64,000 nt of DNA from Lysobacter sp. TY2-98 (GTDB taxonomy: Bacteria > Pseudomonadota > Gammaproteobacteria > Xanthomonadales > Xanthomonadaceae). Numbering within the stretch: the first letter of the stretch is position 1; every line of letters begins with the position of its first letter. Where the stretch lies: contig NZ_CP031413.1 of assembly GCF_003367355.1 (NCBI RefSeq), positions 1,592,921-1,656,920 of the forward strand, in the 5' to 3' direction. Positions 1 through 64,000 of the stretch are shown one piece after another. The notes beneath the pieces are model-generated. The model did not search any database. It was not told where the DNA came from and worked only from the letters and a program-made list of their open reading frames with translations. A program made the translations under genes and the position numbers.

Positions 1-1782
1 CCCGCCGCGCACGATCCGCCGCCCAGCTGGATCCGCGGCGCTGTACGTGACGTGCTGGAAAAGGCGCCCGGCTATCACGCACTGCATGAAGACGACCGTC
101 GGTCGCTGGCGCACGCGATGGTGCGCGTGTCGTCGCTCGCCGCGCGGCTGATCGAGGAAGAAGGCGATGCGCATGCGGCCACCGCGCCACCGCGTAACGC
201 GCCGCTCGCGCGTGCGCAGTCGCAACCGGACTTCGGCGCCTCGGCCGACCGCATCGCCGGCACAACGCAGAACGTCCTCAACGCGGTCTCGTTTCCCCGT
301 TTCGTCACCGACCTCATCAATGGCGTGTTCCGCGCCATGCTCGATTCCAACCAGACGCAGATGCAGCAGTACGTCAACCTGCTCAACGCGGTGTCGGCAT
401 CGGCCGAGGGCTTCGAAGGCGCGCAGTTCGGGCTGATGCGCGTGCGTCAGTGGCTGGCGGACCACTTCCCCGAGGCCATCGAATACGAAGCCCCCGACGT
501 CGAACCCGGCGAAGCCCCGGACCCCGACGAGATCGCCAATGCACGCCTTCGCCTGCGCAGCGGTGCGTCGATGCCGACGCCGGACATCATCCGCGCCACG
601 CTCGGCATGGCGCCGGAAGATCCGCTGGAGGCGAGCAATCCGGAGCAGCTCGTCCCGATCGCGCGACGTTTCCTTGCGCGGCAACGCCAGCAGATGTTGG
701 CGACCATGGTGATGATGGGCATGCAGCGCATCGTGATCGACAGCGGCAAGATCAACGCCGCGATGCGCTTCCACATCGATACGCGCAGTGCCGCGAACCA
801 GGACCAGGGCAGCCAGACCAGCATCCAGAACCGCATCAAGGGCGGTGGCAGCTTCGGTTTCGGGCCGTGGGGCGCGAGCGCGGAGGTCGAGAACACGATC
901 GGCTATGTCTCGACGCAGCGTTCGCAGTCGACCGAGGAAATGAACACCGATCTCGACCTGAATTCGTCGGTGGAACTGAACTTCCGCAGCGACTATCTGC
1001 CACTCAACCAGATGGCGAACCAGGCGCAGGCCGAGCGCATTCGCAACAGCACGATTAATCCCGCGGCAACGGTGGTCGAAGATCCGGCGGCCGCGCGCGC
1101 GACCCGTCAGGCCGCGCAGCGTGCGGCGGAAGAAGCGCGACGCGCGGCGACACCGATCGCGATGCCGACCACGCCTGCCGCGCCCTCACCATCGACGTCG
1201 ACACCGGCGACGACCGCGCCTCCCAGCGCACCCGCCACCGGGGGCGCGACGTCGACAGCGCCCGGCGCGACCACGACAGCGCCCTCGACATCCGGAACCA
1301 CGACCTCGACACCTTCGACGTCGGGCTCGGGGACGACGACAACGCCCTCGGCACCGGGCACAACGCCACCGCGACCGCCCGCGACGTCGGGAACAGGCGG
1401 CACGACGACGACGCCCAGCGGCTCGTCGACAGCCACTGCGCCCGCGGTCGCGCCCGGCACGGCCCCGCCTCCCACGTCGACGACGGCGCCATCCGCACCA
1501 CCGTCCACCACGAGCGTCACCGCGCCGGCGCCGGCGCCGACATCGGGCAGCGCAGTGGGCACGCAGGTCGGTGCGACGGTCGGCGGCGCGGCAGGCACCG
1601 CGGCGGGTGGCGCGGTGGGTGGCGCAATCGGCGCTGCGGCGGGTGGCGTGGGCGCGGTGGTGGGTGCGCCGGTCGGCGCCGCGATCGGCGGTGCGGTGGG
1701 CACCGCCGCCGGCGGGCTGCTCGGCGGTGCGATCGGCGGTGCCATCGAATCGGGCCTGAGCGGAAGCTCAGGGACGCACTGA
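1..1782 (+). CDS. unknown protein, 5'-truncated, with low-complexity linker and glycine-zipper C-terminus
   Basis: The reading frame is open from the first base of the window, so the true start lies upstream; a GTG at 52 is only an internal codon. The visible 593 codons have three parts: an N-terminal mostly helical half; a roughly 150-residue linker of Ala/Thr/Pro/Ser (codons about 380-540), with a near-repetitive DNA pattern; and a tail of about 70 residues made almost only of Gly, Ala and Val with GxxxG spacing. Such glycine zippers are typical of membrane-inserting segments. I do not recognise the family. No partner is visible inside the window, and the next gene converges on it. Confidence 0.75.
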   Translation, partial: PAAHDPPPSWIRGAVRDVLEKAPGYHALHEDDRRSLAHAMVRVSSLAARLIEEEGDAHAATAPPRNAPLARAQSQPDFGASADRIAGTTQNVLNAVSFPRFVTDLINGVFRAMLDSNQTQMQQYVNLLNAVSASAEGFEGAQFGLMRVRQWLADHFPEAIEYEAPDVEPGEAPDPDEIANARLRLRSGASMPTPDIIRATLGMAPEDPLEASNPEQLVPIARRFLARQRQQMLATMVMMGMQRIVIDSGKINAAMRFHIDTRSAANQDQGSQTSIQNRIKGGGSFGFGPWGASAEVENTIGYVSTQRSQSTEEMNTDLDLNSSVELNFRSDYLPLNQMANQAQAERIRNSTINPAATVVEDPAAARATRQAAQRAAEEARRAATPIAMPTTPAAPSPSTSTPATTAPPSAPATGGATSTAPGATTTAPSTSGTTTSTPSTSGSGTTTTPSAPGTTPPRPPATSGTGGTTTTPSGSSTATAPAVAPGTAPPPTSTTAPSAPPSTTSVTAPAPAPTSGSAVGTQVGATVGGAAGTAAGGAVGGAIGAAAGGVGAVVGAPVGAAIGGAVGTAAGGLLGGAIGGAIESGLSGSSGTH

Positions 1783-1829
1783 GCGGCCCGCAAGTACGCC
1801 TTCGCGCCGGCTCAACGCAAACGTGCGAT

Positions 1830-3149
1830 CTAGGCCTGTACGCCGGGCATCGCCGGCGTTTGCGTCAGGCATCCCAGTGGAAATCGCATCACCACCTCGG
1901 TGCCCTGACTCGTGCCCGGGCTGTCGATGCGCACGTCGCCGCCGTGCAACTGCAGGATGCTGGAGACAAGACTCAGCCCCAGCCCGAGCCCCGCAACGCT
2001 TCGCGCCGGCTCGTACGAGGGTTTGAAGAACGGCTCGAACAGGTGCGGCAGCGAGTCACGTGCAATGCCGATGCCGGTGTCGCGCACCGTCAGCCATGCG
2101 TTCTGGTCACGCACTTCCAGATGCACGTCGATGCGGCCGTCCGGCGGCGTGCAGCGGATGCTGTTGTCGAGCACGTGCGTGAGGGCTTGGCTGACACGAC
2201 GCGCTTCCCCCCAGATGTCGACCGCCGTGTCCGGCACCGACATGCCCAGCGTGATCTCCGCCAGTTCCGCTTCCGATGCGCGCCGGCGGACCACGTCGGC
2301 GACCATCCCGCGCAGATCCAGCAGGCGCGGGTGCAACTTGGCCTGGCCGGTAAGTAGCTGGCTGCCGTCCACGAGGTTTTCGATCAGGCGCGCCTGGCGA
2401 TCCAGCTGCTCGGAGATGACTTCGGTCATGCGTGCGTCCAGCGCCGGATCGCGTGCTTGCCGGCGCAGATGCAACGACGTGCGCATCGGCCCCAGCGTCT
2501 CGCCAAGTTCGTTCGCCAGGCTGCTGAGGAACGCGTCCTTGCGCTCGCTGCTGCGCTTCAGTTCCTGCAGCAGCTGGACGTTCGCCAGCGCCAGCGCGGC
2601 CGAATCGGCGAGCGCACGCAGCGCTGCCATTTCCAGCGTCGTCGCCTCGTGTTCCGTCGCCCAGTAGACACCGAGCGCACCTTCCGGCTTGTCGCGGACG
2701 ATGGGTGTCATCGCCATTGCGCGCACGAACGTCGCTTCGTACAAGGGCAGCGGAATGCGCGGGTCCTGGCGGATGTCCGGAATGATCACCGGCTCACCGG
2801 TGGTGATGCACCAACCGGAAATGCAGCTGTCGAGCGCGAAGTCCTGCCCTTTCCACAACGCACCGATCGCGTCTTCCTCGAGATACCGGCAGCGACCGCC
2901 ATCGCGCATGACGACGGTGACACCGTCCGCGCCGATGAGGTCGCGCGTCGACCGCGCAAGGATGGAAACGATGCTCTGCGCGTCGGTGCATCCTGCCAAA
3001 CGCTGGACGATGCCAACGAGGGAAAACTCCGAACTGACAATGCCTGTCACACTCACGTTGCGTTCGCCCCCGGCCAAGGACGCGGCATTTATACCCACTC
3101 GAGTGTCGCTCGATCGTGAGGGCGCGGTAGGGAACTGTTCATGCATCAC
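1830..3149 (-). CDS. GAF-domain sensor histidine kinase homologue lacking the phospho-acceptor histidine
   Basis: The protein is about 439 residues. It starts at GTG 3149 or the immediately following ATG 3146, overlapping the stop of the upstream kinase gene, so it is translationally coupled. A GAF sensor domain occupies the first 180 residues. The dimerisation/H-box region then reads LSSLANELGETLGPM where the family normally has a His before Glu-Leu-Arg; the codon is AAC (Asn). The C-terminal HATPase domain keeps its N box (HVLDNS), G1 (DTGIGIA) and G2 (GLGLGLSL) motifs. It therefore looks able to bind ATP but not to autophosphorylate in cis at the usual site. It is the last gene of the kaiC operon and may act as an accessory or allosteric subunit of the neighbouring hybrid kinase (inference). 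Confidence 0.85.
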   Translation of the reverse strand: MMHEQFPTAPSRSSDTRVGINAASLAGGERNVSVTGIVSSEFSLVGIVQRLAGCTDAQSIVSILARSTRDLIGADGVTVVMRDGGRCRYLEEDAIGALWKGQDFALDSCISGWCITTGEPVIIPDIRQDPRIPLPLYEATFVRAMAMTPIVRDKPEGALGVYWATEHEATTLEMAALRALADSAALALANVQLLQELKRSSERKDAFLSSLANELGETLGPMRTSLHLRRQARDPALDARMTEVISEQLDRQARLIENLVDGSQLLTGQAKLHPRLLDLRGMVADVVRRRASEAELAEITLGMSVPDTAVDIWGEARRVSQALTHVLDNSIRCTPPDGRIDVHLEVRDQNAWLTVRDTGIGIARDSLPHLFEPFFKPSYEPARSVAGLGLGLSLVSSILQLHGGDVRIDSPGTSQGTEVVMRFPLGCLTQTPAMPGVQA

Positions 3150-4747
3150 GGAACTGCGACCTCGGCACGTGATGGGTGCGAAAGCAGCTCGAGAATGCGC
3201 TGCAGCTCCGCGAAATCAGCAGGCTTGCTCATGTGGAAGTCGAATCCCGCCTCGCGCGTACGCGCCTGGTCCGACAGCTGGCTCCATCCGGTGAGTGCGA
3301 TCAGGCGGGGTCGCGCGTCGACGGCGAGTTCACGGATGCGGCGCGCTACTTCGTAGCCGTCCATGCCGGGCATGCCGATGTCGAGGAACACCGCGGTCGG
3401 GCGGTAGCTCTCGACCGCGCGCAGCGCGCTGCGTCCGTCAAACACGACGCGATTGTCGATCTCCAGCGTCTCCAGCAGCAGCCCGAGTGTCTCCGCCGAA
3501 TCACGGTTGTCGTCGACGACGAGGATGCGCAACGATCGCGAATAGGCGCCGACCGCGCGCGCCGGCTCCGGTCCGCCTTCAGTCCACGCGCCGACCTGCG
3601 CGACGGGCAGCCGCACCTCGAACGTCGAGCCGGCCCCCTCACCTTCGCTGCGCGCGGTCACCGAGCCGTCGTGCAGTTGCACGAGCCGCTTCACGAGCGC
3701 GAGGCCGATGCCGAGCCCGTCATTGACCTGGCCGGGTTCGCGTGGTCCCTGCACGAACAGGTCGAACACACGCGGCAGCACGTCCGCCTCGATACCCAGC
3801 CCCGTGTCCTTCACCTCCACCACCGCATCAGCGCCATCGCGATGCACGCGTACTACGATGCGCGCATGCGGTCCCGAATATTTCGCCGCATTGTTCAGCA
3901 GGTTGCTGAAGACCTGCGTCATCCGAACGCGGTCGGCATCGACGATCATTCCGCGCGGCTCGATCGTGACGCTGACCTCGTGGCCCGCCTGCACCATCAG
4001 CGGCCGGCTCAGTTCCAGCGCCGATTCGATCAGCGCGTCCAGCATCACCGGGGCGCGGCGCATTTCCATGGTGCCGCGGGTCAGGCGCGCGACATCGACG
4101 AGATCTTCGACCAGCCGGACCATGTGGTCGGTCTGTCGCTGCATGATGTCGAGCAGTTGCTGCTCCGTCGGGCCGCCGAGCCCGAGCTGCCGAAGCATGT
4201 GTAGGGCGTTGCGGATGGGCGCGAGCGGGTTGCGCAGCTCGTGTCCGAGCATGGCGAGGAATTCGTCCTTGCGTTCCGCCGCCATGGCCTGCTCGTGACC
4301 GGCGCGTTCGAGTGCACTCAATTGCGAACAGATCTGATACTGGCGTTCGCGCGCTCGCAACGCGGCGCGCGCTGCGCTGGTGAGCGTGGCGATGCGCATC
4401 GGACGATCGATCAGCGTTGCGTTGCCGAGGCTCTCGAGCACTGCACCGATCTCGCCCGACTCCACGCCCGCGCGAGCGACGATCAGGATCGGCAGATCCG
4501 ACCACGCGGGCTGTTGCTCCAGGGCCGTCCTCAACGCGCCGAGCGCGCCGAGCGACAGCCACTCCTCGCCGACCATCACCGCACCCGAGCGCAACAGTGC
4601 GGACGGGTCGAGGTCGGCCAGGCTCGAGCACCGGCGGGTGACAACGCCGGCGCGATTGAGGATGCGCGCGGTCAGCTCCGTGTCGCGCGGCGTCGGCAGC
4701 AGCAAACTGAGGTGCATGCCTCCGACGGCGGCCGAACCGGCGTTCAT
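3146..4747 (-). CDS. hybrid sensor histidine kinase with C-terminal receiver domain
   Basis: The protein has about 533 residues; ATG 4747 overlaps the TGA of the upstream kaiC gene by four bases. An N-terminal region of about 130 residues resembles a degenerate receiver (pseudo-receiver). It is followed by a HisKA domain with an intact H box (MLGHELRNPLAPI), a HATPase domain (NLLNNAAKYS, DTGLGIE, GLGIGLALV) and a C-terminal receiver with LRILVVDDN, phospho-Asp in FLDIGMPGMDG and the conserved Lys in MSKP. There are no membrane segments, so sensing is probably cytosolic. In KaiC-linked signalling, kinases read the state of KaiC; its position between kaiC and the GAF protein makes that the natural hypothesis. 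The upstream frame continues open beyond this ATG but is antisense to other genes and was not used. Confidence 0.9.
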   Translation of the reverse strand: MNAGSAAVGGMHLSLLLPTPRDTELTARILNRAGVVTRRCSSLADLDPSALLRSGAVMVGEEWLSLGALGALRTALEQQPAWSDLPILIVARAGVESGEIGAVLESLGNATLIDRPMRIATLTSAARAALRARERQYQICSQLSALERAGHEQAMAAERKDEFLAMLGHELRNPLAPIRNALHMLRQLGLGGPTEQQLLDIMQRQTDHMVRLVEDLVDVARLTRGTMEMRRAPVMLDALIESALELSRPLMVQAGHEVSVTIEPRGMIVDADRVRMTQVFSNLLNNAAKYSGPHARIVVRVHRDGADAVVEVKDTGLGIEADVLPRVFDLFVQGPREPGQVNDGLGIGLALVKRLVQLHDGSVTARSEGEGAGSTFEVRLPVAQVGAWTEGGPEPARAVGAYSRSLRILVVDDNRDSAETLGLLLETLEIDNRVVFDGRSALRAVESYRPTAVFLDIGMPGMDGYEVARRIRELAVDARPRLIALTGWSQLSDQARTREAGFDFHMSKPADFAELQRILELLSHPSRAEVAVP

Positions 4748-6228
4748 GGGGCAGGCCCGCCCGCGGGCGCGCGCTCCTGCGGAACGCCCGTGAGGACGCC
4801 GCGGAATTCGCTCAGCGGTTCGCCGATGGTGAAGCCGGACGCCGTGATCTTCATCGGCCGGATCGTGCGTTCGTGGCTGCCCGTCCGCTTCTTCAACACC
4901 GAGATCGCCTGCCGCACCTCGCCGATGGCCTCGAAGTAGCGCAGCAGCACGACCGAATCGGCGAGGTAGCTGACATCGACCGTACTCGTCATCGAGCCGA
5001 TCAACCCGAGCTGGGCGCTCACCATCAGCGTGATCACGTCCTTCGCGCCGAGGTAGGCGAGCAACTCGTGCATCTGCAGCATCATGTGCTGCTCGTCGGG
5101 CATCGCGTTGAAGTAGCCATTGAGGCTGTCGAACACGATGACGCGCGCGCCCTGCTCCTCCACCGCGCGACGGATCAGCTGCGTGAATTCGCCCGGCGTG
5201 AGTTCGGCCGGATCGACCGCCCGGAGTTGGACAAGGCCGCTTTCGATGTAGGACTCCAGCGCCATGCCCATGCCGGCTGCACGCGTGAGCAGCGACTGCT
5301 CGCTTTCGTCGAACGCGAAGATCGCGGCGTGTTCGCCGCGCTGCGCCGCCGTGATCGCCACCAGCGTGGACAGCGACGACTTGCCCGTTCCCGCCGCGCC
5401 CACCAGCAGCGTGCTGGTGCCGCGATCGATCCCGCCACCGAGCAGCAGATCGAATTGAGCGGAGCCGGTCCCGACGGATTCCTTCTTGCCGAGGCGCCGG
5501 AAGTGCGCGGCCACCAGACGCGGGAACACACGCAGGCCGCCCGTTTCGATGCGGTAGTCGTGATAGCCGCCGACGGCGCGCCGTCCGCGGTACTTGCTGA
5601 CGCGCACGCGATGCCGGTCGCCACCGAACTCGGCCGCAGCCGCCGACAGGTTCACGACGCCGTGCACGATGGTATGGACCTGCAGGCCGTGATCGGCGGT
5701 GCCGCTGTGGTCGAGCAGCAACGTCGTGCACTGGCTTCCCGCCAGCGCCTGCTTGAGCGACAGCACGTGACGCCGGTAGCGAAGCGCGGAGCCCGACAGC
5801 AGGCGCAATTCGGCCAGCGAGTCGAACACCAGGCGTTGCGGGCGCGTCTCGGCGACGCGCTTGAGGATGCGCTGCGTGGTTTCGGCCAGCTCGATCTCGG
5901 ACGGATGGAACATCGTGTACGGCGCATCGCCGTCCAGATGTTCGTTCCCTTCGAGCATCTCGAAAATGTCGATGCCATCCAGCGACCACCCGTGCGACGC
6001 CGCCATTTCGTGCAGCTCGTCCACGGTTTCGGAGAGCGTGACGTAGAGCACGCGCTCGCCCTGGCGCAGGCCTTCGAGCAGGAACTGGATGGCCAAGGTG
6101 GTCTTGCCCGCACCGGGCGCGCCTTCGACCAGATAGAGACGGTTGGGCGTGAAGCCGCCGGACAGGACGGCATCGAGGCCGGGCACGCCCGAGCCGATCG
6201 CGCGTGGGACGACAGAAGAACGATTCAT
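4744..6228 (-). CDS. kaiC: KaiC-like double-domain RecA/DnaB-type ATPase
   Basis: The product is 494 residues from ATG 6228. The frame runs further upstream to 6471, but the KaiC homology begins right after MNRSS. Two RecA-like domains are evident: the CI Walker A (GAPGAGKTT) at residues 36-44 and the CII Walker A (GAAGTGKSS) at 277-285, each followed by an acidic ExxDE/DESE catalytic patch. At the position of the cyanobacterial phosphorylation pair Ser431-Thr432 the protein has Ser420-Tyr421 (DVSYLADSVVLLRYFE region), so the first site is kept and the second is changed. No kaiA or kaiB is present in the window. It heads a three-gene operon with two histidine-kinase-like genes, joined by 4-bp stop/start overlaps. 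Role: ATP-driven signalling or timing switch (family knowledge); output unknown. Confidence 0.9.
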   Translation of the reverse strand: MNRSSVVPRAIGSGVPGLDAVLSGGFTPNRLYLVEGAPGAGKTTLAIQFLLEGLRQGERVLYVTLSETVDELHEMAASHGWSLDGIDIFEMLEGNEHLDGDAPYTMFHPSEIELAETTQRILKRVAETRPQRLVFDSLAELRLLSGSALRYRRHVLSLKQALAGSQCTTLLLDHSGTADHGLQVHTIVHGVVNLSAAAAEFGGDRHRVRVSKYRGRRAVGGYHDYRIETGGLRVFPRLVAAHFRRLGKKESVGTGSAQFDLLLGGGIDRGTSTLLVGAAGTGKSSLSTLVAITAAQRGEHAAIFAFDESEQSLLTRAAGMGMALESYIESGLVQLRAVDPAELTPGEFTQLIRRAVEEQGARVIVFDSLNGYFNAMPDEQHMMLQMHELLAYLGAKDVITLMVSAQLGLIGSMTSTVDVSYLADSVVLLRYFEAIGEVRQAISVLKKRTGSHERTIRPMKITASGFTIGEPLSEFRGVLTGVPQERAPAGGPAP

Positions 6229-6369
6229 GAACGGTTTCACCAGCGAGACGGGCGAGCCAGCGACCGTGACCCCGCATGCACGACCGCTTGCGAAGAATCC
6301 CCTGCGAAGCGACCGCAGACCCCGCAGAAGCGGTCGGGTCGTAACAGGGCGGCTCAGTATCCGCGCCGC

Positions 6370-6421
6370 CTCCGTAACGGAGAAAGCGTCGGAAGCGTGG
6401 CTTCCATAAATTCTCCGTAAC
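6370..6421. promoter_or_regulatory. divergent control region with repeated CTCCGTAAC motif
   Basis: The 227-bp gap between the divergent kaiC operon and the KdpD-like gene contains CTCCGTAAC twice in the same orientation, at 6370-6378 and 6413-6421, 43 bp apart (about four helical turns). The first copy lies in a small palindrome, TCCGTAACGGA. A separate hairpin GGAAGC-GTG-GCTTCC sits between them at 6391-6405. The arrangement suits a dimeric response-regulator operator, possibly that of the adjacent OmpR-type regulator; this is inference from the pattern only. Confidence 0.35.
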
Positions 6422-6455
6422 ATTTCCTTGACGTATTGCGAGCATGGAGGGCGCG

Positions 6456-7988
6456 ATGAAGAATTCGTCATTCCTTCGTTTCGCAGGCCCGACGTCTATG
6501 CGCATGCAGCGTTCGCGTGCGGTGTCGGGCGGGCTCGCACGCGCGTCCCAGCCCGTCCTGGTGATCGCCACGCTGGCCGCCCCGTTCGCCGTGTTCTTCT
6601 TCGACAGGCTGGAGCCCGCCAGCGTGCTTCGACCGGACGCGGTGGCCGCGTTGTATCTGCTCGGCATCGCATCGATCGGAACATCCGGATCGAGCCTGCA
6701 TGCACTGGCCGCGGCACTGCTGAGCTTCGTGCTGTACGAGTTCGGCGCCGCCGAAGCCACGTCTACAGCGATAGCGCTCTCGTCCGGCGACTTCGTGGTG
6801 CTCGCCGCGTTCGTGGCGTCCGCCGCGATCGTGGCGTGGGTGGCGGCCGGGCGCACGCGCCAGGTTGCGTCCCTCACCGCACGGCAGGCCCACGGGACGC
6901 TCCGCCACGAGCTGTCCGAGCGCCTGGCCGAACACCACGACGAGGGCTCGGTCGCGCGTTCGGCGCTCGCGTTTCTCGAGCGGACATTCGAGAGCGAGAT
7001 CGTCATGTGGCTCGGGGAGCGCGCCTTCCATTCCGGTGCCGGCACGCGCGTACCCCATCCGCCGTCCTATCTCGGCACGCCGGCTTTCGACGGCAAGTGG
7101 CTGTGGATTCCGCTCAATGGCGTCGACGGCCAGCTCGGTGCGGTCGCGCTCCAGCGCGGTCCGGATCATTCCTCCTTCGACGACGAGCTCGTGCATTCGC
7201 TGAGTGCCGACATCGCGCATTCGGTCGTGCGTGCGCGGCTGACCGGTGAGTTGCACCAGGAGCGCGTGGCCAACGAATCCGAACGCCTGTGCACCGCGCT
7301 GCTGGCCTCGGTCTCGCACGACCTGCGCACACCGCTCACCACCATCATGGGCGCCGCGGAAAGCCTGCGTACCTTCGGCGAGACGCTGCCGACGCAGGAC
7401 CGTGGCGACCTCCTGTCGACCATCGAGGCGGAGGGTCGCCGGCTCGACCGCTACATCCAGAATCTCGTCGATGTCACGCGCATCGGCGACGGAAACCTGG
7501 CGATGGACGTTGCGACATCGACGGTCGACGAGATGATCGCGTCCGCGGTCGCGCGCCTGCGTCGCTACGACCCGGAGGTGCGGCTCGACGTGCACATCGA
7601 TTCGGACGTGCCGCAGGTGCGCGTGCATGCGGCGCTGGTCGAACAGGCGATCTTCAACGTGCTCCACAACGCATCGAAGTTCTCGCCGCCGGGGCATCCG
7701 ATCGTCGTGCACGCGGGATTGGACGACCACGTCGCGGTGGTGATCGAAGTCGTCGATGCAGGCCCCGGCATTCCGCATGCGGAGCGCGAACGCGTATTCG
7801 ACATGTTCTACTCGGCGGACCGTGGCGACCCCGCACGCGCCGGCACCGGACTCGGCCTCGCGATCAGCCAGAGCATCGTGCGTGCGCATGGCGGTGAAGT
7901 GAGCGCGCACGCGGGCGGCGACGGCGTCGGCACGCGCATGCGCCTCGTGCTGCCGCTGGTGCCGGTGGGATGCGAGCCGTGCCACTGA
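6456..7988 (+). CDS. KdpD-like sensor histidine kinase (DUF4118 membrane type)
   Basis: The start ATG 6456 is chosen because GGAGGG lies at the right distance before it; an in-frame ATG at 6444 overlaps that ribosome site. The product is 510 residues. About residues 30-130 form four closely spaced membrane helices of the DUF4118 type found in the C-terminal half of KdpD, followed by a GAF-like domain, then HisKA with SVSHDLRTPLTTI and HATPase with NVLHNASKFS, DAGPGIP and GTGLGLAIS. The N-terminal KdpD universal-stress/ATP-binding domain is absent. It overlaps the downstream response regulator by 19 bp. No kdpFABC potassium pump genes are nearby, so the regulated target is unknown. Confidence 0.9.
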   Translation: MKNSSFLRFAGPTSMRMQRSRAVSGGLARASQPVLVIATLAAPFAVFFFDRLEPASVLRPDAVAALYLLGIASIGTSGSSLHALAAALLSFVLYEFGAAEATSTAIALSSGDFVVLAAFVASAAIVAWVAAGRTRQVASLTARQAHGTLRHELSERLAEHHDEGSVARSALAFLERTFESEIVMWLGERAFHSGAGTRVPHPPSYLGTPAFDGKWLWIPLNGVDGQLGAVALQRGPDHSSFDDELVHSLSADIAHSVVRARLTGELHQERVANESERLCTALLASVSHDLRTPLTTIMGAAESLRTFGETLPTQDRGDLLSTIEAEGRRLDRYIQNLVDVTRIGDGNLAMDVATSTVDEMIASAVARLRRYDPEVRLDVHIDSDVPQVRVHAALVEQAIFNVLHNASKFSPPGHPIVVHAGLDDHVAVVIEVVDAGPGIPHAERERVFDMFYSADRGDPARAGTGLGLAISQSIVRAHGGEVSAHAGGDGVGTRMRLVLPLVPVGCEPCH

Positions 7989-8695
7989 AGTCCGAGGCGC
8001 TGGCGCCGACGACGCCTGCCCGCATCCTCGTCGTCGAAGACGAGCCGCAGATGCGGAAGTTCCTCGACATCAGCCTGCGCGCGCAGGGCTACGACGTCGT
8101 GCTGGCCGGCCTCGGCCGCGAGGGCGTCGAAAGCCTCGCGCTGCACGGCGCCGATATCGTCGTGCTCGACATGCACCTGCCGGACGGGGACGGTCGCCAC
8201 CTGATCGGCGAGATCCGGCAATGGTCGGACGTGCCCGTGATCGTGCTGAGCGTGACCGATGACGAAGCCACGAAGGTCGAAGCGCTCGATGCCGGCGCGA
8301 ACGACTACGTGACCAAGCCTTTCGGCGTGCAGGAGCTGCTGGCCCGTATCCGCGCACTCCTGCGGCTGCCGCAGCCCTCGACCACGCGTGCACCGGTGTT
8401 CGACGACGGCCTGCTGCACGTCGATCTCGCGCGCCGGCTCGTCACCGTGGGCGGCGTGCCCGTCCAGCTCACGCGCAAGGAATATGCGTTGCTGTCGATG
8501 CTGATCCAGCACGCCGGGCGCGTCGTCACCCAGAAGCAGCTTCTCAAGGAGCTCTGGGGGCCGAGCTACGAGAACGACACCCACTACCTGCGCATCCTGG
8601 CCGGCCGCCTGCGGAACAAGCTGGGCGACGACGCGATGGCGCCGCGCTGGATCGCGACCGAGCCGCGCGTCGGCTTGCGCTTTATTCCGGGCTGA
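7970..8695 (+). CDS. OmpR/KdpE-family response regulator
   Basis: The product is 241 residues starting at ATG 7970, inside the 3' end of the kinase gene, with GGTGGG directly upstream. The receiver domain has the acidic pair in VVEDE, the phospho-Asp in VVLDMHLPDGDG and Lys in YVTKPFG. The C-terminal winged-helix domain (QLTRKEYALLSML, HYLRILAGRLRNKL, VGLRF) is of the OmpR/PhoB class and closest in style to KdpE. Together with the preceding kinase it forms a two-component system. A neighbouring repeat-containing control region upstream of the kinase may be one of its targets. Confidence 0.92.
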   Translation: MRAVPLKSEALAPTTPARILVVEDEPQMRKFLDISLRAQGYDVVLAGLGREGVESLALHGADIVVLDMHLPDGDGRHLIGEIRQWSDVPVIVLSVTDDEATKVEALDAGANDYVTKPFGVQELLARIRALLRLPQPSTTRAPVFDDGLLHVDLARRLVTVGGVPVQLTRKEYALLSMLIQHAGRVVTQKQLLKELWGPSYENDTHYLRILAGRLRNKLGDDAMAPRWIATEPRVGLRFIPG

Positions 8696-8871
8696 CGTCG
8701 GCCCGAGGGTGGCGCGCCGACGGCGACGCCACCCGACCGGCGACTTGGGTACGATCGAGCCCGCGCGATGGCGCATGGCTCGGGAACCTGCGGCCATCCG
8801 GTTCCCAATCGCCGGCGCCCGCAATGGATGGCCTGCCCGCTCCCGGAGCGCACACTCGTCGCGGGGTCGCA

Positions 8872-10521
8872 ATGAACAACGTCGGACGGCTGGAGCCCTG
8901 CCCCTGCGGAAGCGGTCGACGCTTCAAGCACTGCCATGGCGCGCTCGGGGCGACCGACGTCGAGACCGTCGAGATCCCGCCGGCGCAACTCGAGAACCGC
9001 ATCCGCGAACACGCGCTCGAATCCTTCGAGCTGCAGCGCCAGCAGGGCCGCACGCGTCCGATCATTTCGACCGTCGTCGACGGATCGCGTCACGTGTTCG
9101 TCGGCAACCGCGTCTTCCGCGGCCCGTGGACCACATTCACCACATTCCTCATCGATTACTTCAAGGACACGTTCGGCATCGACTGGGGCAATCGCCAGCT
9201 CACGCTGCCGGTGCATGCGCGCCATCCGGTGCTGCAGTGGATGGACGCGCTGCACGAACAGGTCGCCAAGCATCGCGGCAGCAATGACCGACACGTGTTC
9301 TCCGTGCCCGATGTCGGCTGCCTGCGCGCGATCCGCAACCTCGCGTATGACCTCTTCCTGATCGAACACCGCATCCGGCCCGATCAGGGGCAGCGCGCTT
9401 TCGACGATCTGCTCGATCGCCTCCGCGATCCCGACCGGTTCGACGCGGCCCGTCACGAAGCACGCGTCGCCGCCATGCTGCTGCGCGCCGGGTTCAGCGT
9501 GCTGTGGGAAGACGATGCCGCGCCGGACCGAGCCAGTCATCGCGGCGGATTCACGGCGACCTATCCCACAACGGGCCGTCCGTTCCGCATCGACTGGGCG
9601 GTCGGCGAGCACAAGCACGGTGGCGATGCGCTGGCGCTCGGCGATGTTCTCGCCGCGTCACTGCAGCAACCCGTCCCGCTTGAACGCGTTGTCGTCCTCG
9701 ATCTGAATCATGCGGATGCGCCGGGCGTGCGCAAGGAGGACTGGCAGTCTCGCGCCGTCGAGCAGTTGCACGCGCTCGAACAGGACAGGTCGTACGCCGA
9801 TCTCCCCGCGGCACTGGTCGTCCTGCTCAATGCGCCCGATCGCCACGCGCTCGACGAGTTGATCCCGGACCCGGGCATGGTGGTCGAGGGTTTCAGGATG
9901 GACCGGTTCAGGGTTGGCGATCGCGTCGCGCTTGCGCGCGAGGACGACCGCGCGATCGAAATGGAGCGCCTGCTGCAATCCCTTGGCGAATACGGATTCG
10001 TGCCCGTCACCTTCGACGGTTCGGTCGCGGGACTCGACGAATCAAGACGTCTGCTGTTCGGTGAGTTCTACGAGCTCCACGAGGCCAGCGGCGTGCTCGA
10101 GGAAGCCATTGTTGACGACGGCGAGTGCCACGCCATCGGCTTCGTGCGGACCGAAGCCGGCAACCTGCGCGCGTTGCGGGTCGCGCTCAGCGATCAGGAA
10201 ATGTGGGCATGGCGCCGCCAGCCCGAATCCTTCTTCGGAATCCTGCATCGGCCGGATCGGCGCGCGCGAAAGCCGCTCGATCTCTATGAATTCCTGTACG
10301 CGATCTATCGCAGCGCGCCTAAGGACAAGCTGCTCGCGCTGATGACCGACCAGCCGGACACCGAGCGCCTGCGTGCGATGGATCAAGCGCACCTGGCCAA
10401 GCTCTACTGCTTCCGCGTCGCAGCGGAAATCGGCAACTCGCCGGATTCACCCGAGATGCCCGCATGGCTGCGGCACCTGCTCCCGCTCCAGCGTGACGAT
10501 ACGGACAGCGCCCCCGAGTAG
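8872..10521 (+). CDS. SEC-C metal-binding motif protein of unknown function
   Basis: The start ATG 8872 is chosen because a SEC-C zinc motif, EPCPCGSGRRFKHCHG, begins within the first ten residues; an in-frame ATG at 8824 adds a poorly composed 16-residue leader. The product is 549 residues. Beyond the SEC-C motif, known from SecA and many stand-alone proteins as a zinc-binding adaptor, the rest is a soluble alpha/beta protein I do not recognise. It contains no obvious nuclease signature. It is a single gene between the KdpE-like regulator and a converging peptidase gene, and ends with TAG. Confidence 0.8.
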   Translation: MNNVGRLEPCPCGSGRRFKHCHGALGATDVETVEIPPAQLENRIREHALESFELQRQQGRTRPIISTVVDGSRHVFVGNRVFRGPWTTFTTFLIDYFKDTFGIDWGNRQLTLPVHARHPVLQWMDALHEQVAKHRGSNDRHVFSVPDVGCLRAIRNLAYDLFLIEHRIRPDQGQRAFDDLLDRLRDPDRFDAARHEARVAAMLLRAGFSVLWEDDAAPDRASHRGGFTATYPTTGRPFRIDWAVGEHKHGGDALALGDVLAASLQQPVPLERVVVLDLNHADAPGVRKEDWQSRAVEQLHALEQDRSYADLPAALVVLLNAPDRHALDELIPDPGMVVEGFRMDRFRVGDRVALAREDDRAIEMERLLQSLGEYGFVPVTFDGSVAGLDESRRLLFGEFYELHEASGVLEEAIVDDGECHAIGFVRTEAGNLRALRVALSDQEMWAWRRQPESFFGILHRPDRRARKPLDLYEFLYAIYRSAPKDKLLALMTDQPDTERLRAMDQAHLAKLYCFRVAAEIGNSPDSPEMPAWLRHLLPLQRDDTDSAPE

Positions 10522-10570
10522 CGGCCCCGGTCGTCTCAACCAGGAATCCGCCAGCGACTGCACTCCGAAG

Positions 10571-10590
10571 CCGTCGAGCTCACTCGACGG
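10571..10590. terminator. hairpin between convergent genes
   Basis: A perfect 8-bp stem, CCGTCGAG / CTCGACGG, with a 4-base loop lies in the 87-bp gap between the converging SEC-C and M13 genes. There is no T-run on either side, so it may be a bidirectional stem-loop rather than a canonical intrinsic terminator. Confidence 0.45.
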
Positions 10591-10608
10591 CTCCCAAGCC
10601 GGCTCAGA

Positions 10609-12627
10609 TCACCACACCTCGCAGCGATCCGCCTGCGGACGCACCATCGCGTCGCCTTCCTTGCACTGGAACGCCTGGCGGAACTCCGGCAGGTTCGACA
10701 GCGGGCCGTTCACGCGGTACTTCGCGACCGGATGGGGGTCGCCCTGGATCATCGTGCGCTGCGTTTCCGGACGCGTTTCATCCCCGCGCCACTGGCCCCA
10801 CGCGATGAAGAACTGCTGCTCGGGCGTGTAGCCGTCGATGGTCGGCTCCGGGCCCTTGCCCTCGCGCGACTTCAAGTACGCGCGATACGCGATCTTGGCG
10901 CCCGCGAGATCGCCGATCGACTCGCCCAGCACCAGCTTGCCGTTGTGGTGCAGCCCGGGCGCGATGAAGGTGTTGTCGAACTGCTTGACCACGCACTGGC
11001 CCTTCTCGGCGAATTGCGTGTTGTCCTTCGCCGTCCACCAGTTCTGCAGGCGGCCCTGCGCGTCGAACTGCGCGCCCTGGTCGTCGAAGCCGTGGCTGAT
11101 CTCGTGGCCGATGACGACGCCGATGGCACCGTAGTTCACCGCATCGGTGGCGGTCACGTCGAAGGCCGGCGGCTGCAGGATGCCGGCTGGGAACACGATC
11201 TCGTTGAGCAACGGGTTGTAGTAGGCGTTCGACGTCGGCGGCGTCATGCCCCAGCGTGCGCGGTCGACCGGCTTGCCGATCTGGGCGCGATCGTCGTTGA
11301 CGTTCCAGCGCATCGCGGCTTCGCGCGCGCTCCAGTACGAGTCGCGCGACACGCGCACGCCGTCGTAGGTCTTCCACTTGTCCGGATAGCCGATCTTGGG
11401 ATTGAAGGTCGACAGCTTCTCCAGCGCCTTCGCCTTGGTTTCCGGGCTCATCCATTCGAGGCCGCCGATGGTGTCGTGCATGGCGAGCAGGATGTTCTTG
11501 ACCATGTCCTGCATGCGCGCCTTGGCTTCCGGCGGGAAGTACTTCTCGACGTAAGCATGGCCGAGCGCATCACCGAGCACGGCGTCGGTGTCTTCCGCGC
11601 AGCGTTTCCAGCGCGGCTTCATCTCGGTCGCGCCGCTCAGGTACTTGCCGTAGAACGCGAACTGCTCGGCCACGAAGGGCTTGGGCAGCGTGTCCGATAC
11701 GCCGGCCAGCGCCTGCCAGCGCAGATACGTCCGCCACTGCGCGATCGGCGTCGTCGCAAGCTCGTGGTTGAACTGCTGCACGAACTTGGGCTGGGTGACG
11801 TTGAGGTCGGCGCGCGGCATATGCGCGGCGTCGAAATACGCGGCCCAGTTGAACGCCGGCGCCAGCTTCTGCAGCTGGGCGAACGTCATCGTGTGGTCCT
11901 GCTGCTTCGGATCGCGCAGGGCGACGTTGTCCAGGGACGCCTCGGCGAGGCGCTTTTCGAACGCGAACACCGTGGCCGCATCGGCCTTGGCGGCGGCGGG
12001 TGTTTCGCCCGCCAGCACGAACATGTTGGCGACGTGCTCGAGATATTTCGCGCGCGCTTCGACGAAACGCGCGTCGGGCTTGAGGTAGTAGTCGCGATCC
12101 GGCAGGCCGATGCCGGCAGCGCCGATCTGCGCGACGACTTGCGTCGGGTTGTGCAGGTCCTGACCGGAATTGAGCGCGAAGGGTGCGGGGATGCCGAGGT
12201 CGTTGAGATGGCCGATCGTGCGCTGCAGGTCGGCGGTCGTCTTGATCGATGCGACTTCGTCGAGCAACGCCTTCGCCGGCGCGAGGCCGCGCTGGTCGAT
12301 GCGGCTCTCGTCCATGCAGGCGGCGTAGTAGTCGCCCGACAACTGTTGCGCACTGCCCTGCGGCCAGTCGGTCTTCGCCGACACCTCGGTGAGGATGTCG
12401 CGCACGTGTTCCTTGTTGACCTCGCCCGACTGCCAGCGGCGGCTCCAGCGGTCCATGTAGTCGGGGATCGGATTCTCCTTGCGCCAGGTGCCGTTGGCGT
12501 ACTCGAAGAAGTCGGTGCAGGCGTCGGCGCTGCGATTCACGTCCTGCGGCAGGATGCCGTGCAGCGGCCCCGCGGAAGCGATGCCGGCGGCGAGAAGCAG
12601 GGCGAGCGTCAGGCGGGAGCGTTGCAT
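10609..12627 (-). CDS. M13-family (neprilysin-like) zinc metallopeptidase, exported
   Basis: The product is 672 residues from ATG 12627, which begins a clean signal peptide (MQRSRLTLALLLAAGIASAG). The zinc site HEISH in VVIGHEISHGFDDQG, the third ligand in GESIGDLAGAK, and the substrate-binding NAYYNP motif are all present, as are the N-terminal M13 signature around ACTDFFEYANGTW and the C-terminal tryptophan end typical of the family (CEVW). Length matches bacterial M13 peptidases (about 650-700 residues). It probably degrades peptides in the periplasm or outside the cell. It is transcribed divergently from the BaeS-like kinase gene. Confidence 0.95.
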   Translation of the reverse strand: MQRSRLTLALLLAAGIASAGPLHGILPQDVNRSADACTDFFEYANGTWRKENPIPDYMDRWSRRWQSGEVNKEHVRDILTEVSAKTDWPQGSAQQLSGDYYAACMDESRIDQRGLAPAKALLDEVASIKTTADLQRTIGHLNDLGIPAPFALNSGQDLHNPTQVVAQIGAAGIGLPDRDYYLKPDARFVEARAKYLEHVANMFVLAGETPAAAKADAATVFAFEKRLAEASLDNVALRDPKQQDHTMTFAQLQKLAPAFNWAAYFDAAHMPRADLNVTQPKFVQQFNHELATTPIAQWRTYLRWQALAGVSDTLPKPFVAEQFAFYGKYLSGATEMKPRWKRCAEDTDAVLGDALGHAYVEKYFPPEAKARMQDMVKNILLAMHDTIGGLEWMSPETKAKALEKLSTFNPKIGYPDKWKTYDGVRVSRDSYWSAREAAMRWNVNDDRAQIGKPVDRARWGMTPPTSNAYYNPLLNEIVFPAGILQPPAFDVTATDAVNYGAIGVVIGHEISHGFDDQGAQFDAQGRLQNWWTAKDNTQFAEKGQCVVKQFDNTFIAPGLHHNGKLVLGESIGDLAGAKIAYRAYLKSREGKGPEPTIDGYTPEQQFFIAWGQWRGDETRPETQRTMIQGDPHPVAKYRVNGPLSNLPEFRQAFQCKEGDAMVRPQADRCEVW

Positions 12628-12872
12628 GGGCGCGATGTCCGTTCGGGCGAGTGCGCCGAGCATGGCCGCCGCGCAAGCCTGCTGCCTATGCCGGAGGTCC
12701 CGAACACGGCGGCGCGCGTGACCTTCTGACGAGCGGTCCACGTGCGATCCGAATACGTCGCGCGCTTGGGCGCCGCGTGGAAGCCGTCCTGCGGCAGCCT
12801 TGCGCGCGGTGACCTTGAGTACGCTATCGCCGACGCCGCCTGCGTCCCCCCTGCCCTGTCCCGAGGCTCGCC

Positions 12873-14273
12873 TTGGTCGTCCCCCTTCGTGTCCGGCTGT
12901 TCGTCATCGGCGTGGCCTCGATGCTGCTCGTCGGCATCATTGGCCTTGCGCTGATCCGCTGGAGCTTCGCGGGCGGTGCGAGGCAGCCGCTCGACTACGA
13001 GACGGACGAGGTCAACGCGATCGTCGCGGTGCTGTCGGCCACTTTCGATGCGGCCGGCGGATGGAAAGCGCTTCCCGCGACGTCGGCAGCGCGCGACGCC
13101 TGGTGGCGGGCGACCATCGCGCGTGCCGTTGAAACGTCCCCCACGCCGCCCGGACGTGCGACCTCGACGCTCGCCGATCGCGCCGCGCTGACCGATGCGT
13201 CCGGCCGGCTGCTGGCCGGTACGCAGCCCGGGGCACCGCTGGTGATGCTCGCATCGATCGACCGTCGCACGTGGACGATTCCCTCGCGCCACGGCATCGC
13301 GGGCCATCTCACGGTCGCCCTGCCGCGGAACCCCGACGATGCATTGACCATCGCCGTGCTCATGCAGAAGCAGCGTCATCTCACCGTGCTGGCGCTGATC
13401 GGAATCGCGTTGTCCGCGCTGGCGGCAGGCATGGTCGCGACGAGCCTACGCCGTCCGATCCATGCGCTGCTCGAAGGTGCGCGTCGGCTGGGACGGAGTG
13501 AGTTCGACACCCAGATCGACGCACGGCGTCGCGATGAATTCGGCCAACTTGCGCGTTCGTTCAACGAACTTGGCGCGCGGCTCAAGGCGAATGCGGGATC
13601 CCGCCGGCAATGGATTGCGGATACCTCGCATGAACTGCGAACACCTTTGGCCGTGCTGAAGGCGCAGCTCGAGGCGATGCAGGACGGCATCCGCCCCTTG
13701 TCGCAGGCGAGCCTGGCATCGATGGAGGCGCAGATCGCCTCGCTGCAGTCGCTGGTGGGTGACCTCGATCAACTCTCGCGCGGCGACACCGGCGCGTTGC
13801 ATCTGGAACGCGAGCCGCTCGATCCGTGGACGATCGCGAAAACCACCTGGGACGATTTCGCGGAACGCATGCGCGAGCGTGGCCTGGATGCGCGGATCGT
13901 GCCTCCGACCTCGCCTGCAGTCGCCGTCGCCGACCCCGCGCGCCTCCGTCAGGTGATACGCAATCTTGTCGAGAACAGCGCGCGCTACACCGCGACAGGT
14001 GGCAGCGTCACCATGACCGGCGATGTCGAGGCGAGCCACTTTCGCTTGCACATAGACGACAGCGCGCCCGGCGTGCCCGCGACCGATCTGCCGCGCCTCG
14101 GCGAGCGCTTCTTCCGCGTCGACGCATCACGCAGCCGCGAACATGGCGGCAGTGGGCTGGGTCTCGCGCTCGCACGGCAGATCGTCGAAGCCCACGGCGG
14201 CCGCCTCGAATTTTCCGCCTCGCCGCTGGGCGGACTGCGCGCAACCCTGTCCCTGCCGCTGGTACCGACATGA
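12873..14273 (+). CDS. BaeS-like membrane sensor histidine kinase
   Basis: The product is 466 residues. The best start is TTG 12873, as no ATG or GTG occurs before the first membrane helix and a GAGG lies a few bases upstream. Two membrane helices (residues about 8-30 and 167-190) flank a periplasmic domain of about 135 residues. HAMP, HisKA (WIADTSHELRTPLAVL) and HATPase (NLVENSARYT, DSAPGVP, GSGLGLALA) follow. The gene overlaps the regulator gene by four bases (ATGA). The combination and the neighbour resemble the BaeSR envelope-stress pair; no exporter genes adjoin it, so the assignment to Bae is tentative. Confidence 0.9.
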   Translation: MVVPLRVRLFVIGVASMLLVGIIGLALIRWSFAGGARQPLDYETDEVNAIVAVLSATFDAAGGWKALPATSAARDAWWRATIARAVETSPTPPGRATSTLADRAALTDASGRLLAGTQPGAPLVMLASIDRRTWTIPSRHGIAGHLTVALPRNPDDALTIAVLMQKQRHLTVLALIGIALSALAAGMVATSLRRPIHALLEGARRLGRSEFDTQIDARRRDEFGQLARSFNELGARLKANAGSRRQWIADTSHELRTPLAVLKAQLEAMQDGIRPLSQASLASMEAQIASLQSLVGDLDQLSRGDTGALHLEREPLDPWTIAKTTWDDFAERMRERGLDARIVPPTSPAVAVADPARLRQVIRNLVENSARYTATGGSVTMTGDVEASHFRLHIDDSAPGVPATDLPRLGERFFRVDASRSREHGGSGLGLALARQIVEAHGGRLEFSASPLGGLRATLSLPLVPT

Positions 14274-14935
14274 GCGCGACCGTGCTGATCATCGAGGACG
14301 AGATCGAACTCGCCCGCATCGTGGCCGACTACGCACGCGCGGCGGGACACCAGGCTATCGCTGTCCACGACGGCCGCGAGGCACGCGATCGGCTGCCGAC
14401 GTTGCGGCCCGACGTCATCGTCCTCGACCTGATGCTGCCGGGTGCCGACGGGCTGCAGCTGTGTCGCGAGATCCGTGCGGCTTCGGACGTGCCGATCATC
14501 ATGACGACCGCGAAGGTAGAGGAAGTCGACCGCGTCATCGGCCTCGAATCCGGCGCCGATGATTACGTGTGCAAGCCCTACAGTCCTCGCGAGCTGATGG
14601 CTCGCGTCGGCGCGCAATTGCGCCGGTATCGCGGCGCGGCCGGGACATCCAATGCGATCGTCGTCGACGCGTCGACGCGGACGGTTCGCGTGCACGGAAC
14701 GCCACTCGACCTGACGCCCACCGAGTTCGCCCTCTTCGCCGCGATGACGCGTCGTCCCGGCGTCATCTTCAGTCGCGCGCAACTGCTCGACGCGGTCGGT
14801 CGCGACAACCTCGACGTGACCGAGCGCGCGGTCGACAGCCACATCAAGAACCTGCGTCGCAAGCTTGCTGCGCTGTCGGCCGGCGATGATGTGATCCAGT
14901 CGGTCTACGGCGCGGGCTACCGCGTCGAGTTCTGA
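14270..14935 (+). CDS. OmpR-family response regulator (BaeR-like)
   Basis: The product is 221 residues from ATG 14270, overlapping the kinase stop (ATGA). The receiver has IIEDE, phospho-Asp in VLDLMLPGADG, Thr in IIMTTAK and Lys in YVCKPYS. The winged-helix output domain ends with the DNA-recognition helix region AVDSHIKNLRRKL and the QSVYGAGYRVEF wing typical of BaeR and relatives. It is cognate to the preceding kinase. A 69-bp gap separates it from the downstream S41 peptidase gene, which could be in the same transcript. Confidence 0.92.
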   Translation: MSATVLIIEDEIELARIVADYARAAGHQAIAVHDGREARDRLPTLRPDVIVLDLMLPGADGLQLCREIRAASDVPIIMTTAKVEEVDRVIGLESGADDYVCKPYSPRELMARVGAQLRRYRGAAGTSNAIVVDASTRTVRVHGTPLDLTPTEFALFAAMTRRPGVIFSRAQLLDAVGRDNLDVTERAVDSHIKNLRRKLAALSAGDDVIQSVYGAGYRVEF

Positions 14936-15004
14936 CGCTCCATCGTTCCTCCACAATCGTGGCCGAGCCTGCGTACGTCGAATCACGACGAACGGAGACT
15001 CCAC

Positions 15005-16066
15005 ATGACCACGATGAAGCGCCGCACCGCCGCGATCGCCCGGCTCTGCGCCCTCGGCCTCACCCTGTCCAGCGTGGCCTGCGCGGCTTCGTCGGGGCCA
15101 GCGATGGACGCACGCACGCAACAAGCGGTGATCGCGAGCGCGATCGCCCAGCTCGACCGCGCGTACGTTTTCCCCGAGACCGCGAAGACGATGGGCGCCG
15201 ATCTGCGCGCACGCCTGCAACGCAAGGAGTTCGAGGGTCTCGACGGCGATGGGCTCGCCGAAGCGATGACGAAGGCGTTGCGGTCCGTCAGCCATGACGG
15301 ACATCTGGAAGTCCGCTACATCGTCGACGCGCCGTCGCCCGGCGCCGCACCGAACCCCGCATCGAAGGCGGGTGACGGCGAGCTCGTGCAGCAGCGCCGC
15401 CTCAATTTCGGCATGGCACATGTCGAGCGCCTCAAAGGCAACCTCGGCTACATCGATGTGCATCAGTTCGGTCGCCCGAACGGTGCGGCACCGCGTATCA
15501 GCGCCGCGATGGGATTTCTCGCCGACACCGACGCACTCATCATCGACCTACGCAAATGCGGCGGCGGCGACCCGGAGACGGTGATGGCGTTCGCCAGCTA
15601 TCTCTACGACCGTCCGACGCACCTCAACGACGTCTACTGGCGCGACGAGAACCGATTGGAAACACGCTGGACGCAGGCGACCGTCCCCGGCAAGCGCTAC
15701 GGCGCGTCGCGACCCGTGTTCCTGCTGACCAGCCGCGATACGTTCTCGGGCTGCGAGGATCTCGCCTACGCGATGAAGAACAACCGGCGCGCGGTCGTCG
15801 TCGGAGAAACGACCGGCGGTGGCGCGCACGCGGGCGGGCCGCAACCGCTGGCGGACCACTTCATGATGTTCGTGCCGACCGGCCGCCCCATCAATCCGGT
15901 GACGCACGGCGACTGGGAAGGTGTCGGTGTCGCGCCGGACGTCGCGGTGTCGGCGGATTCCGCGCTCGACGTGGCGCAGATGGCCGCGCTGAAGACGCTG
16001 GCCGCGAAGGAGACCGATGCAGAGTGGAAGGTGAAGCTCGAGGAGCGGATCAGCGAATTGAAGTAG
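15005..16066 (+). CDS. S41-family (tricorn/IRBP-type) serine peptidase, exported
   Basis: The product is 353 residues. ATG 15005 follows a GGAG at about 8 bases and starts a signal peptide ending near the ACAASS segment (a lipoprotein cleavage at Cys26 is possible but the motif is imperfect). The N-terminal helical region corresponds to the IRBP/TSPc accessory domain. In the catalytic domain the nucleophile is Ser248 (LTSRDTFSGCED) and Glu268 lies in VGETTGGGAH. There is no PDZ domain, unlike Ctp/Prc proteases. It probably acts in the periplasm. A strong intrinsic terminator follows, so this gene ends its transcript. Confidence 0.9.
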   Translation: MTTMKRRTAAIARLCALGLTLSSVACAASSGPAMDARTQQAVIASAIAQLDRAYVFPETAKTMGADLRARLQRKEFEGLDGDGLAEAMTKALRSVSHDGHLEVRYIVDAPSPGAAPNPASKAGDGELVQQRRLNFGMAHVERLKGNLGYIDVHQFGRPNGAAPRISAAMGFLADTDALIIDLRKCGGGDPETVMAFASYLYDRPTHLNDVYWRDENRLETRWTQATVPGKRYGASRPVFLLTSRDTFSGCEDLAYAMKNNRRAVVVGETTGGGAHAGGPQPLADHFMMFVPTGRPINPVTHGDWEGVGVAPDVAVSADSALDVAQMAALKTLAAKETDAEWKVKLEERISELK

Positions 16067-16082
16067 ACCGCGTCGTGGGCGA

Positions 16083-16120
16083 CACCCGGCCGAACTGCAG
16101 TCGGCCGGGTGCGTTTTTTT
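16083..16120 (+). terminator. intrinsic terminator after S41 peptidase gene
   Basis: A perfect 11-bp stem (CACCCGGCCGA with its complement), a 7-base loop and a T7 tract after CG make a textbook rho-independent terminator for the plus strand, 17 bp after the stop codon. Confidence 0.93.
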
Positions 16121-16138
16121 GGTTGCGACGCGCGCCGC

Positions 16139-16558
16139 TCAGTGCTTCGTGTGCGAAGGCGCGACCCGGTCCAGAAGCCGCTTGGGCGCCTTGTTGCGCC
16201 ACGCCGCGCGGATCAGGTGTTCGACCGCCTCGGGACGCGCTTCCTCCAACGCGACACGCAGGCCCACGACCCGCCTTCCCCACGCCAAGGGTTCGAGGCC
16301 GTCGGGATACATCGTCAGCGCCGTGAGACGCTCCTGCTCGTCGACGAATGCATGGATGTGCGTTCCACCGGGCGGCAGCGTGATGAAGAGCTTGCCGTTG
16401 ACGCGGAACGACCCGAAGTCGAAATGTGGCATTTCGACGACCTCGGGAAGCGCAAGTGCAATGTCGCGCACGGCCTGCGTATCGAACGCGCGACGCTTGC
16501 GCCGGGAGGTCGACTGCACTTTCGAAGCAGCGCGGTCGCCCGATGCACGCGTGCTCAT
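16139..16558 (-). CDS. MmcQ/YjbR-family protein
   Basis: The product is 139 residues. ATG 16558 overlaps the TGA of the upstream decarboxylase gene by four bases. After a basic N-terminus of about 25 residues, the sequence follows the MmcQ/YjbR (CyaY-like fold) family: ALPEVVEMPHFDFGSFRVNGKLF, then a TMYPDGLEPLAWG-like stretch and a C-terminal helix with AWRNKAPKRLL. Family members are small proteins proposed to bind DNA; function is not established. Coupling to a PLP decarboxylase gene gives no clear functional clue. Confidence 0.85.
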   Translation of the reverse strand: MSTRASGDRAASKVQSTSRRKRRAFDTQAVRDIALALPEVVEMPHFDFGSFRVNGKLFITLPPGGTHIHAFVDEQERLTALTMYPDGLEPLAWGRRVVGLRVALEEARPEAVEHLIRAAWRNKAPKRLLDRVAPSHTKH

Positions 16559-17967
16559 GACGTCGGCACCACGACGCGACCGGCGACCTCGCGATGCACA
16601 CGCAGCATCGCGTCGACGCTGCGATCGACGTCCTCGGCCGTCGTCGCCCAGTTCGATACCGAAATGCGCAGGGCGGCGAGCCCATGCCAGGTGGTGCCAC
16701 TCGCCCAGCAGGTGCCGTCGTCCTGCACACCGGCAATGACCGCGCGCGTGGTGGCGTCGTCGTCGCCAAACCGCACGAGCACCTGGTTGAGGACGACGTC
16801 ATTGAGGACGCGCACGCCTGGCGCGTCGCCGAGCTGCTTGGCGAAGCGTCGCGCATGGGCGCAGCAGCGTTCGACCAGGTCGCCGACGCCAGCGCGACCT
16901 AGCGTGCGCAGCGCCGCATACACGGGAATGCCGCGCGCGCGCCGCGAGAATTCCGGCACCCAATCGACCGCATCGCGCTCGGCGCCGCGCGTCTGCACCA
17001 GGTACGCGGCGGCCACCGTCATCGCCGCGCGGTGGTCTTCGGCATGGCGAACGATGGCGACGCCGCTGTCGTACGGCACGTTGAGCCACTTGTGTGCGTC
17101 GGTCGCCCAGGAATCCGCGAGCTCGATGCCGTCGGCCACCTCGCGCAAGCCATCCGCCGCGCGCGCCCACAGGCCGAATGCGCCGTCGACGTGCAGCCAC
17201 GCGCCGCGAGCGTGAGCGATCTCCGCGATGCCGCGCAGCGGATCGAACGCGCCGGTGTTCACGTTGCCAGCCTGCGCGCAGACGATCACCGGACCATCGA
17301 GCGCATCCATCACCTCGCGCAGGCGATCAAGCCGCATGCGGCCCTGCTCGTCCGAGTCCACGCGCACCAGCGACCGCGTGCCGAGCCCGAGATAACGCAG
17401 CGCGACGTCGACGGTGACATGTGCTTCGGCCGACGCAACGACATGGATGCGCGGCGCACCCATCAAGCCATCCGCTTCGACGTCCCAGCCGACGCGGCGC
17501 AACACGCCATGCCGCGCGGCAGCCAGGCAGGTGAAATGCGCCATCTGGCAGCCGGTGACGAAGCCGGCGCCGCTGTCGCGCGGCAGGTCGAACAGCTCGA
17601 GCAGCCAGCGTGCGGCGATCTCCTCGACCGCGGCGGTCAGTGGCGAGATGACGTGGATGCCGGCGTTCTGGTCCCACGTCGACACCAGCCAGTCGGTGGC
17701 GAGTGCGACCGGCACCGTGCCACCGATGACGAAACCGAAGTAGCGCGGCGCGGCGCAGGCCTGAGTGCCCCGCGGCGCATGCATGGCGAGACGATCCAGC
17801 ACCGCGTCGGCGTGTTCGCCCTGCACCGGCAGAGGACCGTCGAACGCCGCGATCATCTCGTCGCGCCCCGCACGTGCGCCGACGAAGCGTTCGGGCAGCG
17901 CGTCGAGGAACGCCGTCGCATGCCCATGCGCACGCCTCAGCAACGGACCGAAATCGTCGAACGTCAT
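16555..17967 (-). CDS. PLP-dependent group II amino-acid decarboxylase family protein
   Basis: The product is 470 residues. The fold-type I PLP enzyme signature is clear: the Asp of HVDGAFGLWA and the Schiff-base Lys of SWATDAHKWLNVPYDSG near residue 290, plus a substrate-loop region ending the N-terminal third (APRYFGFVIGGTVPVALATDW). This is the aromatic-L-amino-acid/glutamate decarboxylase family, where members convert an amino acid to its amine and CO2. The substrate cannot be read from sequence alone. It is co-transcribed with the MmcQ/YjbR gene. Confidence 0.88.
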   Translation of the reverse strand: MTFDDFGPLLRRAHGHATAFLDALPERFVGARAGRDEMIAAFDGPLPVQGEHADAVLDRLAMHAPRGTQACAAPRYFGFVIGGTVPVALATDWLVSTWDQNAGIHVISPLTAAVEEIAARWLLELFDLPRDSGAGFVTGCQMAHFTCLAAARHGVLRRVGWDVEADGLMGAPRIHVVASAEAHVTVDVALRYLGLGTRSLVRVDSDEQGRMRLDRLREVMDALDGPVIVCAQAGNVNTGAFDPLRGIAEIAHARGAWLHVDGAFGLWARAADGLREVADGIELADSWATDAHKWLNVPYDSGVAIVRHAEDHRAAMTVAAAYLVQTRGAERDAVDWVPEFSRRARGIPVYAALRTLGRAGVGDLVERCCAHARRFAKQLGDAPGVRVLNDVVLNQVLVRFGDDDATTRAVIAGVQDDGTCWASGTTWHGLAALRISVSNWATTAEDVDRSVDAMLRVHREVAGRVVVPTS

Positions 17968-18114
17968 CGCGGACTCCGAGGATTCAAAGGCCGGAACGGC
18001 CTTCGCCGATTATGCGACGGCGGCGGGCGGCATCGCCCCCGCCAGCAGCCGTAAGCGGACCGCCCGGCCACGCGTACCCCGCTACACTGCGCGCCCCCTT
18101 GCCCGTCCCTTCCG

Positions 18115-18852
18115 ATGACCGAACCCGTTCGCCTCTCGCGACGCGTCACCGAACTGATGGGCTGTTCGCGCGCCGACGCCGAGCAGTTCATCCGCAACGG
18201 CTGGGTATCGGTCGACGGGCAGGTCGTCGAATCGCCGCAGCATCGCGTCACCACGGAGCGGGTGACGATCGACCCGAACGCGCAATTCGAGGCGGTGGAA
18301 CCGGCGACGCTGCTGCTGCACAAACCGGCCGGCGTCGACGCGATCGATGGGCCGCATCCGGCGACGGCACTCGTCACGCCCGAGACCCGATGGGTCGACG
18401 ATCCGTCCGGCGTGCGCCTGCTGCAGCGTCACTTCCATCGACTCACGCCGCTGCTACCGCTGGATCGCGATGCCAGTGGGCTGATGGTGCTGACGCAGGA
18501 CGGTCGCGTCTGGCGTCGACTTACCGAAGACGGCGACGACATCGAGCACGAGTACCTCGTCGAGATCGACGGTGATCTCGCGCCATACGGCATGGCGCGC
18601 CTCGCGCATGGCATGGACTACCGGGGCCGCGTGCTGCCGCCATGCAAGGTCAGCTGGCAGAACGAGAACCGCCTGCGTTTCGCGATCAAGGGCGCGCGCG
18701 ACGGCCAGCTGCGGCACATGTGCGCGCAGGTGGGCCTGCGTGTGCTGTCGATCCGCCGCCTGCGCATCGGTCGCATCGGGCTCGGCAAAGGGCCCGACGG
18801 CGCGATGCCACCGGGCGCATGGCGCTACCTGCCGGTGGGCGAGAAGTTCTAG
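18115..18852 (+). CDS. rluF: RsuA/RluF-type rRNA pseudouridine synthase
   Basis: The product is 245 residues. An S4 RNA-binding domain covers about residues 5-60 (LSRRVTELMGCSRADAEQFI). The catalytic domain contains LPLDRDASGLMVLTQDG, in which Asp117 aligns with the catalytic Asp of the RsuA/RluB/RluE/RluF group (the Asp-Lys-Asp-Ser-Glu-Gly-Leu motif of RluF). The LLLHKPAG motif is also present. It isomerises uridine to pseudouridine in rRNA (23S for RluF). The symbol is a best guess within the family. It stands alone, divergent from the decarboxylase gene. Confidence 0.85.
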   Translation: MTEPVRLSRRVTELMGCSRADAEQFIRNGWVSVDGQVVESPQHRVTTERVTIDPNAQFEAVEPATLLLHKPAGVDAIDGPHPATALVTPETRWVDDPSGVRLLQRHFHRLTPLLPLDRDASGLMVLTQDGRVWRRLTEDGDDIEHEYLVEIDGDLAPYGMARLAHGMDYRGRVLPPCKVSWQNENRLRFAIKGARDGQLRHMCAQVGLRVLSIRRLRIGRIGLGKGPDGAMPPGAWRYLPVGEKF

Positions 18853-18871
18853 TCTCGCGCGGCGCGCTCGC

Positions 18872-19447
18872 TCACTTCACCGGAATCATCAGGTGCTGGT
18901 AGGGCGTGCCGGGCCACATCACGTACGGCATCGACGTATCGGGTTGCGCGTCCTTCGGATACGCCGCGTAGAACTCCGGGTCCGCGCCGACGACCATGAC
19001 GTGCGGGCCCGTCTTGACCCAGTGGTTGGCCGACGTCGGTGCCTTCGCATAGGGATCGGTGTTGCTCGCGTCGGTGCCGCCTTCGAGCATGTACATGAAG
19101 CCGACGCGGCCGGCGGGCGGCGCGGTATGCGTCATCCACGCATGCGCCCATCCCATTGCCGACGCGTCCATGCACATCGGATCCGGACCGGGCGTCGTCG
19201 GGTTGTCGGGCATGCAGGTGAAGCCGCCCGTGCCCTTGCGCAACGTGCGCATCGAGCCGTCCTCTTCCGCAACGACGATCGTCGCCGCCTCGCCCACTTT
19301 CTTCGGCGCGGCGGTCATTGCGCTGCGGATCATCGCGGCGTCGTCGGGTTTCGCTTTCGCCTTGGCGGGCGGCGATGCCAGCGCGCCCGGACTCGCGGCC
19401 ATGGCAGTGGTGATGGCAAGAACGCAAAGACGCTGCAGTCGGTTCAT
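18872..19447 (-). CDS. conserved secreted protein of unknown function
   Basis: The product is 191 residues from ATG 19447, preceded by GAGGAG at 9 bases. A signal peptide ends near ALASPPAKA. The mature part has paired Cys (FTCMPDN and DPMCMDASAM) and a conserved Gly/Asn/Pro-rich C-terminal half (YMLEGGTDASNTDPYA, GPHVMVVG). This pattern recurs in uncharacterised exported proteins of proteobacteria; I know no assigned function. It converges with the pseudouridine synthase gene, 19 bp away. Confidence 0.8.
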   Translation of the reverse strand: MNRLQRLCVLAITTAMAASPGALASPPAKAKAKPDDAAMIRSAMTAAPKKVGEAATIVVAEEDGSMRTLRKGTGGFTCMPDNPTTPGPDPMCMDASAMGWAHAWMTHTAPPAGRVGFMYMLEGGTDASNTDPYAKAPTSANHWVKTGPHVMVVGADPEFYAAYPKDAQPDTSMPYVMWPGTPYQHLMIPVK

Positions 19448-19772
19448 GACGTGTCTCCTCGGAGGTTGGCTGCAAGCGGCCGCGCCCCGCACGCGCCGTC
19501 GCGTCACTATCCGCCGGCCGCGCCTCGACCGTGTGCGGCACGCGACCTCCCGTCGGCACGCGCCCGGCAATGACGACGAATGGCAGCTGCTTGCGGCGCG
19601 ATTTCACACGCGACAGTGGACGGCCGACTTGGTGACGCCGACCGCCCCGCCTGCTGCGCCGATCGGCGGACTCCCGACCTGCTGGTCAGCCCCACGCTTT
19701 TTTGCACAATGCGACCAAGCGGCCCGAAGGGGCGGTCCGCCGTGACGATCGACGCCGCCGGGGATCCCGACC
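19448..19772. other. 325-bp divergent intergenic region
   Basis: It lies between two divergently transcribed exported-protein genes and must hold both promoters. I see the GAGGAG ribosome site of the minus gene and a GGGGAT before the plus gene, but no palindrome or promoter pair convincing enough to name. Confidence 0.5.
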
Positions 19773-20636
19773 ATGACGATGCGTTCGTTGTTCTTCGCTC
19801 TCGCGTTGTGGACGACCGCGTCCGGGGCGCAGGCTGCCGGTCGCGACATCGAGGCGCGCTACGGTCTCGACGAGATCGCGTTCCGCAAGGCGAGCGCGGA
19901 CCTCTTCGCCGCGGGCTACCGGCTCATCGACATCACCGTCGCCGAAGTGAAAGGCGCGCCGGTCATCGGCGGCGTGTTCCAGCGCATGGACGGCGGCCCG
20001 ACCGGCCCCGAGCGCGCCACGCAGCTGCAGGATCTGCTGTTCCTGCACCAGACACGCGATCAACTCACGGCCACTGGAGCGCGCGTCGGCCCGCAGGGTT
20101 CGCAACTCGACGTCATCGACGCCTACGAATCGAACGGGCAGACGGTGTTCGCCGCGTCGTTCAGTCCGCCGGGTGAGCCAACGATCGCGACGGTGGGCGT
20201 TTTCCTCACGCAGCCGCAGGCGGCCGATATGCGCCGTCAGGCGCGTGCGAGTAACAACGACCTCGCACGCTGGGACGTCTACCAGGACGGTGACCAGCTG
20301 CGCTATCTGCCTTCATTCGTGCCGCGTGCAAATGCGGAGATCTCGTCGCTCACCGCCGACGGCTCGATCCAGTTCAACGCGAACAGCATCGCGCGCGATC
20401 TCGGCAACGAATCGCCGCTGAGCATCTCCGCCTACATCACTAAGACCGGCACGATCGGCTATGCGGGCCTGTTCGACGACCAGGCCGGCCGTCGGTCGGT
20501 GATCGGCCTCACGCTCGACGAGTTCCACAAGAAGATGGATCCGTTGATCGCGGGCGGCGCGATGATCGTCGACCTCGACAGCGCGACGCTGGGCGATACG
20601 GTCTTCTACTCGGCCGTGTACGTGCCGGCGCGATAG
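19773..20636 (+). CDS. secreted protein with two internally similar halves, unknown function
   Basis: The product is 287 residues with a signal peptide ending near GAQAAG. The remainder is alpha/beta, with repeated units of the style: short helix, GYRLIDITVAEVKG strand, then GVFQR strand. A last unit (LDEFHKKMDPLIAGGAMIVDLDS) matches the first in pattern. This recalls bacterial tandem-repeat domains seen in some secreted hydrolases, but the resemblance is weak and no catalytic motif is visible. It is a monocistronic gene ending with TAG. Confidence 0.75.
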   Translation: MTMRSLFFALALWTTASGAQAAGRDIEARYGLDEIAFRKASADLFAAGYRLIDITVAEVKGAPVIGGVFQRMDGGPTGPERATQLQDLLFLHQTRDQLTATGARVGPQGSQLDVIDAYESNGQTVFAASFSPPGEPTIATVGVFLTQPQAADMRRQARASNNDLARWDVYQDGDQLRYLPSFVPRANAEISSLTADGSIQFNANSIARDLGNESPLSISAYITKTGTIGYAGLFDDQAGRRSVIGLTLDEFHKKMDPLIAGGAMIVDLDSATLGDTVFYSAVYVPAR

Positions 20637-20827
20637 CTCTCGCTGCGTTCGCATCGACGCGCTGCCGGGTACGGAGCAGCGCCAGCCTAGCGACGGGGCA
20701 ACGGCCGGCGATATTGCCCTTCGAGGCAGCAACGGCCGCCCCGAGGTGCGTCACCGATATCTCCACAAGCGGGCGCGGAGACCGGAGAATCGACGGCAGA
20801 CCCGCAGCCCACCGCAGCGCTGATGCG

Positions 20828-21370
20828 ATGACCGACCCTTCCGACCACGATGCCCGCCGCAGCGACCTGATCGCGCGTCGCGATGCGCTGTATGCCGAAC
20901 AGAAGGCGCGCGATGAAGCACGCGAACGTGCAGGCACGGTCGCGGAATTCCTGCGCTGGCATGCGGCGGACCTCGCGAACGTCTCGCACGCGTTGCATTG
21001 GCCATGGGAGCCGGACGGCGTGCGATTCCCGGCGTATCCGTGGGCGTTCTCCGGCATCGACTGGGCGCGCGTTCCGGGTGCGAACACGCGCTACGGCGGT
21101 ACGGAGGAAGTGCTCGCCGAACTGTTCACCGACGCACTGGACGCTCTCGGCATCCCCGCCGATCGCCGGTTGCGCCTGCAATGGGGCGTCGCGCATCTGC
21201 CCGACGTCACGCTGGCCCGTGCAGACGCCGAACGTCTCGCCGAACGCTTGATGCGATGGAGCAGCGATCTCTGGATCCACGATCCCACCGACGTGTGGGC
21301 GATCGAGATCTACCACGAAGGCACGCTCAGCTACGCACGCAGGCCGCCGGATGACGGCGGCTCCGGTTGA
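20828..21370 (+). CDS. hypothetical soluble protein
   Basis: The product is 180 residues from ATG 20828 (an open frame extends back to 20714 but with unnatural Arg/Ala composition and no ribosome site). It is a soluble, acidic, helical protein rich in Trp and Asp (LHWPWEPDGVRFPAYPWAF, MRWSSDLWIHDPTDVWAIEIY). I do not recognise it. There is no signal peptide. It lies between the secreted-protein gene and the carbonic anhydrase gene, on the same strand. Confidence 0.65.
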   Translation: MTDPSDHDARRSDLIARRDALYAEQKARDEARERAGTVAEFLRWHAADLANVSHALHWPWEPDGVRFPAYPWAFSGIDWARVPGANTRYGGTEEVLAELFTDALDALGIPADRRLRLQWGVAHLPDVTLARADAERLAERLMRWSSDLWIHDPTDVWAIEIYHEGTLSYARRPPDDGGSG

Positions 21371-21451
21371 CGCCGCATTAATGCCGGCGGGCGCTCATTC
21401 GCCCAGCGACAACGCTCTCGGTTCTTCCCCGCGATACCTGGAGTCAGCGCC

Positions 21452-22198
21452 ATGAACGTGAAACCGCACTGGGCTTTGGTCGCGCTTTTGCTCGCCACGC
21501 AGACCGGCAACGCGGGTGAAGCGAAACACGGGCACTGGGCCTATACCGGCAGGGAAGGCCCGGCGCACTGGGCGTCGCTCGAGCCCGGCTTCGCGACCTG
21601 CGGAAAGGGGCACAGCCAGTCGCCGATCAACCTCGCGCATGCGGTCGACACCGCGCTGCCACCGATCGACTTCGACTACCGGCCTGACGGCTACCGCGTC
21701 GTCAACAACGGCCACGCGATCCAGGTCGACTTCAAACCGGGCAGCCACATCCGCATCGACAACACCGACTTCGAACTCAAGCAGGTCCACTTCCACGTAC
21801 CGAGCGAGCACACGGTCGACGGCAAGCGATTCCCGATGGAAGCGCACCTGGTGCACGCCGACGCACAGGGGCGTCTCGCGGTCGTCGCCGTGCTGTTCAA
21901 GGACGGTGCGAACAACGCGTGGCTGGAGAGCATCTGGCCGAAGGTGCCGGCGAAGGCCGGTGGGAACGCCAAGCTCCCAACCGCGGTGAATGCGGCGGCT
22001 CTGCTGCCCTCTGGACACGACTACTACCGCTACAGCGGATCGCTGACCACGCCGCCGTGTTCCGAGCAGGTGCGCTGGCTCGTGCTCAAGCAGCCTGTCG
22101 CCGCCAGCGCGAAGGAAGTCGCTTTCGTGCACGACGCGGTGGGCCAGAACAACAACCGCCCCGTGCAGGCGCTCGGCGCGAGAACGATCCAGCAGTAG
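21452..22198 (+). CDS. alpha-class carbonic anhydrase, periplasmic
   Basis: The product is 248 residues with a signal peptide of about 21 residues. All marks of alpha carbonic anhydrases are present: HWAYTGREGPAHW near the N-terminus, SQSPINL, zinc ligands His113 and His115 (QVHFHVPSEH) and His132 (MEAHLVH), and the SLTTPPCSE loop. Cys50 and the Cys of PPCSE can form the usual disulfide. It hydrates CO2 to bicarbonate in the periplasm. It is monocistronic with TAG stop. Confidence 0.96.
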   Translation: MNVKPHWALVALLLATQTGNAGEAKHGHWAYTGREGPAHWASLEPGFATCGKGHSQSPINLAHAVDTALPPIDFDYRPDGYRVVNNGHAIQVDFKPGSHIRIDNTDFELKQVHFHVPSEHTVDGKRFPMEAHLVHADAQGRLAVVAVLFKDGANNAWLESIWPKVPAKAGGNAKLPTAVNAAALLPSGHDYYRYSGSLTTPPCSEQVRWLVLKQPVAASAKEVAFVHDAVGQNNNRPVQALGARTIQQ

Positions 22199-22431
22199 CG
22201 CGAACCTCGACGGAAACGCCCGACACGCGCAGCCGTTTCGCATCGGCAGCAGTCGCAAGACTCCAGTCGACGATGGCGCGGGAGCACATGGCGATCGATG
22301 CCGTGCGCGACCGCCTCTCGCGCATCATCCATCAGCGCTGCTCTCGCTATTCGCTGCGCCATGCCGCGCGATCGGCGTCGCGTCTCGCGACGGCGCTCCC
22401 ATGCGAGTCGTGCAAGGTTCCCGCGCTGTCG

Positions 22432-22773
22432 TCACGACTGCGGATCGAACATGAATACGCGAAGCTCCTGCTCGCAGCGGCAGGCCTTCGCGATGCGCGC
22501 AGCCCAGTCGATCGCGGCTTCGCGCGACGGCAGCTCGAGGACAGTGAAGCCACCATTGAGATTCGATCCGTCGGCGTAGCCACCCGACGTGATACCGCCG
22601 TCCGCGGCAACGCGCACCACCGGCACGGCTTCATCGAGTCCGCCGGCGAACACGTAGACGCCAGCGGCTTTCGCCTGTGCGATCACCGCGTGCGATTCGC
22701 GGACAACGGTGTCCCATTCGCCGTCAGGCACCACCATCGCCGCGCTCGGAAATGAAATCAGGTATTTCGCCAT
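22432..22773 (-). CDS. YCII-family small protein
   Basis: The product is 113 residues from ATG 22773, preceded by GAGGGC; the frame is open further upstream but without natural composition. It follows the YCII-related ferredoxin-like fold: MAKYLISFPSAAMVVP at the start, GGLDEAVPVVRV in the middle, FTVLELPSREAAIDWA and RVFMFDPQS at the end. Family members are small dimeric proteins, some with enzymatic dehydrochlorinase-like roles. It lies 40 bp downstream of the extradiol dioxygenase gene, probably co-transcribed. Confidence 0.85.
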   Translation of the reverse strand: MAKYLISFPSAAMVVPDGEWDTVVRESHAVIAQAKAAGVYVFAGGLDEAVPVVRVAADGGITSGGYADGSNLNGGFTVLELPSREAAIDWAARIAKACRCEQELRVFMFDPQS

Positions 22774-22813
22774 GCCGCCCTCGCCTCTCGTCGACGCTGC
22801 GTAGCCGTTCGAC

Positions 22814-23674
22814 TCACATGTTCGTACTTTCACCCGGCGCGGTGCTGCCCACGGGTGGCGCGCCTTCCTCATCGCCGAGAGCCGCGGTCGGCGGCCCATC
22901 GACGGTGAAACAGGTCATGGACAGGGAACCGTAGGCATAACCGTCGATCAGCACCTCGAGCGGCCGACCGGCCTGCGCGGAAACGCCAGCGATGTACACG
23001 AACGGAAGGAAGTGCTCGGGCGTCGGCGCAACCTGCAGGAACGCCGCATCGGTCGTCAGTGATGCGACGTCGCCGGGGCGCGACGTCGCGAGATCGATCG
23101 CCTTCTCGTTGAAGCGCCGCGCCCAGTCGAAGCCCGTGTCGATCGCACGCCGATCCATCGCGCGCAGGTTGTGCACGACGTTGCCGCTGCCCATCACCAG
23201 CACGCCGCGCTCGCGCAGCGCTGCCAGTTTCGCGCCGAGCGCCAGGTGCCAGTCGGCGGGCTCGGCCGCGTTGATCGAGAGTTGCACGACCGGAATATCA
23301 GCGTCGGGAAACGCGTGCACCAGCACGGACCAGGTGCCGTGGTCGAGCCCCCAGCTCTCGGTGTCGGCACCGACGTAGTCGGGCTGGACGGCGTCGGCGA
23401 CTTCCTCGGCCAGCTCGGGCAGCCCCGGCGCGGGATAGCGCACATCGAACAGCGCCTGCGGAAATCCGTAGAAGTCGTGGATGGTGCGCGGACGCGGCAT
23501 CGCGGTCACCGCCGTGGCGTTGACGAACCAGTGCGCGGACACCATGAGGATCGCGCGCGGCCGTGGCACCGCAGCACCGAATGCGCGCCAGGCGTCGGTA
23601 TAGCGATTGCGCTCCAGCGTGTTCATCGGACTTCCGTGACCGATGAAGGCGGCAGGCATGCGGGACGTGGCCAT
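22814..23674 (-). CDS. ygiD: YgiD/DODA-type extradiol ring-cleavage dioxygenase
   Basis: The product is 286 residues. Class III extradiol (LigB) signatures are visible: AAFIGHGSPMN at the start (His13), SAHWF (His48), the central SWGLDHGTWSVLVHAFPDADIPVVQLS block, and VLVMGSGNVVHNLRA (a zinc or iron ligand His). Relatives such as E. coli YgiD open the catechol ring of DOPA using Zn2+/Fe2+. It is the first gene of a small minus-strand unit with the YCII gene, and is divergent from the Rieske oxygenase gene. Confidence 0.92.
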   Translation of the reverse strand: MATSRMPAAFIGHGSPMNTLERNRYTDAWRAFGAAVPRPRAILMVSAHWFVNATAVTAMPRPRTIHDFYGFPQALFDVRYPAPGLPELAEEVADAVQPDYVGADTESWGLDHGTWSVLVHAFPDADIPVVQLSINAAEPADWHLALGAKLAALRERGVLVMGSGNVVHNLRAMDRRAIDTGFDWARRFNEKAIDLATSRPGDVASLTTDAAFLQVAPTPEHFLPFVYIAGVSAQAGRPLEVLIDGYAYGSLSMTCFTVDGPPTAALGDEEGAPPVGSTAPGESTNM

Positions 23675-23863
23675 GGTGGGTCCGCGGGCGGCCGGGGCCG
23701 GTGTGTCGCAGCTTGCCGCGGCATCTGTTCATGCGTTGCGATGCGGCGGCCATGGGACATGCTGGCCGTGCGTCGAAATGCATGGGCCACGGGCCTCGCG
23801 CAGGCATGCTCCGATGCTGCGCCGACGCATGCCAATCCCACGCCCCGGGGCCATACTCGGGCC

Positions 23864-24943
23864 ATGACGACGCTCGCCCTGCTGGACCCGCAACCGTTGA
23901 GCCACGCCACCGCGCTTCCGGCGCGGTTTTATGTCGATGCCGACATGCCGGCCTGGGATCGCAGCGTGGTGTTCGATCGCACCTGGCAGTTGCTGGCGCA
24001 CGTCTGCCAACTGCGCGATGCAGGCGATCACGTCATCGGTGACTTCGCGGGTCTGCCGGTGATCGCCGTGCGCGGTGCGGACGGCGAGATCCGCGTGTTC
24101 CACAACGTCTGCAGGCATCGTGCCGGCCCGATCGCCACCTGCGACGGACTGGCGGCCAAGTCGCTGCGCTGCCGCTATCACGGCTGGACGTACGGCCTGG
24201 ACGGCGTGCTGCGTTCGGCACCGGAGATGGGCGGCGCGCAGGATTTCGACGTCGCCAACGTGCGCCTGCCGCAGCTCGCCGTGCGCATCTGGCACGGCAT
24301 GGTGTTCGCCGCCGTCGACGAAACGAAGGCGCCGGATTTCGACGCATTCACGGCCGGCATCGACGAACGCCTGGGACCGACGCGCGGTCTCGAACGCTAT
24401 GGCCACCACCGGCGCGTGAGCTACGACGTCGCCTGCAACTGGAAGGTCTACGTCGACAACTACCTCGAGGGTTATCACGTCCCGCACATCCACCCCGGCC
24501 TCAACCGGTTGCTCGACTACCGCAGCTACGTCACCGAAACCGCCGAGTGGTATTCGTACCAGTGGAGCCCGCTGGAAAGCGGTGATGCGCTGTATGGCGA
24601 CGGCGACGCGCTGTACTACTGGATGTGGCCGAACACCATGCTCAACATCCTGCCGGGGCGCCTGCAGACCAATCGCGTGGTGCCGCGCGGTGTCGATCGC
24701 TGCCGGGTGGAGTTCGACTTCTATTACGCGCTGGACGACAGCGAACAGGGTCGCTCGCGACGCGAGGCGGACCTCGTCTTCAGCGACGAAGTCCAGCTGG
24801 AAGACCTGACCATCTGCGAGGACGTGCAACGTGGGCTGGCTTCGGGTTCGTACGTGCCCGGCCGCCTGAATCCGTTGCGCGAGAACGCGGTGCATCACTT
24901 CCACGAGCTGCTGCGCAGGGCGTACCGGTCGCCGCGTGAGTAA
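23864..24943 (+). CDS. Rieske-type ring-hydroxylating oxygenase, alpha subunit
   Basis: The product is 359 residues from ATG 23864; the frame is open further upstream but antisense to the dioxygenase gene. The Rieske 2Fe-2S ligands are Cys83/His85 (NVCRHRAG) and Cys103/His106 (LRCRYHGWTYGLDG). The mononuclear-iron domain begins with NWKVYVDNYLEGYHVPHIHPGL, giving the His pair. This architecture covers aromatic dioxygenases and also quaternary-amine demethylases (stachydrine/carnitine type). The coupled amino-acid permease gene favours an amine-like substrate, but that is inference. No reductase gene is adjacent. Confidence 0.93.
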   Translation: MTTLALLDPQPLSHATALPARFYVDADMPAWDRSVVFDRTWQLLAHVCQLRDAGDHVIGDFAGLPVIAVRGADGEIRVFHNVCRHRAGPIATCDGLAAKSLRCRYHGWTYGLDGVLRSAPEMGGAQDFDVANVRLPQLAVRIWHGMVFAAVDETKAPDFDAFTAGIDERLGPTRGLERYGHHRRVSYDVACNWKVYVDNYLEGYHVPHIHPGLNRLLDYRSYVTETAEWYSYQWSPLESGDALYGDGDALYYWMWPNTMLNILPGRLQTNRVVPRGVDRCRVEFDFYYALDDSEQGRSRREADLVFSDEVQLEDLTICEDVQRGLASGSYVPGRLNPLRENAVHHFHELLRRAYRSPRE

Positions 24944-26213
24944 CGCGCGGCCGCTCGGCCTGTGGTCGGCCACCGCCCTGGTGGTCGGCAGCATGATCGG
25001 TTCGGGCGCCTTCCTGTTGCCGTCGGCATTGGCGCCGTTCGGGCTGGCGAGCCTCGCCGGTTGGGCCGTGACGTTGTGCGGCGCATTGCTGCTGGCCGCC
25101 ACGTTCGCGCGCCTCACCGCGCTATGGCCGCAGAGCGGCGGGCCCTACATCTACGCGCGCAATGCGTTCGGTGAGTTCGCCGGTTTCACCGTCGCGTGGA
25201 GTTACTGGGTGTCGGTCTGGTGCGCCAATGCTGCGATCGCGGTGGCGTTCGCCGGCAGCCTCGGCGCGCTGGTGCCCGCCACGACGGCGACGCCGCTGCG
25301 TGGCGCCGCGTGTGCATTAGCGGCGTTGTGGATCTGCACCCTGGTCAACCTTGCCGGCGTGCGCGAAGCGGGACGCATGCAGGTGGTCACGACCGTGCTG
25401 AAGCTGGTGCCGCTGCTGCTGTTCGGCGTCGTCGCGGTGTGGTCGATCGATCCGTCGTCGCTGAGGTTCAATCCGAGCGGCGGTTCGTTCGCCTCGGTCA
25501 CGCAGTCGACCGTCGCGCTGACTCTGTGGGCGTTGCTCGGCCTCGAAGCCGCGACCGTTCCGGCGGGCGCGGTTCACGATGCCGAGCGCACGGTGCCGCG
25601 CGCAACGCTGCTGGGCACGCTGCTCGCCGGAATCGCGACGGTGCTCGCGTGCAGCACCGTCGTGGCGTTGCTGCCGGGACCGCAACTCGCCAGCTCATCG
25701 GCACCGATGGCCGATGCGGCGCGTCTGCTGTGGGGGCCGACCGCCGGAATCGCACTGGCCGCGGTGATGGCGGTTTCGTGCTTCGGCGCACTCAACGGCT
25801 GGGTGCTGGTGTGCGGACAGGTCTCCCTGGCCGCCGCACGCGACGGCGTGTTTCCCTCGCCGTTCGCGCGTTGCGATGCACGCGGTACGCCCGTCGCCGG
25901 CGTGCTGATCGGCACGCTGCTCTCCAGCGTGCTGGTGCTGTCGAACTACAGCCATTCGCTCGTGCAGCTGTTCACGTTCTCGATCCTTCTGTCGACAGCC
26001 GCGACGCTCGTGCCGTACGTGGCCAGCACCGCGGCGTGGCTGCGACAACGCGGACAACCCGGTCGCGTGCTCGCAGCGCTCGCACTGATCTACGCGCTGT
26101 ACGCGCTCGTCGGCACCGGCCGCGAGGCACTGGCCTGGGGCGCAGTGCTCATCCTCGCCGGCATGCCGCTGTACGCGTGGCGCCGGTTTGCGGCGCGGGC
26201 GCGACCGACGTAG
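24936..26213 (+). CDS. APC-superfamily amino-acid permease/antiporter
   Basis: The product is 425 residues starting at GTG 24936, overlapping the oxygenase stop by 8 bp. It has about twelve hydrophobic helices. The first helix contains the APC signature ATALVVGSMIGSGAFLLPSAL (unwound GSG segment that binds the substrate), as in AdiC and related transporters. It lies in the inner membrane and most likely imports or exchanges the amino acid or amine that the upstream Rieske enzyme handles. Confidence 0.92.
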   Translation: MSNARPLGLWSATALVVGSMIGSGAFLLPSALAPFGLASLAGWAVTLCGALLLAATFARLTALWPQSGGPYIYARNAFGEFAGFTVAWSYWVSVWCANAAIAVAFAGSLGALVPATTATPLRGAACALAALWICTLVNLAGVREAGRMQVVTTVLKLVPLLLFGVVAVWSIDPSSLRFNPSGGSFASVTQSTVALTLWALLGLEAATVPAGAVHDAERTVPRATLLGTLLAGIATVLACSTVVALLPGPQLASSSAPMADAARLLWGPTAGIALAAVMAVSCFGALNGWVLVCGQVSLAAARDGVFPSPFARCDARGTPVAGVLIGTLLSSVLVLSNYSHSLVQLFTFSILLSTAATLVPYVASTAAWLRQRGQPGRVLAALALIYALYALVGTGREALAWGAVLILAGMPLYAWRRFAARARPT

Positions 26214-26273
26214 GCGACGACGCGGATCGCGACATGCGACCGACACCCCGCATCTGCCGCGCACGTCGTCCCG

Positions 26274-26651
26274 TCAGTTCGATTCAACGAACGCCTTCAG
26301 GCTGCCCAGTGCGACATCCCATTGCTGGCCGATGATCTCCAGCGTGCGACGCGCGGCTTCGAGTTGGCGCGGATCGAGTTGCCACAGGCGTTCGCGCCCG
26401 GAGCGCACGTCCTGCACCACGCCGGCCTGCGCCAGCACTTCGAGATGCTTGGTCACGCCCTGGCGGCTCATGTGCGTGGTCGCCGTCAGCTGCGCGATCG
26501 ACAACGCACCGCCCGCGCACAGCAGCGTGACCAGCCGCAGGCGCGTGGGATCGCCGAGTGCGGCGAACACGCGCGCGAGCGACTCGCTGGCTCCGGCGAT
26601 GTCGGGCAAGGCGGTAACGCCCTGCCCGTTCGGGTCAGGCTTGGCTCGCAT
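26274..26651 (-). CDS. ArsR/SmtB-family HTH transcriptional regulator
   Basis: The product is 125 residues. ATG 26651 lies inside the 3' end of the SRPBCC gene (17-bp overlap). A winged HTH is clear: RVFAALGDPTRLRLVTLL, then LSIAQLTATTHMSRQGVTKHLEVLAQAGVV, then SGRERLWQLDP. No metal-binding CxC is visible, so it belongs to the SRPBCC-linked, non-metal ArsR class. Its own promoter region should be upstream of the SRPBCC gene, where two matching inverted repeats lie. The early stop in the upstream gene may lower its translation through loss of coupling. Confidence 0.92.
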   Translation of the reverse strand: MRAKPDPNGQGVTALPDIAGASESLARVFAALGDPTRLRLVTLLCAGGALSIAQLTATTHMSRQGVTKHLEVLAQAGVVQDVRSGRERLWQLDPRQLEAARRTLEIIGQQWDVALGSLKAFVESN

Positions 26652-27114
26652 GGCGTGCGAGGTTCTCCAACTGGGCCGCCCAGCCGCGATCGTTCATGCG
26701 GAACGCTTCGAGGCGGCGATGCGGCGGGACGTCGTCGAAACCGGATTCCACCACCGTCACCAGCGTGGCATTGCCGGGGGCGTCCTTGAGCGTAAAGGTC
26801 ACCAGCGTCGGCGTCTCGGCGTCGTAGTCGATGGACGGATCGACGGGATACGGATGCCAGCGGTAGGCGAACACGCTTTCGGGTTCGACGCGCTCGACCA
26901 CCACGTCGAAATTCACGTGCTCGAAGCCGCAGTGCGTGATCGGGCCGCGCACGCGCTGGCCGGCGGCGAAGCGCTGGTCCTGGATCCGGGTGCCGAACTA
27001 GGTACTGAAGTCGCGTGTATCGGTCAGCGCACGCCAGACGCGATCACGTGGGGCATTGATGACGATGCGGCGCTCGACGACGTCGCTGGCACCGGTGGAA
27101 ACGGGCATGTCCAT
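26635..27114 (-). pseudogene. SRPBCC (AHSA1-like) protein gene interrupted by an in-frame amber codon
   Basis: Starting at ATG 27114, with GAGGA at the right distance, 38 codons (ending TDTRDFST) run into TAG at 27000-26998. The same frame then continues without further stops to 26635 with excellent SRPBCC sequence (FGTRI, then RGPITHCGFEHVNFDVVVERV, ESVFAYRWHPYPVD, LVTFTLKDAPGNATLVTVVESGFD). In relatives this position is normally Trp before Phe, so one G-to-A change (TGG to TAG) explains it. Restart at a GTG (26952) would miss the N-terminal strand. It was coupled to the ArsR gene downstream. Confidence 0.88.
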
Positions 27115-27178
27115 GGGAATCCTCGTGGGCGAAAGGGACGTCGCGGATGCGCACGGCGCGCGACGGCAGAAGGCGATA

Positions 27179-27243
27179 CGCAACCATTAAGTTGCGCGAC
27201 CTACGGTACGCCGATGCAACCCTTTGCGCAACCTTTCAGTTGC
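27179..27243. promoter_or_regulatory. paired inverted repeats, candidate ArsR operator
   Basis: CGCAAC-N6-GTTGCG at 27179-27196 and GCAAC-N6-GTTGC at 27228-27243 share the pattern CAACCWTTMAGTTG and lie 48-49 bp apart in the 171-bp region just upstream of the SRPBCC-arsR pair. Small winged-HTH dimers of the ArsR class bind such short symmetric sites and repress their own operon. A third half-site, GCAACC, lies between them at 27216-27221. The link to this ArsR protein is inference. Confidence 0.55.
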
Positions 27244-27285
27244 CGTTTGTCGGACAAAGGCTCAAGGGGCTCGCGCCGTACCGAG

Positions 27286-28308
27286 TCACTCAGGAGACAC
27301 TGCTTCCGCACGAATCGCCGGCAGCGAGACTTCGAACAGGCAGCCACCGCCTTCGCGCGCCAGGCAGCGAACCGCACCGCCGTGCTCCGCGCTGATCTGC
27401 CGGACCAGCGCGAGGCCCAGCCCCCACCCGCTCCCGCTCTCCCGCGTGTTCGCGGGCCGGTAGAACGGTTCGAAAATCAGCTCGCGCTCGGCCTCCGCGA
27501 TGCCCGGCCCGCGATCGGCCACCTGCACGATGCGACGCCCTTCGCCGTCGACGAACACGCGTGCATCCACGCCGGTCTGTCCGTGGTTCAGCGCGTTGTC
27601 CAACAGGTTGCGGATCATGCGGCGGAGCAGCCGGGCGTCGCCACGCACCGGCGCGTGTTCGACATCGAACGGGATGTCCAGCCGCGCGCATTCCTCGGCG
27701 AGCACGGCCGCGAGATCCAACTCGTCCACGCGTTCGAGGCCCACCGCCTCAAGTTTGCTGGCGAGCAGGATCTCCTCGAGCTGTGCATCGATCTCGGCGC
27801 AGTCCGCGCGGATGCCTTGCAGCAGTTCGGCGCGTGGCGCGGTGTCGTGCAGCTCCAACGCGAGGCGGATGCGCGCCAGCGGCGAACGCAACTCATGCGA
27901 CGCATTGGCCAGCATGCGGCCATGTGCCGACATCAGGGACGCAACGCGGTCGGCCATCGCGTTGAAGCTCGCCGCGAGGTGCGCCACCTCGTCGGAGCCC
28001 GTCACCGATGCGCGCGTCGCCAGATCGCCCGCGCCGAACCGGTCCATGCTCGTGGCCAGCGCCTCGATCTGGCGGGTCAGCGCGCGCACCAGCGGATACA
28101 TCGCGAGTCCAACGGCCAGCGCGACGATGACGATGACGGCGAGCCCGTCGACGTGCAGGTGCAGCGCATCCGAATGCAGCCGTCGCAGCATCTGCGGGCC
28201 ACCCGGGCGTCCCCACATCACGGACGATGCGAGTGCGAAGAGCGCGACGACGGTCGCGAGCGCGCCCAGCGTCGTCAGGTAGATGCGCAGGTAGAGCCGG
28301 CGGATCAT
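27286..28308 (-). CDS. CpxA-like membrane sensor histidine kinase
   Basis: The product is 340 residues. ATG 28308 overlaps the regulator stop by four bases. It has two membrane helices (about residues 10-32 and 53-75) with only a short periplasmic loop, then HAMP, HisKA (LANASHELRSPLARI) and HATPase (NLLDNALNHG, DRGPGIA, GWGLGLALV). It is smaller than E. coli CpxA because the periplasmic sensor is reduced. The neighbours, a CpxR-like regulator and a Spy/CpxP-like protein on the same strand, suggest an envelope-stress circuit. Confidence 0.9.
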   Translation of the reverse strand: MIRRLYLRIYLTTLGALATVVALFALASSVMWGRPGGPQMLRRLHSDALHLHVDGLAVIVIVALAVGLAMYPLVRALTRQIEALATSMDRFGAGDLATRASVTGSDEVAHLAASFNAMADRVASLMSAHGRMLANASHELRSPLARIRLALELHDTAPRAELLQGIRADCAEIDAQLEEILLASKLEAVGLERVDELDLAAVLAEECARLDIPFDVEHAPVRGDARLLRRMIRNLLDNALNHGQTGVDARVFVDGEGRRIVQVADRGPGIAEAERELIFEPFYRPANTRESGSGWGLGLALVRQISAEHGGAVRCLAREGGGCLFEVSLPAIRAEAVSPE

Positions 28309-29003
28309 GCCGGCGTGTCCTCGTCCTGCACGCGCGTGAAAAGATAGCCGACGCCGCGCAAAGTGAGGATGCGGCGCGGCTGTCGCGGGTCGTCCTCGAT
28401 CGCCGCGCGGATGCTCGAGATGTGCACGTCGACCGTGCGATCGAACGTGTCCAGCACGCGACCGCCGATGGCGTCGAGCAGTTGCGTGCGACTCACCACG
28501 CGTCCCGCGCGCTCGGCCAGTGTGATCAGGATGTCGAACTGATGCCCGGTGAGTGGGCGCGGCTGGCCGTCGATGCGCGCCCGCCGCGCTTCCCGGTCGA
28601 TCTCGAGACGACCGAAGCGCATCACGGGATTGATCGCATGCTGGCCGCGGCGGAGCACGGTGCGCAGGCGCGCCAGCAGTTCGCGCGGCTCAAAGGGCTT
28701 TGGCAGGTAATCGTCAGCGCCGAGTTCGAGGCCGACCACACGATCCATCGGGTCGCCGCGCGCGGTGAGCATCACCACCGGTACGCCACTGCGCTGGCGC
28801 AGCCGCGTGCAGACGTCGAGGCCACTGGCATCCGGCAACATCAGGTCGAGGATGATCGCGTCGGCCGGCGTGCGGCGCTGCTCCGCCAGCCCATCGGCCG
28901 CCGTATGCCGCGACGTGACGCTGTAGCCGCCCTGCGCGAGATACTGCTCGAGCATCGCGCACAGGCGCTCGTCGTCGTCGATGATGAGGATGCGTTGCGA
29001 CAT
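28305..29003 (-). CDS. OmpR/CpxR-family response regulator
   Basis: The product is 232 residues. The receiver has ILIIDDD, phospho-Asp in IILDLMLPDASG, Thr in VVMLTARGD and Lys in YLPKPFEP. The winged-helix output has LTGHQFDILITL, FDRTVDVHISSIRAAIEDD and ILTLRGVGYLF. It forms a two-component system with the overlapping kinase gene and follows the Spy/CpxP-like gene by 57 bp, which indicates one transcript of three genes. Confidence 0.92.
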   Translation of the reverse strand: MSQRILIIDDDERLCAMLEQYLAQGGYSVTSRHTAADGLAEQRRTPADAIILDLMLPDASGLDVCTRLRQRSGVPVVMLTARGDPMDRVVGLELGADDYLPKPFEPRELLARLRTVLRRGQHAINPVMRFGRLEIDREARRARIDGQPRPLTGHQFDILITLAERAGRVVSRTQLLDAIGGRVLDTFDRTVDVHISSIRAAIEDDPRQPRRILTLRGVGYLFTRVQDEDTPA

Positions 29004-29060
29004 GGAAGGCCTGCATGCGGATGCGGCTGCCGCGTGGTGCGCGGCAGCCGCGGGTTCGCG

Positions 29061-29615
29061 TCACCCGCCGTGATGATGCCCGATCTGCTGCGCCATCAGC
29101 CGGTCGATCTCCGCGCCCAGCGCCTGGCGTTGCGCCGGCGTCAGCACGCGCGCCGATCGCGTCAGCGTTTCGGTGATGCGGCGATTGGTGTCGAGCAGGA
29201 GCTGGTCCTGGTCGCTGCGCACGCGCTCGACGGCGAGGCTGTCGATCTGCGACGCCGTCAGCAGCGTCTTCATGCGGCCCATCGTGGCGTGGTAGCGCGC
29301 CATGTCGGCGTGCTCGGCGGTCATGGCCTCCTTGAAGATCGCGTCGATCTGCTGCCTCTGTGCATCGTTCGCGCCCGCGCCTGTGAGCACCTGCTCGAAG
29401 TGGGCATGCATGTCGGCGTGGGAATGCAGGTGCTGCATCAGCGGTGTGCCTGCAAAATTCTCGGCAACGGTCGATGCGAATGCCGACGGCGCGGTGGCGG
29501 CGTACGTGGCGAGGCCGCCGATGCAGAACGCGGCAGTGAGGGCAAGGCCGCGAACGAGCGCGCCGGTGGAGCGGGCACGGGTCGAACGGAGGGAACGGTC
29601 GGAATCCTGGGTCAT
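29061..29615 (-). CDS. Spy/CpxP-like periplasmic protein
   Basis: The product is 184 residues from ATG 29615; the frame is open further upstream but without signal or natural composition. An N-terminal membrane/signal segment (GLALTAAFCIGGLATYAATA) is followed by a helical, His/Met-rich domain carrying two LTxxQ-type motifs (TLLTASQIDSLAVERV and VLTPAQRQALGAEI) and a His-rich C-terminus (IGHHHGG). This fits the CpxP/Spy/CnrX-type family of periplasmic chaperones or metal sensors. It leads the CpxR/CpxA-like genes, so it probably modulates that kinase. Confidence 0.85.
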   Translation of the reverse strand: MTQDSDRSLRSTRARSTGALVRGLALTAAFCIGGLATYAATAPSAFASTVAENFAGTPLMQHLHSHADMHAHFEQVLTGAGANDAQRQQIDAIFKEAMTAEHADMARYHATMGRMKTLLTASQIDSLAVERVRSDQDQLLLDTNRRITETLTRSARVLTPAQRQALGAEIDRLMAQQIGHHHGG

Positions 29616-29809
29616 GAGTGCACCTGTTCGATGAGGAATGGGCGTCCGGATGGACAGGTGCAGGGTCGCGTCGCCGCATTCAGCGTCGACGAGCGCTTTG
29701 TGTAGTTTTGTAAAGGCGCAGCGTGTGCAGCGAGTGCGGTGCCCGCGCGGAAGCGCCGCTGGGACCAGGCGCCAACGCACGTTCGTGGGCTGACGACGCA
29801 CCCGTGCCG

Positions 29810-30463
29810 TCAGCGGATCGACGCCACCTCGACACCGTGCCGCTGCGCATAGGCTTCGAGCGTGCGTGACCACGCCGGGCGGGCGAACGCGCGGCCGTAG
29901 AAAGCCTGCACGGCGGGGTAGCGATCGAGCAGGTCGGTCTTGCGGATCTCGCGCAACACGGCGGCCATCAGCAGATCCGCTGCGGTGAACCCGGCACAGG
30001 CGATCCACTCGCGTCCGTCGAGACGGCCCTCGAGGTTGCCGAGCACGCGTTCGGCCCAGGCCACCAGCCACACGCGCAACTGCGCATCGCCCTTGCCGAA
30101 GTTGTCGAGCATCTGCAGTTGCGCCAGCGGCAGTTCGACCGTCGCGAGTGCGGCGAAGCACCACTGCGTCACGCGCGTACGGCCCTGAAAATCCGGCGGA
30201 ATCAGTCGACCGGATTTCTCGGCGAGATAGAGCGCGATCGCGGCGGACTCGGACAGAACGAATCCCTCGTCGTCGATCACCGGCACCTGACGGAAGCAGC
30301 TGATGTCGCCATAGGCGTCGCCGTCCAGCTCGCCGCCCGTGTGGTCGAGGCCGTGCAGACGGTACGGCAGGCCCGTTTCCTACAGCGCCCAGAGCACGCG
30401 CAGGTCGCGCGTTTCACCGATGACTGCCGGGTGGACGCGACCGAAGCCGTAGACGGTGATCAT
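29810..30463 (-). pseudogene. glutathione S-transferase gene interrupted by an in-frame amber codon
   Basis: From ATG 30463 (MITVYGFGRVHPAVIGETRD) 27 codons run to TAG at 30382-30380. The frame then continues intact to 29810. The N-terminal thioredoxin fold (GLPYRLHGLDHTGGEL, FRQVPVIDDEGFVLSESAAIALYLAE with the Ser of the ESxAI motif) and the helical C-terminal domain with ADLLMAAVLREI are both well conserved. The amber replaces what is normally Glu (GAG to TAG, within WALEETGLPY-type sequence). Expression from an internal start would lack the first strand and helix with the catalytic residue, so the gene is probably inactive. Confidence 0.88.
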
Positions 30464-30544
30464 GGGATTCCTCGTATGGCGAGACGGGCGGGCTGGACGG
30501 CCGCAGCGACGCGCCGCATGAGCGCATGTCCGGCGGAACAGCTG

Positions 30545-31393
30545 CTACTTCGCGAATTCCGGAAACGCGGGCAGCTTGGCGATGTCGCGCGGATCGTGCT
30601 GGATGATCACCGTCGCATGCAGATTGCGCGCGATCCTGCGGAAGCGATCGAGCGAGGCCAGCGAGTCGGCGCGGCTCGTATTCCACGCCGGCACGCCGTC
30701 GGTATCGTAGTTCTCGTGGAAGTGGGTGACGTCGCCGCTCAGCAGCACGTAGCCCGACTTCTCCAGTTTCACGAGCAGACCGGAGTGGCCCGGCGTGTGC
30801 CCGGGCAGGCTGATGATCACGACGCTGCCGTCGCCGAATACATCCTTGCGATCGCCGCGCACCGGATCGACCTTGGCGCCGCCCGACAGCCACGGCGCGA
30901 ACGGGGCGCGACGCGATGCGAAGGCTTTCGCGTCGACGCCCACTGGCGGTTCCATGGCACGGATCGCGTCCCAATCGCCACCGCCGATCAGCAGCGTGGC
31001 CTCGGGCAAGGACGCCAGCTGTCCGGTGTGATCGTGGTGGTAATGACTGATGCCCACATAGTCGACCGCATCGACCGGCACGTGCGCCTGCGCGAGCAGG
31101 TCGACCAGCGCCGTCTTCGGGGCTTCGGGTTCGCCGTCGCGCGGATTGCCGGTGTCCCAGACGATGTAGCGGTCGCCATGGCGGATGACGTAACAGCTGT
31201 AGGTCAGCGGCAGCTTGAGGTCGGGATACGCCAACGTGTCCGAGAACGACGCGACGCTGACCGGCTGGGGCTCGTTGCCGCAATCCAGCCGCGCGAGTGC
31301 GACGTCGGCGGCATGTGCCGGCGCGGTCATGGCGCCCGACAACCCGAGCGCGGCGAGGAACAGTGTCTTCATCGAAATGGCCAGCCGGTGCAT
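30545..31393 (-). CDS. exported metallo-beta-lactamase-fold hydrolase (AHL-lactonase-like)
   Basis: The product is 282 residues. ATG 31393 is preceded by AGAGGG; a signal peptide ends near APAHAAD. The metal-binding motif HYHHDHTG is of the HxHxDH type, the further ligands are in LPGHTPGHSG and LLSGDVTHF, and the distal His is in VIIQHDPRD. The arrangement is that of the N-acyl-homoserine-lactonase/AttM group, but an exported protein with this fold could also act on other lactones or esters. It is a single gene beside the broken glutathione transferase gene. Confidence 0.88.
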   Translation of the reverse strand: MHRLAISMKTLFLAALGLSGAMTAPAHAADVALARLDCGNEPQPVSVASFSDTLAYPDLKLPLTYSCYVIRHGDRYIVWDTGNPRDGEPEAPKTALVDLLAQAHVPVDAVDYVGISHYHHDHTGQLASLPEATLLIGGGDWDAIRAMEPPVGVDAKAFASRRAPFAPWLSGGAKVDPVRGDRKDVFGDGSVVIISLPGHTPGHSGLLVKLEKSGYVLLSGDVTHFHENYDTDGVPAWNTSRADSLASLDRFRRIARNLHATVIIQHDPRDIAKLPAFPEFAK

Positions 31394-31539
31394 GAAAGCC
31401 CTCTTGGTTGCGGCGCAGGGTGATCGAAATCAAAGACGTCGGGTGATGCGAGGCGACCCGGGAAACACGATGCATTTGGCGAAACGAAACGCGCCAAGAC
31501 GACGTTGGTCTCAGCCACCCGTCTGCATGTTCGCGTCTT

Positions 31540-32301
31540 CTACCCGTGCTTCGCCCGGTGACGATCGAGCGTACGCGACACGCGCCCCAACGCCGCCTCG
31601 ACTTCACGCGTGAAGCCGCCCGCCGGCAGATGCCGTACCGCCGAATGCGCGGCGCAGACGATGCGAGTATCGGACCAGCGCGTCGCCAGCCCACGCGCCC
31701 ACGCGGCGTAGGCGTCGGCCGCGCCTGCCGTCGGCTTGAGCGCACGCGCGAGCAACGGATGCATGCGCAGCGACGACTGCGGCAGCAGCTTGTTCAGCGC
31801 GCCCTGCCCGGCCAGGACATTCAACGTGTCGTCCACATGGATGATGCCGCTCGCCCGATGGCGCACGAGCACCGAAGCCACGTGCACGCGCTCGTCGAGG
31901 CAGACAAAGTTGACGCCGTCCGGAATCGACAGGTCGAAGACGTCGGCGAACGGGTGGTCATCGCCCCAGTCCTCGATCGGCACGTCCGACCAGGGCAGCG
32001 ACGGGGCGCGTCGACGGTGGCGCGCGGTGCCGTGCAATGCCGCTTTCGGAAACAGTCGATGCGTCGCGTCCACGTACATGGTGTGGAACGGATGCACATG
32101 CACGACGGCGTCGACCTGATCGCCGTTCGACGTGAGCGCCATGACCGCGTCGCGCTGCGCATCGTCGAGGCCGCAGCCGTCGATGACGACGAAGCGGCCG
32201 TTGTCCCGGCGCACGAGCGACATGTGCGTGCCGATGTTGAGCACGCCCCCAACCCGGTAGGTGCCGCGGAGATTCCAGAAGTTCTCGGCGAATTTCTGCA
32301 T
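31540..32301 (-). CDS. metallo-beta-lactamase-fold-like protein with altered metal motif
   Basis: The product is 253 residues without a signal peptide. The N-terminal strands (GTYRVGGVLNIGTHMSLVRR, FVVIDGCGLDD) and the HVHPFHTMY segment match the layout of MBL-fold proteins, and SGIIHVDDTLNVL resembles the motif around the bridging Asp. But HVHPFH lacks the Asp-His of the canonical HxHxDH, so metal binding may be incomplete or different. The substrate is unknown. It is divergent from the NTF2-like gene. Confidence 0.7.
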   Translation of the reverse strand: MQKFAENFWNLRGTYRVGGVLNIGTHMSLVRRDNGRFVVIDGCGLDDAQRDAVMALTSNGDQVDAVVHVHPFHTMYVDATHRLFPKAALHGTARHRRRAPSLPWSDVPIEDWGDDHPFADVFDLSIPDGVNFVCLDERVHVASVLVRHRASGIIHVDDTLNVLAGQGALNKLLPQSSLRMHPLLARALKPTAGAADAYAAWARGLATRWSDTRIVCAAHSAVRHLPAGGFTREVEAALGRVSRTLDRHRAKHG

Positions 32302-32492
32302 GGCGGAAGCCCGTTTGCGCGGTGGAAACGTCGAGGCAGGACGGCAGTAGACCCTACCCGCGGTGTCCGTGACGTGCGGGGCGACGAACGGCCTGCGACT
32401 AAAACGCTCCGATCACCATCATCAGATCGAGCGCCCTGTGACCTGCCGACCCGCAGTCGCCGCGATCACTCCCCGTAGAAGAAGGAACGTCG

Positions 32493-32936
32493 ATGCGCCA
32501 GCTCGCCCTTGCGGTCGCCCTGTCGTCCGCTGCCCTTCACGCGCACGCCGCCGATTGCAGCGGGTCGCGCACGCCCGATCAACACAAGGACGTCGACACG
32601 CTGCAGCGCATCGAGCGCGGCTGGCTCGCGGCCGAGGCACACGGCGATACCGGCTTCCTCGACTGCCTGCTCGACCCCGCCTACTCGGTCATCGTGGCGC
32701 GGGACAACGCGGTGCGCAGCAAGGCCGACCTGCTGGCGCGCGTCGCGACGAACCGCGGCAAAACCGGTGACGTTCCGCCGCTCGACACCACCGTCGTGAT
32801 CAGCGGCGACTACGCGACCGCGTATTCGGTGATGCACGGTACCGGGAAGGGTGGACAGCCGTACGACGCGCGCTACGTGGACTCGTACCGGTTCGAGAAC
32901 GGCGCATGGCACACATTCGCCGGCGTGGACCTCTGA
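32493..32936 (+). CDS. exported NTF2/SnoaL-like (DUF4440-type) protein
   Basis: The product is 147 residues with a signal peptide ending AHAAD and GAAGGA upstream of the ATG. The remainder fits the cone-shaped NTF2-like fold: a helix with LQRIERGWLAAEAHGDTGFLDCLL, AYSVIVARDN, then the strand set VVISGDYATAYSVMHG, RYVDSYRFENGAWHTFAGV. Members serve as small ligand-binding proteins or enzymes; no catalytic residue can be assigned. Cys residues at the N-terminus and in DCLL may form a disulfide. Confidence 0.82.
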   Translation: MRQLALAVALSSAALHAHAADCSGSRTPDQHKDVDTLQRIERGWLAAEAHGDTGFLDCLLDPAYSVIVARDNAVRSKADLLARVATNRGKTGDVPPLDTTVVISGDYATAYSVMHGTGKGGQPYDARYVDSYRFENGAWHTFAGVDL

Positions 32937-32985
32937 CGACGCATCACCGTCGCCCGCACAGTACGCCGCAGTCGGACAGCGACGC

Positions 32986-33864
32986 CTACTTCGCCAGCAG
33001 GCGCTCCATCTCGGTGTCCTTGTCGCGCCACACGCTGTTCATCCACTGCTGGAAGCGCGCCCGGAATGCCCGATCGTTCTGGTAGTCACCGCCCACCAGC
33101 GTCTCGGGAATCGCACGCTGGCGCACCTGCAGGCGCACGGTGGGGACGCGATCGGCGAGCAGGTCCATCAGCGACGGGCGCCCGGCGGGATACGCGATGG
33201 TCACATCGAGAATCGCGTGCAACCCCTGCCCCATCGCATCGAGCACGAAAGCGACGCCGCCCGACTTCGGCTTGAGCAGGTGCCGGTAGGTCTCGCCCTG
33301 CCGTGCGTGCTTGTCCGGGGTGAAGCGCGTGCCCTCGACGAAATTGACGATCGTCACCGGAATCGCGCGGAACTTCTCGCAGGCGCGGCGCGTTGCAGCG
33401 ATGTCGCGCCCGGCGAGTTCCGGACGGCGCGCGATCTGCTTCTTGGTGTAGCGCCCCATGAACGGGAAATCGAGCGCCCACCACGCGAGGCCGAGCAACG
33501 GCACCCAGATCAGCTGGCGCTTGAGGAAGAACCGCATCAGCGGAATGCGCCGGTTGAACACCTTCTGCATCACGACGATGTCGACCCAGCTCTGATGATT
33601 CGCGAGCATCAGGTAGTGGCCGTCCGCAAGGAGCGCTCCGTCCACTTCGACGTCGACCTGCGTATGGGTGAACCGGTCGAGCATCCAGCTGTTCACGCCG
33701 ATCCAGCTCTCCGCGATGCCGGTCAGCAGCGCATCGAAGCGCCGACGCAGGGCGTCGATCGGAAGCACGGCCTTCAGCAGCGCCGCCGCCAGCAGGGGCA
33801 CGACGTGGGTCACCGTGCTGACCGCGATGAGCAGGAAGATGAGGAACAGGCGGAGCAGCGTCAT
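32986..33864 (-). CDS. 1-acylglycerol-3-phosphate acyltransferase-like protein (PlsC/YihG type)
   Basis: The product is 292 residues. An N-terminal membrane helix (LLRLFLIFLLIAVSTVTHVV) is followed by the HX4D acyltransferase motif in MLANHQSWVDIVV and the acceptor motif FVEGTRFTP. The order and length match the YihG/PlsC-type inner-membrane lysophospholipid acyltransferases, which acylate lysophosphatidic acid. It is likely involved in phospholipid remodelling. It is monocistronic. Confidence 0.9.
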   Translation of the reverse strand: MTLLRLFLIFLLIAVSTVTHVVPLLAAALLKAVLPIDALRRRFDALLTGIAESWIGVNSWMLDRFTHTQVDVEVDGALLADGHYLMLANHQSWVDIVVMQKVFNRRIPLMRFFLKRQLIWVPLLGLAWWALDFPFMGRYTKKQIARRPELAGRDIAATRRACEKFRAIPVTIVNFVEGTRFTPDKHARQGETYRHLLKPKSGGVAFVLDAMGQGLHAILDVTIAYPAGRPSLMDLLADRVPTVRLQVRQRAIPETLVGGDYQNDRAFRARFQQWMNSVWRDKDTEMERLLAK

Positions 33865-33975
33865 GGCATCACGGGTACGGCGGGGGTGCCCATTGTGCCG
33901 GCCCGCGCCTCACGGAGCCGACAACGACCTGGAACAAGCCTTGCCGATGTCGTGCGCAGAGCCGATCAGCCTGCG

Positions 33976-34344
33976 CTACTTGAGCGCATGCCAATTCGTC
34001 TCGAACCTGGCCAGCGTGTCGCCATGGAAGATGAAGCGCAGCTCCAGCGCGACGGGATGGACGCGCGTCCCGCCCTTCGACGCCGGGTCGTCCGCCATGC
34101 AGTCCGCGATCGGCGGATCCAGCGACGAGTGGAAGCATTCCAGCGACATCCCATAGCGCCCGACCAGCGCGTCGACTGCGTCCTTCGACGTACCGGTCGG
34201 CGCTTCCTTCGCGATCGTCTCCCGCCAGAACGCATCGCGTTGCTTCAGATTCCCGCGGTCGAACATGCCGTCCACAAGCCCCGTCGACCACAGCAGCAGG
34301 AGACTGACGGCCACACCGATCAGATAGACGATTGCTTTTCCCAC
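33976..34344 (-). CDS. small membrane-anchored protein, unknown function
   Basis: The product is 122 residues from GTG 34344, preceded by AGAGGGG at 8 bases. A single N-terminal membrane helix (VYLIGVAVSLLLLWSTGLV) leads to a short exported or cytoplasmic domain with two Cys (SLECFHSS and ADCMADDP) and a C-terminal ELRFIFHGDTLARF strand. I do not recognise the family. The upstream 153-residue membrane protein gene is on the same strand 38 bp away. Confidence 0.7.
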   Translation of the reverse strand: MGKAIVYLIGVAVSLLLLWSTGLVDGMFDRGNLKQRDAFWRETIAKEAPTGTSKDAVDALVGRYGMSLECFHSSLDPPIADCMADDPASKGGTRVHPVALELRFIFHGDTLARFETNWHALK

Positions 34345-34382
34345 GCGTAATTCCCCTCTTCTGGCGTGATGGGATTGCGGTA

Positions 34383-34844
34383 TCAGCGCGCGACGACCGA
34401 TATGCGAAACAGCCGCAAGACCGGCCCGGTCACCAGCGCACCCAGAATGGCGGACGGCGTGCCCCACAACAGCACACCGACATAGATCATCGACGCGCCG
34501 CCGCCGGTGTACGGACGTACGCAATCGGTGTAGTACGCGAACGCCAGCCACGGCGCGAACAGCGCGCACGCGCCGACGGCACGCAGGGGATTGGCTGTCA
34601 TCAGCGAGACGAATGCGGGGATCAGCGGGATGAGGACGAAGAACGCCCAACCCGACAGGAACTGCCCGAGCGTCGCGTCGTAGCAGGTGAAACTGTTGAA
34701 CGCCTGGAGCGCGGTGACGCCGCCGATCGCGGCGACCCCGGCAAGCACTGCGGACCTGCGACCGAGCTGCATCACGGCGGACACCGGGTCGGCCTCGTGC
34801 GGAGGCGGTGGCGCGATAGTCCGGCGGACACGACCCGTGGTCAA
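34383..34844 (-). CDS. small polytopic membrane protein, unknown function
   Basis: The product is 153 residues, with four hydrophobic segments: AVLAGVAAIGGVTALQAF, LSGWAFFVLIPLIPAFVSLM, AVGACALFAPWLAFAYY and MIYVGVLLWGTPSAILGALV. A proline-rich N-terminus precedes them. Two Cys (FTCYDAT, TDCVRP) lie at helix ends on the same side. No known family was recognised. It is probably co-transcribed with the downstream single-helix protein gene. Confidence 0.7.
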   Translation of the reverse strand: MTTGRVRRTIAPPPPHEADPVSAVMQLGRRSAVLAGVAAIGGVTALQAFNSFTCYDATLGQFLSGWAFFVLIPLIPAFVSLMTANPLRAVGACALFAPWLAFAYYTDCVRPYTGGGASMIYVGVLLWGTPSAILGALVTGPVLRLFRISVVAR

Positions 34845-34980
34845 CCGCTACCGGCTCGCGCGGGCGAGCGACTCGCTGTGCTTGGAAGTGCGCTCGAACC
34901 AGCCCCGCAGGCGGCCCTCCGCAGCCCCCAACGTGCCGCGCGACTGGCGCGGACGGAGCGACGTCGAGCGGCCGCGGAAC

Positions 34981-35253
34981 TTATCTGGGATTGCGTGCCG
35001 CGCCGACCGCCGTCTGAAGCGTGCGGATGTACACCGCGCGCTTCGGCTCGGCCTGGGCCGCCGCGCTTTCCAGCGCCTCGATGTACGCCGCCGTCAACGT
35101 GGCGCCGTTGTACTGCTCACGAAATTCATTCAGCGTGCCGGTCACCGCGCCGCGCAGATACCAGTCCACGTTGACGCCCTTTTCGGCCTGGTTGGCGAGA
35201 TCGATGACGCGCAGGACATGCGGCGTTACGAGACCGACGACGGTGGCGTTCAT
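34981..35253 (-). CDS. small hypothetical protein
   Basis: The product is 90 residues from ATG 35253, with AGGGA about 8 bases upstream. It is a soluble helical protein (VTPHVLRVIDLANQAEKGVNVDWYLRG, FREQYNGATLTAAYIEALE). There is no signal peptide or metal motif. I do not recognise it. It is divergent from the DUF3667-like membrane protein gene. Confidence 0.65.
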   Translation of the reverse strand: MNATVVGLVTPHVLRVIDLANQAEKGVNVDWYLRGAVTGTLNEFREQYNGATLTAAYIEALESAAAQAEPKRAVYIRTLQTAVGAARNPR

Positions 35254-35474
35254 GGGGTCATCCCTGCTTTCGACTTGGGGAAAGGTTAACTCGACGCACA
35301 GGAGGTGGCACGGCGTCATGACGCGCCGTCATGCACTCCTCCCGGCCACCCCGACCCGCCACGCCGCGCACGGTGGCGCGATCGCCACGGTCGCGGGCTA
35401 GACTCCCGCATCGGCCGCACGACGGGGCGCGCACTAGCGCGACGTGGGCCGCACGGGTAGCAGGGGAGCACGCC

Positions 35475-36200
35475 ATGGATGCAACGCCAATCGATACCAC
35501 CGCGCCGACGCACGATGCGCACCGGCTGACCTTCGCCTACTTCGCGCACCAGCTGCAGCACTACCTGCATCTGGACAAGGGACTGCCGCGCACCTTCGTC
35601 GACCTGATCTGGCGCCCGGGTACGATGCTGCGCGACTACTTTGCCGGCACGGCGCGTGCGCGCTATACCAACCCGATCGCATACAGCCTGCTGGCCGCGG
35701 CAGCCTCGCTGGTGGCATATGGGTGGTATCGCGCGCCTTACATCGCGTGGATGCGCTCGCAGATGCTGTCGGGGCTCGATCCGCGTGTCGACACGTTCGT
35801 GCGCGCGCTCGCCGAAAACATCTTCGCCGCGACCGAGCACATGGCGCTCGTCAGCGGCTTGCTCGCCGTGCCCATGGGTGTGCTGCTGTGGCTCTTCTTC
35901 CGCAGTCCACGCTTCAATCTCGCCGAGGCGCTCGCGTTCGCGCTCTACGCCACCGGCACGTTCCTGTTCGTGCACGCGCTGCTGATCGCCCCCCTCATGT
36001 ACTTCACCCACGCCTGGCAGACTGCCCAATCGATCGGCATGTCCGTGCAGATGGCGACGATGCTCACGATGGGCCTCGGCCTGTTCGGCCGGCGCTGGGG
36101 CAATGCTGTCCGCCTGATGCTCGCATTCGGCCTGAGTTTCGCGGTGTGGTTGGTGGCCCTGGGCCTCGGCGTCTACGCGTACACCGCGGCAACGATCTAA
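35475..36200 (+). CDS. DUF3667-like membrane protein
   Basis: The product is 241 residues from ATG 35475, preceded by GGGGAG. The N-terminal cytosolic segment has the DUF3667 hallmark, an HYLHLDKGLPRTFVDLIWRPG stretch leading to the RDYFAGTARARYTNPIAY motif, followed by about five membrane helices (LLAAAASLVAYGW, VSGLLAVPMGVLLWLFF, FALYATGTFLFVHALLIAP, MATMLTMGLGLF, LAFGLSFAVWLVALGLGVY). The function of this family is unknown. It is a single gene. Confidence 0.8.
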   Translation: MDATPIDTTAPTHDAHRLTFAYFAHQLQHYLHLDKGLPRTFVDLIWRPGTMLRDYFAGTARARYTNPIAYSLLAAAASLVAYGWYRAPYIAWMRSQMLSGLDPRVDTFVRALAENIFAATEHMALVSGLLAVPMGVLLWLFFRSPRFNLAEALAFALYATGTFLFVHALLIAPLMYFTHAWQTAQSIGMSVQMATMLTMGLGLFGRRWGNAVRLMLAFGLSFAVWLVALGLGVYAYTAATI

Positions 36201-36352
36201 GCCCGGCGCGTAACGCCAAGGTAGGCGTCTTCGCAAGCGACCGCGACGACCACCGGCGAAGCTGCCCCCTAACCGCGACGCGCAAGGCAATCGACTTATT
36301 CGCTCGACGTGCCAGCGGGCTCCGCCGCATTCACGGCGAAGCCCGCATCGCA

Positions 36353-36832
36353 TCAATGCCGCGTGCTGCCGTGCATGCGGCCGAGCATCACGGCCAGCGC
36401 CATGCCGCCGAGGGACTTCACCAGCGTCGGGTGCTGCGCATAGAACTGGCTCATCTGCCCGACGATGCCGGGGTTCTGCTGCTGCGCCTGCTGCGCGATC
36501 TGCTCCACCTGCTGCGGGGTCGCCCGCGCTGGAGCATTCGGGTCGATGCCGGCCTGCTGCACGACCGGATGGCTCGCACCGCCGAGCCCGCCGAGCAACG
36601 CGCCCAGGATGCCGCTTTTCTGCTGCTCGTTCGCGTGACCGAAAAGCTGGCCGACCATCTGCGCGAACGGCGGCGTCTGGTCGGAATTGAAGGCGTCCTG
36701 CAGCCCCGCGCTCAAGGCCTGCGGCGGCGCCTGCTGCACGATCTGCTCCACCTGCTGCCGCGCTTCCGGTGGCACCGGCGCATTGCCGTGCGTGGAGAGC
36801 TGCTGCGCCAGGCTTTCGAGATTGCTGTTCAT
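36353..36832 (-). CDS. small Gln-rich conserved protein
   Basis: The product is 159 residues from ATG 36832, with a strong GGAGGAGGA ribosome site. It is rich in Gln/Ala/Pro, has two related stretches (PEARQQVEQIVQQAPP and TPQQVEQIAQQAQQQNP), a glycine-rich centre (SGILGALLGGLGGASHPVV) and a hydrophobic C-terminal part. The pattern is common as a small stress-associated protein in xanthomonads, but its role is not known to me. It is monocistronic. Confidence 0.7.
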   Translation of the reverse strand: MNSNLESLAQQLSTHGNAPVPPEARQQVEQIVQQAPPQALSAGLQDAFNSDQTPPFAQMVGQLFGHANEQQKSGILGALLGGLGGASHPVVQQAGIDPNAPARATPQQVEQIAQQAQQQNPGIVGQMSQFYAQHPTLVKSLGGMALAVMLGRMHGSTRH

Positions 36833-36987
36833 CGCGTGTCCTCCTCCGCTGGGGGCGCGGAGTGGGACGCAGCATTTGACCGCAGGCGTCGACACCGCGC
36901 GAAGCCGCCCCAGTGCGACTTCAGGACGAGTGACGGGTGCGCTGCATCGGGCGCGTCATTGCTCGTTTCGACGCTGACGTCCCGCGA

Positions 36988-37464
36988 TTACGGCTTGAGC
37001 CAGGCGCTACACTTGTCCAGTTCGTCGACGGCGCCCATCAGCGGAAGATCGAGATGGAACTGCTTCAGCTTGCCGTCGATCAGAAGGGACTGCGAAAGGC
37101 GCAGGTTCTGTCCATTCGCGCGCATCTGATTGATCAGTGCCGCCGTGTTCTTGCGCGACATGGTCGGAAAGCCGCCGTCGAGCACGGGATTGGCGTCCAC
37201 CTGCAACGTCAGATCCATCGGTGTGGCGTCGGACCCCTCGAGCGACAGCTCCCCGCTGCTCTCGCGCCCGTAGAAGAAGATCATCGGGAAAGGCTTCGTG
37301 CGCAGCGGGTACACCGCGCACGTGCGCGTGCCGGCCGGGTCGGTCGATTGGTGCGACACCCATTTGGGCGCGGTCGCGTCGGCGGCAGGCGCGTCCTGCG
37401 CGAATACAGCGGTCGGGAGAAGCGCGATCGGGGACAGTAAGCAAGCGGTGCGAAGGCGGAACAT
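36988..37464 (-). CDS. small exported protein, unknown function
   Basis: The product is 158 residues from ATG 37464, chosen because a signal peptide (MFRLRTACLLSPIALLPTAVFA) follows it; the frame extends further upstream but implausibly. The mature part is beta-rich with two Cys (RTCAVYPL, DKCSAWL), with a TFFYGRES-like strand (MIFFYGRESSGELSLEG). It resembles a small invasion-associated or PilZ-unrelated beta-barrel, but no firm family was identified. Confidence 0.65.
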   Translation of the reverse strand: MFRLRTACLLSPIALLPTAVFAQDAPAADATAPKWVSHQSTDPAGTRTCAVYPLRTKPFPMIFFYGRESSGELSLEGSDATPMDLTLQVDANPVLDGGFPTMSRKNTAALINQMRANGQNLRLSQSLLIDGKLKQFHLDLPLMGAVDELDKCSAWLKP

Positions 37465-37803
37465 GGAGGGGTCCGATGAATGTTGCGACGGAAATGAGCC
37501 GCGAGCGGGCTGCACGCATAGGCGCAGGGTCGCGGCGGCGTTCGTGTCGCTAACGGCCAACGCGGCAAATGGTGTAGTCGGGACAGCCGTGCGGGTCGGC
37601 AACATCGAGCTCAGCCGCGATTGTCTGCAGCGTCCGTACGCAGCGCGATCGATGCTCCCGCGCCATGATTGAGCGCCCGCCGCACCCTGCCCGGTCGGCG
37701 AGCTTGGACACGCCGGAAGGGCGCGGCGCAGACGGGTCAGGACGAAACTCGCTGGTGCCCCGGCTTCGTTGTTTCTCGATTGGCAGCCACGCTCTCGACG
37801 GAC

Positions 37804-38247
37804 CTACTCTCGCGACGACTCCCATTCCGCGAGCTGCGCCTTCCGCACGAACGACATCGCGCCGATGTACAGGTTCCAGTACGCCGGCTTGCCGCGCTTC
37901 TCGTAGAAGGCCGACGCGGCCTCCGAGCAGCTGTCGTGTCGGAGATCCGTCCAACACTCGCCGCTCCACACCACGCGCGACCCCTGGTGCTGGACCGCAT
38001 CCAGCCGCGCCAGCACCAGCCCCGGCACGTAGTGCTGCTGGGTCGGCCATGGCTTCGAGCTGCTGTTCTCGACGACGGTGATGACGTTGTTCTTGACCTC
38101 GATCGTCACCTTCTCACGCGTCGCGTACCACTTGCCCTGGAGTTCCTGCAACGTATTTCCCTCATCCGCCGCGCGCAGGTCGCCCGCTACCGATAACGCA
38201 GCGAGCAACACGCCCAGCGCCAACATCGAGATGAACTTCGTCGCCAT
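37804..38247 (-). CDS. small exported protein, unknown function
   Basis: The product is 147 residues with a signal peptide ending LRAAD. The mature domain begins with LQELQGKWYATREKVTIEVKNN, a lipocalin-like or beta-sandwich opening, and has two Cys (SGECWTD, DSCSEAAS). No assigned function. It lies 60 bp downstream of another exported-protein gene on the same strand and may share its transcript. Confidence 0.7.
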   Translation of the reverse strand: MATKFISMLALGVLLAALSVAGDLRAADEGNTLQELQGKWYATREKVTIEVKNNVITVVENSSSKPWPTQQHYVPGLVLARLDAVQHQGSRVVWSGECWTDLRHDSCSEAASAFYEKRGKPAYWNLYIGAMSFVRKAQLAEWESSRE

Positions 38248-38307
38248 GTCGCCCCCATCTGAGTTGCGGATAAAAAGCTTGCAATCGAACCCGACGCTTT
38301 TTCGCGC

Positions 38308-39021
38308 TCAAAGCGATGTCAGGTTCGTCCGACCGCCGACGTGCACCACGTATTCGAAGTTCTGCACCATCGTGCCGTAGCCACGATCACGGCCGGAGTC
38401 GTAGTTCGCACCGACCGTAATGACATGCCGTCCGCGGGGCAGCGGTCTGAGAAACAGCCAGTAACCGTCCGCCGCGGCGTTCGCGTTACGCGCGGCGAGT
38501 TCGAAGCAGCGCCCGCTTCTCACGCGAAAAGCGGTGACGTCAGGCACCTTGACGCCATCGACCAGGACAACGGCACTCGCCAGGTTGTCGTTGTTCACCG
38601 CGGCGGATCGACGCAGACCCTCGCAGGCCGCGCTACTCAGATGCGCTGTCGCGGGAACGCGCATCTGCACCATGTTGATGATCGGAATCAGCAGGTACTT
38701 GCCTTCCGGCACCACGCATTCGCGGTGTGCGTCGAACGAGCCGTCCGTGCCGGCCAGATACCAGACCGGGCCGTCCTGACCCCGATCACAGATACGACCG
38801 TCGGGATCCAGGAACGGCTCGATGGGCTGCGACAGCGCCCAGTTCCACCACCGCCCGGTCCATTCGCCAAAGCTCGCACCTTCGACCACGGTGTCTGCGG
38901 GCAACAGCCAGGAATTTGCTGCGGGCGATGCAGCACGCTCAACCCGCGCGCCTGCGCTTGCCGAAGTCGCAGCCATCACCGCAGCGAACGTGGCCCCCGA
39001 AAATCGTGCACGTCGATTCAT
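38308..39021 (-). CDS. conserved exported protein, WWNWAL/GPVWYLAGT family, unknown function
   Basis: The product is 237 residues with a signal peptide (twin Arg early: MNRRARFSGATFAAVMAA). The mature protein has the family pattern EWTGRWWNWALSQP, then FLDPDGRICDRGQDGPVWYL AGT with two Cys, then a VPEGKYLLIPIIN strand and ending with a beta-rich region (GRHVITVGANYDSG). I know this pattern from many uncharacterised bacterial exported proteins; no function is assigned. Tat export is possible but the second Arg pair is not followed by a canonical motif. Confidence 0.78.
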   Translation of the reverse strand: MNRRARFSGATFAAVMAATSASAGARVERAASPAANSWLLPADTVVEGASFGEWTGRWWNWALSQPIEPFLDPDGRICDRGQDGPVWYLAGTDGSFDAHRECVVPEGKYLLIPIINMVQMRVPATAHLSSAACEGLRRSAAVNNDNLASAVVLVDGVKVPDVTAFRVRSGRCFELAARNANAAADGYWLFLRPLPRGRHVITVGANYDSGRDRGYGTMVQNFEYVVHVGGRTNLTSL

Positions 39022-39310
39022 CGCTTCCCCCTAAGCGGCCCATATGCCCGACGGCCGTAAGGCGCTCGGTTCGGACCCGGCCCCACCTGGGTCCGGACGT
39101 CAACCTAATCCAGCTCGATATTGGTGGCAATGCGGATTTGTCAGCCGTTGCTGCGCGGAAAATCACCGCGGCGTCCGCGTTATCTCTCTTAGCCCAACCC
39201 GGCTGCGGTAGGGGCGGAGTTCCCTGTCGTTGCATGTGCGCAGTCGCTCGCTCACGACACCATTACGGCCGCTTGGCACGCTGTGCTGCCTCCAAGCAGC
39301 CGATAGCGCG

Positions 39311-40528
39311 ATGGATTTGAAGAGCGGCTACCCGTACTGGGCGATACGCAGCGGCCTCATGCATGCGTTTCCTCGCATGGAGGCGGACACGCGCGTCGAT
39401 GTCGCGATCATCGGCGGCGGCATCACGGGTGCGCTGATCGCGCATGAGCTCGCGAGCGCAGGCCATGCCGTTGCCGTGCTCGAACAACGCGACGTCGCGT
39501 GGGGGAGCACGGCCGCGAGCACCGCGCTGTTGCAATACGAGATCGACGCGCACCTGACGGATCTCTGCAGGCGCTACGGGGAGCGCGACGGCGTGCTCGC
39601 GTACCGCGCGTGCAGCGAAGGCGTCGACCGGGTGGCCGAGCTTGCAAAGTCCGTCGGCAATGTCGATTTCCGCGCGCAGCAAAGCCTCTACTACGCGAGC
39701 AAGGCGCGACACGTCGAACCGCTCAAGGCCGAGGCGGCGCTGCGTGCACGCCACGGCTTCGACGTCGAATGGCTCGACGCCGCGCACGTGCAGGCCCGCT
39801 ATCGCATCGATGCACCCGGCGCGATCCTCAGCGCGCAGGCGGCGCGCATCGATCCCTATCGCATGGCGTACCGCCTGCTCACGCAGCTGATGAGGCGCGG
39901 CGTCGAGGTCTACGACCGCACCCGGGTTGAACGCATCGAACCGCGGCGTGGTGGCGTGCGGCTCACCGTCACGACAGGCCAGGCGATCGAGGCGTCACAC
40001 GTGGTGGTCGCCGCCGGCTACGCCTCGCAGCAGTGGTTGCCCAGCGGCCTGGCGAAGAGCCGCTCGAGCTATGCGTTCATCACCGATCCGCTCGACGCCG
40101 AACTGATCGGCGAGTTGCGCCACGCGGTGGTGTGGGAATCCGCACGCCCGTATCTATACGTGCGCAGCACGGGTGACCACCGGCTGCTGATCGGTGGCGA
40201 CGACGATGCGGTCGACGTTCCGGCGCGACGGGACGCACGCGTGCAGAAGAAGGTGCGCTCGCTGTGCAAACAGGTCGCCGCGCGCATGCCGCACCTGGAC
40301 CTCACGCCGGCCTTCGCCTGGGGTGGCACGTTTGCCGAAACGTCCGACGCGCTGCCGTGGTTCGGCCCACATCCGACATGGGGCCCGCGCGTGCAGTTCG
40401 CCATGGCCTACGGCGGCAACGGCATCACCTACAGCGCGGTCGGCGCACCGCTGCTACGCGCGCTGATCGAAAAACGCCGCCATCCGCTGGCGGCGCTGTT
40501 CGGGTTCGGGCGATTGGAGCGGATGTAG
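39311..40528 (+). CDS. FAD-dependent amino-acid/glycine oxidase-type oxidoreductase (DAO family)
   Basis: The product is 405 residues from ATG 39311 (an earlier in-frame ATG at 39230 adds a short unrelated leader). The dinucleotide fold motif is VDVAIIGGGITGALIAHEL with a VLEQRDVAWGSTAAST continuation that contacts FAD. The C-terminal ATFA-like GGTFAETSDALPWFGPHP and FAMAYGGNGITYSAVG motifs are those of the DAO family (glycine oxidase, sarcosine oxidase, PuuB-like). The substrate is unknown; no partner gene lies next to it. Confidence 0.9.
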   Translation: MDLKSGYPYWAIRSGLMHAFPRMEADTRVDVAIIGGGITGALIAHELASAGHAVAVLEQRDVAWGSTAASTALLQYEIDAHLTDLCRRYGERDGVLAYRACSEGVDRVAELAKSVGNVDFRAQQSLYYASKARHVEPLKAEAALRARHGFDVEWLDAAHVQARYRIDAPGAILSAQAARIDPYRMAYRLLTQLMRRGVEVYDRTRVERIEPRRGGVRLTVTTGQAIEASHVVVAAGYASQQWLPSGLAKSRSSYAFITDPLDAELIGELRHAVVWESARPYLYVRSTGDHRLLIGGDDDAVDVPARRDARVQKKVRSLCKQVAARMPHLDLTPAFAWGGTFAETSDALPWFGPHPTWGPRVQFAMAYGGNGITYSAVGAPLLRALIEKRRHPLAALFGFGRLERM

Positions 40529-40535
40529 CGCGAGC

Positions 40536-41219
40536 TCAGCCCTTGCCCAGCAGCGCGATCAGCGCATTCGCGGCGTCGGCGGATGACGCCGGGTTCTGCC
40601 CCGTGACCAGGTTGCCGTCGATCACGACGTGGCTGGCGAAGTCGGCCCCTTTCTCGTAGCGGCCACCCTTCGCCTTCAGCATGTCCTCGACCAGGAACGG
40701 CACCACCTTGGTCAGGCCCACCGCTTCCTCTTCGCTGTTCGTGAAGCCGGTGACCTTGCGCCCCTGCACCAACGGCGCGTCGTCGATGGCCTTCGCGTCC
40801 CGCAATACACCGGGCGCGTGGCATACCAGGCCGAGCGGCTTCACCGCCGCGTACGTGGACTGGATCAGCGAAATCGAATGCGGATCGGAGACGAGATCCC
40901 ACAGCGGGCCGTGGCCGCCGGGATAAAACACCGCGTCGTACTCGCTCGCCTGCAGGCCCGCCAGCTTCGCCGTGTTCGCCAACGCCTGCTTCGCCGCGTC
41001 GTCCCCGGCGAAACGACGCGTGGCGTCCGTCTGCGCGTCAGGGGCATCACTGCGCGGGTCCAACGGCGGCTGGCCGCCCTTGGGCGACGCCAGCGCGACG
41101 TCGAAGCCGGCGTCCTTGAACACGTAGTACGGCGCCGCGAATTCCTCCAGCCAGAACCCCGTCTTCTCGCCCGTGTCGCCCAGGCGGTCGTGCGACGTCA
41201 ACACCATCAGGATCTTCAT
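40536..41219 (-). CDS. DJ-1/PfpI (Hsp31-like) type 1 glutamine amidotransferase-fold protein
   Basis: The product is 227 residues. The nucleophile elbow is GLVCHAPGVL with the reactive Cys; PGGHGPLWDL carries the upstream glycine loop, and FTNSEEEAVGL the cap region. The fold and length match the Hsp31/YajL-related glyoxalase III or chaperone proteins, which detoxify reactive dicarbonyls. It ends 7 bp after the oxidoreductase gene, which is convergent. Confidence 0.9.
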   Translation of the reverse strand: MKILMVLTSHDRLGDTGEKTGFWLEEFAAPYYVFKDAGFDVALASPKGGQPPLDPRSDAPDAQTDATRRFAGDDAAKQALANTAKLAGLQASEYDAVFYPGGHGPLWDLVSDPHSISLIQSTYAAVKPLGLVCHAPGVLRDAKAIDDAPLVQGRKVTGFTNSEEEAVGLTKVVPFLVEDMLKAKGGRYEKGADFASHVVIDGNLVTGQNPASSADAANALIALLGKG

Positions 41220-41430
41220 GGCCGGCAGTTACGTGAGGGAGGGAGGGCCGCGCACGTTACGCCGGCAGGCGCTAAGCGGTCGTGAGGCGTCGCAGCAGGC
41301 GCCATCGCGCGCGCATCGGCGAGTGCGCGATGCCGCCGTCATCCGCGCCCCGCCGCATCGCCTGAAGCGCGCCGATGCCGCGGCGCGAAAAAGGATTCGG
41401 TTCAATTTCCTCGACGCCGCGGCACGAACT

Positions 41431-41467
41431 GGCACCTGACCCCATTTCTGCGGACGCCATTTCTCCG
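41431..41467 (+). repeat. dispersed CTGACCCC repeat, copy 1
   Basis: The core ACCTGACCCCATTTCTG is followed 11 bp later by a second CCATTTCT. It belongs to a set of degenerate copies found only between 41.4 and 54.9 kb. It lies in the gap between the DJ-1-like gene and the following exported-protein gene. Confidence 0.7.
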
Positions 41468-41487
41468 TTGACCCACGCCTTCGATCT

Positions 41488-43083
41488 TCAGCGCGACGGA
41501 TCCTGCACGAAGCATCCCGCATCACTGAACCAGTGCACCGTCTGTTGCAGCGGCTTCGTCGGGCTGTCCTTGAGGGTGAGCGTGCACTGCAGTTCCGTCG
41601 CATCGCCCGACCGCCCCGGCACCACGGCGCTGGCGGGACCCGTGCGGCCGACGACGCAGCGATACGCCGTTGCAGTCGAGATGTTGATGGCGCCGCCATC
41701 CGTCGTGCGCAGGCTGGCGGTGTAGCCGAAGGTGTGGCCCTCGACCAGCGGGAACGGCTGGCCCTCCAGCGCGTCGATCGACGTGACCTGCGACCTGAAC
41801 TCGTGCGGGCCCATTTGGCTCTGCGACCGCATCGTTCCGTCGAGTGCGAGCAGTCCCGCCCACGTCGTACCGTCATACCGGGTTTCGACACCGCCGGCGC
41901 TCGACGTGGTGTGCACGCGGCAGAGGTTGGACGCCGGCTCGCGCTGCGCACGCAACGTCAGGTTGACCGCAAGCGATCCGGTCTTATGCGAGCCGGACCG
42001 CTCGACGCTTCCACCGCCCGACGCAGGCAGCTGGAAGAACGGATCCTTCGCGATGCGCGACGCGATGGCGTCCGGCACGGTCGCAGCGTTCGTCGACGCG
42101 GCTGCCGAGGCCCCCGTACCGCCGGATTCGCCGCGCAGGCGACGGGCTTCGAGCCGCGCGATCGGTGCATGGCGGCCCTGCGGAAACGACGCGAGATAGT
42201 CGTCGAAGTCCGCGGCCTGGCGGCTGCCGCTGATGCGTCGCCAGAATTCGGCTTCGACGTCGTCGTCGGCGGCCTTGGCGCCTTTGGCGGACGACGAAGC
42301 CGTCGGCGCCGCGGCAGCCGCGGTCTGCCGCGCGGCCGGCGGTGCGGATGCATCGGCCGCATCCGGCACCCACGGCATCTCGATGTTCTTCACCCGCGAG
42401 AACCGGAACGCCTTGCGGTAGTCCTCGAGGTCCTTCGTAGCCTCCGCAGCGGTGTCGCTCGCGATGCAGTTGGGCGACTCGTTGACGCGATACGCCGCTG
42501 CGGCCTGCGCCCCGAACGCCTTCTGCCAACGCTCGAGCGTGCTGAAGTGCGCCATGTCCTGACGCCCCGGCATCTGCACGGGAATGACGGCGCTCGTCAC
42601 CATCGTCCGCGTTTCGACATCGACCATCCGGCAGTAGACGTACTGCGTCGAAGCACCGCGCGGCACGGGTGACGCCGCCGCGTAACGCGACGCGTCGGGC
42701 GTCCACGGCACGTCATGCCAGGTGTAGACGCGAATGCCGAACACGCGCTTGCCCATGATCTCGGCCACGCGCGCACGCGTGGCATCCACGGTGGCGCGGT
42801 CGGCCACCACGCACTGCTTCATGCCCGCGCCGCCGAGCGTGCCGACATACGTGTGGAAGTCGGTGGCGAGGTCGTCCGCGCTGGCCGACGGCGGCGGCGT
42901 GAACACTGACGACACCCAGATGTGCCGGCCACCCGAATCGTCCACGGTGCAATAAGCCGACGACGCCTCCGCAAATGCCGCGAGCGGGCAGCCGGCCAGA
43001 ATTGCCAGAGCCAGCAGCACGACACCCGCACGTGCCTTGCTATTCGCGGCTGACAGGCCGCGACGTTCGTCATTGCGCATCAT
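41488..43083 (-). CDS. large exported protein with a caspase-associated repeat motif, unknown function
   Basis: The product is 531 residues from ATG 43083 with AAGGGG upstream. A signal segment ends near AAFAEASS. The N-terminal exported domain has several Cys (AYCTVDD, KQCVVAD, QYVYCRM, PNCIASD). An Ala-rich linker (about residues 255-290) leads to EFWRRISGSRQAADFDDYLASFPQGRHAPIA, which matches the fWxxIxxSxxxxdFxxYLxxFPxGrhaxlA repeat known next to caspase-like and Sel1 domains. The C-terminal half is beta-rich with three Cys. No caspase domain is present here. Confidence 0.75.
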   Translation of the reverse strand: MMRNDERRGLSAANSKARAGVVLLALAILAGCPLAAFAEASSAYCTVDDSGGRHIWVSSVFTPPPSASADDLATDFHTYVGTLGGAGMKQCVVADRATVDATRARVAEIMGKRVFGIRVYTWHDVPWTPDASRYAAASPVPRGASTQYVYCRMVDVETRTMVTSAVIPVQMPGRQDMAHFSTLERWQKAFGAQAAAAYRVNESPNCIASDTAAEATKDLEDYRKAFRFSRVKNIEMPWVPDAADASAPPAARQTAAAAAPTASSSAKGAKAADDDVEAEFWRRISGSRQAADFDDYLASFPQGRHAPIARLEARRLRGESGGTGASAAASTNAATVPDAIASRIAKDPFFQLPASGGGSVERSGSHKTGSLAVNLTLRAQREPASNLCRVHTTSSAGGVETRYDGTTWAGLLALDGTMRSQSQMGPHEFRSQVTSIDALEGQPFPLVEGHTFGYTASLRTTDGGAINISTATAYRCVVGRTGPASAVVPGRSGDATELQCTLTLKDSPTKPLQQTVHWFSDAGCFVQDPSR

Positions 43084-43408
43084 CGTTTTCCCCTTGAACG
43101 ATTCGCGACGGTGGCCGCCGCAGCGAGCCCCCGCCCGCCTTGAGGCGCATATTGCCATCGGCAGGCAATGCTCAGCCGCGCGAAGAAAAAAATGACGGGC
43201 GACCTCGCGCCGCGATCACTGGGGCCCGCATTTTCCCGGCAAGACGCGGACCCGTCGCCGTTTCCCCCTCTTCTATGCGTACGCGCCCTGCCTGAGAGAA
43301 ATGGACCCTGGCCCGTTTCCGTCTGGGTCAGGGCGGTGTTTCGGAAAGTGTCCTGAAATGGAGGCTGACCCCATTTCTTGGATCCATTTCTCTGCGACCG
43401 CGCTTGCT
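43084..43408. other. 325-bp intergenic stretch with a palindromic repeat element
   Basis: No gene is seen. The second half (43296-43392) is a self-complementary repeat element described separately. The first part is GC-rich and includes the upstream region of the 531-residue exported protein. Confidence 0.5.
43296..43392. repeat. 97-bp element bounded by inverted GAGAAATGGA / TCCATTTCTC
   Basis: The ends form a perfect 10-bp inverted repeat. Inside are one inverted and one direct copy of the dispersed core (GGGTCAGGG and CTGACCCCATTTC), so the element can fold on itself. This resembles a miniature element mobilised in trans. No transposase is adjacent. Confidence 0.65.
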
Positions 43409-43843
43409 TCAACGCGGCGGATGATCCGCCAGGAAACTGCCGACCGCTGCGCTTCGTGCCGCGTCCATCTGCGGGGACGCCACGGCCGATGTCGGCGCCG
43501 GCGCGACATTGCGCGAGGTGGAGGACACTGCACTCGTCGACGACGTGCGGACGTCGACGGTGGATCGCGCACGAGACGTCACCGGTGGCGCGGCCGACGT
43601 GCGGACAGCGGAACGCGCCGCAACCGGCACCGGCGCGCGGCCGATCACGACTCCGGGGAACAGCCACAGGTCGCGCTGCCGCCGGCCGTGCTTCCAAGCC
43701 TTGGCGTACTCACCATGATCATGACGATGACCATGGCCGTGTCCGTGCTTGCCGTGCTTGGCATCGACCACCGTGGGTGTGCACAACGCTGCCGCGACCA
43801 GCACGGCGACGACGCGAGGAAAGAGAGGTGCGGTTCGAGTCAT
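43409..43843 (-). CDS. small exported His-rich protein
   Basis: The product is 144 residues from ATG 43843. The signal peptide ends at VVDAKH and is followed directly by an extreme His/Gly/Lys stretch (KHGKHGHGHGHRHDHGEY) that could bind metal ions such as Ni, Cu or Zn. The remainder is Ser/Ala/Thr/Val-rich and probably unstructured, apart from RRQRDLWLFPGVVIG. Function is unknown. Confidence 0.6.
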   Translation of the reverse strand: MTRTAPLFPRVVAVLVAAALCTPTVVDAKHGKHGHGHGHRHDHGEYAKAWKHGRRQRDLWLFPGVVIGRAPVPVAARSAVRTSAAPPVTSRARSTVDVRTSSTSAVSSTSRNVAPAPTSAVASPQMDAARSAAVGSFLADHPPR

Positions 43844-44200
43844 CGCACGACCCTGCACCGCACCGGCTCAACGCCCCGTCGAATCCGCCGGGACGTCCCG
43901 CCGCCCGGCCGGTCTCCGTTCGGGTTGGCCCAGCGGACGTGAAGAGCGGGACCGGGGGAAACCAGACGGCCGGGGGCAGCGGGCTTTCCGACCGTGGACT
44001 TCGGCGCTTCTCGTCAGACAGGCGCGCGACGTCGACGGACGACGGGCGTCGTCGGCGAAACGGAGCGGAGGCGCCAGGTGATGGTCGAGAAGGCACTGGA
44101 ATGTCCGGCCGCGGTGCGGGCGCGACCGGCGCGTGCTTAACCGCGCCCGTCGACATTCGGGGTCGGTCGACACCGACCCTGTTGTCTTCGCCAGCCTCGT
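43844..44200. other. 357-bp stretch without a convincing gene
   Basis: All frames here are Arg/Pro/Ala-rich antisense-like open frames without ribosome sites. It separates the His-rich protein gene from the DUF1059 gene, so it carries the promoter of the former. I see no palindrome or repeat. Confidence 0.45.
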
Positions 44201-44419
44201 TCAGGCGCGGGCGCTGCGCGGGTGCTCGACCGGCGGCGAACCTGCGTGGAAGCTGCGGCGGATCATGCTGCGCAGCTCGGGCGTGTCGTGTTCGCCATGT
44301 GCAGCCACTGCGTGGTGCACGGCGGCGTCTTCAAGCTCCCGCTCCGAGTCCGCGGCGATCGCGACGGTGCATCCGGATTCGCTCGGCATCTCCCGGCAGT
44401 CGACGTACTTGCGTGTCAT
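44201..44419 (-). CDS. DUF1059-like small protein
   Basis: The product is 72 residues. MTRKYVDCREMPSESGCTVAI followed by a helix with ADSERELEDAAVHHAVAAHGEHDTPELRSMIRRSF matches the DUF1059 pattern (two Cys near the N-terminus and a conserved HAxxxHG helix). The fold may be zinc-binding; function is unknown. It is short but its composition and codon use are coding. Confidence 0.75.
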   Translation of the reverse strand: MTRKYVDCREMPSESGCTVAIAADSERELEDAAVHHAVAAHGEHDTPELRSMIRRSFHAGSPPVEHPRSARA

Positions 44420-44557
44420 GGCGTACTCCCATAACGGCGGCCAATCCGCCGGCCCAATCTAGGCCTGGGTTCTTGGACACAGCAAGCACGACCGTTGGAC
44501 TACCAAGGCGCGGCCATTTGTCGGAGCAACGGGCCAGGCTCAATTGCGCGAGGAGAT

Positions 44558-44632
44558 GAACCTGACCCCTTCTTTCTGCGATCCCGCGATGCCGTAGGAC
44601 CAGCATGCGAAGGGATCTGACCCATTTCTCTG
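44558..44632 (+). repeat. dispersed CTGACCCC repeats, copies 4-5
   Basis: GAACCTGACCCCTTCTTTCTG at the start and GATCTGACCCATTTCTCTGG at the end, 43 bp apart, are two further degenerate copies in the same orientation. They fill most of the 246-bp gap between the DUF1059 and TPR genes. Confidence 0.65.
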
Positions 44633-44665
44633 GGAATTTGCACTCTGCGCCGTGTTTAAGCCGTT

Positions 44666-46087
44666 CTACACATGGATGTGCGGCTGCTCCGACTGCGGCG
44701 CTTGCTCCGAGTCCGGATCGACCACCGACACCTGATCGGGATCAGTGATGATGACGTGCGTCTGGTAATAGAACGCACCCGATGGCATGCGCATCTCATT
44801 CATGAAATCGATGCGAACGCGCTTGGCGAATCCCGCAACCAACAGCGTCTTGCCGGTCAGGTCCTGCTTGGGATCGCTGCCGTGCTTCTGGCGATAGCGC
44901 GCCACCGCCTCCGGAGTAAATTCGATCGTGAGGCAACGTTGGTCGCGATAGTCGGACTCCGAGTTCAGGAAGGCACTTCCGCCGAGCAGCGCGCCGCCCT
45001 TCGCCTCCAACGCGAAGATGCCCGCGAAGGCGTACGGCGCCTTCTCGGCCGCGACAAGTACTGCCGCAACGGGCGGCAGGACGGTCCCCCGACGGGCATC
45101 GCGTAACGTCTTCAACACGGGCAGCACCCAGTCCTCGTTGCAACTGTCGTCGAGGATTTGCGCGGGATCGCCGGGTAGCGCCGCCTGGGCTGACGCCCAT
45201 GCACGCTCCGCGGCGGCGCCATCACCCTTGCGGTAGGCGAGCGACCACTGGCGATAACGCGCGGCAGCAAGGTGGCGGTGGGCGAGCCCGTAGTCCATGC
45301 GCTCCAGCGCGGCCATCAACTCCCGCTCGGCGTCATCCGGACGATCCCGTGTGCACAGCAGGAAATGGCCATAGTTGCCATGGTTCCAGGCCGAATCCGG
45401 GTGGGCGGCGATGAAAGCCTTGTGGAGCCTTTCGACATCGTCGACGCGGCCCAGCCCCTCGTAGGAGTCCATGAGACAGCCATTGTTGGGTTCGCCGTCG
45501 TCGCCCTTTGCACGCTCGCAAAGGGGAATCGCCTCCGCGTAGCGTCCCTGCGCCTGCAGCAGAAACGCCCTCGACTGAGCGACGAGCCCTGCATCACTGC
45601 CCAATGCCTCGGCATGTTTCAGCGCCACCTCCGACTCCTCGAAGCGTCTTTGCAGTCGATCAATATCCGATCGCAGCACGAACGCGTCGCCCTTGGTGGG
45701 CTCGAGCTCGATCGCCCGATCCAACGCCTTCTGCGCTCGCGCCAACCCGGCCTCGTCGTAGTGGTCCGAAGTCTCCATCGCGTCGAGCATTTCAACGCGC
45801 GCCAACCTGCGATAAGCGCGCGACGATTTCGGATTGCGTTCCAGCGCGGCCGCGAGCAGCGAGCGCACCTTGGCGAGCACCGCACCGTCCCCTCCCCAGT
45901 GATCCATCAGCCGCGTCGCTTCCAGAATGTCCGGATCGGTCTCCGGCGGACTGGATGCGGGCATCGCGGCCGGCTTGGTTGGCACCGGCTCAGCGGCAAG
46001 TGCGCGGTGCAGCCCGACTGCAAACGCGAACACCAGGCAGACCAGGACGACGGCGGACTTCGTGGTGCGGGCGATTGTGCGTTCCAT
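44666..46087 (-). CDS. exported TPR-repeat protein
   Basis: The product is 473 residues from ATG 46087. A signal/anchor helix (SAVVLVCLVFAFAVGLHRALA) is followed by several TPR units (AYRRLARVEMLDAMETSDHYDEAG, ALDRAIELEPTKGDAFVLRSDIDRL, AFLLQAQGRYAEAIPLCERA, HGNYGHFLLCTRDRPDDAERELMAAL). The C-terminal 150 residues form a beta-rich domain ending with a His motif. TPR arrays bind partner peptides. The lipoprotein gene 77 bp upstream is on the same strand. Confidence 0.85.
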   Translation of the reverse strand: MERTIARTTKSAVVLVCLVFAFAVGLHRALAAEPVPTKPAAMPASSPPETDPDILEATRLMDHWGGDGAVLAKVRSLLAAALERNPKSSRAYRRLARVEMLDAMETSDHYDEAGLARAQKALDRAIELEPTKGDAFVLRSDIDRLQRRFEESEVALKHAEALGSDAGLVAQSRAFLLQAQGRYAEAIPLCERAKGDDGEPNNGCLMDSYEGLGRVDDVERLHKAFIAAHPDSAWNHGNYGHFLLCTRDRPDDAERELMAALERMDYGLAHRHLAAARYRQWSLAYRKGDGAAAERAWASAQAALPGDPAQILDDSCNEDWVLPVLKTLRDARRGTVLPPVAAVLVAAEKAPYAFAGIFALEAKGGALLGGSAFLNSESDYRDQRCLTIEFTPEAVARYRQKHGSDPKQDLTGKTLLVAGFAKRVRIDFMNEMRMPSGAFYYQTHVIITDPDQVSVVDPDSEQAPQSEQPHIHV

Positions 46088-46164
46088 TTCAATTCTTTTC
46101 TTTTGGCTACAGCCTTCCGACTGCGGTGCGATGGTGAGGCCGGGATAAGACGAAACGCGTCGAG

Positions 46165-46884
46165 CTACATCTCCGGCGTGCTCGACTCGATGAGACGTGC
46201 AGCGTCGTTCGCCTTGCGCTCGGAGGCGACGCCGCTCTGCCCCCCATGCTGCTGCGCGGCATGCTCGGCACGAATTTCGGGGGAGAGCACGTCCAGCTGA
46301 CGGCGCTCCTGCAGCAACGCACGGTCGCCTTCGGCCAGCTGGCAATTCCGGGACACCGTTTCCAGCTCGTCGCCCGTGCGCGCCACGCGACTCTGCAGAT
46401 GGACGACAACGGCGAGTGTGTCACCCAGCGGATCCAACTCGCGACAGATCGCGTCGACGGTCTCCATCGTGCGCTGTTCATTGTGATCCACGAGCGCGAG
46501 CAGGTTCGAACGGTCCACCCACACCACCGAATGCACGCCCGGCACGCGCTTGGCGGCAACGCGCGCTGCTTCGCGATCGATGGGCCGTCCCGCGTCTGGA
46601 AGCTTCATCGAGCGCCGGAGGTCATCCTGCATGGCATCGGCTTCGCGCCGAACGCCCTCCTGATCGCCCATGACCGCGTGCGCGCGAATCTTCGCGACGC
46701 GTGCAGCCATCTCGAGCGGGTCGAGCGGCTGACCTGCACGGGACGGTGGCGCGCCTTCGCGCGACGCCGCATCAGGGCTAGATGAATTGCATCCCGCAAG
46801 AAAACAGGCCAGTAAAAGCCCTGTGGCACGGATCGCGATCACGGCGACGTTTCCCCAAACGTTGGCCGGCAGTCTAGCGAACAC
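46165..46884 (-). CDS. predicted lipoprotein, unknown function
   Basis: The product is 239 residues with a lipobox (LLLACFLAGC, Cys at about residue 32). The mature part is helical and charged, with a coiled-coil-like stretch (VDAICRELDPLGDTLAVVVHL) and three further Cys. There is no recognisable domain. It precedes the exported TPR gene by 77 bp on the same strand and probably acts with it at the envelope (inference). Confidence 0.7.
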   Translation of the reverse strand: MFARLPANVWGNVAVIAIRATGLLLACFLAGCNSSSPDAASREGAPPSRAGQPLDPLEMAARVAKIRAHAVMGDQEGVRREADAMQDDLRRSMKLPDAGRPIDREAARVAAKRVPGVHSVVWVDRSNLLALVDHNEQRTMETVDAICRELDPLGDTLAVVVHLQSRVARTGDELETVSRNCQLAEGDRALLQERRQLDVLSPEIRAEHAAQQHGGQSGVASERKANDAARLIESSTPEM

Positions 46885-46965
46885 GCCCAGCCGATGGCGG
46901 CGCTTCGGTTGAAGGGCGCCCGATCACTCTCCGTGGGAAAAGAACCGGCGAGTTTTCGCCTGTGG

Positions 46966-47028
46966 GAAGAAATTGGACCTAACCCCGCTTCTCGTAGGCC
47001 CAAATAGAACCTGACCCCTGCTTTCGAG
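46966..47028 (+). repeat. dispersed CTGACCCC repeats, copies 6-7
   Basis: GAAATTGGACCTAACCCCGC and ATAGAACCTGACCCCTGCTTT lie in tandem in the gap between the lipoprotein and diguanylate cyclase genes, in the same orientation as the other copies. Confidence 0.65.
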
Positions 47029-47096
47029 CAATCAACCCGCTTGGCTGCATCCACCCCCTTTCGCGACACATCGGCAGTGAGCAGGCGCGGATCGCA

Positions 47097-48203
47097 TCAG
47101 CCCGTTGTGGCATCCCGCACACGATCACGACCGGCGACCTTCGCCATGTACAGCGCACGATCGGCGCGCGACAGCGTCTGCGCGATCTCATCGCCGCGCT
47201 GATGGGTCGCAACGCCGATCGATGCGGTCAGGCCGAACGTCGCCGCCCCGAAACTGACGGGTGAAGCCGCGACGCTTGCCCGGATACGTTCGGCCGCGTC
47301 CACGGCGTGCGCCGGATCCACGTCCCGGAACAGCAGCACGAACTCCTCGCCGCCCCAGCGCGCCACCGCGTCGCAGCTGCGCATCGCCTTCGTGCAGACG
47401 CGGGCGACGACGCGCAACGCTTCGTCGCCCGCGGCGTGTCCGTGCACGTCGTTGATGCGCTTGAAGTGGTCGATGTCGAGGATGGCCACGCACCACGCAT
47501 GCCCCGCGCGATCCGACCGCTGCCGCTCGCGTTCGAGGAGTTCGGACATCGCGCGGCGGTTCAGCAGCCCGGTCAGGTCGTCGGATGTCGCCAGCAGGCT
47601 GATGCGCTCCAGCGCCGCGGCCAGTTCCGCGCGCTGCGCGCGGAGCCGGTCGCGCATGGCCGAGACGCGCTGGCTGACCGCCGTCAGACCGCATACGAAC
47701 AGGATCAGGCAGATGAAATACGCGAGTTGCACGCGGGGGTCGTAGATGTCCGGACGCGCGCGGACGCCGGAATACATGGCGAGCCCGAACGCCAGAACCG
47801 AATAGCCGCCGATCAGCCACGCCTGCACCGCGCGCAGTCCGAACATGCCGAACATCAACACCACCGAGACCATCAGGAGCGGCGCACCGTGTCCCGCGCC
47901 CGCGACCCGATAGGCCGACGCGCTGCACGCCACGGCGAACAGCAACTGCACGACCGTCAGCGATGGATCCTTCAGACGCGCCGACCAACCGAATCGGATC
48001 GCCGCGAACAACGTGACGATGCAGGTGACCGACGCCACCGTCCACGGCCACAGCCCTTTGCCGTCATTGACGCCGAACGCGGCCATGCCATGCATCGCCG
48101 CGACGGCCGCGAGCAGCAACACCGACGCCAGGCCCGAATGCGCGAGGCGGATGCGCTGCTTGGCATCGCGGGTCAGCACGAGGTCTTTCAGTGAGCCGAG
48201 CAT
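47097..48203 (-). CDS. membrane diguanylate cyclase (GGDEF)
   Basis: The product is 368 residues from ATG 48203 (an in-frame GTG at 48227 would add 8 residues but has no spaced ribosome site). About six membrane helices fill the N-terminal half. The GGDEF domain has an active-site GGEEF (ARWGGEEFVLLF) and an RxxD inhibitory site (RSCD) five residues before it, so the enzyme should make cyclic-di-GMP and be feedback-inhibited. The DIDHFKRINDVHGHAAGDE and ALYMAKVAGRDRV motifs are intact. It is a single gene in the inner membrane. Confidence 0.95.
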   Translation of the reverse strand: MLGSLKDLVLTRDAKQRIRLAHSGLASVLLLAAVAAMHGMAAFGVNDGKGLWPWTVASVTCIVTLFAAIRFGWSARLKDPSLTVVQLLFAVACSASAYRVAGAGHGAPLLMVSVVLMFGMFGLRAVQAWLIGGYSVLAFGLAMYSGVRARPDIYDPRVQLAYFICLILFVCGLTAVSQRVSAMRDRLRAQRAELAAALERISLLATSDDLTGLLNRRAMSELLERERQRSDRAGHAWCVAILDIDHFKRINDVHGHAAGDEALRVVARVCTKAMRSCDAVARWGGEEFVLLFRDVDPAHAVDAAERIRASVAASPVSFGAATFGLTASIGVATHQRGDEIAQTLSRADRALYMAKVAGRDRVRDATTG

Positions 48204-48294
48204 ATCGAGGGGCCTCGTCGGCCCCACCTCCGGGACTGCGTCGCGTCCGTTAACGGTCGCGCGCGGGCCTCCTTGAGCGACAACCGGGACAACC

Positions 48295-48342
48295 GGGGTC
48301 AGAGTGGTGTTTTCCGAAACTCAACTCTGACGCGTGTTTCGG
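48295..48342 (+). repeat. dispersed GGGGTCAGAGT repeat, copy 8
   Basis: GGGGTCAGAGTGG (inverted copy) is followed by CTCAACTCTGACGCG (direct copy). The latter is bracketed by a 7-bp inverted repeat CCGAAAC / GTTTCGG (48314-48320 and 48336-48342). Inverted and direct copies together can form a hairpin. Confidence 0.65.
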
Positions 48343-48365
48343 ACACCGTGCAGGAAAGTCACGTA

Positions 48366-48393
48366 TGAAAAAGGCCGCCCGAGGGCGGCCTTT
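48366..48393 (-). terminator. intrinsic terminator
   Basis: A perfect 10-bp stem AAAGGCCGCC / GGCGGCCTTT with a 4-base loop, followed on the minus strand by a T5 run, terminates the small exported-protein gene that ends at 48443. Confidence 0.88.
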
Positions 48394-48442
48394 GCACTCA
48401 CCTCGTCGGCGCGGCCGCAAGCGGCGTCGCGCCGGCGTGCCG

Positions 48443-48718
48443 TCAGCAGTGGATCGAGTAGAGGTGCACGAAGTACCACTGCTGAGACGTTCGGCGGTAT
48501 CGCGCGACGGTCATCAACGGCTGCGCGTCGTTCCCGTAGTAGCCGTAGCTGACGACGAGGTGGCGTTCGCAGGTGCTACCCCGCGGTGAGCAGTCGCCTG
48601 TGAGCCAGCTGTCGCCCACCTGACGGCACGCGGCGTTGGCCGACGCAGGCAGCATCAGCGCCGCGCCCAGAAGGGCCGTGGCGACGGTGGTGGAGAACGA
48701 CGGGAAACGATGAGTCAT
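48443..48718 (-). CDS. small exported protein, unknown function
   Basis: The product is 91 residues with a signal peptide ending ASANAAC. The mature 60 residues have four Cys (AACRQVG, TGDCSPRG, STCERHL, YSIHC), which can form two disulfides, and Tyr/Trp-rich strands (VVSYGYYGND, RTSQQWYFVHLYS). I do not recognise it. It has its own terminator. Confidence 0.7.
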   Translation of the reverse strand: MTHRFPSFSTTVATALLGAALMLPASANAACRQVGDSWLTGDCSPRGSTCERHLVVSYGYYGNDAQPLMTVARYRRTSQQWYFVHLYSIHC

Positions 48719-48825
48719 GGGCTGCGCCTTATGTGTTGGGGGATGTGCAACAGGTGCAGCGGCAGGCTAGCCGACGCGCGCCAACGCGAAGTGATCAATG
48801 CGTTGCGGCCGCGGTCACCACGGGG

Positions 48826-48897
48826 CGAAATTGCACTCTGACCCCTGCTTCATTCGAGCGTCGACCAGAGCGAAATTCGACTCTGACCCGTGTTCTT
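48826..48897 (+). repeat. dispersed CTCTGACCC repeats, copies 9-10
   Basis: Two tandem copies (CGAAATTGCACTCTGACCCC and CGAAATTCGACTCTGACCCG) lie 45 bp apart in the gap before the first low-GC gene. They mark the left edge of the low-GC segment. Confidence 0.7.
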
Positions 48898-48918
48898 ACC
48901 TGCTTTCCAGCGGGCAGC

Positions 48919-49626
48919 TCAGTCAGCAATCGACTCTTCGAGCAGGTCGATGTACGTGGAGAGGCGGACGCGTAGTCCGACGAGCGCCCATCCCATGACG
49001 TACAGCAGGGCAATCGCCCAGATCAGCAAACCGCCTACGAGGTGGACGTCGAACGCAGCCGCCCAATCGCCAAACTTCCAGTTTCGGAACTGAAGGTACA
49101 ACGCAACCAATATCGGGAACACGCCAAGGCGTTCGACGCCGCCAAGCGCAAGACCCAACCGATAGGTCATGCCTTCTCGCAATTGCTTGGCAAAGCTGAG
49201 CATCTGCTCGCGCTGCGATCGTGGAAAGGCGCGCATTTCGGAGATGAGATCACGCCATAGGTGGAACTCGCGATCCATCTCCGCAGCATGATTCGCGCGC
49301 AGTCGGCGCCAGTGCGGCACCTGACGCCAGAGCATCCGAATGGCTGCCACCGCGCCTCCCAAGCACTCACATGCCAGAGCGACCTTCATTACGTTTAGCG
49401 CTGCCGGCGGCGAGAGGACGGCCGGAGACAACATGGCGGCTAGCAAGCCAACCCCGGCGCTAGCGAACGCCAACCGAGTGGCCCACCTTTCAGTGAGGGA
49501 TGGACTTTCGGAAGATGTCTTGTCGACGTACGCGCTAACGCGGCGGTAAAGCCACTCGAACGACAGTCGATCAACCGATTCCTCTGTTGCGAGGGACTGC
49601 TCTAGCTCGACAGCGTCAGAGTTCAT
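48919..49626 (-). CDS. polytopic membrane protein, unknown function (accessory region)
   Basis: The product is 235 residues with about four membrane helices: two near residues 50-100 (LAFASAGVGLLAAMLSPAVL and VMKVALACECLGGAVAAIRML) and two near 180-230 (GVERLGVFPILVALYLQ and GGLLIWAIALLYVMGWALV). The central cytosolic part carries a conserved-looking HLWRDLISEMRAF helix. The codon use is less GC-biased than the core genes. It is flanked on both sides by the dispersed repeat. Membrane effectors of this size occur in defence cassettes, but no family was recognised. Confidence 0.7.
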   Translation of the reverse strand: MNSDAVELEQSLATEESVDRLSFEWLYRRVSAYVDKTSSESPSLTERWATRLAFASAGVGLLAAMLSPAVLSPPAALNVMKVALACECLGGAVAAIRMLWRQVPHWRRLRANHAAEMDREFHLWRDLISEMRAFPRSQREQMLSFAKQLREGMTYRLGLALGGVERLGVFPILVALYLQFRNWKFGDWAAAFDVHLVGGLLIWAIALLYVMGWALVGLRVRLSTYIDLLEESIAD

Positions 49627-49674
49627 GCGCTTATCTGCGACGACTGGAGCGAAAGATCAAAGCGCGATTCGCAC

Positions 49675-49755
49675 GAAAATGGAACCCGACCCCATTTCTT
49701 GAAATTCGACTCTGACCCCTGTTTCTGGAGAAATGCAATCTGACCCGACTTCTGG
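49675..49755 (+). repeat. dispersed CTGACCCC repeats, copies 11-13
   Basis: Three tandem degenerate copies (AATGGAACCCGACCCCATTTC, AAATTCGACTCTGACCCCTG, AAATGCAATCTGACCCGAC) fill the gap between two divergent accessory genes. Confidence 0.7.
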
Positions 49756-49794
49756 AAACTGACCACTTCTCCCCGGTTACATTTTCGACGCCGC

Positions 49795-50463
49795 TTGCCA
49801 TCCCTCACGGACACCGCGATGACCGCCTTGCAAGAGAGAGCCGACCGAAACCTGCAAGACCTCCAATTTGCCGGCGAACAGGCCAGCCGACTCCGGATGC
49901 CAGGATCCATGCCTGAGCACCATCGCACGGCACTCGCGCTGCTGCGCGCGGCGTACGACGACGCAGTTGCGATCAACATGCTTGTTCTTAACTCGAGCGG
50001 GGAACTCGCTGGCAGCGCTTTCAGCCTACTTCGCCCCATGAACGACAAATTCAAGCGAGGCTCTTGGTTCCTTCTCTGCGGCGACGAGGAAAGCGCTCTA
50101 GATTTCCTCAAGAATGACAATGCGCCCAAGGGCAATTTGGCTCAACAGATTGAGGCGCATCCTCCCTTCGATCAATTCAGGATCTTCTCGGAGCTATATC
50201 AGAACGCATTCGGCTTTTTCCATTCATTCACCCACGGCGGTAACCAAATTGCGAACGGTTACATTGCCAGCAACGGAATCGGTGCGTCCTACCCGGAATC
50301 CAAAATCATCCAAGCCATTGATCACGCTCAAGCCGTCGGCATTACCGCCGTACAGGTCATGGTGATGCTTGGCGGAGAATACGACTCAACCACGGGGAAC
50401 GACATTCTGGATCAGCTTGGAGCCAGATTTGTGCCGCGCCCTGCCGGAACTCACACGGATTGA
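49795..50463 (+). CDS. DUF6988-like soluble protein (accessory region)
   Basis: The product is 222 residues. The pattern HHRTALALLRAAYDDAVAINML, SAFSLLRPMNDKFKRGSWFLLC and FHSFTHGGNQIANGY recalls the DUF6988 family (helical, His-containing), which occurs as lone genes in accessory regions. I have low certainty in that name. There is no signal peptide. It is bracketed by repeat copies on its left and lies in the low-GC segment. Confidence 0.65.
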   Translation: MPSLTDTAMTALQERADRNLQDLQFAGEQASRLRMPGSMPEHHRTALALLRAAYDDAVAINMLVLNSSGELAGSAFSLLRPMNDKFKRGSWFLLCGDEESALDFLKNDNAPKGNLAQQIEAHPPFDQFRIFSELYQNAFGFFHSFTHGGNQIANGYIASNGIGASYPESKIIQAIDHAQAVGITAVQVMVMLGGEYDSTTGNDILDQLGARFVPRPAGTHTD

Positions 50464-50662
50464 TTCCAACGAGTTTTCGCTCGCTGTACACCGACCGTAG
50501 AAGCCGTCGAGCAGCGACCCCGTCAGGACGAAGCCCGAGGTGCTCTCAGGCCACGCACCGAGCTGCGGTCCGCTGCGGCGGCACGGCGATCAGCGGGGGA
50601 TGCGAGCTAAACCCTATGTGCTACCTGCCTGTAGTGCAAAAACCTGTGCACGCGCCTAGTGA

Positions 50663-51487
50663 CTATCGCTTCGAAGGCTCCACTTGAAGCCAAGGTTGAC
50701 CAGTCGGGCTTTCGAACAACAGGGCTCCCAACTCTTCCATTTTAAGCAACTGGTCCGCGCCGCATTGAGGCGTAGTCCAAATCGTCGATTGCATGGCAAC
50801 AGCGATTTCGCCGACTTCGGGTGGGTGGCGTATAGCAGCTGACGAAGCGACTAAGACGCCACACAGACGCTTCGCGGCGATGTAGCCGGCCAGCCGCGTG
50901 TGATGACGGTTTAAAAAATCGATGTTGTGGTTATCTAAGAAGGCGACGGCATCATCAGGAGACCGAGCCTCCACGATGCAGTAGGGCGGCAGCAGATCGT
51001 CAACGCACACGGCCAAGAGCCCGGGCACCGTAGCGTTTGAAATCTGCCTCACTCCAGTCGACAACTGCAGTTCCGCGTTTTTCGCCGAATAGATACGCTT
51101 GCATGCAATTGCCAACTCGCCGGACGGCAACGCAACCATAACGTCCGGCTCACGCAGTTCCGCCGTTACGTTTCGACTTCTTAGCAGATGCAAAAGCTCC
51201 AACTCCCACAACTTATCCTTGGCTCTTGAAGGGCTGCGATCACCCGGGCCGATAGCGCCCTTCTTCAACGGCCAAAGGTGGGTCTTCGAATCCGGATGTC
51301 CCGTGAGGACGCTCGCAGCTTGTGCCAATCGATCAACGTGCTGCCCATTTAGCAGTGCGCGCACGTGCCCCGGTTCGTCTGACGGTGGCAACCCGTTCTC
51401 GCTGTAGTCGATTGCAAGCTCTATTAGTCGACCGAGATCGGAGGCGGGATTGATGGCAATGCCTACATCAGCAAATTGCGTTCGCAA
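50663..51487 (-). CDS. PD-(D/E)XK nuclease-like protein, 5' end uncertain
   Basis: The product is 274 residues from TTG 51487. No ATG or GTG occurs in frame; the open frame continues 19 codons further to a TAA and its extra sequence (VFDILTAAARAADRLR) looks natural, so the true start may be lost or non-standard. A nuclease core is visible: a helix with ELELLHLLRSR, the Asp in TAELREPDVMV (about residue 115), then ELAIACKRI with the Lys at 130, and a helix with GVRQIS. The usual D/E before the Lys is Ala here, so activity is uncertain. It sits alone in the defence-like region. Confidence 0.65.
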   Translation of the reverse strand: MRTQFADVGIAINPASDLGRLIELAIDYSENGLPPSDEPGHVRALLNGQHVDRLAQAASVLTGHPDSKTHLWPLKKGAIGPGDRSPSRAKDKLWELELLHLLRSRNVTAELREPDVMVALPSGELAIACKRIYSAKNAELQLSTGVRQISNATVPGLLAVCVDDLLPPYCIVEARSPDDAVAFLDNHNIDFLNRHHTRLAGYIAAKRLCGVLVASSAAIRHPPEVGEIAVAMQSTIWTTPQCGADQLLKMEELGALLFESPTGQPWLQVEPSKR

Positions 51488-51693
51488 CCTGTCAGCCGCT
51501 CGAGCGGCCGCCGTGAGAATATCGAAGACTGAAACAACGCGCTCTTATCGTGAGAACTGGGCACGCCAACCCCCGTGGTGCTGCTTCAGCTGCAGATCGC
51601 GAGGCTAAGGTGCTAAGCACATTCCGCCGAGCGTCGGACTAGGCCTTACGGTCGATGCTCCGAAAAGCGCTATCCGGAAATGGCGCAACCGCT

Positions 51694-52776
51694 CTAGGCC
51701 AACGCTAACAGGCGGCTTTCGATACGTACGCCAAACTCGGGAGGAACTCGGGTAGCCCTAGAGAAGTAATCAGCCATCAGAATCGCGAAGCGCACTGCCT
51801 GACCGTCGCTCTTCGCCAACGCAGACAAATATGCGCGATCACCGGCAATCAAGCCATACGCGCACTCTTTAAGTATCAAGCTCGCGCGCATTACTGCATT
51901 CGGATCGTCGAGCAGCTGCCGCAACAGCTTGGTGAAACGCGGCCATTCCGGCGGTGCAAGATCGTCGTCGAAGTCGTCACCATGGCGAGACTGCTTAACG
52001 AGCTTAAACAGACGATTCTGTTGTTCGTACGCCTCCCTGCCCCCGTACAGCTTCATGCGGACGGCCTCCTCGAAGTCGGCACCCGACGCCGGTAAGAGCA
52101 TGATCCGAAAGATCGACGAAACCAAAGCGGTCAATGAAAGGCCGAACATGGAGGCGAGGTCGCCGAACAGGACCTCGTGCTCGACGTGCGCCGGATCAAA
52201 CTCAGCTCGCGTTTCGAGAACGTTAGCTACGACCCTGCGGCAACCAGAGTGGCTTGACCGCATGCGCCAAAACTCCCCCGCCCTGTAGGTCAGCAACGGT
52301 CCCAGAGCCGGAAACCTTGCCTTGAGGCCCGCAATCCGCTCCCAAGCGTCAATCGAAGCGACTGCCGCCTCGCGGGTCAAATCTTTGCCTGAGCTAACCT
52401 TCGCGAAGGTCTCGAATTCGTCCTCAGGGATAAGGACCACACCGAGCTCCTGCGCGACCTGCCGGTGATCGGATTCGATACTGGCCTTCTTAAGCACACA
52501 GAACGCCTGCTCAGCGCCGAAGTGACGCATCAATCCACCGAGCCATAGCGACCGGTTCGCGCCCGACTCAGCGGCTTTCGTCTTGCAGTCGAAAAGTATC
52601 GATTGCGTGCCCAAAACCGGATCGGGTACAACCGCGATTACGTCGATATCGGTGACTAACGACACGCGCTGACCCACTCGCGCCGGTGGTGCAACCTCCA
52701 CTTCCATGTGTGGATACCATCGACGTGTCGCTGCATAGCGCAACGCCAACTCCTTGATCGCGCGGTCCTTGATCAT
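51694..52776 (-). CDS. PD-(D/E)XK (Mrr/restriction-endonuclease-like) protein
   Basis: The product is 360 residues. The catalytic core near the N-terminus has EVEVAPP, the Asp pair in VTDIDVIAVV (residues 43 and 45) and FDCKTK with Asp63-Cys-Lys65, which fits the D-x(n)-(D/E)xK pattern. The remainder is helical, about 290 residues of unknown fold. It follows the HTH-rich protein gene by a single base (52777), so the two are translationally linked. Low-GC coding style indicates recent transfer. The pair looks like a two-gene nuclease-based defence module (inference). Confidence 0.75.
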   Translation of the reverse strand: MIKDRAIKELALRYAATRRWYPHMEVEVAPPARVGQRVSLVTDIDVIAVVPDPVLGTQSILFDCKTKAAESGANRSLWLGGLMRHFGAEQAFCVLKKASIESDHRQVAQELGVVLIPEDEFETFAKVSSGKDLTREAAVASIDAWERIAGLKARFPALGPLLTYRAGEFWRMRSSHSGCRRVVANVLETRAEFDPAHVEHEVLFGDLASMFGLSLTALVSSIFRIMLLPASGADFEEAVRMKLYGGREAYEQQNRLFKLVKQSRHGDDFDDDLAPPEWPRFTKLLRQLLDDPNAVMRASLILKECAYGLIAGDRAYLSALAKSDGQAVRFAILMADYFSRATRVPPEFGVRIESRLLALA

Positions 52777-52777
52777 C

Positions 52778-54052
52778 TTATTTATTGAAGATTATTTCGA
52801 GCTGGTGGGCGGCCTCTTCGGAAAGAGGGGCTTTCGTAGACTCCTTCAGCTTAGCGCTCGCGATCAGCGACTCAACGTAGTGCTGCTCCTGCTGAAGCGC
52901 ACGACGCGCGTCTTCGTCCACTTCGATCCCCGCTACCCCACCGCTAGTCACGAGCTGATAGGCCATCTCCAGCGCCTCGGTGTTTTCCTGCGTCTCAATG
53001 ACGTGGAGTTCGGCGTACCCATTGCCTACAGGAACGAGCCTGGCAATTCGGAGGTGCTGAAGATTTTGGTACTGCTCCCGAGCTTCCGTCGTCGCGCGAC
53101 CCAATTTACCGTGGTGCTTCAGCTGGCCGATGATCGCCGCCGGATTGCGCACCGCAAACTCCCTCGGCAAGTACTGCCCCTGACGGATTGCCGCAACGAT
53201 CGCCATTGCGCGCTCGTAAATTTCGCGCTTCGAACCCGCCAACGCAGCGCTTCCCGGTGTGGGCGTGAACATGAAGTGGTTCTCGCCCGAGTGCGACGTA
53301 ACGATCGTCGGCGGCCGGACAACACCATCGCCGGCCAACCGCTGCAATATCGCGATCTCGTCAGCCGTCAGATTCGAATTCCCCTTCTTCGAAGCGGCCT
53401 CGAGCACTGACAACGGCACGCCCTGATTATTTCGCAACTCCTGCAGAACCCTTTGGACGCCCTTTGCGCCGGACTTCGCCACTGCGTCGGCGAAGATGTC
53501 GGCGTTCTCCGTGAAATAGGCAGGGCTGAGTAGAAGATCTTTACCGCGATGCCGATTCTTCTTGATGTAGCCACCGTCAACGCCCAAGGACACTGCACGG
53601 TCGAAACGCCGACTGTCGGCACCCACCGCATTGCGCAGCGCATCCAACTTATCTGGCGACTTGGCAAGCCGCCGCAACAGCTCGACCGAAAGCTGCTCGG
53701 TCTCATTCAGACCGACGTCCGCGGCGTACTCGCCTATCGTTTCGTACAGACTCTCGTAGTACGGCACATCGGGCACGACCTTGTCGATTGTCCGCCCAGT
53801 TGTCGCCAGCTTTACAAACTCGACCTCGGCCAGCATCTCGACGACCGCCCGCAGCGCGAGTGGGCTGATATCCAAGAAATGACTAGCGACAAGCTTGAGC
53901 TTTTCGTAATCGATGGTGGGCAGACCCTGAATATGAAGGGCTAGCCGAACCGCGCTACCGACCAGCGTCAGCTGTTCAAAGTCGTCGACGACCTTGTTCG
54001 CTAACCCCGTCTGGATCTCATGGCACCGAACCGCGAGTTCTTTGTTATCCAT
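52778..54052 (-). CDS. HTH-rich protein of the nuclease pair, unknown family
   Basis: The product is 424 residues. Most of it is predicted helical with several winged-HTH-like units (LKLVASHFLDISPLALRAVVEML, QLSVELLRRLAKSPDKLDALRNAV, GVPLSVLEAASKKGNSNLTADEIAILQRLAGDGVV, AIIGQLKHHGKLGRAT). No catalytic motif was seen. It is the first gene of a two-gene unit with the downstream nuclease-like gene, one base apart. It may be the DNA-recognition or sensor component. The icmF 3' copy lies immediately upstream. Confidence 0.7.
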   Translation of the reverse strand: MDNKELAVRCHEIQTGLANKVVDDFEQLTLVGSAVRLALHIQGLPTIDYEKLKLVASHFLDISPLALRAVVEMLAEVEFVKLATTGRTIDKVVPDVPYYESLYETIGEYAADVGLNETEQLSVELLRRLAKSPDKLDALRNAVGADSRRFDRAVSLGVDGGYIKKNRHRGKDLLLSPAYFTENADIFADAVAKSGAKGVQRVLQELRNNQGVPLSVLEAASKKGNSNLTADEIAILQRLAGDGVVRPPTIVTSHSGENHFMFTPTPGSAALAGSKREIYERAMAIVAAIRQGQYLPREFAVRNPAAIIGQLKHHGKLGRATTEAREQYQNLQHLRIARLVPVGNGYAELHVIETQENTEALEMAYQLVTSGGVAGIEVDEDARRALQQEQHYVESLIASAKLKESTKAPLSEEAAHQLEIIFNK

Positions 54053-54090
54053 GCCCCCGTCCTTGAATAACTCGGCTGCCGCTTAGGCCA

Positions 54091-54655
54091 TCACATATTC
54101 CGCCTGTACTCCCCACCCACCTCATACAGCGCATGGCTGATCTGCCCCAGCGAATGCGTCTTCACCGCCTCCATCAGCGCCTCGAATACGTTGCGGCGCT
54201 CGCGGGCGGTCTTCTGCAGGAAGCGTAGGCCGTCCCCTGCCCGCGCGTTGCGGTTGCCCTGGTAGCCGGCGACGTTGCTGATCTGCTGGCCCTTCTCTTC
54301 CTCGGTCGAGCGGATCAGTTCGATCTCGGTGGCGACGTCGGAGTGGCCGTCCTTGCCGAGGAAGGTGTTGACGCCCACCAGCGGCAGCGAGCCGTCGTGC
54401 TTCTTGTGTTCGTAGTACAGCGACTCTTCCTGGATCTTGCCGCGCTGGTACATGGTGTCCATGGCGCCCAGCACGCCGCCGCGCTCGCTGATGGCTTCGA
54501 ACTCCTTGTAGACGGCTTCTTCGACGATGTCGGTGAGCTTGTCGACGATGAAGCTGCCCTGCCAGGGGTTCTCGTTGAAGTTGAGCCCCAGCTCCTTGTT
54601 GATGATCATCTGGATCGCGACGGCGCGGCGCACGCTTTCTTCCGTCGGCGTGGTG
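54091..54655 (-). pseudogene. duplicated 3' fragment of icmF
   Basis: The segment encodes the last 188 codons of the IcmF mutase (from [10 protein letters not shown] to GEYRRNM and a TGA stop). From 54093 to 54655 it appears identical, base for base, to 57589-58151 at the 3' end of the intact gene. It has no start codon of its own with a ribosome site; an open frame that reads in from the repeat upstream gives a chimeric start only. It is a non-functional remnant and marks one end of a duplication or insertion. Confidence 0.92.
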
Positions 54656-54658
54656 TAG

Positions 54659-54704
54659 AAAAAGGGTCGGGTCCAATTCTCAAGAAATGAGCCTGACCCT
54701 TTTT
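54659..54704. repeat. hairpin repeat at the icmF breakpoint
   Basis: AAAAAGGGTC (54659-54668) and GACCCTTTTT (54695-54704) form a perfect 10-bp stem around 26 bp. It belongs to the dispersed repeat group and starts three bases after the icmF duplication ends. Confidence 0.75.
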
Positions 54705-54854
54705 TACTCGTGTTGGTGCACTGCGACGAGGCCATCGACAAAAACCGTTAGCCACTGGAAATACAGCTAGACCGAACCCTACCTGCAGATCGCGACAACG
54801 CAACCGCCAACGCGCGCCGGAGTCAATGACGGGGCAGATTCCCTATCCATTGGA

Positions 54855-54920
54855 AGCGAACCTGACCCCATTTCCAGTCGGGCTCAAGGCCGCAGAAAAT
54901 GAACCCAACCCCATTTCCGG
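54855..54920 (+). repeat. dispersed CTGACCCC repeats, copies 14-15
   Basis: AAGCGAACCTGACCCCATTTCC and ATGAACCCAACCCCATTTCC lie 46 bp apart directly downstream of the HEPN gene, ending 4 bp before its stop codon. Confidence 0.7.
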
Positions 54921-54923
54921 AAC

Positions 54924-56258
54924 TCAATACAACACCAGCTCTTTGCGCCCATACCACAACTTGCCATTCGGAATCCCGATCATTCCGAACGCGATCTGCT
55001 CTAGGGTGGGGAGCAGAAATTCTTCTATGAGTTGCGAAATCTCTGCGCTCAGAGACTGAGACGTCAAGTGAAACTCTGTCTCTTTGTTATGAACGATCGA
55101 ATTTCGCACTATGTAGACAAGCTTCGCGTAATTGCCGTGCACGCGTTGTCCTGAGAAATCGGACGCACTTTTTTCATACCCCAGCCGCTGCAGGGCGCTA
55201 TTAATTGCAGCGGAACCATGGGCCGCCACCAATGCGCTCCAGGTGTCGCGGACCAGCTTCCCGTACTTAACGACACTCGTCGCATGTAGGTCAAAAGCCG
55301 TTTCGAACAGCTTTTCTAACGCAGGCAATTCTTTCAGGCTAACCGAGTCGTAAAGCCGACGAAAATCTCGGATTGAAAACATAGAGCCGTTTCTCTGCCG
55401 CTCTAGGTCCACAATCGGCATCTTGAACATCAAATTTTCTATAACGTGGTATATGGTCAGATACTTCAACAGAAGCTCGTCTCTGCTGTTGTATTCGCTT
55501 AACACTCGGAGCACATCGGCCCATTGGTGGTACGCCGACTCTGCCCGGACGGAATCCTTATCCACCACGGCCGGCGTGCGACTAATACGCCGTGGCGTAT
55601 GCGTGGGCAGCCCGGCCATTGCAAGATGCAGCTCGACAAAGGCCTCAATCTCTTTAATGCCGAGTTGAGGATTTGATTTTTTGACTACCGCACAGGGGCA
55701 AGTGACAACCGGCTCTGCGACCGCTAAGGCCGCAAGAAAGGCGAAAGCCAGCTCTTGCGAAGCTGCAGCGGACGCAAGCCCCGCCTCAAAGGTCGCAAGA
55801 TCCCGCGAATCGAACACAACCAAGGACTCGTTGGGCTGTCGGGCGTTCTCATGAAGGAACCAGGCTGGGGCGAGCTCAACCCCAGGAATACCATGGACTG
55901 TAAACGCCGTTTCGTCGACGTCAGCCGCATCCAGTACAGGGGCATGATTTACGCACAGCCAGCCTGCGACGCAGCAGAATGCAATTAACAAATCGCGGCG
56001 AAAATCCGGGAAAGTAGGGAACCTTCTACCAAACTCGTCAAGTGCAACCGCAATCTCGCCCCACCTGCCAAGAAGCGCACGGCCAGCTTTTGCGCCGGCA
56101 ACCTCCGCCCCAAAATTTCGCAACGTTTCGGTCAGGGTGACGAACTCGTCTTGGGCGGGCCCGACAAGCCCTGCAGCAAAGGTCTCAGCGGCTGGCGAAT
56201 CCGAGAGATGCGTAATCTGCGCATACAACCAATCGTATAGAACCTCGTACTTCTTCAC
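54924..56258 (-). CDS. protein with C-terminal HEPN-type RNase motif (effector candidate)
   Basis: The product is 444 residues from GTG 56258, which overlaps the TGA of the upstream gene (GTGA) and is preceded by GGAGG; an ATG at 56288 is in frame but lacks the spacing. The N-terminal 200 residues are helical with a hydrophobic patch (LIAFCCVAGWLCV). The C-terminal third has the HEPN pattern: a helix with LLLKYLTIYHVIENLMF, then YAKLVYIVRNSIVHNKETEF, where Arg385-N4-His390 is the RxxxxH active-site motif of HEPN ribonucleases. Such domains act as toxins in abortive-infection systems. It is encoded with the ParB/DGQHR-like gene, in low-GC DNA. Confidence 0.75.
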   Translation of the reverse strand: MKKYEVLYDWLYAQITHLSDSPAAETFAAGLVGPAQDEFVTLTETLRNFGAEVAGAKAGRALLGRWGEIAVALDEFGRRFPTFPDFRRDLLIAFCCVAGWLCVNHAPVLDAADVDETAFTVHGIPGVELAPAWFLHENARQPNESLVVFDSRDLATFEAGLASAAASQELAFAFLAALAVAEPVVTCPCAVVKKSNPQLGIKEIEAFVELHLAMAGLPTHTPRRISRTPAVVDKDSVRAESAYHQWADVLRVLSEYNSRDELLLKYLTIYHVIENLMFKMPIVDLERQRNGSMFSIRDFRRLYDSVSLKELPALEKLFETAFDLHATSVVKYGKLVRDTWSALVAAHGSAAINSALQRLGYEKSASDFSGQRVHGNYAKLVYIVRNSIVHNKETEFHLTSQSLSAEISQLIEEFLLPTLEQIAFGMIGIPNGKLWYGRKELVLY

Positions 56259-57478
56259 GCCGCCTCCATAGCGAAATACTTGCGCCAATGGAGGTTGCTC
56301 GAAGGGTTATGCAGAAGACTCAACGTGGCATTGAAGACAGCAAGTCGATTTACATTTCCGATGTTTATCTTGCTGAGATCCAGACTGTTTCGTGTAGATT
56401 CAAATTCTGAAAGCCTTAAAGCTTTCGGGTTGGCTTTAAGTGTGGCGATGAACTTTTTGAAGGGAAACTCTCTGGAGTTGGACTCGGCAAAATACGCGCC
56501 GAGCCCAGCAAACAGCCCTGAAAGCGTTACTTCCCGTCCGATCCAAAGGCGAGCGAGGTCGCCGTGCTGTTCCTCCAGAAGTGCCTCTAAGCGAACTAGG
56601 AAACGGACTGCCTCGTTGAACAATTCCGGATCGATTGCCAGCGTCGCATCTTCCTCATCATCGGAAGCACCATTGACCTCCTGGACTAGGCCTGTCGACG
56701 CAGCAACTGGCCTCCCCCTCAGGAAGGAAAGCATCGCGGTAATTAAATGAGCAAAGTGGAACTCTCCAGGTGCTCTGACTTTGCTGAACTGCGACGAACC
56801 AACCTCTTTCTCGCGAACGATTTCGAACTTGCCAGCCCCCGCTCTACGAAGAACCGGGAGTAGATTGAGGAACAGCAGCTCAAGCTGATGGCGTGTCTTC
56901 ACAGGCTTATGGCCCGCGTTGAGGATCAGCATTTTTCGGACTTCGTCAGCGGCCGTGAGGCCAGTCCATACCTCAAACCACTGGGGATTCTTCGATAAGC
57001 AGTTTCGAAGCTCATCAGCCCCGTGCTCGGAACGAAACTCCAAGACCGCCCTCAGAATCTCGGTATTCGAACTGTGCTGGCGCAGTTCGGTCGAAAACTT
57101 GCGCGAGAACGCGAAGCGCGAAAGTCCCAAGAGTTCGCTCGGATCCAGGTGCTCTGACAGCGCAAATTCAATCGTTCGCTGTATCGCGTGCAGCCTATAT
57201 GTGCGCTGCAACCCGTCCAAAATCTTAAAGTTCTCGATTGTTAGCGACGAGCCGTTTTTGGACACAGTTTTGGCGATCAACACAATAGGGGGTATGTGTC
57301 GTCGCTCAAGTACTGTGGACACAAGATGGTCCAAGTAGACGTTTGAGACGATCTCGCGCTGGACCTCGTAATCTTCATATGAAGCTGGAAGCGAGGCTAG
57401 GTAGTCGCCGAGCTTGATCGAGCATAGATAACAGGTGGCTTTTCGCTCAGACCTTTTATCCAGATATTGCGCCTTCAT
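56255..57478 (-). CDS. ParB/DGQHR (DUF262-like) domain protein, partner of the HEPN protein
   Basis: The product is 407 residues from ATG 57478, preceded by AGGAGA. It has the N-terminal ParB/sulfiredoxin-type order: YEVQREIVSNVYLDHLVSTVL, then IPPIVLIAK, then FKILDGLQRTYRLHAIQ, where DGLQR (88-92) takes the place of the DGQHR/DGQQR motif of DndB-like and DUF262 proteins. These proteins bind nucleotides and take part in DNA modification-linked defence. The C-terminal 250 residues are helical and unrecognised. It ends in a 4-bp overlap with the HEPN gene, so the two products are probably made together. No methyltransferase or Dnd gene is present. Confidence 0.75.
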   Translation of the reverse strand: MKAQYLDKRSERKATCYLCSIKLGDYLASLPASYEDYEVQREIVSNVYLDHLVSTVLERRHIPPIVLIAKTVSKNGSSLTIENFKILDGLQRTYRLHAIQRTIEFALSEHLDPSELLGLSRFAFSRKFSTELRQHSSNTEILRAVLEFRSEHGADELRNCLSKNPQWFEVWTGLTAADEVRKMLILNAGHKPVKTRHQLELLFLNLLPVLRRAGAGKFEIVREKEVGSSQFSKVRAPGEFHFAHLITAMLSFLRGRPVAASTGLVQEVNGASDDEEDATLAIDPELFNEAVRFLVRLEALLEEQHGDLARLWIGREVTLSGLFAGLGAYFAESNSREFPFKKFIATLKANPKALRLSEFESTRNSLDLSKINIGNVNRLAVFNATLSLLHNPSSNLHWRKYFAMEAA

Positions 57479-57586
57479 TGGCTCTCCTAGACTTGGCAAA
57501 CCGTGACTGAACGCAAGCACCTGCATCGCGCATCCGTTTTCGTCAGCTATGGCCGACGAACCTGGATAGCTGCACCGCTCAGCCCA

Positions 57587-60500
57587 TTACATATTCCGCC
57601 TGTACTCCCCACCCACCTCATACAGCGCATGGCTGATCTGCCCCAGCGAATGCGTCTTCACCGCCTCCATCAGCGCCTCGAATACGTTGCGGCGCTCGCG
57701 GGCGGTCTTCTGCAGGAAGCGTAGGCCGTCCCCTGCCCGCGCGTTGCGGTTGCCCTGGTAGCCGGCGACGTTGCTGATCTGCTGGCCCTTCTCTTCCTCG
57801 GTCGAGCGGATCAGTTCGATCTCGGTGGCGACGTCGGAGTGGCCGTCCTTGCCGAGGAAGGTGTTGACGCCCACCAGCGGCAGCGAGCCGTCGTGCTTCT
57901 TGTGTTCGTAGTACAGCGACTCTTCCTGGATCTTGCCGCGCTGGTACATGGTGTCCATGGCGCCCAGCACGCCGCCGCGCTCGCTGATGGCTTCGAACTC
58001 CTTGTAGACGGCTTCTTCGACGATGTCGGTGAGCTTGTCGACGATGAAGCTGCCCTGCCAGGGGTTCTCGTTGAAGTTGAGCCCCAGCTCCTTGTTGATG
58101 ATCATCTGGATCGCGACGGCGCGGCGCACGCTTTCTTCCGTCGGCGTGGTGATGGCTTCATCGTAGGCGTTGGTGTGCAAGCTGTTGCAGTTGTCGAACA
58201 GCGCGTACAGGGCCTGCAGCGTGGTGCGGATGTCGTTGAACTGGATCTCCTGCGCATGCAGGGACCGGCCGCTGGTCTGGATGTGGTACTTCATCATCTG
58301 GCTGCGCGGCGAGGCGCCGTAGCGCTCGCGCATGGCGCGGGCCCAGATGCGGCGGGCGACGCGGCCGATGACGGTGTACTCCGGGTCCATGCCGTTGCTG
58401 AAGAAGAACGACAGGTTGGGCGCGAAGTCGTCGATGTTCATGCCACGCGCCAGGTAGTACTCGACGATGGTGAAGCCGTTGCTCAGCGTGAAGGCGAGCT
58501 GGCTGATCGGGTTCGCGCCGGCTTCGGCGATGTGATAACCGCTGATCGACACCGAGTAGAAGTTGCGGACCTTGCGATCGACGAAGTACTGCTGGATGTC
58601 GCCCATCATGCGCAGGGCGAACTCGGTGCTGAAGATGCAGGTGTTCTGCGCCTGGTCTTCTTTCAGGATGTCGGCCTGCACGGTGCCGCGCACGGTCTGC
58701 AGCGTGTAGGCCTTGATGCGCTCGTAGACCTCGGGTTCGACGACTTCATCGCCCGTGACACCCAGCAGGCCGAGGCCCAGGCCGTCGTTGCCTTCCGGCA
58801 GCGGGCCTTCATAGCTGGGCCGCACGCGGCCTTCGAACATCTTCTCGATCTTGTCGTGCGCGGCATCCCAGCGGGACTGGTCCTCGCGCAGGTACTTCTC
58901 CACCTGCTGGTCGATCGCAGTGTTCATGAACATCGCGAGGATCATCGGCGCGGGGCCGTTGATCGTCATCGACACCGACGTGCTGGGCGCGCACAGGTCG
59001 AAGCCGGAGTACAGCTTCTTCATGTCGTCGAGCGTGGGGATGTTGACGCCCGAGTTGCCGATCTTGCCGTAGATGTCCGGGCGCGGCGCCGGGTCTTCGC
59101 CGTACAGCGTGACGCTGTCGAACGCGGTCGACAGGCGCGCGGCCGGCTGGCCAACGCTGAGGTAATGGAAGCGGCGATTGGTGCGCTCCGGCGTGCCCTC
59201 GCCCGCGAACATGCGGATGGGGTCCTCGCCGGTGCGGCGGTACGGATACACGCCACCGGTATACGGGTACTCGCCCGGCAGGTTTTCCTTCTGCAGGAAC
59301 GTGAGCAGTTCGCCCCAGCCCTTGTAGGTGGGCGCGGCGATCTTCGGGATCTTCTGGTGCGAGAGCGACTCGCGGTAGTTCTCGACGCGGATGACCTTGT
59401 CGCGAACCTTGTATTCGGTGATGTCGTCGGTGATCGACTTCAAACGCGCCGGCCATTCGCGCAGCAGCTTCAGCGCTTCAGACGTGAGCGACTGCACCGC
59501 GTCGTTGTAGCGCTGGCGCAGCGTGAGCAGCGAGCGGTCGACGGTGGTTTCGGCCGCCGGCACCGGCACGGACGGCGACGGGCTGTCGGGCACGTTCGAG
59601 CCGGTGGGCTGCACGCTGGTGCCGAGCAGGTCGGCGCTGTCGTACAGGTCGAGCGCCTTCGGCAGGTGCGCGTCACCGAGTTCCTTCAACGCCTGCCACA
59701 GCGACTGCGCGCGGTCGGCGATCTCGGCCTGCGTCTCGATCTGGCGGTTGATGCCGCGGCCCTGCTCGGCGATCTCGGCGAGGTAGCGCACGCGGCTGCC
59801 GGGGATCAGCACGGTGGCGCGCGGTTCGCGCAGCGAGGTGTCGATGTCGGGCGTCCACTTCTCGCTCGGCAGCTGAAGCTTCTCGCGCAGCAGGCGGCAG
59901 AAGTTGGCGAACATCCAGCTGATGCCGGGGTCGTTGAACTGCGAGGCGATGGTGGGATAGACCGGCACATCCTCATCCGGCATCTGGAACGCGACGCGGT
60001 TGCGCTTCCACTGCTTGCGCACGTCTCGCAGGGCGTCTTCGGCACCGCGCTTGTCGAACTTGTTGAGCACGACGAGCTCGGCGTAATCGAGCATGTCGAT
60101 CTTCTCGAGCTGGCTCGGCGCGCCGAAGTCGGACGTCATGACGTACATCGGGAAATCGACGAGGTCGACGATCTCCGAATCGCTCTGCCCGATACCGGCG
60201 GTTTCGACGATGACGAGGTCGTAGCCCGTGGCCTTGAGGAAGCCGATGCAGTCGCGCAGCACGACGTTCGTCGCCGCGTGCTGGCGGCGCGTCGCCATCG
60301 AGCGCATGTAGACGCGGTTGCTGCGCAGCGAGTTCATGCGGATGCGGTCGCCCAGCAGCGCACCACCGGTGCGGCGACGGGTCGGGTCGACCGAGATCAC
60401 CGCGATGTGCATGTCGGGGAAATGCGCGAGGAAACGGTTGAGCAGTTCGTCGGTGACCGAGGACTTGCCCGCACCGCCCGTGCCGGTAATGCCCACCACC

Positions 60501-61117
60501 GGCGTCTTGCTGCCGGCCAGCTGCCACTGCTTGCGCAGGTGCGCGAGCTGCGCTTCGTCGAACGCGCCCTCTTCGATCGCGCTGAGCATGCGACCGAGCG
60601 CGATCTCGTCGGTCATCGCCGGGTGCGTGGTGTCGGGCTGGCTATCCAGGCGCGCGGCCGAGGCGCGACGGATCACGTCCTCGATCATCGCGACCAGGCC
60701 CATGTGCATGCCGTCGTTCGGGTGGTAGATGCGCTCCACGCCATAGGCCTGCAGCTCGCGGATTTCCTCCGGCGTGATCGTGCCGCCACCGCCGCCGAAC
60801 ACGCGGATGTGGCTGGCGCCGCGCTCGCGCAGCATGTCGACCATGTACTTGAAATACTCGACGTGGCCGCCCTGGTAGGACGACAGCGCGATCGCGTCGG
60901 CGTCTTCCTGCAGCGCCGCGCGGACGACGTCCTCCACCGAACGGTTGTGGCCCAGGTGGATGACTTCCGCGCCCTGCCCCTGGATCAGGCGGCGCATGAT
61001 GTTGATGGCGGCGTCGTGCCCGTCGAACAGGCTCGCGGCGGTGACGAAACGCAGCGGCGTTGCGGTCTCCGTGGCGGTGGCGGTGGTTTCGGGCAGGCGG
61101 TCGGCAGGCGAACTCAT
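57587..61117 (-). CDS. icmF: fused isobutyryl-CoA mutase (IcmF)
   Basis: The product is 1176 residues from ATG 61117 (the frame extends upstream without natural composition). The order is the IcmF fusion: an N-terminal B12-binding domain ([10 protein letters not shown], cobalt-ligating His34, with a GGGGTI loop), a G3E-type GTPase chaperone domain (Walker [13 protein letters not shown] at 209-220, then [14 protein letters not shown]), and a C-terminal methylmalonyl-CoA-mutase-type catalytic domain with the TIM barrel ([21 protein letters not shown]). It interconverts isobutyryl-CoA and n-butyryl-CoA. The last 563 bp are duplicated 3.5 kb away. Confidence 0.95.
57589..58151. repeat. 563-bp direct repeat, copy 2 (copy 1 at 54093-54655)
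   Basis: The segment matches 54093-54655 with no difference that I found, in the same orientation, at an offset of 3496. It is inside the intact icmF gene here. Beyond the left edge the two flanks still match imperfectly (GCTnAGnCCAT pattern), and beyond the right edge they diverge at once. Confidence 0.9.
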
Positions 61118-61211
61118 GGCGGTCGCACATCTATTTCTAAGGATGCGGCGATTGTAACAAGGCGTCCGTACGGGCCCTGCCTGCCGCGTAGGGTCGGTTA
61201 CGCTGCGCGCC

Positions 61212-62480
61212 ATGACGGATTCCAACGACATCGGCGCCCTGCGCGCGAAGGCCGCGAGCGGCGCCCCGGACGACCTGCACCGCCTCGCGGCCGGCCTCGT
61301 CGCCGACCTGCAGATGGAGGAGGCGCACGCCATCCATGTGAAGGCCGCCGCGGCGGGACATGTGGGGTCGCTGATCGAGCTGGGGCGGATGCGGATGTAC
61401 GGCGTCGGCACCGACACGGACCTGCCGGGCGCGATCGAGGCACTGGAACGTGCGGAGGCCGCAGGCCAGCCAGTCGCGGGTTACTTCCTCGCGCTGATCG
61501 GGCTGGGAAACAAGGCACTGCCGCGGGACGAGAAGGTCGCCGCGCGCCTGCTCGCCGCGGTGCAGGCCGGGCACCCGCCCGCCCTGCGTGCCGCCGCGAT
61601 CCACTTCGGACGCAAACCCAACCTGCAGGACCAGGCGCTGGCCGTGCAGCTGCTCGATCACGCCGCCGGACGCGGTGACGCGATCGCTGCCCAACTGCTC
61701 GCCGAACGCCTGCGTCGCGGTGAAGGCGTGACTGCGAATCCGGAGGCGGCGTCGCAGCTCAAGGCGCGCCTGCGCGAGAGCGGGTTCACCGACCTGCCGG
61801 AGATCATCGCGGTGCCGGCGGCGCCGAGGCATCTGGTACCGCCCTCGTCACTGGTACTCGAGGAAGTGCTGGATCCGCCGCCGTCGACCGTGCTTGCGAC
61901 CGATCCCGGCATCGCGCAGATCGACGGGCTGCTGTCCGTCGACGAATGCCGCCTGCTGGTCGCGAGCGCGCAGCCGATGCTGCGGGCGTCGCAGGTGCAT
62001 TCGCCGGATGGACGCGAAGTCGGCCGGGAATCGCTGCGCACGAGCAGCGATGCCTCGTTCGATCCGCTGACGGAGGACTTCGCCTTGCGCCTGGTGCAGC
62101 TGCGCATGGCCGCGGCCGCGGGCGCGGAACTCGTCGACGCCGAACAGCTCATCGTGCTGCGCTACGAACCGGGACAGGAATACCGCCCGCATCGCGACTA
62201 CCTACCGCCGGACGCGATCGAGCGCGACGGGCCGCAGGCGGGCAATCGTCGGCGCACGATCTGCGCCTATCTCAATACGCCGGCTGAAGGCGGGGCGACG
62301 GAATTCCCGGAGCGCGATCTGCGCGTCGAGCCGCAGGCCGGGCGTGCAGTGGTGTTCGACAATCTGGATGCCGACGGTCGCCCGCAGCCCGCCTCGCTTC
62401 ACGCGGGCCTGCCCGTGGTGCGCGGCGAGAAGTGGCTGGCCACGCTGTGGCTGCGCGAGCGGGCCTACCGCGCGTTCTGA
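61212..62480 (+). CDS. Sel1-repeat protein fused to a prolyl 4-hydroxylase-type 2OG-Fe(II) oxygenase
   Basis: The product is 422 residues. The first 200 residues are Sel1-like repeats ([56 protein letters not shown]). From about 225 a P4Hc domain begins ([25 protein letters not shown]); the iron triad is His327 and Asp329 (YRPHRDYLP) with His397, and Lys407 for 2-oxoglutarate ([19 protein letters not shown]). It likely hydroxylates a protein side chain, with the repeats binding the target (inference). Confidence 0.92.
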
Positions 62481-62717
62481 TCGCGCCGCCATCAAGCGGC
62501 CGTACGCCTGCGAACGGCGGCATCGCTGAAGTCCCCTCCTCCGGGGTACAGGCCCGGGGAACGCGAGTGGGCTAAAATCCCGCTTCTGTGTCGGGCCGTT
62601 TGCCGCCGGGCACCCTGCAGCACCTTTGCCGTTTCAACGCCGTTTCACTGACTCACACCAAACCAGTCGGCCGGAAAGCGCGGAGCGCGTTTCGTCGGTG
62701 CCGACGCGGAGCCCGAG

Positions 62718-63821
62718 ATGATCTTCGAAACCCTCGACACCACCGGCCACGAGCAGGTCGTGTTCTGCCACAACAAGGACGCGGGCCTCAAGGCCATCAT
62801 CGCGATCCACAACACCGTGCTCGGCCCGGCCCTCGGCGGCACGCGCATGTGGCCGTACGCGAGCGAGCAGGAAGCGCTGAACGACGTGCTCCGCCTGTCG
62901 CGCGGCATGACCTACAAGAACGCGGTGGCGGGTCTCGACATCGGTGGCGGCAAGGCCGTGATCATCGGCGATCCGTCGAAGGACAAGTCCGAAGCGCTGT
63001 TCCGCGCGTTCGGCAAGTTCGTCGATTCGCTGGGCGGTCGTTACATCACCGCGGAAGACGTCGGTATCGACGTCAACGACATGGAATACGTCTACCGCGA
63101 AACCGAATACGTGACCGGCGTGCACCAGGTGCACGGTGGTTCGGGCGATCCGTCGCCGTTCACCGCCTACGGCGCGCTGCAGGGCCTGATGGCCACGCTG
63201 AACCGCAAGTACGGCAACGAGGAAGTCGGCAACTATTCGTATGCCGTGCAGGGCCTCGGCCACGTCGGCATGGAATACGTGAAGCTGCTGCGCGAGCGCG
63301 GCGCCAAGGTGTTCGTCACCGACATCAACAAGTCCCTGGTCGACCGTGCGGTTGACGAGTACGGCGCTGAAGCCGTTGCACCGGATGCGATCTACGACGT
63401 CGACGCCGACGTCTACTCGCCGTGCGCGCTCGGCGGCACCGTCAACGAGCAGACGCTGCCGCGACTGAAGGCGAAGATCATCTGCGGCGCCGCGAACAAC
63501 CAGCTGGCGAACAACGCCATCGGCGACGAAGTCGAGAAGCGCGGCATCGTCTATGCGCCGGACTACGCGGTGAACGCGGGCGGCGTGATGAACGTGGCGC
63601 TGGAAATCACGGGCTACAACCGTGAGCGCGCGATGCGCATGATGCGCACGATCTATCACAACCTCGCGCGCATCTACGAGATCGCAGACCGCGACGGCAT
63701 CCCGACCTACCGCGCCGCCGACCGCATGGCCGAAGAGCGCATCGCGATGCTCGGCAAGCTCAAGCTCCCGCTGGGCCGTTCGAAGCCGCGCTTCGAAGGT
63801 CGCATTCGCGGCGGGCACTGA
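62718..63821 (+). CDS. ldh: leucine/valine/phenylalanine-type NAD-dependent dehydrogenase
   Basis: The product is 367 residues. Motifs of the Glu/Leu/Phe/Val dehydrogenase family are intact: GPALGGTRMWPY, substrate-binding Lys67 (MTYKNAVAG), catalytic Lys79 (IGGGKAVI), the AEDVGI stretch, and the NAD fold YAVQGLGHVGMEYVKLL. It deaminates a branched-chain (or aromatic) L-amino acid to the 2-oxo acid. It lies near IcmF, so branched-chain catabolism is the likely pathway context. Five tight hairpins follow the stop codon. Confidence 0.93.
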   Translation: MIFETLDTTGHEQVVFCHNKDAGLKAIIAIHNTVLGPALGGTRMWPYASEQEALNDVLRLSRGMTYKNAVAGLDIGGGKAVIIGDPSKDKSEALFRAFGKFVDSLGGRYITAEDVGIDVNDMEYVYRETEYVTGVHQVHGGSGDPSPFTAYGALQGLMATLNRKYGNEEVGNYSYAVQGLGHVGMEYVKLLRERGAKVFVTDINKSLVDRAVDEYGAEAVAPDAIYDVDADVYSPCALGGTVNEQTLPRLKAKIICGAANNQLANNAIGDEVEKRGIVYAPDYAVNAGGVMNVALEITGYNRERAMRMMRTIYHNLARIYEIADRDGIPTYRAADRMAEERIAMLGKLKLPLGRSKPRFEGRIRGGH

Positions 63822-63957
63822 TTTATCGGTCTTTGACCGATAAATCCCCCTGCGTTTTTCGCTTCGCGAAAAACTCGGGCCCCAGTCGTCAGCACCCACA
63901 ACCCCCGCCGCTGTCGCGGCGCCCCCCTTGACTCAAGGGGGGCTGCGGCAAGCCGCA
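63821..63957. repeat. cluster of five perfect hairpins after ldh
   Basis: Stem pairs: 63821-63832/63836-63847 (12 bp), 63855-63863/63867-63875 (9 bp), 63906-63911/63916-63921 (6 bp), 63921-63931/63933-63943 (11 bp) and 63944-63949/63952-63957 (6 bp). The first uses the last base of the ldh stop codon. None is followed by a T-run, so termination would be non-canonical or the array is a REP-like element. Confidence 0.8.
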
Positions 63958-64000
63958 CGAGCTCGCGCCGTGCGGTTCGCCTGCCCCGCACTTGATCGGC

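Follow-up and report, generated by a model that had tools for sequence, protein, structure and literature searches.

The described systems to which the locus analysed here is closest include the Can2/Card1 and VC1899 nucleases (family DUF1887) and the two-gene system Dazbog (DzbA and DzbB). Hachiman (HamAB) likewise consists of two genes, one for a sensor, a helicase, that restrains an effector nuclease (accessible portion of PMC12278908), and the BrxA-type proteins of BREX contain three helix-turn-helix (HTH) or winged-HTH units (accessible portion of PMC12839542). In the part of PMC13092281 that was available, DefensePredictor is reported to have validated 42 units in E. coli, 13 of the 31 E. 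coli systems validated in one class contain PD-(D/E)XK domains, and an HTH label is defined in the legend of Figure 4.

The genes studied here, denoted P and N, lie in a stretch of 64,000 nucleotides from Lysobacter sp. TY2-98 (positions 1,592,921–1,656,920 of contig NZ_CP031413.1), hereafter the window. Their open reading frames (ORFs) have the sizes, strand and coordinates given in an earlier note that was made from the letters of the window alone (Table 1); as that note also had it, one base separates the TAA stop of P from the ATG of N, and the pair lies in low-GC DNA, with a GC content of 0.53–0.59 in the 1-kb blocks between 49 and 58 kb versus 0.63–0.74 in the remaining blocks of the window. 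The adjoining fragment of icmF, another claim of the note, is genuine: it matches the 3′ end of the full-length gene, with all three mismatches near the stop codon, within the first 14 matched bases, and its edge is 26 bases before P. The ORF over the fragment matches the Pfam family MM_CoA_mutase, and the gene name icmF is taken over from the note. The order of the modules is the end of the full icmF, the HEPN pair, the icmF 3′ copy and the P–N pair, that is, the mirror arrangement with the HEPN pair is real, and the HEPN pair is the known system Dazbog (PADLOC E-values 8.9e-32 for DzbA and 2.1e-11 for DzbB). PMC13092281 names DUF6988 among newly found links to defence, and with the DUF6988 protein, besides Dazbog and P–N, the island contains at least three defence candidates. 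Short GAAATTCGACTCTGACCCCTGTT-like repeats are present at the island edge (48316, 48827, 48872 and 49701), and words similar to these are seen by eye between the modules, at approximately 54680–54920.

Table 1. Features of the low-GC island and the adjacent icmF gene (positions in the window)
Feature	Position	Strand	Remarks
DUF6988 protein	49795-50463		Pfam E 6.3e-10; PADLOC PDC-S52 E 4.2e-6
274-aa ORF	50663-51487		without family match; possible degenerate PD-(D/E)XK stretch EPDV...IACKR (by eye)
N, PD-(D/E)XK nuclease fold (predicted)	51694-52776	minus	360-aa ORF; second gene of the pair; from model and residue conservation
P, four tandem winged-helix units (predicted)	52778-54052	minus	424-aa ORF; first gene of the pair
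Second copy of the icmF region's final 577 bases	54079-54655	minus	574/577 identical to 57575-58151
DzbB, Dazbog (HEPN pair)	54924-56288	minus	PADLOC; module separate from P–N
DzbA, Dazbog (HEPN pair)	56255-57526	minus	PADLOC; module separate from P–N
Full-length icmF ORF	57587-61417	minus	insertion hotspot at its 3′ end; approximate start codon

The assignment of N to the PD-(D/E)XK superfamily is supported by the predicted core fold and by the conservation of the D and (D/E)xK residues, and nuclease activity is predicted on this basis. The motifs in which the earlier note saw such a core, IDVIAVV and FDCKTK, are both present in the sequence. In the AlphaFold model (pLDDT 93.5, pTM 0.92; input alignment of 39 rows), the elements follow the order expected for the superfamily (helix, three strands, helix, strand) within a core of approximately residues 1–130, the first helix spanning 5–17, and the C-terminal region (approximately 142–359) is all-helical. 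Superfamily members head the list of structural neighbours of N (VIA), with Z up to 12.1. The best of those compared with the core are AF1548 (Z 12.1, rmsd 3.2, 115 residues aligned), VC1899 (1xmx; Z 11.7, rmsd 2.5, 116 aligned), Can2 (8bao; Z 11.0, rmsd 2.7, 117 aligned) and Cdn1 (Z 10.6, rmsd 3.0, 114 aligned); EndoMS and a Pyrococcus repair endonuclease (Z 8.9–9.8) as well as MspJI and AspBHI are also among the fold neighbours. Searches with the N model found no match reaching E 0.001 in Foldseek and nothing at E 0.001 in a library of viral structures, where the weaker rows are mostly short generic nuclease folds, and the N profile has no match among PDB sequences. In an alignment of 48 N proteins of clade 1 and 11 of clade 2 (the second clade is described below), D43 and D45 are present in 59/59 sequences, position 63 is D or E in 59/59, and K65 is retained in 58, the exception being a viral copy with R (DCRT; L011:3469-4569). 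R75 and G81 are invariant in all 59 proteins, whereas H200 and G246 are invariant within clade 1 only.

The winged-HTH-like make-up of P claimed in the note agrees with the structure model (pLDDT 83.8, pTM 0.74; input alignment of 37 rows), in which there are four units, each of three helices and two strands, with bounds at approximately 27–94, 117–175, 196–261 and 273–351, as read from the listed model elements. Given these pLDDT and pTM values, the units are more reliable than their mutual arrangement. The second unit aligns with BigR (3pqk; Z 9.5, rmsd 2.7, 65 aligned), and the whole-chain Foldseek matches to RPC62-type arrays are weak, the top rows reaching a TM, normalized by query length, of at most approximately 0.20. 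Comparison of the P profile with PDB sequences yields four weak rows, three HTH regulators and one bacterioferritin, the best being MarR (E 0.051), and the only PHROGs match of P is a weak one, to a CII-like protein (E 0.019). P is acidic (charge -7.3 for the copy in the window; clade-1 median -4.5), which does not favour simple DNA binding, net charge being a weak guide.

MspJI is a modification-dependent enzyme, as is AspBHI according to its title, and their proximity to the N core in fold, together with the lack of a methyltransferase within the pair, would suit a two-gene modification-dependent or sequence-specific restriction enzyme in which recognition of a modified base or site by P would be followed immediately by cleavage through N, independently of any detection of infection. 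These fold neighbours are, however, common to the whole superfamily, and the P model consists of winged helices alone, with no base-flipping reader domain recognized by eye, so this explanation appears rather improbable.

That the pair is unrecognized, as stated in the note, holds across the databases searched: P and N have no match at E 1 in Pfam, NCBIfam or PADLOC (PADLOC-DB 2.0), and PHROGs adds only the weak match of P. At the level of sequence, the pair thus appears to belong to no system modelled in PADLOC, with a single weak match, to LmuC (E 0.038), for the three pairs of clade 2 that were compared. A literature search by keyword and with six E. coli protein accessions, which took in main texts and a minority of the subscription papers, returned no description of the pair.

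P and N are consistently found together. A tblastn search of 72,556 plasmid records detects P in 10 and N in 8, all within those 10, and the loci of 8 of the 10 P-positive records were inspected; P profiles yield another 40 loci from a genome scan and 3 from a viral scan. Among the 52 loci with P, a count that covers every such locus except those of the window's own genome (L013 and L053 by profile only), N directly follows P in 50; in one of the two exceptions (L020), the contig ends inside P, and in the other (L010), P stands without a detectable N. Several loci almost duplicate others (L012/L013, L017/L019, L022/L053, L026/L029 and L006/L047), so that the number of independent cases of pairing is below 50. 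The gap between the genes ranges from -14 to +31 bases (44 loci; start codons partly chosen by the analyst). The two-gene module of the earlier note is thereby confirmed, and of the two outcomes set beforehand as refuting it, neither was obtained: co-occurrence in other genomes is near complete, and the two proteins could be assigned to no known family. The divergence of P and that of N are correlated (r = 0.906 for 45 pairs, with none of 2000 shuffles as high), and N lacks a P-like gene in 0 of the 8 plasmid records and 0 of the 5 N-bearing genomes of a 398-genome survey. The conservation of gene order and catalytic residues across phyla is more than expected by chance, and the conserved nuclease site, the near-complete pairing and the parallel divergence together suggest a nuclease action of N for which P is required.

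An alternative explanation is addiction, that is, a toxin–antitoxin module that stabilizes plasmids and islands, with N as a toxic nuclease and P as an antitoxin that neutralizes it and regulates its own gene. In its favour, the genes overlap or touch with the HTH-type protein first, the surroundings include plasmids and relaxase or recombinase genes, and N is never seen without a P-like gene while P occurs once without N (L010). Yet 2 of the 52 loci combine a frameshifted P with an open N (L049 and L051; a sequencing error is possible), and conservation is higher for P (median identity 0.40) than for N (0.28). Furthermore, both proteins are large for a toxin–antitoxin module. As for a possible operator for autoregulation, an inverted repeat above shuffles is found upstream of P in only 6 of 46 loci (approximately 2 expected), with no common motif. 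We regard the addiction module as unlikely, albeit worth keeping in mind.

The matches come from ten phyla, namely Pseudomonadota, Bacillota, Bacteroidota, Cyanobacteriota, Chloroflexota, Acidobacteriota, Verrucomicrobiota, Armatimonadota, Myxococcota and, on plasmids, Actinomycetota. The P of the window clusters, with support, in a set of eight whose other members come from betaproteobacteria, Pseudomonas, armatimonads, acidobacteria, verrucomicrobia and viral sequences; further gammaproteobacterial copies, L041 and L039 among them, fall elsewhere. This grouping fits horizontal spread, short of proof. At the same time, the pair is rare, being present in 2 of the 274 genomes of the class and 2 of the 398 of the phylum, the window's own genome counted in each. 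Among 100 relatives, N finds its own genome and G094, the latter with E 5.1e-4 over residues 158–308 in a 646-aa frame; none of the 26 pattern matches from a scan of genome contigs with the single N protein is a relative. No match for P or for clade-2 N was detected in 50,697 phage records. In one Jeotgalibacillus contig, the pair is contained in two identical stretches of 15,263 bases approximately 83 kb apart (L017 and L019), which are either a large repeat or an assembly artefact. The proximity of EndoMS and the Pyrococcus repair endonuclease to the N core could point to a housekeeping DNA repair nuclease of the EndoMS/NucS kind, but the rare and patchy distribution and the mobile surroundings make this hardly credible.

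The profile of N detects three further weak matches in the 398 genomes (E 1.7e-8 to 1.1e-5), each directly behind a gene for a protein of 416–425 aa. Profile comparisons link the two genes of these loci to their counterparts, the first to P (Prob 96, E 3.2e-9, 344 columns) and the second to N (Prob 95, E 2e-8, 230 columns), where the new profiles contain three sequences each and the E-values are those of a single comparison; a distant second clade with the identical gene order is thus supported at the sequence level. Clade-2 P is found in 15 plasmid records, with an N-like gene following it in 6 of the 6 inspected. Both clades are represented in E. coli, where a DNA search of 5426 complete genomes finds clade 1 in 6 and clade 2 in 22, always on the chromosome; the matches span 71% and 38% of the respective queries, and those listed (all 6 of clade 1 and the best 10 of the 22 of clade 2) overlie two hypothetical proteins. 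The full pair in element-like surroundings is present in each of the E. coli loci inspected (2 of the 6 and 3 of the 22). The E. coli pairs include WP_021293063 with WP_129560323 for clade 1 and WP_000377565 with WP_000723546 for clade 2. The clade-1 element (L101 and L102), located between nadC and ppdD, carries two recombinase genes and a type III restriction subunit; its edge towards nadC holds a short prepilin-type ORF and the other the complete ppdD, as though it had inserted at the start of ppdD. The three clade-2 islands encode an integrase or recombinase along with relaxase genes, and contain a Hxs cluster in one case and an ABC-three-component system in two.

The neighbours of the pair match many PADLOC models and differ between loci. 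Among 251 ORFs that flank the pair, at most three per side, only 12 groups of 2–3 are shared, three of these coming from the near-identical L006 and L047, and with no recurrent neighbour family, a third gene of the module is not indicated. In the PADLOC test of 150 of these ORFs, which comprised loci other than the plasmid loci L003–L010, two sets of 72 and 78 proteins match 283 and 152 models, respectively, at E 1e-8, figures that count models rather than proteins, there being many models per system. The models include type I restriction, MADS, DruM, AbiLi, LmuB, AriA, pAgo and PD-Lambda-2. No PADLOC match was obtained for 67 control ORFs from six 15-kb blocks of a single genome, that of the window. 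Pfam detects a phage integrase in 3 of 72 neighbours; its remaining matches among the 150 are to many families seen once each, some of them housekeeping. In one viral contig (L011), the pair follows a DUF4055 gene, presumably with a portal function, and in another (L012), it lies between polymerase-like and integrase-like ORFs (by eye). The pair is, therefore, associated with defence genes and with mobile elements, that is, plasmids, viral contigs and E. coli islands, and this genomic context supports the anti-phage role implied by the earlier note, which is putative.

In two loci (L006 and L098), the pair adjoins a MobF relaxase gene, and in a third (L093), trbB is approximately 5 kb away; along with the relaxase genes of all three inspected clade-2 islands of E. 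coli, this could reflect a role in the transfer or establishment of the element, as a relaxosome or entry accessory, rather than in immunity. However, no neighbour family recurs across the loci, and the pair is also found at a chromosomal defence hotspot and in viral contigs, which renders such a role very unlikely.

The hotspot in question is the 3′ end of icmF, at which defence genes recurrently insert and copies of the gene end accumulate, in the window and in four loci of relatives (L071, L073, L074 and L075). A match to this 3′ end is present in 53 of the 60 genomes searched, the window's own included, a few of the matches being weak, and partial second copies occur within approximately 7 kb on the same contig in five other genomes of the order (G002, G009, G019, G020 and G071) and in the genome of the window; some of these are just 88–157 bases long, and the copies of four of the five were re-checked. 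In two relatives from the genus, the diguanylate cyclase gene located beyond the island also follows icmF, with different genes in between. Of 10 ORFs chosen from five of eight such sites of relatives, 6 match PADLOC at E 0.001: NsnA twice, Orf5/HEC-06 and PDC-S02, and, more weakly, GajB and DpdB. Inspection by eye of the part of the window that runs from icmF to the far flank recognized no integrase, and a literature search for icmF as a hotspot found no description. The icmF 3′ end emerges as a defence hotspot of this bacterial family.

Taken together, the evidence gives about an even chance that P–N is an immune module of two subunits that acts against phages or plasmids and travels as cargo of mobile elements. 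The combination of winged helices with the lack of an ATPase or methyltransferase suggests that P supplies sensing or targeting, and we infer the following scheme. P, with its four tandem winged helices and no ATPase, would be the sensor or locator and would hold N, which would stay quiet within the P–N complex. The ligand of P would be foreign nucleic acid, either phage or plasmid DNA itself or a structure on such DNA. N would be the effector, probably a metal-dependent DNase with a core resembling those of Can2, VC1899 and EndoMS, and would cut DNA once P has engaged its target, the outcome being cleavage of the phage DNA or sacrifice of the cell. Several observations count against an immune function, namely the acidity of P, the weak Foldseek matches, the lack of matches in the phage records, the L049 and L051 frameshifts, locus L010 and the viral copy with the K65R replacement; of these, the acidic P, the lone P and the two frameshifted P genes with an open N leave room for toxin–antitoxin and the other readings. 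Somewhat less likely than not to hold in full is the broader proposal of an undescribed, pan-bacterial, ATP-free form of two-subunit immunity, with two anciently diverged clades, in which a sensor of four winged helices would directly arm a Can2-type core without a helicase, guide or second messenger. If true, it would add an unlisted, widespread family to the catalogue of defence systems and raise the question of how a winged-helix array devoid of an ATPase tells foreign nucleic acid from self and switches a nuclease on. The presence of both clades in E. coli makes the proposal directly testable.

Compared with the known systems, the core of N aligns with those of Can2/Card1 and VC1899 over 110–117 residues (Z 8.1–11.7) and shares their D...(D/E)xK pattern, but N starts with the nuclease core, without a CARF-like alpha/beta domain, the rest of the protein is helical in the model and, unlike Can2/Card1, it has a separate winged-helix partner. 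Type II restriction-modification differs in its cognate methyltransferase, for which the P–N unit has no gene. Dazbog is likewise a two-gene module and occupies the same icmF hotspot, whereas the sequences of P and N do not match its PADLOC models. As far as the accessible portion of PMC12278908 goes, Hachiman shares with P–N the two genes and the restraint of a nuclease by a sensor that is proposed here, but the HamAB sensor is a helicase, and P and N have no Hachiman match in PADLOC. The tandem winged helices of BrxA, as outlined in the available part of PMC12839542, are a defence component of the kind proposed for P, which differs in having four units, a nuclease partner and no PADLOC or Pfam match. 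Finally, the PD-(D/E)XK systems validated with DefensePredictor, to judge from the available part of PMC13092281, contain domains of the same superfamily as N, and the P–N pair may be among them.
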